Below are positions 1 to 40,988 of a DNA stretch of 40,988 nucleotides, piece by piece. This stretch comes from Bacteroidales bacterium (GTDB lineage: Bacteria > Bacteroidota > Bacteroidia > Bacteroidales > WRLA01). Under the pieces are notes generated by a model that made no database searches, was not told the DNA's origin, and saw nothing but the letters and a program-made list of their open reading frames with translations. The first letter of the stretch is position 1; each line of letters starts with the position of its first letter. The DNA is taken from the NCBI GenBank assembly GCA_031254805.1, contig JAIRTP010000058.1:1-40988 (forward strand), read 5' to 3'. The translations under genes were made by a program, and so were the position numbers.

Positions 1-3
1 AAA

Positions 4-34
4 AAAAAGCTATCCGGAAATAGGATAGCTTTTT
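4..34 (-). terminator. Intrinsic terminator after the sorting-domain protein
   Basis: A perfect 12-bp stem, AAAAAGCTATCC paired with GGATAGCTTTTT, encloses a 7-nt loop. On the minus strand the stem is followed by a run of T (complement of the A run at 1-8), as in a Rho-independent terminator. It lies about 20 bases beyond the stop codon at 56. It has T runs on both sides and may also stop plus-strand transcripts entering from the left. Confidence 0.8.
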
Positions 35-55
35 CTTGATTATTTTTTTATATGA

Positions 56-1186
56 TTATCTGGAGATGATCATTTTTTTGGTTTCAACGATTTTACCGTT
101 AGCTTTGATTGAATAGAAATAAACGCCTGCCGGTAATCCCGAGACGTCGATATTTGCAGTTCCGGAGAGACCATCTAACGGTTTTGTTTTTACAACTACG
201 CCTAAAATATTCGTTAAAGTAATTTGTGCATTATCTGTTACGGAATTAAATTCATAATTGACGTAGAAATTGTTTGCAGCCGGATTTGGGTAAGCTTTTA
301 CTTGATTTACTACTGGCATATCAATATTTGCATAGTCGCCTACGGTAAACTCAATTGTAAATGTATATACTTTTTCTTCAGTCGCTTCGTTTATAAATGC
401 ACAATTTAAAATAGTAACGCCCTCTTTTGTCGGATTGTCATAATCATACCTGAGTTCCATAGAACCTCTTGCTGGAATAGTTTCTTGTAAATCTTCAAAT
501 GACCAAGGAGTATTATCAGATGTTCCCCAGTCTACAGATAAGCTTACATTATCTTGCAAAATTGTTGAATTTTCTTCATCAACTTCCGCTAGAAGAGTCA
601 AAAATACATCTTCATCGGTGAAGTTTTTTACATAAAAATAATACGATCTACTGGACTCAATCTCTTGATTCGTGACATATTTGCCATTATTTTCAAAAAT
701 ATTTCCTGTTTTATCAACAATAAGAAAATCGGCGGCAAGCACGGTAAATTCAACTGTAAATGTATATACTTCTTCTTTAGTCGCTTCGTTTATAAAAGTG
801 CAATTCAAAATAGTAACGCCTTCTTTTGTCGGATTATTATAATCAAATTTAAGCTCCATAGAGTTATCGGCGGGAACGGTTTCAGTCAATCTACCAAATA
901 TCCAAGGATTACTGCATAATCCCCAGCAAACAGATAACTCTGCATCATTTTCTAAGATTGTGGAATTTTCTCTGTCCAATTCTACTGCAAGAGTCAATTC
1001 TATATCATCAGCCGTGTGATTTTCCATATAGAAATAATGAGATTGCGACATATCAACTTTTTGATAAGTAGCATATCTTTCATTATTTTCAATAATATAT
1101 CCTGTTTTATCAGTTAAAATAAGATCTTGCGTATAAGCAAAAAAACCAATAAATGAGATTAGCATTAATAAGACAAATTTTTTCAT
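56..1186 (-). CDS. Secreted two-repeat protein with type IX secretion C-terminal sorting domain
   Basis: The 376-residue protein starts with a signal peptide (basic MKK, hydrophobic stretch to about residue 18). Two homologous repeats of about 130 residues follow, at roughly 21-148 and 153-282. Each starts near a DKTG motif and ends with a block containing NPTKEGVTILNC, FINEAT and VYTFT. Residues 295-376 form a type A sorting domain: KAYPNPA, then GLPAGVYFYSI, then a basic tail KKMIISR. The protein should cross the inner membrane by Sec and be exported by the type IX system; porT and gldH occur in this window. The repeat unit is not one I recognise and looks like an all-beta, Ig-like fold. 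Substrate or adhesion target is unknown. Confidence 0.85.
   Translation of the reverse strand: MKKFVLLMLISFIGFFAYTQDLILTDKTGYIIENNERYATYQKVDMSQSHYFYMENHTADDIELTLAVELDRENSTILENDAELSVCWGLCSNPWIFGRLTETVPADNSMELKFDYNNPTKEGVTILNCTFINEATKEEVYTFTVEFTVLAADFLIVDKTGNIFENNGKYVTNQEIESSRSYYFYVKNFTDEDVFLTLLAEVDEENSTILQDNVSLSVDWGTSDNTPWSFEDLQETIPARGSMELRYDYDNPTKEGVTILNCAFINEATEEKVYTFTIEFTVGDYANIDMPVVNQVKAYPNPAANNFYVNYEFNSVTDNAQITLTNILGVVVKTKPLDGLSGTANIDVSGLPAGVYFYSIKANGKIVETKKMIISR
341..1126 (-). repeat. Tandem intragenic duplication (two units of about 385 bp)
   Basis: The unit at about 341-730 and the unit at about 743-1126 encode the two protein repeats of the sorting-domain protein. The 3' halves of the units (about 345-480 and 745-880) are clearly alike at DNA level, for example both contain TTGTAAATGTATATACTT or a one-base variant. 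The 5' halves have drifted much more. This points to an internal duplication in which the strand core is under stronger constraint. Confidence 0.8.
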
Positions 1187-1231
1187 GATTCTTCTATTTT
1201 ATTATTAAATTTATATTCTTTTTTTTGTCTA

Positions 1232-1258
1232 CAAATGTACAACAAATATTATTCCAAA
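1232..1258 (-). promoter_or_regulatory. Bacteroidota-type promoter for the sorting-domain gene
   Basis: On the minus strand TACATTTG (1232-1239) matches the -7 element TAnnTTTG. A TTTG (1255-1258) upstream could serve as the -33 element, although 15 bases is a short spacer. The element sits about 45 bases before the ATG. Confidence 0.5.
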
Positions 1259-1268
1259 GAGAAGAAAT

Positions 1269-1814
1269 TTATCCGGAAATGATTAAGTCCATCTTTACGT
1301 CGTATTGATCAATTGGAACATGTTTAAGAAGCTGAAAATCAAAACAAATTCCTAATTTGAAAGATTGTGAGGATTTTAATAACTTATCATAATATGCTTT
1401 TCCACGTCCTATTCTATTGTTACTTTGATCGAATGCTACGCCGGGAACAATAATCAAATCGATGTTTTCGGGATGCTGAAATAGTTCTCCGCTCGGTTCG
1501 AAAATAGAGAATGTTTCTCCCTTACGCATCGTTTCTATATTTTCGAATCGACGCAGTAAAAGTTCATCGCCGGAAACGCACGGAAGAATAATCTGTTTTT
1601 TATCTCCCCAATATCGAATAAAATCATGAGTATAAACTTCGTCGTCCATCGACCAATAAAGCATGACTGCGGATGCTTCACGGAAATAAGATAGCTGTTC
1701 AACTTGCGTTAATATGCGTTTAGATTTTGCTATTCGTTTTTCTTCCGGTAATAATTCTTTCAACTTACGAATTTGACTGCGTATTATTTTTTTTTCTTCA
1801 TCAACGTTTGACAT
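1269..1814 (-). CDS. 5-formyltetrahydrofolate cyclo-ligase (MTHFS family)
   Basis: This cytosolic enzyme uses ATP to convert 5-formyl-THF into 5,10-methenyl-THF and so returns folate to one-carbon metabolism. The 181-residue length is normal for the family. The N terminus is the usual basic helix. The signature lies at residues 125-144, with GVAFD, then RIGRGKAYYDK; the family usually has GxGYYD, so the Gly before the Tyr pair is Ala here. The start codon lies inside the 3' end of the DMT transporter gene (14-base overlap), which implies translational coupling. It is the last gene of the fabI-transporter-cyclo-ligase operon. Confidence 0.9.
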   Translation of the reverse strand: MSNVDEEKKIIRSQIRKLKELLPEEKRIAKSKRILTQVEQLSYFREASAVMLYWSMDDEVYTHDFIRYWGDKKQIILPCVSGDELLLRRFENIETMRKGETFSIFEPSGELFQHPENIDLIIVPGVAFDQSNNRIGRGKAYYDKLLKSSQSFKLGICFDFQLLKHVPIDQYDVKMDLIISG

Positions 1815-2730
1815 TCTTCTTGCTATTTAACATCAAAATACACAATAACATAATGGCGGCGGCAATCCATTGAATCCATGACAACGTTTGCTTATTGAAA
1901 ACATAATCAAAAATAATGGCCGATAACGGATAGCAAAGCTCTAAAATAGTCGAAGTCATGGCGCTGATCCGTCTCAACCCATAGTAATAAAGAAATATCG
2001 CCCCGCTTCCGGTAGTCATGCAAATAATCATAATATAAAGCCAATTTTCCGGACTTGCGACGGCAAATTGTCCCCATTGCCAAGTAATTGTAACAAGAAC
2101 TAACGTAATGAGCGTTGTGAAGCCGTAGCGAAAAAAAGTCGCCGTCGTATATTTAAAATTATTGAGCGAATATTTACTTAGTACAGTCGACGATCCGAAT
2201 GCGAAAGCGGCTAACAGCGCGAATAAAGAGGCTTGTATTAACGTACCGTCGTGATTGAAATCAGGTAAATGGAACTCAAAAGTCAAAAAATAACCGGCAA
2301 TTAACGCCAACGCAGCCCAAAGAATAAATTTGGAATGTAATTTTTCCTTTAAGAAAATAGCGGCCAGTGTAATAGCAAAAACCGGTTGTAATTTTTGTAA
2401 AAGTACTATGACGGACAAATGGTTGAAATGAACTAAAAACAAAGCTTTTACGATACAGACAGTTCCTAATGCGCCGCCAAATAAAGCCGCTAAAAATAAT
2501 CCTCCGATTTCTTTCCAATTATGTCGCGCCAACTCTACATATTCTTTATAAAATACCGGTTGCATCAATATAAAAGGGATGAGATGCAGAATAAAAACCA
2601 CAAAAATAACGTTTAAATTAAACAGATGCGGCGTTAACACAACACCGTCTAACCCCCATAAAATGGCGGCAAAAGCGACGGCTATGGCGCCTACAACGCC
2701 GGCTTGCAATTTTTGCTTTTGATTGGACAT
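1801..2730 (-). CDS. EamA/DMT-family inner-membrane transporter
   Basis: The 309-residue protein is almost entirely hydrophobic, with about ten predicted membrane helices arranged as two EamA halves (about 15-150 and 165-300). Each half ends in a helix followed by charged residues (LKEKLHSK near 128, LNSKKNVKR at the C terminus). The family contains metabolite and drug efflux permeases; nothing in the sequence fixes the substrate. It begins 9 bases after the fabI stop and overlaps the cyclo-ligase gene, so it is the middle gene of an operon. Codon use is like the neighbours. Confidence 0.85.
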   Translation of the reverse strand: MSNQKQKLQAGVVGAIAVAFAAILWGLDGVVLTPHLFNLNVIFVVFILHLIPFILMQPVFYKEYVELARHNWKEIGGLFLAALFGGALGTVCIVKALFLVHFNHLSVIVLLQKLQPVFAITLAAIFLKEKLHSKFILWAALALIAGYFLTFEFHLPDFNHDGTLIQASLFALLAAFAFGSSTVLSKYSLNNFKYTTATFFRYGFTTLITLVLVTITWQWGQFAVASPENWLYIMIICMTTGSGAIFLYYYGLRRISAMTSTILELCYPLSAIIFDYVFNKQTLSWIQWIAAAIMLLCILMLNSKKNVKR

Positions 2731-2739
2731 GATCGCGCA

Positions 2740-3597
2740 TTATTTTTTCTTGGTCTTGTCGTTTTTGACATCCTGATATTCAAGACCTTCGTTATATATC
2801 TTCATGGCTTGCAAGCTCATTCCCATGCTTGAGTATCCTCCGTCGTGGAAAAGATTTTGCATAGTAACTTTTCGCGTCAAATCGGAAAATAACGTGATGA
2901 TATAATCGGCGCACTCTTTTGCATCGGCATTGCCCAACGGCGACATTCGTTCGGAAAAATCCATCAAATTATCGATTCCCATTACGCCGCCGCCGGCGGT
3001 CGTCAAAGTCGGCGATTGGGAAACCGTATTGATACGAACCTTTTTCTCGCGTCCGTAAATATATCCGAAACTTCTTGCAATAGACTCCAACAAAGCTTTA
3101 GCGTCAGCCATATCGTTGTATCCGTACAAAGTACGTTGAGCGGCTATGTATGATAGCGCGACGACCGATCCCCAGTCGTTAATAGCGTCGTATTTACGGC
3201 AAACTTGCAATACTTTATGAAAAGAAACTGCCGATATGTCCAGCGTTTGAGTTAGAAATTGATAATTCAGGTCGTCGTATTTATATCCTTTTCTGACGTT
3301 GGGAGACATTCCTATCGAATGTAACACAAAGTCGAAAGGCGCGCCCAAATATTCCATTCCTTTTGTTACCAAATTCTCCAAATCATGGGGATCGGTAGCA
3401 TTGGCCGGAATGACAATGGTATTGCATCTTTTTGCCAAATCGTTTATTGTCCCTAATCGAATGGAAGCGGAGGTATTTGTCAAAACGAATGCAGCTCCTT
3501 CTTCATAAGCGCGTTCGGCCACTTTCCAAGCTATTGATTTGTCATTTAATGCGCCAAATATTAAACCCCGTTTCCCTTTTAATAAATTATATGCCAT
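2740..3597 (-). CDS. fabI: Enoyl-[acyl-carrier-protein] reductase (NADH), FabI
   Basis: FabI catalyses the last reductive step of each fatty acid elongation cycle, reducing enoyl-ACP with NADH. The 285-residue SDR protein has the FabI form of the nucleotide site (GALNDKSIAW, residues 15-24) and the SIG motif near 94. The catalytic set is Y150, Y160 and K167 in the Y-x6-K arrangement YNDMADAK, the same spacing as E. coli Y146/Y156/K163. The C-terminal tail is basic (KNDKTKKK). It is the first gene of a minus-strand operon and is divergent from the PurF-like gene across a 190-base spacer that carries a -7 element for each direction. Confidence 0.95.
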   Translation of the reverse strand: MAYNLLKGKRGLIFGALNDKSIAWKVAERAYEEGAAFVLTNTSASIRLGTINDLAKRCNTIVIPANATDPHDLENLVTKGMEYLGAPFDFVLHSIGMSPNVRKGYKYDDLNYQFLTQTLDISAVSFHKVLQVCRKYDAINDWGSVVALSYIAAQRTLYGYNDMADAKALLESIARSFGYIYGREKKVRINTVSQSPTLTTAGGGVMGIDNLMDFSERMSPLGNADAKECADYIITLFSDLTRKVTMQNLFHDGGYSSMGMSLQAMKIYNEGLEYQDVKNDKTKKK

Positions 3598-3628
3598 AAC
3601 TAATTACAGTTTCTAAATTTAGAAAAAG

Positions 3629-3636
3629 CAAAGATA
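3629..3636 (-). promoter_or_regulatory. -7 element of the fabI operon promoter
   Basis: TATCTTTG on the minus strand is an exact TAnnTTTG match 32 bases before the fabI ATG. No clear -33 element is visible. Confidence 0.6.
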
Positions 3637-3748
3637 CGATGAATATTTTCGTTCTTGAGAAATTATCATTGAAAAATATTAAAAAGTTGTCTGCATGCCG
3701 ATTCAAAAACGGAATATTATTTTCGCTTCTTTTTATAATAGAAAGTTT

Positions 3749-3756
3749 TACCTTTG
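3749..3756 (+). promoter_or_regulatory. -7 element of the PurF-like gene promoter
   Basis: TACCTTTG is an exact TAnnTTTG match 33 bases before the ATG at 3790. The -33 region is not well conserved. Confidence 0.6.
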
Positions 3757-3789
3757 CAACTTTATTTTTCATAAAACCAATTTACAGTT

Positions 3790-5208
3790 ATGAGCGGATT
3801 TTTTGGTTGTATATCTCGTAAAGAGTGCGTTACAGATGTGTTTTACGGTACGGATTATCATTCTCATTTAGGTACGAAAAAAGCCGGAATGGCATTTTTT
3901 AACGGGGAACGTTTCGTTCGTTCTATTCACAATATAGAAAGTTCTTATTTTCGGAACAAATTTGAATCCGAGTTGCCTGAATTTTCCGGTTCCACAATTG
4001 GCATCGGCGTCATTAGCGATATGGAATCGCAACCGATTACTATTACTTCTCATTTAGGGCGTTATGCCATAGCGACGGTCGGCAGAATTGATAATATTAA
4101 TGAAATTGCCGAACAGCTTTTAAAAGAGAAAATACATTTTGCAGAATTGTCCGATTCGACCATCAATCCGACGGAGATTATTTGTATTTTAATCAACAAA
4201 GGCAACACATTTAAAGAAGGCATTGAGAATGTTTACAATGCAATAAAAGGTTCTTGTTCGTTTTTGATATTGACGGAAACTTGCATTTACGCATGTCGCG
4301 ATAAATTTGGCAGAACGCCGATTATTATTGGAAAAAATGAATTTGGATATGTAGTTGCCAGTGAAAACTGTTCTTTTTCAAATTTAAGCTACAATACGGT
4401 GCGCGACATTGGCCCCGGCGAAGCTATCCGCGTCTCCAAAGATGGTTATAACTCCATTATCGAACCTAACGACAGAATGCAAATATGTTCGTTTCTATGG
4501 GTTTATTATGGTTATCCTTCGTCGAATTATGAAGGAATTAATGTGGAAGATACAAGATATCGTTGTGGAGCCGCATTGGCAAGAAGGGACGAATTGAAAA
4601 TAGATTGCGTAGCCGGCATTCCCGATTCGGGAATCGGCCATGCAATAGGTTATTCGAATGAAAAACAGATACCTTACGAACGTCCGTTTGTGAAATATAC
4701 GCCTACTTGGCCGAGAAGTTTTATGCCTCAGAATCAAGAGATGCGAGACTTAGTGGCGAAAATGAAACTTTTACCTAATAAAACCATTACCGAAGGAGCT
4801 AAAATTGCTTTCATGGACGATTCTATTGTACGGGGAACGCAATTGAAAGATAATGTGGTGAAATTACGCGAATGCGGCGTAAAAGAGGTTCATATTCGCA
4901 TTGCCTGTCCGCCGCTTTTATATCCTTGTACTTTCCTTAATTTTTCAACTTCCAGATCCTCTTTTGATCTTTTTGCCCGCAGAGTGATTCGCGATATCGA
5001 AGGTACGGAAGAGCTTACCGATGAGTTATTGCAACCTTATTCCGATCCGGATACGCCGCAATATAGCCTGATGATTAATAAAATGAAAAATCATCTCCAG
5101 CTTGATTCGTTACAATTTCAAAGATTGGACGATCTTGTTGAGACAATTGGATTGCCGAAATGTAAATTGTGCACGCATTGCTGGGATAATTCCAGCTATT
5201 GGGAGTAA
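3790..5208 (+). CDS. PurF-like amidophosphoribosyltransferase homologue lacking the glutaminase cysteine
   Basis: The 472-residue protein has the PurF architecture: an N-terminal Ntn-type glutaminase fold (about 1-230) and a C-terminal phosphoribosyltransferase domain. The PRPP loop is intact (FMDDSIVRGT, 341-350), as is ASENCS (191-196). Cysteines 233, 380, 461 and 464 align with the four [4Fe-4S] ligands of Bacillus-type PurF. The N terminus reads MSGFFG where active enzymes have (M)CGxxG, so Ser2 replaces the Cys nucleophile. The following HRGQE-like segment is HLGTKK, and the NG pair of the oxyanion site is VG. I infer no glutaminase activity. It may use ammonia or serve another PRPP-related role, with a canonical PurF elsewhere. 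This appears to be a Bacteroidota-specific paralogue group. Confidence 0.85.
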   Translation: MSGFFGCISRKECVTDVFYGTDYHSHLGTKKAGMAFFNGERFVRSIHNIESSYFRNKFESELPEFSGSTIGIGVISDMESQPITITSHLGRYAIATVGRIDNINEIAEQLLKEKIHFAELSDSTINPTEIICILINKGNTFKEGIENVYNAIKGSCSFLILTETCIYACRDKFGRTPIIIGKNEFGYVVASENCSFSNLSYNTVRDIGPGEAIRVSKDGYNSIIEPNDRMQICSFLWVYYGYPSSNYEGINVEDTRYRCGAALARRDELKIDCVAGIPDSGIGHAIGYSNEKQIPYERPFVKYTPTWPRSFMPQNQEMRDLVAKMKLLPNKTITEGAKIAFMDDSIVRGTQLKDNVVKLRECGVKEVHIRIACPPLLYPCTFLNFSTSRSSFDLFARRVIRDIEGTEELTDELLQPYSDPDTPQYSLMINKMKNHLQLDSLQFQRLDDLVETIGLPKCKLCTHCWDNSSYWE

Positions 5209-5243
5209 TTTTAACCGTTTTTCGTCAAACGCATTCTCCCATG

Positions 5244-5285
5244 AAATAAGGATTATGTAAGATAAATATCCCTAAAAATAAGGAT
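5244..5285 (+). repeat. Pair of direct repeats upstream of the hemerythrin operon
   Basis: AAATAAGGAT occurs at 5244-5253 and again at 5276-5285, 32 bases apart (about three helical turns). With transcription starting near 5323 they centre at about -75 and -43, positions typical for activator sites. An inverted partial copy (ATATCC, 5267-5272) lies between them. Confidence 0.5.
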
Positions 5286-5308
5286 ACGGCAATTTAATTA
5301 TAAGATTG

Positions 5309-5316
5309 TATCTTTG
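5309..5316 (+). promoter_or_regulatory. -7 element that fixes the hemerythrin gene start
   Basis: TATCTTTG is an exact -7 match. An in-frame TTG at 5306 lies at the edge of this element and therefore cannot be the start codon. The ATG at 5342, about 19 bases after the predicted transcription start, is the supported start. Confidence 0.65.
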
Positions 5317-5341
5317 TATCAAATATAAAAGCGCGTTAAAA

Positions 5342-6025
5342 ATGCCTCATAGTTTATTTACTGCAAATATGAAATTAGCAGACTTGGTGCTTTCCAATTT
5401 CAGCTTGCTCTATGTTTTCCCTCGTTTTGGAATAAAATTGGGATTTGGAGAAGCGACCGTTCAACAAATTTGTCAACAAAATAATATTTCAACGCCGTTA
5501 TTTCTTTTGGTGTGCAACGTCTATACGCATAGCGAATATTTACCTGAAAAAAAGACGCTGACGGAGATCCCGTTGGACGATTTGACGGCTTATTTGACAA
5601 ATTCCCATAAAGATTATTTGGAAATTCGTATTCCTCAGATAATTAATGAACTTTTGAGTATTACGGAGAATCGTCATCGAAATATGTTTGACAAATTTTG
5701 TGAAAAATATATCGCCGACGTTGTCGAGCATTTCAATTATGAAGAGAAATTGGTTTTTCCTTATATTTCATCATTATTATCAGGCGAAAAATCGAAAAAT
5801 TACAGTATTGAAGAATTTGAAAAAAATCATAGCGATATTGAAGAGAGTCTGACGGATCTTAAAAATATAATTATCAAATATTTGCCTCCGGATGCAGGAG
5901 CGCATGAAAGTCAAAATATATTGGTCGATCTTTTTTTGTTGGAAAATGATCTCAATAAACATACTTTGTTGGAAAACAAGATTTTGGTATCTTTAGTAGA
6001 ACGCATTGAGAAAAATATCAAATGA
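5342..6025 (+). CDS. Hemerythrin-domain protein with ScdA-like N-terminal segment
   Basis: The 227-residue protein has two parts. Residues 8-50 resemble the short N-terminal domain seen in ScdA/RIC iron-cluster repair proteins (KLADLV, then PRFGIKLGFG). Residues about 85-225 form a hemerythrin-like four-helix bundle with a plausible full di-iron ligand set: H89, H112, H130 and E134 (HFNYE), H163, H207 and E211 (HTLLE). The family binds O2 or NO, or repairs Fe-S centres after nitrosative stress. The gene overlaps the following LuxR-type regulator by 4 bases (ATGA), so the two are co-translated and probably one sensory or response unit. The role as sensor versus repair protein is inference. Confidence 0.85.
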   Translation: MPHSLFTANMKLADLVLSNFSLLYVFPRFGIKLGFGEATVQQICQQNNISTPLFLLVCNVYTHSEYLPEKKTLTEIPLDDLTAYLTNSHKDYLEIRIPQIINELLSITENRHRNMFDKFCEKYIADVVEHFNYEEKLVFPYISSLLSGEKSKNYSIEEFEKNHSDIEESLTDLKNIIIKYLPPDAGAHESQNILVDLFLLENDLNKHTLLENKILVSLVERIEKNIK

Positions 6026-6630
6026 AAAATGCGCAAACATACAGAATAGCCGTTATTGAGCCTTCTCAAATTGTGCAACAGGGAATTAAGGCGCTACTTA
6101 AAGAGGAGGAAGAATTTGAAATCGCTTATTGTTTCGACGATTACCAATCTTTCAAAAACGCCGTTGAAGATATCAATTTGGATATTATTCTTTTGAATCC
6201 AGGGTTGGTCATGTTTCACAAGCAATTTGACGTCAGAAATTTTTTCACTGAATATCCGGACATGATCTTAGTGGCGATTCTTTATACTTTTTTCGATGAC
6301 GAGACCGTGAAAAGTTTTGACGGATCTATTGATATTTATGACAACCGCGGAAAAATATCAAAAAAGCTTAAAAAATTATTGAGTTTAAAACAAAAAGACG
6401 GAAGTAATGCTCAAGATAAAAGCGGTTTGTCGATGCGCGAAAAAGAAATATTGGTGGCGGTCGCCAAAGGGTTGACCAACAAAGAGATTGCAGATAAACA
6501 TTTCATATCTATCCATACGGTAATTTCTCACCGAAAAAACATCACCCGTAAAACAAATATTAAAACCGTATCCGGATTGACAATTTATGCTATGATCAAT
6601 AATTTGCTCGCTCCGGAAGATTTGCAATAA
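6022..6630 (+). CDS. LuxR-family transcriptional regulator with degenerate receiver domain
   Basis: The 202-residue protein has a receiver-like N-terminal domain (about 7-125) and a GerE/LuxR DNA-binding domain (about 136-196: LSMREKEIL, GLTNKEIADKHFIS, HTVISHRKNI). The receiver lacks key residues: the acidic pair is E13-P14, and the phosphoacceptor position reads N59 in LLNPGL instead of Asp. It is thus unlikely to be switched by a histidine kinase. Translational overlap with the hemerythrin gene suggests that its signal is O2, NO or iron state passed through that partner. No kinase gene is nearby. Direct repeats ahead of the operon (5244-5285) are candidate binding sites for it or another activator. 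Confidence 0.9.
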   Translation: MKNAQTYRIAVIEPSQIVQQGIKALLKEEEEFEIAYCFDDYQSFKNAVEDINLDIILLNPGLVMFHKQFDVRNFFTEYPDMILVAILYTFFDDETVKSFDGSIDIYDNRGKISKKLKKLLSLKQKDGSNAQDKSGLSMREKEILVAVAKGLTNKEIADKHFISIHTVISHRKNITRKTNIKTVSGLTIYAMINNLLAPEDLQ

Positions 6631-6681
6631 ATGAAAAGCCTGAATTCAGACAATTCAACTTCTCTAATTCATTACTTAACA

Positions 6682-7536
6682 TTACTCTCCGTTTGTTTCG
6701 AAGATCATGTTGCTTTCCAATAATTCTCGCTGTTCTTTTGCTTTGAGATTATCAATGATGTAGACCCATTGCAGCGACATAAAGTCGGTAGAGAGTAAAA
6801 TGTCGGCTTTGTAATAACTCTTATCATGATCCAATCCGTAATCCTGAATGGTTCCTATCGTGATCCCTTCGGGAAACATCATCGAAAAACCGCTTGTTAC
6901 GACTGTGTCTCCTTTGAGAATTCCCGTGCGGGCGGGAAGGTCGCGCATAGTCGTTTGTTCTATTTTTTCGCCCTCCCATGAGATCGTTCCCACTTGATTA
7001 TGAGGGATTACCTTAGCGCTTATCAGGGAAGCCTTATGGAGTAGCGACATCACAACTGAGAAATTTTCCGATACGCCGACAACGGTTCCTACAACGCCAT
7101 TTGGCCCAATAACCCCCATATCTTTGACGATGCCGTCTTTTTGTCCTTTATTCAAAATGATGGTATTCTCTTTCTTGTAGACCGAATTGCCCACAACTTT
7201 GGCGGGAATAAAATTAAAATATTTGTCTTCAGGAATTTTTTGCTGTTCAAAATTCTCATACGCAGAACTATCCATACTGACAAATGCTAAGGACGAATTT
7301 GACAAGTAACGGGCATTTTCCGTAGCGAGTTGTTTGTTTTTGTCCTTTAAATCAAAAAAATCGTTAATTAGAGAGGTCGTTCGTTGGCTCCAACCCATAA
7401 CTTCCGTCGCCGTATCATGAAACCAACTCGACGGAAAAGGGTTATCCGAAAATATTACGACAAAACAAATCGTCTCTAAAAATAAAAAAGTAAATAGGAA
7501 CCGATTTCTTCTTAATATTTCTAAGATTCGCTGCAT
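6682..7536 (-). CDS. mreC: Rod shape-determining protein MreC
   Basis: The 284-residue MreC has a short cytosolic basic start (MQRILEILRRNR), one membrane helix (about 13-31), a coiled-coil segment (about 55-80, ending KDKNKQLATENARY) and the periplasmic beta domain (about 100-270), including the VIGPNGVVGTVVGV strand pair near 142. MreC links MreB and the PBP2-RodA synthase during side-wall growth. In most Bacteroidota mreC lies in an mreB-mreC-mreD-mrdA-rodA cluster. Here it follows metG by 9 bases and the next gene downstream is convergent, so mreB, mreD, mrdA and rodA are not adjacent on either side. Confidence 0.93.
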   Translation of the reverse strand: MQRILEILRRNRFLFTFLFLETICFVVIFSDNPFPSSWFHDTATEVMGWSQRTTSLINDFFDLKDKNKQLATENARYLSNSSLAFVSMDSSAYENFEQQKIPEDKYFNFIPAKVVGNSVYKKENTIILNKGQKDGIVKDMGVIGPNGVVGTVVGVSENFSVVMSLLHKASLISAKVIPHNQVGTISWEGEKIEQTTMRDLPARTGILKGDTVVTSGFSMMFPEGITIGTIQDYGLDHDKSYYKADILLSTDFMSLQWVYIIDNLKAKEQRELLESNMIFETNGE

Positions 7537-7545
7537 ATGGGATTT

Positions 7546-9594
7546 TTATTTTATCTCGCTGCCGTTATTTATTTTTGTTTCAGGTATGACAAATACCAGT
7601 TTCCCGTCATGGTCTTCGCCCAACAGGATCATCCCTTCCGACTCAATTCCACGCAATGCCTTTGGCGCTAAATTGACCAAAACGCTTACTTGTTTTCCGA
7701 TGATCTGTTCGGGTTCAAAATGTTCTGCAATTCCTGAGATAATTGTCCGTTTATCGATTCCCGTATCGACTTGAAGCTTCAAAAGCTTTTTCGCTTTCGG
7801 TATGCGTTCGGCTTCCAAAATGGTTCCAACCCGAATGTCGCATTGAGCAAAATCTTCAAAAGAGATGATCGGTTTCATCGGATTTACAACGGCTTCTATC
7901 GCTTCGTTCGCTTTCTTTGTATCTTGCAATTTTTTTATTTGATATTCGATAGCATCGTCTTCAATTTTTTCAAATAAGAATTGAGCTGGATTTAACGGAT
8001 GCTCTGGTTTGAGCAAATCTCCGTTTCCGGCTTTTTTCCATGTTTGTTGTTCTATATTCAAAATTTCGCACAATTTTTTCGCCGAAAAAGGTAAAAACGG
8101 TTCGCATAAAATAGAAAGATTGACGCATATTTGCAACGAAAGATTTAATATCGTTTTAGTTCGTTTTTCATCTGTTTTGATCGTTTTCCAAGGCTCTTGA
8201 TCGGTCAGATATTTATTACCTAACCTCGCCACGTTCATCATTTCATTCAACGCTTCTCTAAAACGATAATTTTCAATACTTTTTGATATTTTTTCGGGAT
8301 AGAATGCCAACTCTTCAATAACTTCTCTATCTGATTTTGTCCATTCTGCCGGTTCGGGAACTCTTCCTTCAAAATATTTATGTGTCAGCACGACGGTACG
8401 ATTCACGAAGTTTCCGAAAATGGCTAACAATTCGTTATTATTTCTATCTTGGATATCTTTCCATGTAAAATTATTATCTTTTGCTTCGGGCGCATTGGCG
8501 CATAAAGCATAACGCAACACATCTTGTTTGCCCGGAAAATCTTCTAAATATTCATGCAACCAAACCGCCCAATTCCGGCTCGTCGATATTTTATCGTTCT
8601 CTAAATTCAAAAATTCATTAGCAGGCACGTTGTCGGGAAGGATGTAGCTTCCTTCGGCTTTTAACATGGCCGGAAAAATAATACAATGGAATACAATATT
8701 ATCTTTTCCAATAAAATGCACCATTTTAGTATCCTGTTCTTTCCAATACGGTTCCCAATCTTTTCCCTTCTGTTTTGCCCACTCTTTTGTAGCTGATATA
8801 TAGCCGATTGGCGCATCGAACCAAACATAAAGAACTTTTCCTTCTGCCTCTTCTACGGGAACTTTTACGCCCCAATCCAAGTCTCGCGTCACGGCGCGAG
8901 GTTGCAAACCTTGATCTATCCACGATTTACATTGTCCGTAAACATTGCTTTTCCACTCTTTATGCCCTTCCAAAATCCACTCTTTAAGCCAGTTTTCATA
9001 TTGATCCAATGGAAGATACCAGTGTTTGGTAACCTTCAATACAGGCGTATTGCCGCTTAGTGTTGATTTTGGATTAATTAAGTCGGTTGCATTTAAAGAC
9101 GATCCGCAACTTTCACATTGATCGCCGTACGCTTTTTCATTATTACATAACGGACAAGTTCCGATAATATAGCGATCGGCCAAAAATTGTTTCGCCTCTT
9201 CGTCGTAATATTGTTCCGTGGTTTGTTCGATAAATTTACCGTCATTGTACAGTTTCAGGAAAAAATCAGAAGCCGTTTCGTGATGAATGGCGTTGGATGT
9301 TCTCGAGTAAATATCAAACGAGATTCCAAAATCTTCAAAAGATTTTTTGATAATATAATGAAATCGGTCTACCACATCTTGAGGCGTAACGCCTTCTTGA
9401 CGCGCTTTTATAGTGATCGGTACGCCATGTTCATCGGAACCGCCAATAAAAATAACATCCTCCCCGATGGAACGCAAATAACGGACATAAATATCCGCAG
9501 GAACATAAACTCCTGCCAAATGTCCGATATGAATAGCTCCGTTAGCATAAGGAAGCGCCGATGTGACCGTATATCGTTTAAAATGTTTTGTCAT
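7546..9594 (-). CDS. metG: Methionyl-tRNA synthetase with C-terminal tRNA-binding domain
   Basis: MetRS charges initiator and elongator tRNA-Met. The 682-residue protein has HIGH at 22-25, a zinc knuckle with C147, C150, C160 and C163, a KMSKS-loop variant KISTS at 335-339, an anticodon-binding helical domain (about 390-540) and an EMAP-II/Trbp111-type tRNA-binding domain (about 575-682) that promotes dimerisation. This is the full-length form usual in Bacteroidota. It starts with ATG at 9594. A minus-strand -7 element lies inside a 16-bp palindrome about 40 bases upstream. mreC follows and is probably co-transcribed. Confidence 0.97.
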
Positions 9595-9624
9595 TTTGAA
9601 TCAATGATTATAAAATAGATATAG

Positions 9625-9661
9625 AAAATTTCTGCAAAATTACTCATTTTGCAGAAATTTT
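9625..9661 (-). promoter_or_regulatory. 16-bp perfect palindrome overlapping the metG -7 element
   Basis: AAAATTTCTGCAAAAT (9625-9640) and its exact reverse complement ATTTTGCAGAAATTTT (9646-9661) are separated by 5 bases. On the minus strand TAATTTTG (complement of 9635-9642) matches the -7 consensus, which places transcription start inside the other arm. A repressor operator is one reading; a terminator for an unseen transcript is another. Confidence 0.5.
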
Positions 9662-9897
9662 TTCTCTTATTATTAAAAAAACTAGGGCAAACGCGCGAAA
9701 TTTTTTAAGCGCCTCTAAATACTGTAAAACCAGATTCGTTTTTTTGAATGTTGAATAAAAGTATTTATATAATCAGGAAGAATTTTTTTAAGAAAAGATC
9801 ACTTTCTTATATATCTTTCACGAAAGGTTTTCACACAGCTTCTTACAGACGAAGGTAGTTGAGCTTTGTGCGTTTGTTCCGGCACTTAAAAATAAAA

Positions 9898-9929
9898 TTT
9901 GCATTTGCTGACAAGATTTACGATTTTTG
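9898..9929 (+). promoter_or_regulatory. Probable dapD promoter
   Basis: TTTG (9898-9901) and GATTTTTG (9922-9929, one mismatch to TAnnTTTG) are 20 bases apart. The implied start near 9936 gives a leader of about 21 bases before the dapD ATG, similar to other genes here. Confidence 0.4.
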
Positions 9930-9956
9930 CACTTCAAAAATTGAAACCTAAAAATA

Positions 9957-10769
9957 ATGGAATTACAATGGCAAATAGAGCAAGCTTGGAACGATCGTTC
10001 TCTTTTGAGCGAAGAATCGACAATTACGGCTATTGAAAAAGTCGTAGAAGCGTTGAATTCCGGCATATTAAGAGTTGCAAATCCTGACGAGGGACAATGG
10101 CTTGTAAACGCATGGATCAAAAAGGCCATTCTTCTCTATTTTTCTATTAAAAAGATGTCCGACATACATGCGGGCGATTTGACCTTTTACGATAAAATTC
10201 CATTAAAAAAAGATTTTCAAAATCAAAATGTGCGCGTTGTTCCGCATGGAATTGCTCGATATGGTTCCTATTTGGCGCCGGGCGTGGTCATGATGCCCTC
10301 TTATGTTAATATTGGCGCTTATGTCGATAGCGGAACCATGATCGATACATGGGCGACTGTGGGATCGTGCGCACAAATAGGTAAAAATGTTCATTTGAGC
10401 GGAGGCGTTGGCATTGGCGGCGTGTTAGAACCGCTACAGGCAAATCCGGTTATTATTGAAGATAATTGTTTCATAGGATCAAGAGCTATTGTAGTAGAAG
10501 GCGTAAGAATTGGAAAAGAAGCGGTGTTGGGCGCAGGCGTCGTCATTACCGCGTCAACGCGTATCATTGATGTCTCTCAAGAAAAAGCAATTGAATACAA
10601 GGGATTTATTCCTGATCGTTCGGTGGTTATTCCCGGAAATATTTCAAAATCTTTTCCGGCTGGAACCTATTATACGCCTTGCGCATTGATCATTGGACAA
10701 CGCAAAATATCGACAGATAAAAAAGTATCTTTAAACGATGCTTTGAGAGATTTTAATGTTGCCGTTTAA
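9957..10769 (+). CDS. dapD: 2,3,4,5-tetrahydropyridine-2,6-dicarboxylate N-succinyltransferase
   Basis: DapD transfers succinate from succinyl-CoA to tetrahydrodipicolinate in the succinylase branch of lysine and meso-diaminopimelate synthesis. The 270-residue length is that of the E. coli enzyme. An N-terminal helical domain (about 1-95) is followed by a left-handed beta helix of hexapeptide repeats (about 100-215: YVNIGAYVDSGTMIDTWATV, GKNVHLSGGVGIGGVLEP, CFIGSRAIVVEGVRIGKEA). This shows that the organism uses the succinylase route rather than only the DapL aminotransferase. It is the first gene of a three-gene plus-strand group with a YrdC-type protein and a radical SAM protein. Confidence 0.95.
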   Translation: MELQWQIEQAWNDRSLLSEESTITAIEKVVEALNSGILRVANPDEGQWLVNAWIKKAILLYFSIKKMSDIHAGDLTFYDKIPLKKDFQNQNVRVVPHGIARYGSYLAPGVVMMPSYVNIGAYVDSGTMIDTWATVGSCAQIGKNVHLSGGVGIGGVLEPLQANPVIIEDNCFIGSRAIVVEGVRIGKEAVLGAGVVITASTRIIDVSQEKAIEYKGFIPDRSVVIPGNISKSFPAGTYYTPCALIIGQRKISTDKKVSLNDALRDFNVAV

Positions 10770-10792
10770 TTGTAGTGAAGAAAGGACGAGTC

Positions 10793-11368
10793 ATGGAAGA
10801 AGATGTCAAGGATTTTGTAAGCGAATGCGCGAAGGTCTTGAAGAAAGGCGGAACGATACTCTATCCGACAGACACCGTTTGGGGAATTGGTTGTGATGCG
10901 ACCAATCAAAAAGCTGTTGATAAGATATTTAAAATCAAAGGCAGAAATCAACAAAAAAGCTTTATTATTTTGTTGGACGATCCTGAAAAAATCGCCCAAT
11001 ATGCCGATGATGTTTCTCCCATAGCATATGACTTTATAAAAAAATATACGCGCCCTCTGACGATAATTTATCCAAATGCAAAAAAACTGGCAAAGAATGT
11101 GATCGCATCGAACGGTAGCATTGCCATAAGAGTAGTGCGAGAGCATTTTTGCGAAGAATTGATCAAAACATTTGGAAAACCCATCGTATCAACTTCTGCT
11201 AATTTCAGCGGCTATCCGGCGCCCGCTACCTTTTCTGATATTGATTCCACTATTAAAGAGATGGTAGATTATGTCGTTCCCTTTCATCAGGATTCTTTGA
11301 ACAAAATAAATCCGTCAACGATTATACAGCTATTCCCAAACGGAACTTTTAGGATCATTCGCGATTAA
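10793..11368 (+). CDS. Sua5/YciO/YrdC-family protein (likely threonylcarbamoyl-AMP synthase)
   Basis: This family makes threonylcarbamoyl-AMP from threonine, bicarbonate and ATP for the t6A37 modification of ANN-decoding tRNAs. The 191-residue protein contains YPTDTVWGIGCDA near 30, the basic KIKGR...KSF segment near 50-60 and STSANFSG near 144, all typical of the substrate pocket. A GTG at 10775 is also in frame, but the ATG at 10793 follows a purine-rich GAAGAAAGGA at a suitable distance and I prefer it. TsaC versus the paralogue YciO cannot be settled by eye; the length favours a stand-alone YrdC domain. Confidence 0.85.
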   Translation: MEEDVKDFVSECAKVLKKGGTILYPTDTVWGIGCDATNQKAVDKIFKIKGRNQQKSFIILLDDPEKIAQYADDVSPIAYDFIKKYTRPLTIIYPNAKKLAKNVIASNGSIAIRVVREHFCEELIKTFGKPIVSTSANFSGYPAPATFSDIDSTIKEMVDYVVPFHQDSLNKINPSTIIQLFPNGTFRIIRD

Positions 11369-11378
11369 TCTTCGCTTT

Positions 11379-12293
11379 ATGAATTTATCATTAACCCTTG
11401 AAAATTGCCGCATTTGTCCGCGACAATGCGGAGTGAACCGTTTTGACGAAAAAGCGGGATTTTGCCGTTCCGGAAATTTACCAATAATATCTTCCATATG
11501 CATTCACAAAGGGGAAGAGCCTGTTATCTCAGGAAAAAAAGGTATTTGCAATCTATTTTTTGCTCATTGCAATTTACGCTGTATTTATTGCCAAAATTAT
11601 CAAATAAGCCGTAATGAAAACGATAACGCAGGAATAGTATGTTCAATTGAAAAAGCGACGGAGCAAATTATCGCTATTTTGGATCAGGGGATAGATATAT
11701 TGGGATTTGTGTCGCCTTCGCATTTTGTCGTTCAAATGATAGATATCATAGACTTGCTCCATGATAGAGGATATTTTCCTACCATCGTTTACAATTCTAA
11801 CGGATACGATAGCGTTGATACGCTAAGTCAAATATCTGATTATATTGATGTTTACCTTCCTGATTTAAAGTATTGCAATAATAGCTTAGGAAAGAGATAT
11901 TCAAATGTTAATAACTATATGGAAGTTTCGCAAAACGCCGTTAAAGAAATGTATCGGCAAAAAGGTTCGGCGCTAAAAATCGATGAAAACGGCCTGATTA
12001 GAAACGGCATGATTATTCGTCATTTGGCGCTTCCCGAAGCAACGGACGATAGCAAAAAAGTGATGCAATTCATTGCAGATATAGATTCTCAAATATATAT
12101 ATCGCTTATGGCGCAATATTATCCGCCATTTCAAATGGAATTTCAAGAATTGAATAGAAAAGTAAATCCGGATGAATATGAAAAGTTATTGGATTTTATT
12201 GACGTTCTCGGATTAGAAAACGGGTGGATTCAAGATTTAAAAAGCTCTGACGTCTATAAGCCTGATTTTGAGCGAGAAAATCCTTTCAATTGA
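11379..12293 (+). CDS. PflX-like radical SAM protein (COG1313 type)
   Basis: The 304-residue protein has the radical SAM cluster motif CNLRCIYC (C64, C68, C71) preceded by a Cys-rich N terminus (NCRICPRQCGVNR, then AGFCRSG) that is characteristic of PflX-type homologues of pyruvate-formate-lyase activase. These enzymes reductively cleave SAM at a [4Fe-4S] cluster. The target of this subgroup is not established. It starts 10 bases after the YrdC-type gene and is probably co-transcribed. Its stop codon is 1 base from the stop of the convergent gene, leaving no room for a conventional terminator. Confidence 0.88.
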   Translation: MNLSLTLENCRICPRQCGVNRFDEKAGFCRSGNLPIISSICIHKGEEPVISGKKGICNLFFAHCNLRCIYCQNYQISRNENDNAGIVCSIEKATEQIIAILDQGIDILGFVSPSHFVVQMIDIIDLLHDRGYFPTIVYNSNGYDSVDTLSQISDYIDVYLPDLKYCNNSLGKRYSNVNNYMEVSQNAVKEMYRQKGSALKIDENGLIRNGMIIRHLALPEATDDSKKVMQFIADIDSQIYISLMAQYYPPFQMEFQELNRKVNPDEYEKLLDFIDVLGLENGWIQDLKSSDVYKPDFERENPFN

Positions 12294-12294
12294 T

Positions 12295-13362
12295 CTATTT
12301 CTTTCTTTTTTCCTTTGCTTTTTCACTCAAAATTTCGAGCCGTCTCAATTTTCTTCTCAAAAGAGGCCATTCGTTCGGATGTTCAGATAAAATATTTATC
12401 AAATGCGTTTCATTCCTTTGACTTAACTTATCGCTGATAGCGGCGGCCGTAATATTGCAAACCCGCGCCAAATCATTTCCTGAAACGCGCTCGCCAACAG
12501 TAATATACGGATCGTTAATTAAACTGGTTAATCCATCTTCTAATCGGTTAAGCCAAGTGATCGTTTTCCTCTGTTGAGTCGATAAATTGCCGTTATTGGA
12601 AATATTCTGCTCTTTTGAAGGAACGTTCTCCGAATCGTTCAAAATAAGACTAAACTGCGTTAATTTAATAAAATCAACTTCTCGATCATTTTTCTCGCAC
12701 TCATAGTCAATGGCATGCTGAAGAGCGTCTGCTAATTGTTCTATAGCGCCGGTATAGGAGATGATCTTTCTTTCTACCGCATCGTCCATTAATACGGCAA
12801 CGCCTTTTGATGCTCTGTATTCATTGACAATGCTTTTTGCAAATCGTAAAACCCGATCTTCATATTTTCTGATTTTTTGTTCTAATTGTCCAATATAAAG
12901 GTTTTGTCTGTTTTCTTGCGATTCATTGATGACGCTTTTTCTATAACAGAGCATATTTGCTTTGATGATTTCGCAAAAAACAGAAGGCAATAATTCGATG
13001 ATTATTTCCCTGCTCTCTTCTGTATTCAATTTTTTCAGTTCATATGAGAAAAAGAAGATATCTTTCTTCTTGTCAAATAGATTTTCTACCCTGACCAAAA
13101 AAATATTATCATCGGGACATGGAAACATTTCGCTGGAGTGGAACATGAATTTTGTTCGATACATGATTTTCCCCCATACAGGTTCATTGACAAGTTGATA
13201 ATTATCTCTTATTAAAGAAGGGGAGTCGGTATTTGATAAACGAATCCTGTCATCCGTACTATGAAAACGGACTTGAGAACTTTTGTTATCGTAACAAAAG
13301 GCGAGAATTCTATCAACTTGAGGAAATTTCTCTAAAATTTGTTTAAAAAGAATGTTATACAT
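12295..13362 (-). CDS. Uncharacterised protein with GAF-like N terminus and helical, HTH-like C terminus
   Basis: I do not recognise this 355-residue protein. Residues about 1-150 alternate strands and helices in a GAF/PAS-like pattern. Residues about 170-235 are a charged helical, coiled-coil-like stretch. Residues about 270-350 are helical and contain VSGNDLARVCNITAAAISDKL, which has the spacing of a helix-turn-helix, then a strongly basic tail (RRKLRRLEIL, KAKEKRKK). No signal peptide or membrane helix is present. A TTG upstream at 13392 lies inside a perfect -7 element, so the ATG at 13362 is the better start. A sensory DNA-binding regulator is a reasonable guess, not shown. Confidence 0.7.
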   Translation of the reverse strand: MYNILFKQILEKFPQVDRILAFCYDNKSSQVRFHSTDDRIRLSNTDSPSLIRDNYQLVNEPVWGKIMYRTKFMFHSSEMFPCPDDNIFLVRVENLFDKKKDIFFFSYELKKLNTEESREIIIELLPSVFCEIIKANMLCYRKSVINESQENRQNLYIGQLEQKIRKYEDRVLRFAKSIVNEYRASKGVAVLMDDAVERKIISYTGAIEQLADALQHAIDYECEKNDREVDFIKLTQFSLILNDSENVPSKEQNISNNGNLSTQQRKTITWLNRLEDGLTSLINDPYITVGERVSGNDLARVCNITAAAISDKLSQRNETHLINILSEHPNEWPLLRRKLRRLEILSEKAKEKRKK

Positions 13363-13389
13363 TAGCGTATAAGATTTTTCAAATTTTGA

Positions 13390-13440
13390 CAAAGATATAA
13401 ATAATTATAAAATCAAGAAACTTAATTTAAGAAACTTGAT
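13390..13440 (-). promoter_or_regulatory. Promoter with repeat-containing operator candidate
   Basis: TATCTTTG on the minus strand (13390-13397) is an exact -7 match about 28 bases before the ATG. Upstream, 13412-13440 holds two direct copies of AAGAAACTT whose outer flanks form an inverted pair (ATCAAG and CTTGAT). This block covers the -33 region and could be a regulator-binding site. Confidence 0.5.
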
Positions 13441-13514
13441 AATATTTTTCTTTATTTCTGTCTTTATTAATTGATAATCTTTTTAATGCGTAATTAATTT
13501 AAGATCTGTTTAGA

Positions 13515-13522
13515 TATTTTTG
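13515..13522 (+). promoter_or_regulatory. -7 element ahead of the 102-residue orphan gene
   Basis: TATTTTTG matches TAnnTTTG 30 bases before the ATG at 13553 and supports that ORF being expressed. Confidence 0.5.
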
Positions 13523-13552
13523 CATCAAAAATAAAGAAAATAAATTAAAATT

Positions 13553-13861
13553 ATGAGAAGCATTACTTTTATTTTAATTTCTAAAGGAAGAGCGGAATAT
13601 TACGATAAGATTTTTTCCGGAATTAATCCAAATCCATATTTGTCGGAAATTGATCAGCATGAAAATGAATTTGACAATAAGCCGCCGCCTAAAATTGAGA
13701 TGTCGGATTCATTATTTGAAGAAGAAAAATGGAGAGAGCGAAAAAACGTTTTCAACAAATTTCATCATAAAATCAATATTCATAGCGAAAAAAAACTAAA
13801 CATAAAATGGCGCGATTTTATGGATTTTATCTTATATTTTTTCGATATGCAAGAGAGATAA
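13553..13861 (+). CDS. Hypothetical 102-residue protein
   Basis: I find no family for this small protein. It starts with a short hydrophobic strand (RSITFILIS), continues with an acidic, Pro-containing middle (NKPPPKIEM) and ends with a basic-aromatic helix (KLNIKWRDFMDFILYFF). A soluble or peripherally membrane-bound protein is likely. In support of it being real, it has a good -7 element 30 bases upstream, fills the gap between the divergent regulator-like gene and ftsK, and has no overlap with another gene. In Bacteroides-like genomes I do not recall a conserved gene at this spot. Confidence 0.55.
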   Translation: MRSITFILISKGRAEYYDKIFSGINPNPYLSEIDQHENEFDNKPPPKIEMSDSLFEEEKWRERKNVFNKFHHKINIHSEKKLNIKWRDFMDFILYFFDMQER

Positions 13862-13912
13862 TTTTGTTTAAGAAATCAATCGCAGAAGATTAATTCAAAG
13901 CCGAGAAAAATG

Positions 13913-13920
13913 TATTTTTG
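13913..13920 (+). promoter_or_regulatory. -7 element of the ftsK promoter
   Basis: TATTTTTG matches TAnnTTTG 20 bases before the ftsK ATG at 13941, leaving a leader of only about a dozen bases. Confidence 0.55.
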
Positions 13921-13940
13921 CAAAATATTATATAAATGCC

Positions 13941-16460
13941 ATGACTGTAAAAAAAACAGATAAAGGGAGTAATGTCAAGAAAAAAAGCATTAAGAAAGAG
14001 AAAAAAGCTAATGGCGCGCAATCGAAAGAAAGAATATTGAAGATTGCCGGCGTTTTATTTATTGCTATTTCTCTCTTTTTAGTATTGTCTTTCATTTCGT
14101 ACATTCTCTATTTTAATGAAGATTATACTCTTTTGAGTAAAAAATCTTTTTTTGAATTAATGTTCAAAACCAACGCGCATGCGCAAAATGTGATGGGAAA
14201 ATTTGGTTTATGGACGGCTTATATCTTCATAACGCGTTGGTTTGGCGTCGCTTCATTCTTATTCGCTCCATATCTGTTGGTTATCGGCTCTTATCTACTC
14301 GGATTATTTAAGGTAAAAGTTTGGGTATTTTCCCGTCGAATATTGTTCTTTTTAATATGGTTTTCCGTTACGTTCGCCTTTATTTTTGGAGAGAACATAG
14401 GCTTTGGAATGGGGGGATTTTTTGGAAAAGCATGTTCCGATTTTTTGATAGATTTAATAGGAAAGCTGGGAACCGTGTTATTATTATTCGCTATTCTCAT
14501 TACATATTCTTTGTTAGAGTATGATTTTATTTTAGGTTGGCTGGAACAATTAAAAGTTGATCCGGAAAAGAAGCAAATGAGAAAAGAGAAGCGACTGAAA
14601 CGCAAGGAAGAGCTTCGAAAAAAGAAAGAAGCGAAGAAAAAAATACGTATTGCGGAAACGGAAGAGTCGGCTTATAATTTGGAAGAATACGCCGTAGATG
14701 ATGAAAAAGATGATTTTGAGATCATTTCATATAACGAGAAGAAAGGAGATGTTGAAGATAACGATGGCGCCGATATAGAACTTGTATTCACAAATAATAA
14801 TATTCAACAAATTGTCGATCAAGAAGATATAGAACTTTCTATCGATGATCAACAGCAAGGAGATAAAATTTCCGACATGTTGACGGAAGAGACAGAAGAA
14901 GATAAAAAGCATTTTGGATTGACGACGCCTTTTGATCCAACGTTGGAATTGCCGGATTATAAATTTCCGGAAATAGATTTATTAGAGTCTTACAACGACA
15001 ATAATACGGGCGAAGTCAATGCCGAAGAGTTGAACGCCAACAAAAACCGTATTGTTGAAACGCTCAATAATTATGGTATAAAAATAGATAAAATAAAAGC
15101 GACAATTGGTCCGACAGTTACTCTATATGAAATTATTCCCGCTGCGGGCGTTCGTATTTCAAGAATCAAAAATTTGGAAGATGATATCGCTTTGAGTTTG
15201 GCGGCTTTAGGAATCAGGATCATTGCGCCAATTCCCGGAAAAGGGACGATAGGAATTGAGGTTCCAAACAGCAATCCGTCGATTGTTTCGATGCGTTCAG
15301 TTTTGGCTTCCGACAAGTTTAAAAATACCAAACATGCGCTTCCTATTGCACTTGGAAAGACTATTTCCAACGAGACTTATGTTGTAGATTTGGCTAAGAT
15401 GCCCCATTTGTTGATGGCGGGCGCTACGGGACAAGGAAAGTCGGTTGGAATCAACGCCGTCATCGCTTCTCTGCTCTACAAAAAGCATCCTTCGGAGTTG
15501 AAATTTGTATTAGTCGATCCTAAAAAAGTGGAATTATCGCTATTTTCAAAAATAGAACGTCATTATTTAGCTAAGCTTCCCGATAGCGAAGACGCCATTA
15601 TTCCAGATACTAGAACAGTGGTCAAAACATTGAATTCTTTGACGATCGAGATGGACAATCGTTATGAGTTATTGAAAGACGCACAGGTTCGTAATATCAG
15701 AGAATACAATGAAAAATTTTGTCGTCGTCAATTAAATCCTTTACACGGGCATCGTTATTTACCTTATATAGTGCTTATTGTTGATGAATTTGCCGATTTG
15801 ATCATGACCGCCGGAAAAGAGGTGGAAAATCCGATAGCGCGATTGGCGCAACTTTCTCGAGCCATTGGTATTCATCTGATTATTGCTACGCAACGTCCGT
15901 CCGTGAACATTATTACCGGCGTGATCAAGGCAAATTTTCCTGCTCGCGTTGCTTTTCGCGTATCGGCAAAGGTTGACTCGCGCACTATTTTAGATACGGG
16001 CGGAGCCGATCAACTCATCGGACGAGGCGATATGTTGCTATCTTCCGGAAGCGATATTATTCGTCTGCAATGTGCGTTTATCGATACGCCGGAAGTGGAA
16101 CGCATGACCGATTACATAGGCTCTCAGCGCGCATATCCTGAGGCATTTGCTTTGCCTGAGGTAGAAGATGAACAAAGCGAATCTAAAGAGTTTGAAACCG
16201 CAGACCGCGATCCACTTTTTGAAGACGCCGCAAGAATCATCGTATTGGCGCAACAAGGTTCTACATCATTGCTACAGAGAAAGTTAAAATTAGGATATAA
16301 TCGCGCAGGAAGATTGATCGATCAGTTGGAAGCGGCTGGTATTGTCGGTCCTTTTGAAGGTTCCAAAGCTCGCGAAGTAAAGATTGGCAGTGAAATGGCT
16401 TTGGAACAATATTTAAAAGATATTTATTCAAATAATAAAACAAATGATTCAATGTTTTAA
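13941..16460 (+). CDS. ftsK: DNA translocase FtsK/SpoIIIE
   Basis: FtsK pumps chromosome ends through the closing septum and activates XerCD recombination at dif. The 839-residue protein has a basic start, four or five membrane helices (about 34-185), a charged Lys/Glu-rich linker (about 205-355), then the alpha, beta and gamma domains. Walker A is GATGQGKS (494-501) and Walker B is LIVDEFADL around D615. The C-terminal winged-helix gamma domain (about 760-830: STSLLQRKLKLGYNRAGRLIDQLEAAGIVGP) reads KOPS sites. Length is normal for Bacteroidota. It has its own promoter and a clear terminator about 100 bases downstream. Confidence 0.97.
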   Translation: MTVKKTDKGSNVKKKSIKKEKKANGAQSKERILKIAGVLFIAISLFLVLSFISYILYFNEDYTLLSKKSFFELMFKTNAHAQNVMGKFGLWTAYIFITRWFGVASFLFAPYLLVIGSYLLGLFKVKVWVFSRRILFFLIWFSVTFAFIFGENIGFGMGGFFGKACSDFLIDLIGKLGTVLLLFAILITYSLLEYDFILGWLEQLKVDPEKKQMRKEKRLKRKEELRKKKEAKKKIRIAETEESAYNLEEYAVDDEKDDFEIISYNEKKGDVEDNDGADIELVFTNNNIQQIVDQEDIELSIDDQQQGDKISDMLTEETEEDKKHFGLTTPFDPTLELPDYKFPEIDLLESYNDNNTGEVNAEELNANKNRIVETLNNYGIKIDKIKATIGPTVTLYEIIPAAGVRISRIKNLEDDIALSLAALGIRIIAPIPGKGTIGIEVPNSNPSIVSMRSVLASDKFKNTKHALPIALGKTISNETYVVDLAKMPHLLMAGATGQGKSVGINAVIASLLYKKHPSELKFVLVDPKKVELSLFSKIERHYLAKLPDSEDAIIPDTRTVVKTLNSLTIEMDNRYELLKDAQVRNIREYNEKFCRRQLNPLHGHRYLPYIVLIVDEFADLIMTAGKEVENPIARLAQLSRAIGIHLIIATQRPSVNIITGVIKANFPARVAFRVSAKVDSRTILDTGGADQLIGRGDMLLSSGSDIIRLQCAFIDTPEVERMTDYIGSQRAYPEAFALPEVEDEQSESKEFETADRDPLFEDAARIIVLAQQGSTSLLQRKLKLGYNRAGRLIDQLEAAGIVGPFEGSKAREVKIGSEMALEQYLKDIYSNNKTNDSMF

Positions 16461-16556
16461 ATGTAATTAACATAATTCACTGATGATTAAAATTAGGATA
16501 TTATAAGAGGATAAAATCAACGCCTCGAATAGGAGGGAAGTCATAAAAATGGTAGA

Positions 16557-16588
16557 AGCAGCCTGAAAATTTCAAGCTGCTTTTTTTT
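16557..16588 (+). terminator. Intrinsic terminator of ftsK
   Basis: AGCAGC (16557-16562) pairs with GCTGCT (16576-16581), with further pairing inside (TGA with TCA), followed by eight consecutive T residues ending at 16588. Confidence 0.85.
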
Positions 16589-16687
16589 ATTGCAATAAGA
16601 ATATGATCGACTCTTTTTATAAGATGATTAAATCCACTTTGTTATTTTTTAAACCTATTTTTACAGCGATAATATTCTATATAAAGA

Positions 16688-16785
16688 CACAATTGTAACC
16701 AATCAACTTGTTCACAATTGTATGTATTATACAAATAAATATAGATTTGTGTCGCACAAACATTTATGGAAAATGATTACATTTG
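16688..16785 (+). promoter_or_regulatory. Promoter and palindromic operator candidates of the XRE regulator
   Basis: CACAATTGTA occurs twice (16688-16697 and 16713-16722), each containing the perfect palindrome ACAATTGT. A third palindrome, TTTGTGtcgCACAAA (16746-16760), overlaps the expected -33 region of the -7 element TACATTTG (16778-16785). This arrangement fits autoregulation by the downstream HTH protein. Confidence 0.55.
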
Positions 16786-16802
16786 TAGAAAAATATTTTG
16801 TT

Positions 16803-17258
16803 ATGATAAATCGCATAAAATACATTATGGAACAGGAGGATTTATCTCCTGCGCAGTTTGCTAATAAAATTGATATTCAGCGATCTCGAATTTCTCATAT
16901 ATTATTGGGAAGAAATAATCCAAGCTTAGATTTTGTGAGAAAAGTATTGATAACTTTTCCTGATTATGATGCCGAATGGTTACTTTTTGGGAGCAATAAT
17001 ACAAATGTAAAAAGTAAACAAAATTTAGAATTGTCGCTTTTCGAAGATACGGAAATTAACAAAAGGACACGTGATACTTTTGTGAATTCTTATAAAATGA
17101 GAGGAAAAGATAGCGTTTCTGTTCCGGATTCAACAGAAGATAAAATCGTAGAAAAGATTCCAACAGAGGAAATAAAGGAAGAAAAAAGGCTTTCATCAAT
17201 TATATTGATCTACACTGATGGAACATTTAAAGAATTGAAAGCGGAGAATATGCAATAG
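16803..17258 (+). CDS. XRE-family helix-turn-helix regulator
   Basis: The 151-residue protein starts MINRIKYIMEQ and has a Cro/cI-type HTH over about residues 1-60 (LSPAQFANKIDIQRSRISHILLGRNNPSLDFVRKVL), then the WLLFG motif common in a Bacteroidota XRE subgroup. Residues about 75-151 are a charged, low-complexity tail rich in Glu and Lys with no recognisable domain. A longer reading frame begins at 16722, but the -7 element at 16778-16785 lies inside it, so the ATG at 16803 is preferred. A leader of about 11 bases results. The regulon is unknown; palindromes upstream suggest autoregulation. Confidence 0.85.
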   Translation: MINRIKYIMEQEDLSPAQFANKIDIQRSRISHILLGRNNPSLDFVRKVLITFPDYDAEWLLFGSNNTNVKSKQNLELSLFEDTEINKRTRDTFVNSYKMRGKDSVSVPDSTEDKIVEKIPTEEIKEEKRLSSIILIYTDGTFKELKAENMQ

Positions 17259-17586
17259 AAAAATTCTATTTCGATTCATAAAATAATACGAGCTCCATTT
17301 GAATAGCGACGGATAATTTTCTTTTTGCTATTTATCCATGAATTATTTTTGAGAACTTCATGAAACTTCATTTTCAACGGGGAAAATTGCAAGTTAAGCA
17401 GCGATTAAAAATAAAAGTTTCCAACAAAAAACACTTTTTTTGAACAAAATACATATACCATTGATTTACAGCAAGGTATTTTTTTTCAAAAATGAATAAT
17501 AAAACAATAAAACAACTATTTTTGTATTGGTAAAGTAGACATTTGTCAATTTCAACTATTTTACCATAAAAAGAATTTGTATATAT
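17259..17586 (+). other. XRE-ricT intergenic region, 328 bp
   Basis: No gene is seen. At 17302-17337 two pairs of complementary segments interleave (AATAGC with GCTATT, GGATA with TATCC) and could fold as a small hairpin or pseudoknot. The ricT -7 element is at 17517-17524. The rest is AT-rich without clear structure. Confidence 0.5.
17517..17524 (+). promoter_or_regulatory. -7 element of the ricT operon promoter
   Basis: TATTTTTG matches TAnnTTTG about 63 bases before the ricT ATG. It probably drives ricT, gldH and the PBP1A gene, since no terminator is seen between them. Confidence 0.5.
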
Positions 17587-18786
17587 ATGAGCGACAATAT
17601 ATTAGAGGAGAATAAAAAAGAAACGGAAGAGATCAAAAGTTTGAATTCCAATACAAATAATTCCTGCAAAACGCCGACAAGGTGCGTGCAATGTCAGGAT
17701 GCGTATGATTGGTTGAAAGATATTCCTTTATCGGAAGATAAACAACCGTTTTATATTGCGGAGGTACGTTTTAAAAACGATCACAGAGGATTTTATACTT
17801 ATACTCCGGATTTGCATTTGGAAGAGGGCGATATTGTTGCCGTGGAATCGGATCAGGGACATGATATCGGCACAGTCGTTTTAACAGGCGAAATTGTGCG
17901 TTTTCAGATGAAACGAAAAGGGGTTTTGAACCTTGAAAATTGTAAAAAAGTTTATCGTAAAGCGCGTTTGCAAGATATTGAAAAATGGATTCAAAGCGTT
18001 GACAGGGAACATAAAACTTTGATACAAGCCCGTCAGATCATTGATGATTTGGAATTAGACATGAAGCTTAACGATTTGGAATTCAGGGGAGACGGAACAA
18101 AAGCGATTTTTTATTATACGGCCAATGACAGGATCGATTTTAGGGAATTGATCAAAATTTTAGCGGAACGTTTCAAAATCAAAATAGAGATGCGCCAAAT
18201 CGGCATGCGCCAAGAAGCCGCCAAAGTGGGCGGCATCGGATCGTGCGGAAGAGAAATGTGTTGTTGTAGGTGGATGTCTACTTTTCAGTCGGTTTCGACA
18301 CAATCGGCTCGTTTGCAACAATTACCGTTAAATCCGCAAAAACTGGCCGGACAATGCGGAAAATTGAAATGTTGTCTCAATTATGAGCAGGATATTTACG
18401 CAGACGCGCATCGTTATTTCCCGGATCCAAGCATACGGCTAAAAACAAAACAAGGAACCGCTTATTTTGTAAAATCGGATGTGCTCAAAAAGTTGCTTTA
18501 TTATAGTTATAGCGGCGAGCAAAGTGCTCTTCCTTATGTTGCTATTACAGCCAATGGCGCATGGGAAATTATTAAAATGAATGAAAAAAATCAATTTCCG
18601 GAGAAGTTGGAAGATTTTACTCCGGATAATCTTGAAACTGACGAAAAAGTGAATTTTGAGCAGCATGTAAATCAAGACGATTTGACGCGATTTGACAGGC
18701 CGCATCAGCAGCATCGGCAGAAAAAGAACGACCATAATAAAAGAAATCGGGGAAGAAATCAAAATCCTCCGCAAAATAAAAAATAG
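17587..18786 (+). CDS. ricT: PSP1-domain protein RicT (YaaT-like)
   Basis: The 399-residue protein has a PSP1 core (about 55-300) with cysteine motifs at C220, C225-C227 (SCGREMCCCRW) and C257, C262-C263 (QCGKLKCCLNYE), plus an N-terminal CVQCQD pair. In Bacillus, RicT works with RicA and RicF in a complex that carries [4Fe-4S] clusters and affects RNA processing. I see no RicA or RicF gene in this window, so the role in Bacteroidota is not clear. The last about 50 residues are a basic, Asn/Gln/His-rich tail (HQQHRQKKNDHNKRNRGR) that could bind RNA. It is followed 3 bases later by gldH, the conserved Bacteroidota order. Confidence 0.9.
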   Translation: MSDNILEENKKETEEIKSLNSNTNNSCKTPTRCVQCQDAYDWLKDIPLSEDKQPFYIAEVRFKNDHRGFYTYTPDLHLEEGDIVAVESDQGHDIGTVVLTGEIVRFQMKRKGVLNLENCKKVYRKARLQDIEKWIQSVDREHKTLIQARQIIDDLELDMKLNDLEFRGDGTKAIFYYTANDRIDFRELIKILAERFKIKIEMRQIGMRQEAAKVGGIGSCGREMCCCRWMSTFQSVSTQSARLQQLPLNPQKLAGQCGKLKCCLNYEQDIYADAHRYFPDPSIRLKTKQGTAYFVKSDVLKKLLYYSYSGEQSALPYVAITANGAWEIIKMNEKNQFPEKLEDFTPDNLETDEKVNFEQHVNQDDLTRFDRPHQQHRQKKNDHNKRNRGRNQNPPQNKK

Positions 18787-18789
18787 ATT

Positions 18790-19275
18790 GTGAAATCGAG
18801 CAGATATTTGGCTATAATTTCGATGTTTTTGGCGGCATTACTTTTTTTGGGATGTCATAAAAATGTTGTTTATGATGAAAACCTGAAGATTCCGAAAGAA
18901 GGTTGGCCTGTCGCTTTGCCAGCTTATTTCGATGTAAATATTGAAGATTCAACCTCTTTTTATTCCATGTATTTGAATATTCAAAACAATGATAATTATC
19001 CTAACAGCAACATTTACTTTTTTATAACCGTCGTATTTCCCGACGGCGGTATGGCAAGAGATACAGTTAATTTTCTTTTAGCCGATCAATATGGAAAATG
19101 GTTGGGAAAAGGTATGGGTAACGAAAAAACGAATCAGTTTTTATATCGGCGTGAAATGCTTTTTCCTTTTGGCGGAACATATCGGTTTTATATAGAACAA
19201 GCTATGCGGGCGGACACTTTGAAAGGAATTACGTCTATCGGGATAAAGTTGGAAAAAGAGCTTCAAAATCAATAA
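18790..19275 (+). CDS. gldH: Gliding-motility lipoprotein GldH
   Basis: The 161-residue lipoprotein starts with GTG and has a signal sequence with lipobox LFLGC (lipid-carrying C22). Its sequence contains the GldH hallmarks: a WP segment near residue 39, YLNIQNNDNYPNSNIYFFITVVFPDG in the middle, and LFPFGGTYRFYIEQAMR before the C terminus. GldH is needed for gliding and stability of other Gld proteins in Flavobacterium and is often kept in non-gliding Bacteroidota that use type IX secretion. It lies 3 bases after ricT and 49 bases before the PBP1A ATG, in the conserved ricT-gldH-PBP1A order. Confidence 0.9.
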   Translation: MKSSRYLAIISMFLAALLFLGCHKNVVYDENLKIPKEGWPVALPAYFDVNIEDSTSFYSMYLNIQNNDNYPNSNIYFFITVVFPDGGMARDTVNFLLADQYGKWLGKGMGNEKTNQFLYRREMLFPFGGTYRFYIEQAMRADTLKGITSIGIKLEKELQNQ

Positions 19276-19324
19276 TTTATTGAATGTATGGTTTTTCAAA
19301 AGGGTAACTACAGTTAAAAGATTC

Positions 19325-21601
19325 ATGGCAAAGAAACAAACGACAAAAAAGAGAAAGAATAATAAAAAATGGAAACCAAGACCGCTGAACAAAAAGGTAT
19401 TAGTATGGATTTGGGGACTTTGTTTGGCGATCATATTTGGCATCGTACTGTTTTTTGCAGGAATAGAATTGGGCGTTTTTGGAAAAATGCCCACTTTCGA
19501 CGAGCTTGAAAATCCGAAAAGCATGCTGGCTTCTGAAGTATATTCTGCTGATGGAGAACTTCTTGGTAAGTATTACTTAGAGAATCGCTCGAATGTTCAT
19601 TATAGCGAATTGTCACCCTATCTTGTCGATGCGTTGATCGCCACGGAAGACGTTCGTTTTTATCAACACAGCGGTATAGATATCCGTTCTCTCATGCGCG
19701 CCATTTATGGAATGGCGACCGGCAACAGCAAAGGCGGAGCATCTACTCTCTCGCAACAATTGGTGAAAAATCTCTTTCCCAGAGGAGAATTAAACAAGAT
19801 ACAATTGATCCTCCGAAAATGTCAGGAATGGGTTTTGGCGGTAAAATTGGAGCATTATTATACGAAAGAGGAGATCATTGCGATGTATCTCAATACGATA
19901 GACTTTGGAAGTCACGCTTATGGCATCAAGTCTTCCGCATGGACTTTTTTCAAAAAAACGCCGGCGGAATTGAATCAGGAAGAGTCGGCTCTCTTAATTG
20001 CTATTTTGAATGCTCCCAGTTGGTATAGTCCGGTCAGAAATCCCGATAGGGCCTTGCAAAGACGTAATTTGGTTATTGATCAAATGGAGAAATATACTTA
20101 CATTAACAAGGTCGTTTCAGATTCCTTGAAACTCATCCCTCTTGATATGTCGAATTATTCTATACAAGATCAAAACACGGGAATTGCCCCATATTTTAGA
20201 GAATATTTACGACAAGAATTAAAAAAATGGTGCGATAACAATGTAAAACCAGACGGCACGAATTATAATCTTTATAAAGATGGGTTGAAAATTTATACCA
20301 CCTTGGACGCTCGTATGCAACGTTATGCCGAAGCGGCCGTTGCGGAACATTTAGGAAAAGATCTGCAACCTACTTTTTTCAGACATTGGAAAGGAATTGA
20401 CAATGCGCCGTTTACAGATTTGAACAAGTCTCAAGTCAACGATCTTTACGAACGCGTCAAGAAAAATACCGATCGATACCGGATGATGGTAACAGAAGAA
20501 GCGACGCAACAACAGATAGATTCTGCATTTAATACGCCCATTCCGATGAAAATATTTTCTTGGGAAAATCCTATGATCGACACCATTCTATCTCCGATGG
20601 ATTCTCTCAAATATTACTTGTGGTTTCTGCGTGCCGGATTATTAGCGATAGAACCGCATACCGGTTATGTAAAAGCTTATGTAGGAGGTCCTGATTATCG
20701 TTATTTCAAATATGATCACGTTAAATATGGAACGCGTCAAGTCGGTTCTACGTTTAAACCTTTTGTTTATACTTTGGCTATTCAGGAAAAAGGCTATACG
20801 CCATGTACGCGGATTCCTAAAATTCAACCGAGTTTAGAGTTGCCCGACGGTACTTTTTGGACTCCCAAAAACTCCAATAATGATAAAAAGGGAGAGATGG
20901 TTACTTTGAAATGGGCTTTAGCTAATTCCGACAACTGGATTTCCGCTCATTTAATGAAAGAGATGTCGCCGCAATCGGTTATCAATCTAGCTCAAAAGAT
21001 GGGCGTAACAAGCGAACTTGATCCGGTTCCATCCATTGCTTTAGGAACGTCTGATATTACGCTGTATGAGATGGTATCGGCATTTAATACCTATCCGAAT
21101 CAAGGAATTTATATCGAGCCGTTGTTTATTACTCGCATTGAAGATAAATATGGAAATGTTTTGGAGCATTTCACGTCCGAGCGTCATGAAGCAATGAGCG
21201 AAGAGACGGCGTATACGATGTTGAGAACCATGCAAGGCGTCGTAGAAAGCGGTACTTCGATTCGTTTACGCTATAAATATCAATTGTTGAATCCTATTGC
21301 AGGAAAAACGGGAACGACGCAAAATCACTCCGATGGTTGGTTTATGGGGATGACGCCCTATTTGACAGCCGGAATATGGACGGGCGGCGAATTTCGCAGT
21401 ATCCATTTTAGAACGATCACGTACGGACAAGGCGCTAATATGGCGTTGCCTATTTGGGCCTTATTCATGCAAAAAGTGTATGCTGATTCGACGATCAATA
21501 TGCCGAAAGATGATTTTCCATTGCCGTCTTCGGGATTTAATGTAAATTTCGACTGCGAAAAGGAAACACATGACAATCAGGTTATTATTGAGGATTTCTA
21601 A
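19325..21601 (+). CDS. Penicillin-binding protein 1A (bifunctional class A PBP)
   Basis: This inner-membrane enzyme polymerises lipid II and cross-links peptidoglycan in the periplasm. The 758-residue protein has a very basic cytosolic start (MAKKQTTKKRKNNKK), one membrane helix (about 28-50), a GT51 domain with catalytic E108 in EDVRFYQHSG and GASTLSQQLVKNLF, then a transpeptidase domain with S475-T-F-K478, S535-D-N537 and K661-T-G-T664. All catalytic motifs are intact. An upstream in-frame TTG at 19280 exists, but the ATG at 19325 gives the usual basic N terminus. The TPase domain ends the protein without extra modules. Confidence 0.95.
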   Translation: MAKKQTTKKRKNNKKWKPRPLNKKVLVWIWGLCLAIIFGIVLFFAGIELGVFGKMPTFDELENPKSMLASEVYSADGELLGKYYLENRSNVHYSELSPYLVDALIATEDVRFYQHSGIDIRSLMRAIYGMATGNSKGGASTLSQQLVKNLFPRGELNKIQLILRKCQEWVLAVKLEHYYTKEEIIAMYLNTIDFGSHAYGIKSSAWTFFKKTPAELNQEESALLIAILNAPSWYSPVRNPDRALQRRNLVIDQMEKYTYINKVVSDSLKLIPLDMSNYSIQDQNTGIAPYFREYLRQELKKWCDNNVKPDGTNYNLYKDGLKIYTTLDARMQRYAEAAVAEHLGKDLQPTFFRHWKGIDNAPFTDLNKSQVNDLYERVKKNTDRYRMMVTEEATQQQIDSAFNTPIPMKIFSWENPMIDTILSPMDSLKYYLWFLRAGLLAIEPHTGYVKAYVGGPDYRYFKYDHVKYGTRQVGSTFKPFVYTLAIQEKGYTPCTRIPKIQPSLELPDGTFWTPKNSNNDKKGEMVTLKWALANSDNWISAHLMKEMSPQSVINLAQKMGVTSELDPVPSIALGTSDITLYEMVSAFNTYPNQGIYIEPLFITRIEDKYGNVLEHFTSERHEAMSEETAYTMLRTMQGVVESGTSIRLRYKYQLLNPIAGKTGTTQNHSDGWFMGMTPYLTAGIWTGGEFRSIHFRTITYGQGANMALPIWALFMQKVYADSTINMPKDDFPLPSSGFNVNFDCEKETHDNQVIIEDF

Positions 21602-21633
21602 AGTATTAATTTAAAATAAACAATATTCAGATT

Positions 21634-22224
21634 ATGAAAAAAAGCACAATTATTTTGTTAGTCGTAATCGGCGTATTACTGATTATCGCTTTATGGTTTA
21701 CATCTGCGTATAATGGTTTAGTAAGTAAAGAAGAATCCGTTACGGCGCAATGGGCGAATGTTGAAAATGTATATCAACGGCGCGCAGACCTTATTCCGAA
21801 TTTGGTGAATACCGTAAAAGGTTACGCGGAACATGAACAAAGTACGTTGACGGCAGTAATTGACGCGCGCGCTAAAGCGACGTCGGTCAATATTAACGCC
21901 GAGCATTTGACAGAAGAAAGTATCGCCGTTTTCCAACAAGCACAAGACGCTCTTTCGGGCGCGATTTCTCGTTTGTTGGTTTCGGTGGAACGTTATCCCG
22001 ATCTTAAAGCAAATCAAAATTTTATGGATTTGCAGGCGCAATTGGAAGGAACGGAAAATAGAATAGCTGTAGAACGTCGTAAGTATAACGAAGAAGCGCA
22101 GATCTTTAACAGAAGCGTGCGCAGTTTTCCGACCAATATCATTGCCGGAATGTTCGGTTTTGAGAAAAAAGGCTATTTCAAAGCGGCCGAAGGTTCGGAA
22201 ACGGCTCCACAAGTTCAATTTTAG
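21634..22224 (+). CDS. LemA-family membrane protein
   Basis: The 196-residue protein has an N-terminal membrane helix (about 4-22) followed by the LemA helical bundle: YNGLVSKEESVTAQWANVENVYQRRADLIPNLVNTVKGYA at 26-65 and RYPDLKANQNFMDLQAQLEGTENRIAVERRKYNE at about 117-150. LemA proteins expose most of the chain on one face of the inner membrane and have no settled biochemical activity. The gene is followed 21 bases later by a TPM-domain gene, a pairing seen in many bacteria, so the two probably work together at the envelope. Confidence 0.93.
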   Translation: MKKSTIILLVVIGVLLIIALWFTSAYNGLVSKEESVTAQWANVENVYQRRADLIPNLVNTVKGYAEHEQSTLTAVIDARAKATSVNINAEHLTEESIAVFQQAQDALSGAISRLLVSVERYPDLKANQNFMDLQAQLEGTENRIAVERRKYNEEAQIFNRSVRSFPTNIIAGMFGFEKKGYFKAAEGSETAPQVQF

Positions 22225-22245
22225 GAGATTAATATCATTACGGAA

Positions 22246-23028
22246 ATGAAAAATATCTTTTTTCATACGTACTTGTATAAACAAAGATTATGGGGAATCG
22301 TATTCTTTCTTTCTATCTTTTCACATACTATCGCTCAAAATGATATTCTGGATCGTCCCAATCCGCCTTGTTTGGTAAATGATTTTGCCAATATCTTCAC
22401 TTCTCAACAAAAGTCCTCTTTAGAACGTAAATTAGTAGCTTACAATGATTCTACTTCCACTCAAATTGCAGTGATAACGATAAATTCGTTGAATGGTTAT
22501 GATATTAATGATTTTTCGGATCGATTGGGTGAAAAATGGGGCGTTGGACATAAAGGAAAAGATAATGGCGTCATTATTTTGATAAAACCCAAACTCAACG
22601 AAAGAGATTATGGAGAGGTTAATATTTCAATCGGATACGGTTTGGAAGATGTGATTCCTGATGTAATTGCCAAACGCATTGTTAGCTACGAGATGATCCC
22701 GAAATTTAAAGAAGAAGATTATTACGGAGGCGTTTCGGCGGCGATAAATGTAATATTTGATTTGGCTTCGGGAAAATATAGCGCTGATTTCTATACGAAC
22801 AGTATTGATAGCGAAGAGTTTTGGATTACTATAATTGTATTAGGCGTCATTTTCGCTGTTGTTTTTATTTTGATTATGCCAAGAAAAGGAGGGCGTAACG
22901 GTGGAGTTTCTTCAGGAGGGAGCCCGCCGTATATTTTCTTTGGTTCGAGTAGAGGAAGCGGCGGGGGAAGTTTTGGCGGTTTTGGCGGCGGCAGCTTTGG
23001 CGGCGGCGGCGCAAGTGGTAGATGGTAA
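22246..23028 (+). CDS. TPM-domain (YgcG-like) membrane protein
   Basis: The 260-residue protein has a signal sequence (hydrophobic 16-28, ending SHTIAQ), a TPM domain (about 37-180: LVNDFANIFTSQQKSSLERKL, TQIAVITINSL, GKDNGVIILI, ISIGYGLEDVIPD), one membrane helix (about 190-210) and a low-complexity Gly/Ser tail with repeated GGGSFGG. This is the standard form of the family that pairs with LemA. In related proteins the TPM domain has been proposed to act in membrane-protein turnover or phosphatase-like chemistry; the function here is not defined. The Gly-rich tail is cytosolic by topology. Confidence 0.9.
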   Translation: MKNIFFHTYLYKQRLWGIVFFLSIFSHTIAQNDILDRPNPPCLVNDFANIFTSQQKSSLERKLVAYNDSTSTQIAVITINSLNGYDINDFSDRLGEKWGVGHKGKDNGVIILIKPKLNERDYGEVNISIGYGLEDVIPDVIAKRIVSYEMIPKFKEEDYYGGVSAAINVIFDLASGKYSADFYTNSIDSEEFWITIIVLGVIFAVVFILIMPRKGGRNGGVSSGGSPPYIFFGSSRGSGGGSFGGFGGGSFGGGGASGRW

Positions 23029-23051
23029 ATTGATTAACGTAATAAGGAATA

Positions 23052-23059
23052 TAAATTTG
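23052..23059 (+). promoter_or_regulatory. Possible -7 element for the Na/Pi cotransporter pair
   Basis: TAAATTTG matches TAnnTTTG but ends only 11 bases before the ATG at 23071, which would give a nearly leaderless mRNA. Confidence 0.35.
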
Positions 23060-23070
23060 AATTAAAACAT

Positions 23071-24789
23071 ATGAAAGCTTGGAGCATTATCTCGTCCATT
23101 TTGATCCTACTTGGGTCGCTGGGTATATTTCTTTATGGAATGAAATTGATGAGCGATTCTCTTCAAAAGGTTGCAGGGCACAGAATGCGTTCGATTTTGG
23201 CCAATCTGACTTCGAACAGATTTAAAGGGATATTTACTGGATTTTTAGTTACCTCGGTCATTCAATCATCGTCGGCGACAACGGTAATGATCGTTAGTTT
23301 TGTCAATGCCGGCTTGATATCTTTGATCGGCGCCGTGAGCGTCATCATGGGCGCTAATATTGGTACGACAATAACGGCATGGCTCATTGCATTGCTCGGT
23401 TTTAAAGTTTCTATTTCTACTTTCGCTATTGCTATTGTCGGGCTTACTTTCTTTTTGTTGTTTGCCAAAAATAGTCGTATGAGGAACATCGGCGAGTTGA
23501 TTATGGGGTTTGCCATTTTGTTTATCGGGTTGGAATTATTGAAAGATTCGGTGCCTGATATCAATAAAAATCCACAGATTGTTGAGTTTTTATCTTCCTA
23601 TACCAATATAGGCTATTTTTCGATATTGCTTTTTGTTTTTATCGGTACGATTCTTACCGTGATTATACAATCGTCGAGCGCAACGATGGCATTGACGCTT
23701 GTGATGTGTTATAACGGTTGGATTGATCTTCCGATTGCAGCCGCTATGGTTTTAGGGGAAAATATCGGAACGACTATTACGGCTAATTTAGCGGCTGTGA
23801 TGGCTAATACTGAGGCAAAAAGAGCCGCTCGAGCGCATTTAATTTTTAATATTATTGGCGTTATCTGGATGCTGATCTTATTTTATCCTGTTATTACCCT
23901 GTTGTCTAATTGGATTAAAAGCATGATGGGCTACGACCCAAGAATAACGACAAACGCCAAAGAGGTATTGCCGTTAACTTTAGCGTTGTTTCATACCGCT
24001 TTTAATATTGTAAATACTTGCTTATTAGTTGGTTTTTCTCCTCAAATAGCTAAATTGGCTGCATTGATGGTCCCGCAAAAAAAAGAAGACATGGAAGATA
24101 TATTCAAGTTAACTTATATCGATAAGAGTTTTTTTGGCACCGACGAACTTTCACTGATTCAAACGCAGAGAGAATTAACGGAGTTTAGCAAAAGACTTAT
24201 CAGAATGTTTGGATTTGTAAACCGTTTGGTTTTTGAACAACATCCGAAAGATTTTAGCGCTTTACTTAATAGAGTCGCTAAATATGAAGAGATAACCGAT
24301 AGGATGGAGGAGGAGATCGCTACTTATCTTTCTCATGTTTCGGAAGGGCAATTGAGCCATAAATCTGCAATGGAAGCGCGTGGTATTTTGAACATTATCG
24401 ACGATATGGAAAGCAGCGCGGACGTTATGTTTAAAATATCGAAGATTATCGAAGATTTTGATAATATGAAATTGGAATTTTCGAAGGAGCAACTTCAGCA
24501 TCTTGCCAAGATGAAAAATAAGGCTCAACAAGCTTTAGAAATTATGGATTACAATCTCCAAAATTGGGATAAAGCAGATTTTATTAAGGCTGTCGAATTG
24601 GAACAATCGATGAACGATTATCGAAACTTTTTAAGGGAAAAACATGTTGAAGATTTGAAGAATAAAGAATATAAATTTAAGGTAGGCTCATATTATTCGC
24701 AATTATTTAGCCTTTATGAAAAAATTGGAGATTACGTTTTCAACGTATCCGAATCGATTGATAAGACAAAAAATGTTGAAGAAAATTAA
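23071..24789 (+). CDS. Na+/phosphate cotransporter with C-terminal PhoU-like domain (copy 1)
   Basis: The 572-residue protein belongs to the NptA/Na-Pi II family. The membrane part (about 1-330) contains the internal inverted repeat that marks the family: QSSSATT near 66 and QSSSATM near 200, each followed by GANIGTT or GENIGTT. The cytosolic C-terminal part (about 350-560) is a helical PhoU-like domain with the segment EEEIATYLSHVSEGQLS. Sodium-driven phosphate import is the expected role; members with different selectivity exist. It stands 16 bases before a highly similar second copy, with no terminator between, so both should be on one mRNA. Confidence 0.92.
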   Translation: MKAWSIISSILILLGSLGIFLYGMKLMSDSLQKVAGHRMRSILANLTSNRFKGIFTGFLVTSVIQSSSATTVMIVSFVNAGLISLIGAVSVIMGANIGTTITAWLIALLGFKVSISTFAIAIVGLTFFLLFAKNSRMRNIGELIMGFAILFIGLELLKDSVPDINKNPQIVEFLSSYTNIGYFSILLFVFIGTILTVIIQSSSATMALTLVMCYNGWIDLPIAAAMVLGENIGTTITANLAAVMANTEAKRAARAHLIFNIIGVIWMLILFYPVITLLSNWIKSMMGYDPRITTNAKEVLPLTLALFHTAFNIVNTCLLVGFSPQIAKLAALMVPQKKEDMEDIFKLTYIDKSFFGTDELSLIQTQRELTEFSKRLIRMFGFVNRLVFEQHPKDFSALLNRVAKYEEITDRMEEEIATYLSHVSEGQLSHKSAMEARGILNIIDDMESSADVMFKISKIIEDFDNMKLEFSKEQLQHLAKMKNKAQQALEIMDYNLQNWDKADFIKAVELEQSMNDYRNFLREKHVEDLKNKEYKFKVGSYYSQLFSLYEKIGDYVFNVSESIDKTKNVEEN

Positions 24790-24805
24790 TTAATATAACA
24801 TTGTT

Positions 24806-26530
24806 ATGAAAGAAGTTTGGGCTATTATCTCGCAAATTTTGATATTGCTTGGCTCTCTGGGAGTTTTTCTTTTCGGGATGAAACTCATGAGCGATTCGCT
24901 CCAGAAGCTTGCCGGACAAAAAATGCGTTTGATTTTATCGAAATTGACCTCTAATAGACTTAAAGGAATATTGACGGGGTGTTTTGTGACTTCGGTTATT
25001 CAATCTTCATCGGCTACGACGGTAATGGTGGTAAGTTTTGTTAATGCAGGATTGCTTTCGTTGGTTGGCGCTGTTAGCGTGATTATGGGCGCAAATATAG
25101 GCACGACTGTTACGGCGTGGCTGATCTCGCTGCTCGGATTTAAATTTTCAATAACAAGTCTTGCATTGGTCGTTGCCGGACTTACTTTTTTTCTTCTTTT
25201 TTCGAAAAATAACAAACATAAAACTATTGGAGAGTTCATTATCGGATTTGTGATATTGTTTATTGGCTTGGAATTATTGAAAGATTCGGTGCCTGATATC
25301 AACAGCAATCCTCAAATTGTCGAATTTTTATCGGCGTATACAGGAAAAGGCTATTGGTCGGTTTTATTATTTGTGTTGATAGGTACGATTCTTACGGCGA
25401 TCATTCAATCGTCAAGCGCAACCATGGCATTAACTTTGGTGATGGCGTATAACGGTTGGATTGATTTTCAGATAGCCGCCGCAATGGTTCTCGGTGAAAA
25501 TATCGGAACGACCATTACGGCCAATATTGCCGCGGTCATGGCCAATACGGAGGCGAAAAGATCGGCGCGGACACATTTTATTTTCAATGTCATCGGAGTA
25601 ATATGGATGCTTATTCTATTTTATCCGGTTATCGATCTTCTTTCAGGCGTGGTCATTAGAATTACCGGATTAGATCCGAGAGTAACCGCTCACGCAAAAG
25701 ATGTGCTGCCGATCTCTTTATCGTTGTTTCATACTTGTTTCAATTTGGCAAATACTGGCTTATTGGTTGGTTTCACGCCTCAAATAGCAAAATTGGCGAC
25801 TAAAATGGTTAAATCGAAACAAGATGATTCCGAAGAAGTTTTCAAATTGACCTATATTGATAAGAGCTTATTTACTACCGACGAGCTTTCATTGGTACAA
25901 ACTCAAAAAGAACTTATGGAGTTTAGCCGTCGAATCATTAAAATGTATGGTTATTTGAACCAATTGGTATTTGAAAAACATCCGAAGGATTATAATGTAT
26001 TGATGGTCAAAATTGCTAAATATGAAGAGATCACGGATCAGATGGAAGAGGAAATTGCGACCTATCTTTCTCATGTCTCGGAAGGGCAATTAAGTCATCA
26101 ATCCTCTTTATTGGTTCGCAGTATATTGAGTATCGTCGACGACATGGAGAGCGTAGCGGACGTTATTTTCAGAATGTCGAAAATGATTGAGGAGAAGGAT
26201 AATATGAAACAATCCTTTACCGAAGCTCAATTAAAGAATTTAGCGGCTATCAGAGATTTGACGCAAGAGAGCATCAATGTAATGGACGTCAATTTGTCGG
26301 ATTGGGAAAAAGCAAATTTCATAAGGGCCGTAGAGTTGGAAGAATCTCTCAATAATTATCGCAATAGATTGAAAGAAAAACATGTAGAATCTCTTAAAAA
26401 TAAAGAATACAAGTTTAAACTCGGGACCTATTACTCGCAACTTTTCATTATGTATGAAAAAATTGGAGATTATATTTTTGAAGTTTCCAAAGCCGTTAAC
26501 AAAGCAAATTCTATGGAAGCAATGATTTGA
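24806..26530 (+). CDS. Na+/phosphate cotransporter with C-terminal PhoU-like domain (copy 2)
   Basis: The 574-residue tandem paralogue of the preceding gene has the same layout: QSSSATT near 67, QSSSATM near 201, NIGTT after each, and a C-terminal PhoU-like region with EEEIATYLSHVSEGQLS. Alignment by eye runs end to end without gaps in the membrane part, and identity is clearly above half. Differences cluster in loop segments and in the region near 280-300 (VVIRITGLDPRVTAHAKDV versus WIKSMMGYDPRITTNAKEV), which could shift affinity. Divergence is large enough that this is an old duplication, not an assembly repeat. A hairpin at 26653 may end the transcript. Confidence 0.92.
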   Translation: MKEVWAIISQILILLGSLGVFLFGMKLMSDSLQKLAGQKMRLILSKLTSNRLKGILTGCFVTSVIQSSSATTVMVVSFVNAGLLSLVGAVSVIMGANIGTTVTAWLISLLGFKFSITSLALVVAGLTFFLLFSKNNKHKTIGEFIIGFVILFIGLELLKDSVPDINSNPQIVEFLSAYTGKGYWSVLLFVLIGTILTAIIQSSSATMALTLVMAYNGWIDFQIAAAMVLGENIGTTITANIAAVMANTEAKRSARTHFIFNVIGVIWMLILFYPVIDLLSGVVIRITGLDPRVTAHAKDVLPISLSLFHTCFNLANTGLLVGFTPQIAKLATKMVKSKQDDSEEVFKLTYIDKSLFTTDELSLVQTQKELMEFSRRIIKMYGYLNQLVFEKHPKDYNVLMVKIAKYEEITDQMEEEIATYLSHVSEGQLSHQSSLLVRSILSIVDDMESVADVIFRMSKMIEEKDNMKQSFTEAQLKNLAAIRDLTQESINVMDVNLSDWEKANFIRAVELEESLNNYRNRLKEKHVESLKNKEYKFKLGTYYSQLFIMYEKIGDYIFEVSKAVNKANSMEAMI

Positions 26531-26652
26531 TGATGATTGGCCAAATGATTACAATTTTACTTTATTATTTAAAGTATTTTTATAAATCATCTTTATAATA
26601 TACATATTATCAATTATTTTGCAAGATATAATTATTTGGCTTTTTTATCAAT

Positions 26653-26676
26653 AAACGTTCCTAACGTTTCTTTTTA
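26653..26676 (+). terminator. Possible terminator after the cotransporter pair
   Basis: AAACGTT (26653-26659) and AACGTTT (26663-26669) form a 7-bp stem with a 3-base loop, followed on the plus strand by CTTTTT. The right arm overlaps the last codons of the convergent glucosaminidase gene. Confidence 0.45.
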
Positions 26677-27635
26677 GTTAGCCAAAGCATTGTTCCCGGA
26701 ATTACTTTATCGCCTTCTTTCATGCGATTTTTCTTGTACAATTCTTTGGTGGTCATCCCAACTTTTTGAGCGATATCGCTAATACTTTCGCCTTCTTGCA
26801 CGAAGTAAAATTCTACGGCCCCTTTCTTTTTCTTCTTTTCCAAATAGACAATTTCACCTTCCGATAATCTGTGATTTTTAGGTTTTTCGTTATAGTTAAA
26901 TAGTTGAAAACTGTAAATACCAAAATCGTCGGCAATTTTGAAATAATCATCGTCAGCATTAGCATAGACCAGCTTGACTCCGTTATATTCAAAAATTTCT
27001 CTTTCCGCCGTCGTCATTATTTTATGAGAAGCGGGAAGTTTGGTATGCGGAATATAGGAAGGAGTTGGAACGGGATCGTTAACATCTGCGACGACAATAA
27101 AATCATCGTCAAAGGCCATTTTATCGTATAGATGCAGCCCTTCTTCTTCAATAATTTTAATGAGTAAGTGTGCATATTGAGGGTTGGTGGCATAACCGGC
27201 TTTCTTCAAGCCATGCGCCCAAGCTTTATAATCGTCTACCTTTAATTTAAAAAGGTCGTTATATCTATCTCTGGACGTTAAAAATAACGAATGATCGCTG
27301 AACGACTCTTCCGCGTCTTGATATGCTCTGAAACATTCATTTTTTTCATCGTCGTCGTAATAAAAACAATTTCCCATCCAGCCTTTATGGCACTTTATTC
27401 CAAAATGATTATTCGCTTCGGTCGCTAAAACGCTGCTGCCACATCCGGATTCCAAAATACCTTGCGCTAAAGTGATGCTTGCCGGTATTTTGTATTCTCG
27501 CATTTTTTTCATTGCAATTTCTTTATACGAATCGACGTATTCTTGTCGCGACATTTTTCTTTGAGCCGATAATACATTTTCATTACAAAGTAGTAATACA
27601 CAAATAATAACAGTTAGTAATTTATTTAAATTCAT
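26661..27635 (-). CDS. Secreted GH73 N-acetylglucosaminidase with LysM repeats
   Basis: This is a peptidoglycan hydrolase cutting between GlcNAc and MurNAc. The 324-residue protein has a signal peptide (about 1-24), a FlgJ-like GH73 domain (about 30-175) with the catalytic glutamate E62 in GILESGCGSS, plus NHFGIKCHKGW and the AGYATNPQYAHLLIKIIEEE end motif, then two LysM-type wall-binding segments. The first is degenerate (about 210-265) and the second typical (about 272-322: VQEGESISDIAQKVGMTTKELYKKNRM). It is a single-gene minus-strand unit with its own -7 element. Likely roles are wall turnover or daughter-cell separation. Confidence 0.92.
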   Translation of the reverse strand: MNLNKLLTVIICVLLLCNENVLSAQRKMSRQEYVDSYKEIAMKKMREYKIPASITLAQGILESGCGSSVLATEANNHFGIKCHKGWMGNCFYYDDDEKNECFRAYQDAEESFSDHSLFLTSRDRYNDLFKLKVDDYKAWAHGLKKAGYATNPQYAHLLIKIIEEEGLHLYDKMAFDDDFIVVADVNDPVPTPSYIPHTKLPASHKIMTTAEREIFEYNGVKLVYANADDDYFKIADDFGIYSFQLFNYNEKPKNHRLSEGEIVYLEKKKKKGAVEFYFVQEGESISDIAQKVGMTTKELYKKNRMKEGDKVIPGTMLWLTKKKR

Positions 27636-27657
27636 AATACGACAATTATCTATTTTA

Positions 27658-27665
27658 CAAAAATA
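27658..27665 (-). promoter_or_regulatory. -7 element of the glucosaminidase promoter
   Basis: TATTTTTG on the minus strand matches TAnnTTTG 22 bases before the ATG and lies in the small inverted repeat CTATTTTacaAAAATAG (27650-27666). Confidence 0.5.
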
Positions 27666-27832
27666 GAATAGTAAAATGCAACCATTCCATAAATGGATAA
27701 GTTTTTTTCAACAGCAAATTGTTATTAACAACATCTTTCTTCACTTTATAGTATTTGAACAAAACATGTTATGTGAGCAGCACAGACATTTTCTAATCGA
27801 CATTTATAACGAGTTAAAAGCAATGTTTAAAC

Positions 27833-28774
27833 ATGAATATTTTGAAAATATTTTTTGTATCTTTGACGTTACTTTTATCAATCGCATATAAAATGAATGG
27901 ACAAGAAGAAAAATATAACAAATTAACGCCTGAAGAAGAACGAGTTATCATTCGCAAAGGTACGGAAGCGCCGTTTACCGGAGAATATGATAAGTTTTTT
28001 AAAGCGGGAACGTATCATTGCAAGCGATGCGACGCTCCTTTATATCGTTCTGAAGACAAATTCCGTTCCGGATGCGGTTGGCCGAGTTTCGACGATGAGA
28101 TTGGAAACGCTGTAAAACAAATACCCGATGCGGACGGTCGGCGCACAGAAATCGTATGCGCCAGTTGCGGAGCGCATTTAGGTCATATTTTTGAGGGCGA
28201 ACATTTTACTGAAAAAAATACGCGTCATTGCGTGAACTCTGTTTCTATGATTTTTAAACCTAAAGAAGAAGTTAACGATATCACGCAAAATAAAACCGAA
28301 ATCGCTATTTTTTCGGGCGGTTGTTTTTGGGGCGTTGAATTTTACATGCGCTTGATTGACGGCGTTATATCTACCGAAGTCGGTTATATTGGCGGAATCA
28401 TGGAAAATCCTACTTACGAAGATGTTTGCAGCCATGAAACAGGATACGCTGAAGCGGTAAAGATTATTTTTGATTCAAATATTGCTGATTTTGAAACTAT
28501 TGCAAAGACTTTTTTTGAAATACACGATCCGACTCATTTAGATCATCAAGGTCCGGACGTAGGCGATCAGTATCGTTCCGAGGTTTTTTATACTACGCCG
28601 CAACAGCGGGAAATTACCATAAAGTTGATACGTATTTTGCAAAAAAAAGGATATAAAGTAGTAACGAAGGTGACGCCGGCGACCACTTTTTGGACTGCGG
28701 AAGATTATCATCAACAATACTATTATTACAAGCAAACTACTCCTTATTGTCACGGGCGTACAAAACGGTTTTAA
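27833..28774 (+). CDS. msrAB: Peptide-methionine sulfoxide reductase MsrB-MsrA fusion with signal peptide
   Basis: The enzyme reduces both epimers of methionine sulfoxide in damaged proteins. The 313-residue chain has a signal-like N terminus (about 1-20), an MsrB domain (about 28-145) with zinc cysteines C63, C66, C109, C112 and catalytic C133 in RHCVNS, then an MsrA domain (about 155-313) with catalytic C164 in GGCFWG. The MsrB-MsrA order is common in Bacteroidota. With the ATG at 27833 the protein is exported. A second in-frame ATG at 27893 would give a cytosolic form, and a perfect -7 element (27858-27865) lies between the two, so the true start is open. Confidence 0.92.
   Translation: MNILKIFFVSLTLLLSIAYKMNGQEEKYNKLTPEEERVIIRKGTEAPFTGEYDKFFKAGTYHCKRCDAPLYRSEDKFRSGCGWPSFDDEIGNAVKQIPDADGRRTEIVCASCGAHLGHIFEGEHFTEKNTRHCVNSVSMIFKPKEEVNDITQNKTEIAIFSGGCFWGVEFYMRLIDGVISTEVGYIGGIMENPTYEDVCSHETGYAEAVKIIFDSNIADFETIAKTFFEIHDPTHLDHQGPDVGDQYRSEVFYTTPQQREITIKLIRILQKKGYKVVTKVTPATTFWTAEDYHQQYYYYKQTTPYCHGRTKRF
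27858..27865 (+). promoter_or_regulatory. -7 element inside the msrAB signal-peptide region
   Basis: TATCTTTG is a perfect -7 match, 28 bases before the internal ATG at 27893. That spacing equals that of several well supported promoters in this window. It would yield an mRNA for a form without signal peptide. Confidence 0.4.
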
Positions 28775-28829
28775 TAAAGTTGATTCATTTAGAAAATCGA
28801 TAGATAGCGTTTATAGATTTTTACGATCT

Positions 28830-29057
28830 TCAAGTTTTCTCTTCCATAGCAGTTTCAACAGGATGATGTATAGCGCGGTAACGACATTTTTTTTCATCTC
28901 TTTTGCATACGCAAACGTTTTCTTTTCCGGCTTCTTGCGAAGCGCAATGCCGTTGAAACGCCGTTCCTTTTTTGAAGAACATTTTGATCGCGATTCCGGC
29001 AAATGCAAGCGCCAAAAAGATAACGGCTATAATGATAGTCAGCGCAACGTCGTTCAT
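28830..29057 (-). CDS. Small Cys-containing membrane protein
   Basis: The 75-residue protein has one N-terminal membrane helix (about 6-24, then a basic KMFFKK stop) and a short soluble part with C38, C49, C51 and C58, spaced as if to bind a metal or form disulfides (HCAS, VCVC, KKC). Similar small single-helix proteins with a Cys-rich tail are widespread in Bacteroidota, usually labelled membrane or secreted protein, with no known role. The start is 1 base after the AAG glycosylase stop, so it is the third gene of a minus-strand operon. Another frame over the same bases codes a Lys-rich peptide without features and is rejected. Confidence 0.7.
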   Translation of the reverse strand: MNDVALTIIIAVIFLALAFAGIAIKMFFKKGTAFQRHCASQEAGKENVCVCKRDEKKCRYRAIHHPVETAMEEKT

Positions 29058-29058
29058 T

Positions 29059-29667
29059 TTATTTTATTTTATTTTGATCCAACATAAAACGATAAGGCAA
29101 TAGAGCGTCTTTTCCGGCATAATTCACTCCAATTCTTGTTCCGACGATAATATGATCAGTCAATTTCGCAGAATCTGCTTGCTCTATCCAAACCTTTTTC
29201 CCTGTCTGTTCAGACATTTTATTTAGAATCATTCCCGAATCCGAATGATGCATTCCTAACGCTTTAGCGACATTTCCCGGCCCATATAAATCGGAAGATT
29301 TAAAACGCTTCCATTTTAAATGTTTTAGCATCATATCTTGCCCTGATTTTGGAATGAGGCCTCTTATCAAAACTGCATGAGGGATATCTGTTTGGTTGGT
29401 CACAATATTTAATAAAGAATGGATTCCATAACACAGATAAATATAGAGCGTTCCGCCTTCGCGATACATAATTTCCGTTCGCGGAGTTCTTCTGTTGTTC
29501 CACGCATGAGAGGCTCGATCTTCTACGCCCGCATAAGCTTCCGTTTCGGTAATAATTCCAGAAACAACGCCTTCCGACATTTGACTAAAAATCTCCATGC
29601 CAATCATTTCACGGGCAATCTTAACAACGTCGTTACCGCCGAACCATTCGTTTTGTACAACCGGCAT
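29059..29667 (-). CDS. 3-methyladenine DNA glycosylase (AAG/MPG family)
   Basis: The enzyme removes alkylated purines such as 3-methyladenine and hypoxanthine from DNA to start base-excision repair. The 202-residue protein shows the family core: GIITETEAYAGVEDRASHAWNN (catalytic glutamate in ETEAY near residue 43), RTEIMYREGGTLYIYLCYGIHSLLNIV near 75-100, and AVLIRGLIP near 117, then GPGNVAKALG near 145. Length is typical. It sits between the outer-membrane barrel gene (13-base gap) and the small membrane protein gene (1-base gap), so expression is likely tied to the upstream promoter near 30500. Confidence 0.93.
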   Translation of the reverse strand: MPVVQNEWFGGNDVVKIAREMIGMEIFSQMSEGVVSGIITETEAYAGVEDRASHAWNNRRTPRTEIMYREGGTLYIYLCYGIHSLLNIVTNQTDIPHAVLIRGLIPKSGQDMMLKHLKWKRFKSSDLYGPGNVAKALGMHHSDSGMILNKMSEQTGKKVWIEQADSAKLTDHIIVGTRIGVNYAGKDALLPYRFMLDQNKIK

Positions 29668-29680
29668 AAAATCAAAAAAA

Positions 29681-30460
29681 TTAGAACAGATAACCGATTC
29701 CGCCCGTGATCTGCATAATATCGGTTTGTATCCATAATTTGGAAGTTCTGTTGATATAATCGGGCGTTTCTGAATTGGTGAAAATTTTATATATCTGGAA
29801 GTTAACGTCGTCGTATTTTAAATGAGAACCTGAATAATCAAAATTAGCCCTCACAAAAAAACGGTCAAATCTATATTTCAAACCAAGTCCTACGTTCCAT
29901 GCAAATCCCAATGTATGATCCGATTGCTGTTTGAATTCGATCCTGTTAATATATTCAACCGGCTTTGCCAATGTTATGACGTAATTGTATTCTGGCGATT
30001 GTCCCATGCCGACGCCTAACATTCCCCTAATTTCGAGCATAAAATGATGCGCCAGATGAAAGTTGATATTAGGGCCGACTAATAACATTCCAGTCATCCA
30101 ACGTCCAAAAGAAGCCTCTCCAGAACTGTTTTCACCAATTTCAATATCGCCCTTGACGAGGTTGTCCAATTCCTTTTGCAATGCCGTTACATTGGAGCTA
30201 TTGGTATTTCCCGCCGCCATAACGGTCAATCCAAAATTGTTGCTCAGTTGATTTGTATAGGTAATATTTAATCCGAAACCGGGTTTGGCAAATCCGCATC
30301 TCAATATGGAATCCATAAACACTTTTCCTTTAAAATCATTAGAAGGAATGACTGTTCCAAAAGAAATTGATAACCAGTTTTTTTGTTCTTGCGCAAATCC
30401 AGACCATACGATTAAATTCAACAAAACAATGCTCAATATTTTTTTAATTGACGTTTTCAT
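29681..30460 (-). CDS. Outer-membrane beta-barrel protein
   Basis: The 259-residue protein has a signal peptide (about 1-23, ending SGFAQ) followed by alternating amphipathic strands typical of a small porin-like or OmpW/PorT-style barrel, for example NFGLTVMAAGN, HFMLEIRGMLGVGMG, TLGFAWNVGLGLKYRF and RFFVRANFDYSG. The chain ends in an aromatic residue (IGYLF), the usual barrel-assembly signal. No binding domain or plug is visible. It is the first gene of the operon with the AAG glycosylase and the small membrane protein. The specific function is unknown. Confidence 0.82.
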   Translation of the reverse strand: MKTSIKKILSIVLLNLIVWSGFAQEQKNWLSISFGTVIPSNDFKGKVFMDSILRCGFAKPGFGLNITYTNQLSNNFGLTVMAAGNTNSSNVTALQKELDNLVKGDIEIGENSSGEASFGRWMTGMLLVGPNINFHLAHHFMLEIRGMLGVGMGQSPEYNYVITLAKPVEYINRIEFKQQSDHTLGFAWNVGLGLKYRFDRFFVRANFDYSGSHLKYDDVNFQIYKIFTNSETPDYINRTSKLWIQTDIMQITGGIGYLF

Positions 30461-30495
30461 GAGTAATTGATATTTTTATTTATGATTTTACGATG

Positions 30496-30503
30496 CAAAA
30501 TTA
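30496..30503 (-). promoter_or_regulatory. -7 element of the outer-membrane barrel operon
   Basis: TAATTTTG on the minus strand matches TAnnTTTG 35 bases before the ATG at 30460. Confidence 0.5.
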
Positions 30504-30716
30504 CAATAATTCCCGCTGTTGCGTCTATATTTTTTCTTTTAAATAAAACGAATATGTTATAAAGGTACTTTTTGAATAATAATCCTGTCGTTTTCAAAAC
30601 TTAATGAAAAATTAATGTTCAATAAAGAAAAGACATTCGAAAAATGTTTACTTTAGCACTCTCAAAATAGATCGAGTCTTTAAATTTATTAGTCATACAA
30701 AATTATTTTTATTATC

Positions 30717-32084
30717 ATGGATATAAAAAACTATATTTCAGAGAACAAAGAACGTTTCTTAGAGGAACTTTTCGGATTGTTGCGTATTCCATCAATCAGC
30801 TCTTTAACAGAGCATAAGCCGGATATGTATAAGGCGGCTGAATATTGGAAAGAATCTTTATTGAAAGCGGGGACGGATAAAGCGGAAGTTTTTGAAACGG
30901 AGGGAAATCCAGTCGTTTACGGAGAAAAGATCATTAATCCCGACAAGCCGACCATATTGGTATACGCTCACATGGACGTGATGCCGGTCGATCCGATCGA
31001 AGAGTGGAAATCGGAGCCTTTTGAGCCGGTTATTCGCGACGGAAAAATATGGGGACGCGGAGCCGACGATGATAAAGGGCAAGGTTTTATGCATGCCAAA
31101 GCTTTTGAATATTTGGTAGCGACTAACCAACTTCCTTGTAATGTGAAATTTATGATCGAAGGCGAAGAAGAGATTGGTTCTCCCAGTTTGGGAAAATGGT
31201 GCGCTACACATAAGGAGATGTTGAAGGCGGATATTATTCTGGTTTCCGACACGAGCATGATCGCATCTGATATTCCTTCCATTACGACCGGATTGAGAGG
31301 ATTGTCTTATTGGCAAATCGAAGTTACGGGGCCGGATCGCGATTTGCATTCGGGATTATTTGGAGGAGCTGTTGCCAATCCTATCAACGAATTGTGCAGT
31401 TTGATGGCGACTATGATTGATAAAGAGGGTAAAATTGCCGTTCCCGGATTTTACGACGACGTTTTAGAAGTATCGGATATTGAACGTAAAAAGCTCGCAC
31501 AGGCGCCTTTTGATGAAGCGGAATATAAAAAATCATTGAATATTAAAGAATTAAAAGGTGAAAGAGGATTCAGCACGATAGAACGCACGGGAATCCGCCC
31601 GACGTTTGACATGTGTGGAATTTGGGGCGGCTACACCGGCGAAGGAGCAAAAACGGTTATTCCTTCTAAAGCTTACGCTAAATTATCGTGCCGATTGGTT
31701 CCCAATCAAAATTGGGAAAAAATTGCAAGGTTGATTAAAAATCACCTTGAAAAAATCGCGCCCAATTATATAAAAATCAAAGTAGATATTTTACACGGCG
31801 GTCAAGGTTATGTTTGTCCGATTGATCTTCCCGCTTATCAGGCGGCGGAAAAAGCTTATGAAAAAGTATATGGCAAAATGCCGGTTCCTTATCGTAGCGG
31901 CGGCTCTATTCCGATTATCTCTACGTTTGAAGAAGTTTTAGGCGTCAAATCTATATTAATGGGATTCGGATTAGGCGGCGACGCCATTCACTCTCCTAAT
32001 GAAAATTATCCTTTGGAACAATTTTTCAATGGAATAGAAACGATTACTCATTTTTATAAATATTTTGCAGAAAATCCGGCGTAA
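30717..32084 (+). CDS. M20-family metallo-dipeptidase
   Basis: The 455-residue protein is a di-zinc peptidase of the M20/CNDP type. Metal and catalytic motifs are clear: YAHMDV with H85 and D87, GRGADDDKG around D118, EGEEEIGS with catalytic/bridging glutamates at about 150-151, and a C-terminal metal His in GGDAIHSPNE. The dimerisation domain (about 195-330) includes DLHSGLFGG and is followed by RSGGSIPI. There is no signal peptide, so it acts in the cytosol, most likely trimming imported dipeptides. It stands alone with a terminator directly downstream. The promoter is not clear; TACTTTAG at 30649 is one mismatch from the -7 consensus. Confidence 0.92.
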   Translation: MDIKNYISENKERFLEELFGLLRIPSISSLTEHKPDMYKAAEYWKESLLKAGTDKAEVFETEGNPVVYGEKIINPDKPTILVYAHMDVMPVDPIEEWKSEPFEPVIRDGKIWGRGADDDKGQGFMHAKAFEYLVATNQLPCNVKFMIEGEEEIGSPSLGKWCATHKEMLKADIILVSDTSMIASDIPSITTGLRGLSYWQIEVTGPDRDLHSGLFGGAVANPINELCSLMATMIDKEGKIAVPGFYDDVLEVSDIERKKLAQAPFDEAEYKKSLNIKELKGERGFSTIERTGIRPTFDMCGIWGGYTGEGAKTVIPSKAYAKLSCRLVPNQNWEKIARLIKNHLEKIAPNYIKIKVDILHGGQGYVCPIDLPAYQAAEKAYEKVYGKMPVPYRSGGSIPIISTFEEVLGVKSILMGFGLGGDAIHSPNENYPLEQFFNGIETITHFYKYFAENPA

Positions 32085-32111
32085 TAAACTGATTTTGCAA
32101 AAAAACGAAGT

Positions 32112-32154
32112 AAAGCCGTCTAAATCAAATCGCTTTTTAGGCGGCTTTATTTCT
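32112..32154 (+). terminator. Intrinsic terminator of the dipeptidase gene
   Basis: AAAGCCG-t-CTAAA (32112-32124) pairs with TTTAG-g-CGGCTTT (32136-32148), a 12-bp stem with one internal mismatch. The T-rich ATTTCTG follows. Confidence 0.75.
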
Positions 32155-32274
32155 GATTTATATTATACCGAAATTGAAAAGATCCGCAAATTTAAACTTC
32201 AAGCATGTTAACAAAAACGGATATTCTTCTTGATAAATAATTTGTAACAACATAAATATTTCGGGGAGAAACGG

Positions 32275-32282
32275 TATCTTTG
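32275..32282 (+). promoter_or_regulatory. -7 element of the porT promoter
   Basis: TATCTTTG is an exact -7 match. Transcription from about 32289 leaves a long leader of about 100 bases before the porT ATG. Confidence 0.55.
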
Positions 32283-32298
32283 CAAGCGAATTAAAAAA

Positions 32299-32361
32299 AT
32301 GAAAAAGAGCGTATATAAAAGAATTTATTGCCATCTTATGTTGAAAAAGCGGCTACAATAA
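32299..32361 (+). CDS. Possible 20-residue leader peptide upstream of porT
   Basis: An ATG about 10 bases after the predicted transcription start opens a 20-codon frame coding a basic peptide (starts MKKSVYKRIY, ends LKKRLQ). It ends 29 bases before the porT ATG and is in a different frame. Its position equals that of true starts of other genes here relative to their -7 elements, which is why I list it. It may be an upstream ORF that modulates porT, or chance. Confidence 0.25.
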   Translation: MKKSVYKRIYCHLMLKKRLQ

Positions 32362-32390
32362 AACATTTATTCTCTCGTTTGAGTAAAATC

Positions 32391-33173
32391 ATGAAATATT
32401 CGAATTACAAATATTTTCTTCTTCTGATCGCGTTATTGGCATGTATGGGCGTCAATAAAACGGATGCTCAATACTATTCTAAAACGATGCCTAACCTTCC
32501 TAATTTCGACAAAGCGAGATATAATTTCGGATTTTATATAGGAGGGAATCAAATGCTATTTACAGTGAAACCTGTTCAAAATTATCAATATATAACCTAT
32601 CATGGTCGACAAATTTCCGATCTTCCCGCCGATTCTGCCCGCATTTTGGGTATCAACGGATCTTCCGGCTTAGGATTCAATGTCGGCTTGGTTTCCTTGT
32701 TGCGTTTTGGACAATATTTTGAATTACGTTTTGTTCCTGGCCTGCAATTCGGAGAGCGAAATCTAAAATATAGCGTTTTATGTTATTTAAATGGAGTTGC
32801 AAGCGAAGAGACTGTTTATAAGAAAGTTGTGTCTTCTTATATCAACGTTCCCTTTCATCTGCGCTACAAAGCTGTTCGTATTCATAATTTTAGACCCTAT
32901 ATATTTATGGGTCCGGCATTTAAATGGGATTTATCTTCATTACGAAAACAAGATGATAACGTTCAAAATATCCGTCTGAAAATGTCTAAAGGCGATGTTA
33001 CTTTTGATGTCGGCGTCGGTTTTGACATTTATACCAACTGGTTTAAGTTTGGTTTCCAAATAGAGATGTCTTACGGCATTCAAAATATTCTTGTTAAGCA
33101 AAATAATATCTATGCGTCTTCTATCGAACCGCTCTATTCCAAGATATTTCAAATAAACTTTACTTTTGAATAA
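32391..33173 (+). CDS. porT: Type IX secretion outer-membrane-associated protein PorT
   Basis: The 260-residue protein has a signal peptide (about 1-27, ending NKTDAQ) and a membrane-barrel pattern matching PorT: NLPNFDKARYNFGFYIGGNQ near the start, LGFNVGLVSLLRFGQYFELRFVPGLQFGERNLKY in the first half, SSYINVPFHLRYKAVRIHNFRPYIFMGPAF, then a C-terminal strand ending INFTFE. PorT is required for export of sorting-domain proteins in Porphyromonas and Flavobacterium. A longer frame from 32328 lacks a good start; the ATG at 32391 gives the signal peptide directly. Together with the sorting-domain protein at 56-1186 it indicates an active type IX system. Confidence 0.9.
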   Translation: MKYSNYKYFLLLIALLACMGVNKTDAQYYSKTMPNLPNFDKARYNFGFYIGGNQMLFTVKPVQNYQYITYHGRQISDLPADSARILGINGSSGLGFNVGLVSLLRFGQYFELRFVPGLQFGERNLKYSVLCYLNGVASEETVYKKVVSSYINVPFHLRYKAVRIHNFRPYIFMGPAFKWDLSSLRKQDDNVQNIRLKMSKGDVTFDVGVGFDIYTNWFKFGFQIEMSYGIQNILVKQNNIYASSIEPLYSKIFQINFTFE

Positions 33174-33183
33174 TTTTTAATCG

Positions 33184-33203
33184 ATAGCGCTTTTGCTATT
33201 TTA
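33184..33203 (+). terminator. Weak hairpin between porT and the MBL gene
   Basis: ATAGC (33184-33188) pairs with GCTAT (33195-33199) followed by a T-rich tract. With a 5-bp stem it may terminate only partly. Confidence 0.3.
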
Positions 33204-33209
33204 TTTACA

Positions 33210-33848
33210 ATGATGACGCAAATACAAATTTTTCATTTTAACGATCTGGAAGTAAACACTTACGTAATTTGGGACGAAACCAAAGAATGCGTAATTATTG
33301 ATGCAGGATGCGTCAGGGATTACGAATGTCGAGAATTAACAGATTTTATTGCCAAAGCCGATTTAAAACCTGTTTATTTACTGACAACGCATTATCATAT
33401 CGATCACATTATGGGAAACAAATTTGTGAAAGAGACCTATCGTATTCCGGTTTGTGCGCATGCTGCAGGCGAGATATTTTGGAAGCGCGGCGATATGTGG
33501 GCGTACTCTTTCGGCGTTAATAAAAATGACTTGATTGCTCCTGATTCGTTTTTGAAAGATAACGATATAATTACTTTCGGCGTCAGTCGACTTAAAGTGT
33601 TATATACGCCGGGACATGCCGACGGAAGCGTCTGTTTTTATAATGAAAAAGAGGGATATGTCGTTGTCGGAGATGTTTTATTTTATAGTAGCATAGGAAG
33701 AACGGATCTTCCATCCGGAAATTTTGACACCATCAAAAAAAGTATTTACGAGAAACTTTATATCTTACCTGATGAGACTATAATTTATCCCGGACATGGT
33801 CCGAAAACGACCGTCGGCTTCGAAAAGGAACATAATCCGTTTCTATAA
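33210..33848 (+). CDS. MBL-fold metallo-hydrolase (glyoxalase II-like)
   Basis: The 212-residue protein has the metallo-beta-lactamase fold with metal motif THYHIDH near 67-73, GHADGS near 136, the ligand Asp in VVVGDVLF near 152, and the last His in YPGHGP near 195. The size and motifs match the short glyoxalase II-like or YcbL-type hydrolases, which act on thioesters of hydroxyacids. It lacks the long C-terminal helical domain of classic GloB, so the substrate is not certain. It follows porT by 36 bases and may be co-transcribed past a weak hairpin. The sequence looks intact. Confidence 0.88.
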   Translation: MMTQIQIFHFNDLEVNTYVIWDETKECVIIDAGCVRDYECRELTDFIAKADLKPVYLLTTHYHIDHIMGNKFVKETYRIPVCAHAAGEIFWKRGDMWAYSFGVNKNDLIAPDSFLKDNDIITFGVSRLKVLYTPGHADGSVCFYNEKEGYVVVGDVLFYSSIGRTDLPSGNFDTIKKSIYEKLYILPDETIIYPGHGPKTTVGFEKEHNPFL

Positions 33849-33924
33849 TCTTTTTTAATGGAAAAAGGAGATAGATATATACTTAAACCCGTTTCCTTGT
33901 TTTAACTGATTTATTATCTGTATT

Positions 33925-34638
33925 TTATTTCATCGGAACTTCAATAAGAAGAATACGGGCGTTATCGCTTTCCGCTTTTATTTTTATTTCGTGCGTATCC
34001 CAAATTCCAATAGCGTCGCGACGATCCAATGAATGGCCTTCAAGCGAAAATTTTCCCTCTATTACCATGACAAATAGTCCATTGTCGCCGTCTTTCATGA
34101 AAAAATCAATCGCTTTGTCCTTATCAAAAATTCCCAAATAGAGATAAGCGTCTTGATGTATCCATAATCCGTCGCCGTTTTTATTCGGAGAAACGATTTG
34201 TACTAAATTATTACGATTTCCTTCAATATCGAATTTCATTTGTTGATAACGCGGCATAACATCCTCTTCATTAGGGAAGATCCATATTTGAAAGAAATTG
34301 ACAGGATCTTCTTCATGCGCATTAAATTCGCTGTGTCTAACGCCGGTTCCGGCGCTCATCACTTGTACTTCTCCCTTTCGAATTACGCCATGATTTCCCA
34401 TGCTATCTCTATGTTCCAACGCTCCGAAAAGCGGAATCGAAACGATCTCCATATTATCATGCGGATGCGTCCCAAATCCTTCTCCGCCTAAAACGATGTC
34501 GTCGTTCACTACGCGCAAAGCGCCAAAGCGTATCCTGTTCAAATCGTAATAATCGGCAAAACTAAACGTATGATATGTGTCTAACCAGCCATGATCTACA
34601 TGGCCTCTGGTATTTGCTTTAAAAATTATATTTTTCAT
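33925..34638 (-). CDS. Pirin-family cupin protein
   Basis: The 237-residue protein has the bicupin fold of the YhaK/YhhW group. The N-terminal cupin metal site is present: THPHDNMEIV near 57-63 gives two His, and RHSE near 101 gives the third ligand and Glu. YhhW/pirin members oxidise quercetin in vitro; the physiological substrate is not known. The gene is downstream of the NfeD-macro gene on the same strand with a 103-base gap that lacks an obvious -7 match. Whether it has its own promoter is undecided. AAGAAAGGA lies just before its ATG. Confidence 0.9.
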   Translation of the reverse strand: MKNIIFKANTRGHVDHGWLDTYHTFSFADYYDLNRIRFGALRVVNDDIVLGGEGFGTHPHDNMEIVSIPLFGALEHRDSMGNHGVIRKGEVQVMSAGTGVRHSEFNAHEEDPVNFFQIWIFPNEEDVMPRYQQMKFDIEGNRNNLVQIVSPNKNGDGLWIHQDAYLYLGIFDKDKAIDFFMKDGDNGLFVMVIEGKFSLEGHSLDRRDAIGIWDTHEIKIKAESDNARILLIEVPMK

Positions 34639-34741
34639 AAAAATCCTTTCTTTTCCTTATAAAACACGTCAAACGGACTAATGTTCACTTATGCATATCA
34701 CGTTTTACTATTTTCATAACGACTAAATCCTTAAAAAACGT

Positions 34742-36601
34742 TTACCCTAATATGCTTTTATAAAGCAAGTAATTATCTTCTTCAAAACAACAAAATATTA
34801 CCTTTTCCGGAACATTATTGCTCTTAAGCCAATTTGATACCGTATCAATAGCGATTTCAGCGGCTTTATCTTTCGGGTACATATAGATACCTGTTCCCAG
34901 ATTTGGGAAAGCGATTGTTTTCAAATCATGTTTCAATGCCCATTGTAAGGAGTTTATATAACATTGTTCCAACAACTCCGGCTCTCCCTTCAATCCGCCA
35001 TGCCAAACAGGCGCAACGGTATGAATAATATATTTTACAGAAAGTCTGAAGCCTTTAGTAGCCTTTACTTCGCCCGTTTTACAACCGTCGAGTTTTGCAC
35101 AAGCTTCGGCAAGCTCCTTTCCTGCCGCGCGATGAATTGCGCCGTCAACGCCTCCGCCTCCGGCTAATCTGTTGTTTGCAGCGTTGACAATGGCGTCGAC
35201 TTCTAATTTTGTGATATCGCCTTTGAGAACTTCTATTTTATCTTTTAAATTTATCGTTTTCTCTTCTATTCTTGTTACATGCAATACGCCCACTTCGTAA
35301 TTAGCAACTCTGATTTTATCGCCCTTTTTAATAAAACCTGTAATTGCTTGAGCGTCTATAATATCTCCATCAATATAAACTTTTCCGGCAGGGCGTAAAT
35401 CGCTGAATGCCAGTCCCTCTTTATTCTTCATTGAAATATATTCTTGAAGTGCGATCGTATAACCTTGCGAACTTTCTTGCGTAGATTGCAATGCTAATCT
35501 GTCTAACGCTTTGGTGTCGCCAAGCAATTTTTTTGCTAAAAAAACAGAGCCGAAAAGCCCAATTGTGCCGCTTAACGTCACCAATCCGAATGCCTTAATG
35601 ATGGCAGAAAATAAAGAGCTCATATTGGGAAAACTAACGCCGTCTACTAAACTTAATGTCATTCCGACGACAATAAAAGCAATTCCTGCAACGCCGGTAA
35701 CTCCAAATCCCGGAATTGCAAAGATCTCTATTAAAAGCAGGATAACTCCCAAAATAAACAACACAATTTCCCAATGCGACGCCAAGCCTTCCAAATAGTG
35801 CGGCGCAAAATAAAGCACGGCGGCGGTAATTGATGCAATGAGAGGAAATCCGACTCCGGGAGATTGCAGTTCAAAATAAATACCTCCGATAATGATCATA
35901 ATAAGAATACTGCTCACAATCGGATTCACCAAAAATCCTATAATATAATCTATCCAAGTATATTTTGGCTTGATCACTTGCGGATCGTCAATTCCCGATT
36001 TGGCAATTACTTCGTTGATATTATTCACCTCTCCTTCGCAAAATCCCCATTTCATAGCTTCGCTGCTTGTCATAGTAAGAACTTTTGTAGAATCTATCAA
36101 TCCCGGCACATGCACGGTAGGGTCAACCATAGATTCGGCAATTTGCGGATTTCTTCCTTTAACTTCCGCCGTAGCGCGCATAATAGAACGCATATATGAT
36201 TGGTATTTGTCCGGAGCGGCTTCTCCGGTTTGTTGCACTACAGTAGCCGCGCCAATACTCGCTCCGGGAATCATATAAATGCTATCGCATGCAATAGAAA
36301 TCAAAGCTCCTGCCGAAGCGGCATTGTTATTAATAAATACATAAACAGGAATTTTTGAATGGAGCGCTTTTGTTCGCATACTATCTGCGCTCTCCAATAG
36401 TCCGCCATAAGTATTCATATCTAAAACAATCAGAGATACATTTTCCTCTTCTGCCATTTTAAATGCTTTCTGCATTTTATGCCACAAAGGAGGCGCAATC
36501 TCATCGTGCATTTCAAATATCAGTACTTTCTGACCGGATTGAGAGAATAGGAGAGGAGCAAGCGTCGCCAGCAATAATGTAAGGATCAACTTTTTATTCA
36601 T
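34742..36601 (-). CDS. NfeD/ClpP-class membrane serine protease fused to a macro domain
   Basis: One uninterrupted 619-residue frame has a signal peptide (about 1-21) and a ClpP-class protease domain (about 24-205) with Ser97 in AASAGA and Lys132 in the expected position. About five membrane helices (about 217-356) and the NfeD OB-fold (about 385-445, ending VLHVTRIEE) follow. After a short linker (TINLKD) there is a full macro domain (about 455-619) with GDIT (461-464), NAAN (473-476), GGGGVDGAIH (481-490) and LGTGIYMYP (568-576). These are the ADP-ribose-binding and MacroD-type catalytic motifs. No in-frame ATG separates the halves. The ATG at 36601 is preferred over 36619 because a -7 element lies at 36621-36628. 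NfeD proteins of this phylum normally stop after the OB domain. Confidence 0.88.
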   Translation of the reverse strand: MNKKLILTLLLATLAPLLFSQSGQKVLIFEMHDEIAPPLWHKMQKAFKMAEEENVSLIVLDMNTYGGLLESADSMRTKALHSKIPVYVFINNNAASAGALISIACDSIYMIPGASIGAATVVQQTGEAAPDKYQSYMRSIMRATAEVKGRNPQIAESMVDPTVHVPGLIDSTKVLTMTSSEAMKWGFCEGEVNNINEVIAKSGIDDPQVIKPKYTWIDYIIGFLVNPIVSSILIMIIIGGIYFELQSPGVGFPLIASITAAVLYFAPHYLEGLASHWEIVLFILGVILLLIEIFAIPGFGVTGVAGIAFIVVGMTLSLVDGVSFPNMSSLFSAIIKAFGLVTLSGTIGLFGSVFLAKKLLGDTKALDRLALQSTQESSQGYTIALQEYISMKNKEGLAFSDLRPAGKVYIDGDIIDAQAITGFIKKGDKIRVANYEVGVLHVTRIEEKTINLKDKIEVLKGDITKLEVDAIVNAANNRLAGGGGVDGAIHRAAGKELAEACAKLDGCKTGEVKATKGFRLSVKYIIHTVAPVWHGGLKGEPELLEQCYINSLQWALKHDLKTIAFPNLGTGIYMYPKDKAAEIAIDTVSNWLKSNNVPEKVIFCCFEEDNYLLYKSILG

Positions 36602-36620
36602 AAATAATGCATTTAACATG

Positions 36621-36628
36621 CAAATTTA
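36621..36628 (-). promoter_or_regulatory. -7 element of the NfeD-macro gene
   Basis: TAAATTTG on the minus strand matches TAnnTTTG. It ends next to the ATG at 36619, so transcription should begin downstream of that codon and translation at the ATG at 36601. Confidence 0.6.
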
Positions 36629-36735
36629 CAGATTATTATTGGAATAATGATTATACAAAAGAAAGATGTTAGTAAAAATTCTAAATATTTTTCTATTAGA
36701 GAAATAATAATCGTTATAATTATTCATCATGATTT

Positions 36736-38214
36736 CTATTTTTCAATGGCCTCATTTATTTCATTAGAAACCGAATGATGATAATTCTTATGAATTTTAT
36801 AGCCAAAACTTGCGATTAAAATACTCATTACCGGACTGATAAGATTAAAAAAGCAGTACGGAAAATAGGTAAAAGTAGATACTCCTAAAATAGTAGCTTG
36901 CGTCATTCCGCAGGTATTCCATGGAATCAAAGGAGAAGTGACGGTAACGGCGTCTTCAGTAGTACGACTAAGTAAACGGCTTTCGTAGCCTTTCTCTTTA
37001 TATATATCTTTAAACATATTGCCTGTTAGAATGATAGAGATATATTGATCTGCTGTGGTAAGATTCAGAAAGATTCCCGATACAACGGTGGAAGCAACAG
37101 CGCCGACAGTTCGTTTCATGAAGCGGAAAAATAACGACGTAATACTTTCCAACATACCGCTTGCCGTCATGGCTCCGCCAAAACACATAGCGCAAATGAT
37201 CAACCAGATAGTGTTGAGCATACCGGCCATTCCGCGCGTAGAAACAAGATCGTTCAATTCGATATTTCCTGTATCAATATTGGAACCTCCATAAAAGGTA
37301 ACCAATAATCCTTTAAATTTGACTCCGAATCCGTCGATATTGCCTGCTATTTCTTGTAAAAGTTGCGGTTGAAAAATCAAAGCCAAAATCCCTGCAAGAG
37401 CGGTAGATAAAAACAGCGTTACGATCGAAGGAACTTTTTTGACAATCATAACAATCGTAGCAACCGGAACAAGTAAAAGCCAAAGAGAAATATTAAAAGT
37501 CTCTTTTAAAGAGCTCATATAGAGCGTAATTTGATCGGTAGCAGTAGTTTCATAAAAAAATCCGACAACAGCAAAAATCACCAATGTGATCAACATAGAA
37601 GGAATTGTTGTGATCATTAAATAACGAACATGCGTAAATAATGGCGTTCCTGTAACGGACGAGGCTAAAATTGTCGTGTCGGACAAAGGCGATATTTTAT
37701 CCCCGAAGTAAGCGCCGGAAATAATTGCTCCTGCAATCCATCCTAACGAAAAACCTTGCGCTTGTCCAATTCCTAAAAGAGCTATCCCGATTGTAGCGAT
37801 TGTCGTCCAGGAACTTCCCGTCATCACTGATACGATCGCGCAGACGACGCAGGCAGAAACCAAATAAAAACTCGGATGAAGGATTTGTATGCCGTAATAT
37901 ATCAATGTCGGAACAATTCCGCCGATCATCCATGCGCCTGACAATGCACCGATAATCAATAGAATCAAAATAGCCGGCGCTATTCCTGCAATATTCCGAA
38001 CAATAGCCTGTTCTATTTCTCTCCATTCAATTTTAGAGATGATAAGGGCAATAAAACAGCAAATAGCCGTCGATGTCAACAATACAATTTGACTACCGCC
38101 TTCCAAAGCGCCGCTTCCAAAAATCCGTATTGTGCAGAATAATAAGCCAACCAATACCATAATCGGTATCAACGATACAACAATTGATGGTTTTTTACGG
38201 TTTTGTCCTTCCAT
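36736..38214 (-). CDS. nhaC: Na+/H+ antiporter NhaC family
   Basis: The 492-residue inner-membrane protein has about eleven or twelve helices. NhaC hallmarks are visible: MTGSSWTTIATIGIALLGIGQAQGF near 131-155, GAYFGDKISPLSDTTILASSVTGTPLFTH near 167-195, and TSPLIPWNTCGMTQATILGV near 433-452. The family exchanges protons for sodium and can also carry malate-lactate. It has its own promoter and stands alone. The downstream gap to the NfeD-macro gene (134 bases) holds only A/T hairpins, so no clear terminator. Confidence 0.93.
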   Translation of the reverse strand: MEGQNRKKPSIVVSLIPIMVLVGLLFCTIRIFGSGALEGGSQIVLLTSTAICCFIALIISKIEWREIEQAIVRNIAGIAPAILILLIIGALSGAWMIGGIVPTLIYYGIQILHPSFYLVSACVVCAIVSVMTGSSWTTIATIGIALLGIGQAQGFSLGWIAGAIISGAYFGDKISPLSDTTILASSVTGTPLFTHVRYLMITTIPSMLITLVIFAVVGFFYETTATDQITLYMSSLKETFNISLWLLLVPVATIVMIVKKVPSIVTLFLSTALAGILALIFQPQLLQEIAGNIDGFGVKFKGLLVTFYGGSNIDTGNIELNDLVSTRGMAGMLNTIWLIICAMCFGGAMTASGMLESITSLFFRFMKRTVGAVASTVVSGIFLNLTTADQYISIILTGNMFKDIYKEKGYESRLLSRTTEDAVTVTSPLIPWNTCGMTQATILGVSTFTYFPYCFFNLISPVMSILIASFGYKIHKNYHHSVSNEINEAIEK

Positions 38215-38231
38215 ATTTTGATTTTATACCG

Positions 38232-38239
38232 CAAAGATA
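38232..38239 (-). promoter_or_regulatory. -7 element of nhaC
   Basis: TATCTTTG on the minus strand is an exact match 18 bases before the ATG at 38214, leaving a very short leader. Confidence 0.55.
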
Positions 38240-38355
38240 ATCCATTTTTTTATAGAAACAATGCCGGATGTTTGTGATATGTTTATCAAAAAATCACAAC
38301 TATTTATTACTGCAAGAGTAATTTCTCATCGTCAATTTTTAATTGATATTATAGA

Positions 38356-38376
38356 CAATAAGATTTTATCTTATTG
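38356..38376 (+). promoter_or_regulatory. 9-bp inverted repeat upstream of ahpC
   Basis: CAATAAGAT (38356-38364) and ATCTTATTG (38368-38376) form a perfect inverted repeat with 3 bases between. No T run follows, so an operator is likelier than a terminator. Confidence 0.4.
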
Positions 38377-38434
38377 ATTATCAGTTAATTGCAAAGAATA
38401 TATTTGCCGATATCAAATATTTACTAAATTAGCG

Positions 38435-38464
38435 TTCTATATTTGTTAGAATACTAATTATTAG
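38435..38464 (+). promoter_or_regulatory. Two adjacent palindromes, PerR-box-like, upstream of ahpC
   Basis: TTCTA and TAGAA (38435-38451) are separated by 7 bases. Next to it CTAATTATTAG (38454-38464) is palindromic around its middle base. The latter resembles the 7-1-7 layout of PerR boxes, but the resemblance is partial. Confidence 0.35.
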
Positions 38465-38536
38465 ACAATTAATATTATTTAACATGAATTGTTGATATTT
38501 TCTTTAAAAAAATTATTTTCATATTTGTTTTTATTA

Positions 38537-38544
38537 TAAATTTG
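38537..38544 (+). promoter_or_regulatory. -7 element of the ahpC promoter
   Basis: TAAATTTG matches TAnnTTTG, 44 bases before the ahpC ATG at 38589. Confidence 0.55.
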
Positions 38545-38588
38545 CAATTATTACAAATTAATAAATGATAATTAAAATATTTAAAATT

Positions 38589-39155
38589 ATGACACCTGTA
38601 ATTAATTCTTACATTCCTGAATTTAAAGCGAATGCTTATCAAAATGGCGAATTCAAAGTAATAACCGACAAAGAAGTAAAAGGTAAATGGGGCGTTTTCT
38701 TTTTCTATCCCGCAGATTTTACTTTTGTTTGTCCTACTGAGTTGGAAGATATGGCGGAAAATTATGCGCGATTTAAAGAGCTTGGCGTGGAAATTTATTC
38801 CGTGAGTACCGACACACAATTTGTGCATAAAGCTTGGCATGACGTTTCCGACAGTATCAAAAAGATCAAATATCCTATGCTTGCAGATTCCACGGGAGCT
38901 TTATCGCGCGCTTTAGGCGTTTATATCGAAGAAGAAGGATTGGCTTATCGCGGAACTTTTCTTTTTAATCCTGAAGGACAAATCAAAGTTTGTGAAATTC
39001 ATGATAACGGCATCGGAAGAAACGCTTCCGAATTGCTTCGCAAAGTAGAAGCGGCTATATTTGTCGCAGAAAATCCAAACGAAGTTTGCCCTGCAAAATG
39101 GAAAAAAGGAGAAAAAACTTTGAAACCGGGTATCGATTTAGTTGGAAAAATATAA
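38589..39155 (+). CDS. ahpC: Alkyl hydroperoxide reductase subunit C (2-Cys peroxiredoxin)
   Basis: AhpC reduces H2O2 and organic peroxides in the cytosol. The 188-residue protein has the peroxidatic cysteine C48 in FTFVCPTE and the resolving cysteine C167 in EVCPAKW, nearly the same positions as in E. coli (46 and 165). The reading frame opens at 38565, but the ATG at 38589 gives the normal N terminus (MTPVINSYIPEF). AhpF follows 96 bases later and recycles it with NADH. A strong hairpin lies between them and should make ahpC mRNA more abundant than ahpCF mRNA. Confidence 0.97.
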   Translation: MTPVINSYIPEFKANAYQNGEFKVITDKEVKGKWGVFFFYPADFTFVCPTELEDMAENYARFKELGVEIYSVSTDTQFVHKAWHDVSDSIKKIKYPMLADSTGALSRALGVYIEEEGLAYRGTFLFNPEGQIKVCEIHDNGIGRNASELLRKVEAAIFVAENPNEVCPAKWKKGEKTLKPGIDLVGKI

Positions 39156-39169
39156 TGTCGGCTACTTAA

Positions 39170-39217
39170 ATATAAAAAACGGAGTAGAAATACTTTTACT
39201 CTGTTTTTTATATTTTA
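39170..39217 (+). terminator. Strong hairpin-terminator between ahpC and ahpF
   Basis: ATATAAAAAACGGAGTA (39170-39186) pairs with TACTCTGTTTTTTATAT (39197-39213) over 17 bases with one G-T pair and a 10-base loop. The descending arm has six T residues and TTTT follows. It looks like a terminator that must be read through for ahpF expression. Confidence 0.75.
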
Positions 39218-39251
39218 CCTTCTTCCTTAAAATTGTTAAAATCAAAAAGAT

Positions 39252-40805
39252 ATGTTAGATACGGAATTAAAAGAACAAGTGAAATCAATTTTTTCGCAAC
39301 TCTCATCTTCCTATACGTTCGACGTATATGTTCCTAAAAATCATGAAAGCAGAGAGGAATTGATCGAGCTATTGGAAGATACGGCTTTATGTTCTGAAAA
39401 AATAAAATTACGCGTGCATCAAAGCGATAATTTTGAATTTTATCTCTTAAAAAACGGCGTCAGGACAGGAATTAAATTCAGAATGGTTCCAAACGGACAT
39501 GAATTTTCTACATTGCTTTTGGCCGTCTTGAATTGCGATGGAAAAGGGAAAAATTTTCCGGATAATTTTATTCAAGAGCGTGTGAAAAAATTGAAGGGAA
39601 AAATACATATTACTACCTATATATCGCTTACATGCGTCAATTGTCCCGACGTAGCGCAATCAATCAATCTAATGACGATAATAAACTCGAATATTTCTCA
39701 TGAAATAGTCGACGGAGGCGCAAATCAGGAAGAGGTTGAAAAGTTGAAAATACAAGGTGTTCCGGCAGTTTTTGCAGACAGAAAACTGATTCATTCGGGA
39801 CGCGCTGAATTCGGGGAATTACTTGATAAACTTGAAGAGAAATATGGGACGGAGGATGTTACGACGAAATATGAAACAAAAAACTATGACGTCGTTATTG
39901 TTGGAGCCGGTCCTGCCGGGGCCTCCGCAGCTATTTATTCGGCAAGGAAAGGGTTGAAAGTCGCCGTTGTAGCAGAAAAAGTCGGCGGACAAGTAAATGA
40001 AACCATAGGAATAGAGAATTATATTTCTGTGAAACAAACTACCGGAGAAAAATTAGCTAACGATCTCAAAATACACATGCAAGAGTATTCGATCGACATT
40101 TTCGAAAATCGTAACGTAGAAAAGTTGGAACTTGACGGGAAAAATAAAATATTACATGTGAGAGGCGGAGAAACGTTTTCTACGTCGGCTCTTATCATCG
40201 CAACCGGAGCTAAATGGAGACGATTGAACGTGAAAGGCGAGTCGGAATATATTGGAAAAGGCGTGGCGTTTTGTCCTCATTGCGACGGCCCTTTTTATAA
40301 GGATAAACATGTGGCTGTGATTGGCGGCGGAAATTCCGGAATTGAGGCGGCAATTGATTTGGCAGGGATATGTTCCAAAGTGACTGTTTTGGAATTTATG
40401 GAAAATCTAAAGGCGGATAGCGTATTACAAGAGAAAGTAAATTCATTGCCTAATGTCGATGTTTTCCTTAATATTCAAACGACGGAGTTCATAGGAAACG
40501 ATGAAAAAATTGTAGGGATGAAGATAAAGGATCGGAAAACAGACAACGAGCGAATCATTGATTTGGATGGCATTTTTGTGCAGATCGGTTTGGCGGCGAA
40601 TAGTTCTGTTTTTGCAGATGTTGTTGCAACGAACATGATTGGCGAAATTATCATCGATGCGTATTGCCGCACCAATGTTTCCGGAATTTATGCCGCCGGC
40701 GATGTATCGACCGTTCCTTATAAACAGATTATTATATCTGCCGGCGAGGGAGCAAAAGCCGCTTTATCTGCATTTGAAGATAGAATGCGAGGCGTTTTAG
40801 AATAA
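39252..40805 (+). CDS. ahpF: Alkyl hydroperoxide reductase subunit F
   Basis: AhpF is the flavoprotein that passes electrons from NADH to AhpC. The 517-residue protein has the N-terminal tandem-thioredoxin domain (about 1-195) with redox pair C128/C131 in CVNCPD, the FAD site GAGPAGA (218-224), the thioredoxin-reductase-type pair C341/C344 in FCPHCDG, the NADH site GGGNSG near 355 and the second FAD motif GIYAAGDVS near 484. Positions match E. coli AhpF closely. Two possible transcripts serve it: read-through from ahpC, or a promoter inside the 96-base gap, where no good -7 match is seen. Confidence 0.97.
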   Translation: MLDTELKEQVKSIFSQLSSSYTFDVYVPKNHESREELIELLEDTALCSEKIKLRVHQSDNFEFYLLKNGVRTGIKFRMVPNGHEFSTLLLAVLNCDGKGKNFPDNFIQERVKKLKGKIHITTYISLTCVNCPDVAQSINLMTIINSNISHEIVDGGANQEEVEKLKIQGVPAVFADRKLIHSGRAEFGELLDKLEEKYGTEDVTTKYETKNYDVVIVGAGPAGASAAIYSARKGLKVAVVAEKVGGQVNETIGIENYISVKQTTGEKLANDLKIHMQEYSIDIFENRNVEKLELDGKNKILHVRGGETFSTSALIIATGAKWRRLNVKGESEYIGKGVAFCPHCDGPFYKDKHVAVIGGGNSGIEAAIDLAGICSKVTVLEFMENLKADSVLQEKVNSLPNVDVFLNIQTTEFIGNDEKIVGMKIKDRKTDNERIIDLDGIFVQIGLAANSSVFADVVATNMIGEIIIDAYCRTNVSGIYAAGDVSTVPYKQIIISAGEGAKAALSAFEDRMRGVLE

Positions 40806-40834
40806 AAAAGCTGAATAGATACAAATATTTTTAT

Positions 40835-40861
40835 TATTTTTGCGTCGAATTATAAATTCGA
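40835..40861 (+). promoter_or_regulatory. fur-family gene promoter with overlapping inverted repeat
   Basis: TATTTTTG (40835-40842) matches the -7 element. TCGAATT-ata-AATTCGA (40845-40861) is a perfect 7-3-7 inverted repeat that covers the expected transcription start, a good place for autorepression. Confidence 0.5.
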
Positions 40862-40872
40862 AATTATTAAAG

Positions 40873-40988
40873 ATGAATATTCAACAAGTTCATGATCATT
40901 TGAGAAACCACGACATCAAGCCTTCCATGCAAAGAGTCGCTATCATGCAATACCTGATGGAACATAAAACGCATCCTACGATAGAACA
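40873..40988 (+). CDS. Fur/PerR-family metalloregulator, N-terminal part (cut by window end)
   Basis: Thirty-eight codons are present before the window ends. They match the start of Fur-family proteins: a first helix (INQQ-type start, VHDHLRNHDIKPS), then the winged-helix segment MQRVAIMQYLMEHKTHPT. The peptide KPSMQRVAI corresponds to the usual xPTxQRxAI motif. Being directly downstream of ahpCF suggests a peroxide-sensing PerR role, but the metal ligands that would tell PerR from Fur or Zur lie outside the window. It has its own promoter with a palindrome over the transcription start. Confidence 0.85.
   Translation, partial: MNIQQVHDHLRNHDIKPSMQRVAIMQYLMEHKTHPTIE

What the first reader, a model, noticed from the sequence alone, without database searches (positions are those of the whole stretch)
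34742..36601. Membrane protease (NfeD/ClpP class) fused to a macro domain
The sequence shows one open frame carrying signal peptide, ClpP-type Ser97/Lys132 protease, membrane helices, NfeD OB domain and a full macro domain with ADP-ribose motifs. I know of no described NfeD protein with a macro domain. The junction (about 35240-35260) has no in-frame ATG, so the macro half has no obvious start of its own. A cytosolic macro module on a membrane proteolysis/scaffold protein could couple ADP-ribose or NAD-derived signals, or removal of ADP-ribose from proteins, to membrane quality control.
Basis: partly seen in the sequence, partly recalled or inferred. Interest (0 to 1): 0.78.

Follow-up and report, generated by a model that had tools for sequence, protein, structure and literature searches.

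The report
Membrane protease fused to ADP-ribose eraser
One bacterial genus has joined two genes that sit next to each other in its relatives into one protein, so that a membrane-bound protease/scaffold (NfeD) carries an enzyme-like domain that removes ADP-ribose; the fusion is real and seems not to have been described, but what it does is untested.

Summary
The minus strand of 34742-36619 is one open frame of 625 codons (619 from the likelier ATG at 36601) with NfeD1b protease, NfeD membrane, NfeD OB and Macro domains, and the key residues of both enzymes are intact. It is not an assembly error: a second species of the genus, about 60% identical and with other neighbours, has the same fusion without a stop. 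They are often adjacent: in 21 other nfeD loci of the order, and in 7 of 8 nfeD-bearing genomes of the family nearest in the NfeD tree, the macro gene lies just downstream on the same strand, at closest 2-3 bases from the NfeD stop. Six pairs share one reading frame. No other fusion turned up among about 1,270 genomes searched. So this is a genus-specific fusion of neighbouring genes, most likely by loss of the NfeD stop codon. The likeliest role is a MacroD-type hydrolase (mono-ADP-ribose or O-acetyl-ADP-ribose) held on the cytosolic side of the membrane by NfeD. That activity and its substrates are inferred, not shown.

The parts
34742..36619 (-). Fused gene NfeD1b-Macro, 625 aa (619 aa from the ATG at 36601)
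   Evidence: open frame; all domains in one frame; same architecture in G002/L002
36542..36601 (-). Predicted signal peptide (residues 7-26, MNKKLILTLLLATLAPLLFS)
   Evidence: read from the sequence; no signal-peptide program was available
35972..36526 (-). NfeD1b N-terminal Ser-Lys protease domain (residues 32-216), Ser102 and Lys138
   Evidence: PF25145 E=1.2e-47; aligns with PH1510 structures 2deo/3bpp, E=1.7e-15 and 1.1e-14, with Ser97/Lys138 of PH1510 on Ser102/Lys138
35522..35956 (-). Membrane region, about five hydrophobic helices (residues about 222-366)
   Evidence: PF24961 residues 235-330; hydrophobic segments in the sequence; five helices in a low-confidence model
35276..35422 (-). 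NfeD C-terminal OB domain, partner-binding (residues 400-448)
   Evidence: PF01957 E=4.8e-07; also found by the genome search
35240..35275 (-). Junction/linker (residues 449-460), the most variable part between the two fused homologues
   Evidence: residues 451-460 are 20% identical between the two genomes, against 49-68% in the domains
34745..35239 (-). MacroD-type macro domain (residues 461-625); Asn479, Asn482, Gly489, Asp492, His496, Tyr579
   Evidence: PF01661 E=6.3e-43; NCBIfam O-acetyl-ADP-ribose deacetylase model over its cut-off, 202.9 against 200 bits; E. coli YmdB and human MACROD1 structures; residues checked against PMC5413906

Best explanation
A true gene fusion, probably made when an nfeD gene lost its stop codon and ran into the in-frame macro gene immediately downstream. 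The product is an inner-membrane protein: an exported Ser-Lys protease domain on the outer (periplasmic) face, about five membrane helices, and a cytosolic OB domain that in NfeD proteins docks onto an SPFH (flotillin/stomatin) scaffold. The macro domain is held next to that OB domain. It most likely acts as a MacroD-type hydrolase that removes mono-ADP-ribose from Asp/Glu of membrane-associated proteins, or deacetylates O-acetyl-ADP-ribose made by the cell's SIR2 deacetylase, at the NfeD/SPFH microdomain. Shown by sequence: the fusion, its conservation in the genus, intact active-site residues, adjacency of the two genes in relatives, and that it is the only macro domain detected in the genome. 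Inferred: stop-codon loss as the route, topology, catalytic activity, SPFH docking, substrates.
For: Single frame with all domains. Same fusion in a second genome of the genus at about 60% identity with different neighbours; the macro part (63%) is conserved as well as the NfeD parts (49-68%), and differences fall mostly on third codon positions in both halves, which points to selection on both. nfeD and macro are adjacent separate genes, always same strand with macro downstream, in 21 other loci of the order and 5 more from family f21; six pairs align over the full length in the same frame. In the NfeD tree the fused pair groups with f21 at SH-aLRT 98, and in f21 7 of 8 nfeD-bearing genomes have the pair. 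The fused macro is the only Macro-family hit in both genomes, and each has a SIR2. Catalytic residues are intact. The OB domain of S. aureus NfeD is cytosolic and binds flotillin (PMC11222466).
Against: No activity, localisation or expression data. Internal translation start is not excluded: GTG443/TTG446 in the window, ATG448/ATG450 in G002. No SPFH gene lies beside the fusion; the genome's FloA has its own short NfeD on another contig. The placement with f21 is not recovered in the NfeD+macro tree and the macro tree is poorly resolved. Gly replaces the usual Ser in the FPxxSTG loop of the window's macro domain.
Confidence: 0.6

Rival explanations
1. Bystander fusion: loss of the stop codon joined two housekeeping genes that lay side by side; both halves do their ordinary separate jobs and tethering has no special role.
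For: In most genomes searched that have both genes they are not linked; the linker is unconserved, 20% identity; the fused macro is the only macro detected, so selection on it may simply be for its housekeeping role; part of the adjacency is inherited synteny with an upstream inositol monophosphatase gene.
Against: The fusion has persisted over about 40% amino-acid divergence in the genus, and the nfeD-macro pair is kept in most f21 genomes.
Confidence: 0.25
2. Reader module: the macro domain binds ADP-ribose or ADP-ribosylated proteins and recruits them to, or allosterically gates, the NfeD protease/scaffold without hydrolysing them.
For: Macro domains can be pure binders (general knowledge); fusion to a scaffold protein fits recruitment; the window's macro has Gly in place of Ser in the FPxxSTG loop.
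Against: The Asn, Asp, His, Tyr and Gly positions of MacroD-like hydrolases are all present, and the NCBIfam deacetylase model passes its cut-off.
Confidence: 0.1
3. Sequencing or assembly artefact that removed a stop codon between two adjacent genes.
For: The genomes are draft assemblies (127 and about 210 contigs), and relatives with the adjacent pair have a stop at this place.
Against: Two assemblies with about 60% identical proteins and different flanking genes both lack any stop or frameshift.
Confidence: 0.02

Closest known systems
NfeD1b / STOPP proteases (Pyrococcus horikoshii PH1510)
   Same: ClpP-like Ser-Lys protease domain with Ser97/Lys138 equivalents, membrane helices, C-terminal OB domain
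   Different: Extra C-terminal macro domain; no SPFH (stomatin) gene next door, whereas NfeD1b is described as paired with SPFH1b (PMC2636767)
MacroD-type macro domains (E. coli YmdB, Oceanobacillus OiMacroD, human MACROD1/2)
   Same: Sequence similarity over the whole domain (E about 1e-48) and all tested catalytic residues
   Different: The bacterial members named are stand-alone soluble proteins; here the domain is joined to a membrane protease/scaffold
Adjacent nfeD-macro gene pair in other families of the same order
   Same: Same two proteins, same order and strand, often with an inositol monophosphatase gene upstream
   Different: A stop codon separates the two genes
FloA-NfeD (Staphylococcus aureus)
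   Same: NfeD OB domain on the cytosolic side that binds a flotillin (PMC11222466); this genome also has FloA with a short NfeD
   Different: No macro domain; the fused gene here is not linked to floA

Membership tests
NfeD1b | N-terminal ClpP/SppA-like domain with Ser-Lys dyad | tested here: met
   PF25145 E=1.2e-47; Ser102 and Lys138 align with PH1510 Ser97/Lys138
NfeD1b | NfeD membrane domain followed by OB domain | tested here: met
   PF24961 and PF01957, both over the curated cut-off
NfeD1b | Operon with an SPFH1b (stomatin-like) gene | tested here: not met
   Neighbours are NhaC antiporter and pirin genes; FloA lies on another contig. The pairing is described in PMC2636767, which also notes NfeD genes outside such operons. 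I use the name NfeD1b for the domain architecture (Pfam), not for the operon
NfeD1b | Proteolytic activity on the partner's C-terminus | not testable with these tools
   needs an assay
MacroD-type macro domain | Asn (beta3-alpha1 loop), Asp (alpha1), Tyr (beta6-alpha4 loop), plus assisting Asn and His | tested here: met
   Asn482, Asp492, Tyr579, Asn479, His496, and also Gly489
MacroD-type macro domain | Hydrolysis of mono-ADP-ribosylated protein or O-acetyl-ADP-ribose | not testable with these tools
   needs an assay; NCBIfam NF001664 passes its cut-off, 202.9 against 200 bits
Fusion of neighbouring genes | The parts occur as adjacent separate genes in relatives | tested here: met
   21 other loci in the order plus 5 more in f21

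The most novel reading that the evidence does not exclude
NfeD1b and a MacroD-type ADP-ribosylhydrolase form a conserved functional pair in this order of bacteria, fixed as one polypeptide in one genus: reversible ADP-ribosylation (or SIR2-derived O-acetyl-ADP-ribose) regulates NfeD/SPFH membrane microdomains or the NfeD protease, a link not known for either family.
Probability: 0.3. Interest if true: 0.7.

Novelty: new variant of a known kind. Interest (0 to 1): 0.52.

Why it matters
The function of NfeD is stated to be unknown (PMC11222466), and the physiological targets of most bacterial MacroD hydrolases are unknown (general knowledge). A fusion together with recurrent gene adjacency links the two families physically and gives a concrete, testable hypothesis for both: ADP-ribose removal at membrane microdomains.

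Tried and rejected
Assembly or frameshift artefact: rejected by the second species. AlphaFold2 on the single sequence: mean pLDDT 39.7, useless, so no fold search was run; a deeper alignment was not submitted because loci from the genome search are not on that tool's list of permitted sources. The genome-contig scan used a single protein and found only one macro gene without an nfeD match. Viral contigs: no relatives. Plasmids: no record where one place covers 80% of the query. The macro-only tree is too poorly resolved to show that the fused macro descends from the f21 pair. Promoter-like sites: 9 found against 7.4 expected by chance, so no evidence for a promoter of the macro half.

Full report
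What is in the sequence. The minus strand of 34742-36619 is one open frame of 625 codons. Pfam finds, in order, NfeD1b_N (residues 32-216, E 1.2e-47), NfeD_membrane (235-330, 4.3e-24), NfeD C-terminal domain (400-448, 4.8e-07) and Macro (478-590, 6.3e-43), all over their curated cut-offs. NCBIfam's O-acetyl-ADP-ribose deacetylase model NF001664 just passes its cut-off (202.9 against 200 bits). The start is probably the second in-frame ATG, at 36601, which gives MNKKLILTLLLATLAPLLFS as signal peptide.

Catalytic residues. phmmer aligns residues 34-221 with the PH1510 protease structures (2deo, E 1.7e-15; 3bpp, E 1.1e-14). The catalytic dyad Ser97/Lys138 of PH1510 (PMC3795559) falls on Ser102/Lys138. 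The macro part matches E. coli YmdB (1spv, 1.9e-48; the identification of 1spv as YmdB is from general knowledge) and human MACROD1 (2x47, 2.7e-48) over its whole length. The residues named for OiMacroD (N27, N30, G37, D40, H44, Y134; PMC5413906) correspond to Asn479, Asn482, Gly489, Asp492, His496 and Tyr579, all present.

The fusion is not an artefact. Another genome of the same genus (G002, locus L002) encodes a 628-residue homologue, about 60% identical, without a stop. Its flanking genes differ from the window's. Aligned codon by codon, protease, membrane, OB and macro parts are 68, 56, 49 and 63% identical, with differences concentrated at third positions; the ten-residue linker 451-460 is 20% identical. 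The third genome of the genus, 68% complete, shows neither gene.

Where it came from. About 1,270 genomes were searched with the fused protein: relatives, family, order, class and phylum, and family f21. Matches were listed best first and no other uninterrupted full-length match appeared. In the order, six loci align over the full length with one or two stop codons between the halves (G331, G264, G302, G041, G111, G372). Of 114 nfeD-bearing loci fetched, 23 also hold a macro gene within the fetched flank: the two fused ones and 21 others, all in this order, and all on the same strand with macro downstream. In 13 of the 20 separate pairs measured from the first batch, the macro ATG is within 42 bases of the NfeD stop, at closest 2-3 bases. 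These loci were the best-scoring matches, so 23 of 114 is not an unbiased frequency. In 18 of the 23 an inositol monophosphatase gene is also in the locus, so part of the adjacency is inherited synteny.

Trees. In the NfeD tree (90 rows, quick search) the two fused proteins are sisters (SH-aLRT 99) and group with family f21 (98). In f21, seven of the eight genomes with nfeD have the macro gene directly downstream as a separate gene. In the tree of NfeD and macro parts joined, the fused pair is again one clade (100/100), but its attachment to f21 is not recovered, and a macro-only tree is poorly resolved. A single fusion event in the genus is the simplest reading; stop-codon loss in an in-frame pair is the likely route but was not observed as such.

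Could the macro part still be made alone? No in-frame ATG lies between residues 397 and 580. GTG443 and TTG446 are in frame in the window, and ATG448/ATG450 in G002, so an internal start is not excluded.

How it probably works. The signal peptide would place the protease domain in the periplasm; about five hydrophobic helices would bring the OB and macro domains to the cytosol (inferred; the helix count comes from the sequence and a low-confidence model). NfeD's OB domain is cytosolic and binds flotillin in S. aureus (PMC11222466). The genome has one FloA, with its own short NfeD, on another contig. The fused macro is the only Macro-family hit in both genomes, and each has a SIR2, a class of enzyme whose product O-acetyl-ADP-ribose is a known MacroD substrate (general knowledge; OiMacroD hydrolyses it). 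I therefore propose a membrane-tethered MacroD-type hydrolase. Activity, substrates and partner are untested.

Literature. No paper in the library holds both NfeD and 'macro domain'. The single hits for NfeD with 'macrodomain' and with 'ADP-ribose' were one on lipopolysaccharide membrane macrodomains, unrelated, and one on eukaryotic vault particles, not opened. The library lacks most subscription papers and no protein-architecture database could be queried, so 'not described' is provisional.

Verdict. A real, conserved, genus-specific new domain combination built from two known families that are neighbours in relatives: a new variant of a known kind, with a good testable hypothesis and no functional proof.

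Noticed in passing
window 23071-24789 and 24806-26530 (+): Two tandem Na+/Pi-cotransporter genes with PhoU domains, of nearly equal length and the same domain layout, 16 bases apart; looks like a tandem duplication.
   Followed up: no
window 27833-28774 and 38565-40805 (+): Fused methionine sulfoxide reductase B/A gene matching NCBIfam NF004042, and AhpC and AhpF genes for peroxide defence: several oxidative-stress genes in one window.
   Followed up: no
window 33925-34638 (-) and 36736-38214 (-): The fused gene is flanked by a pirin gene downstream and an NhaC-type Na+/H+ antiporter gene upstream, all on the same strand; the related genome G002 has other neighbours.
   Followed up: partly
L003, L004, L043, L046, L049, L051, downstream of the macro gene: Several nfeD-macro loci are followed by similar exported proteins that look like carbohydrate-binding outer-membrane proteins (read by eye).
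   Followed up: no
L002 (G002), residues 448-450 of the fused protein: Two in-frame ATG codons at the end of the OB domain could serve as an internal start for the macro half in this species.
   Followed up: no
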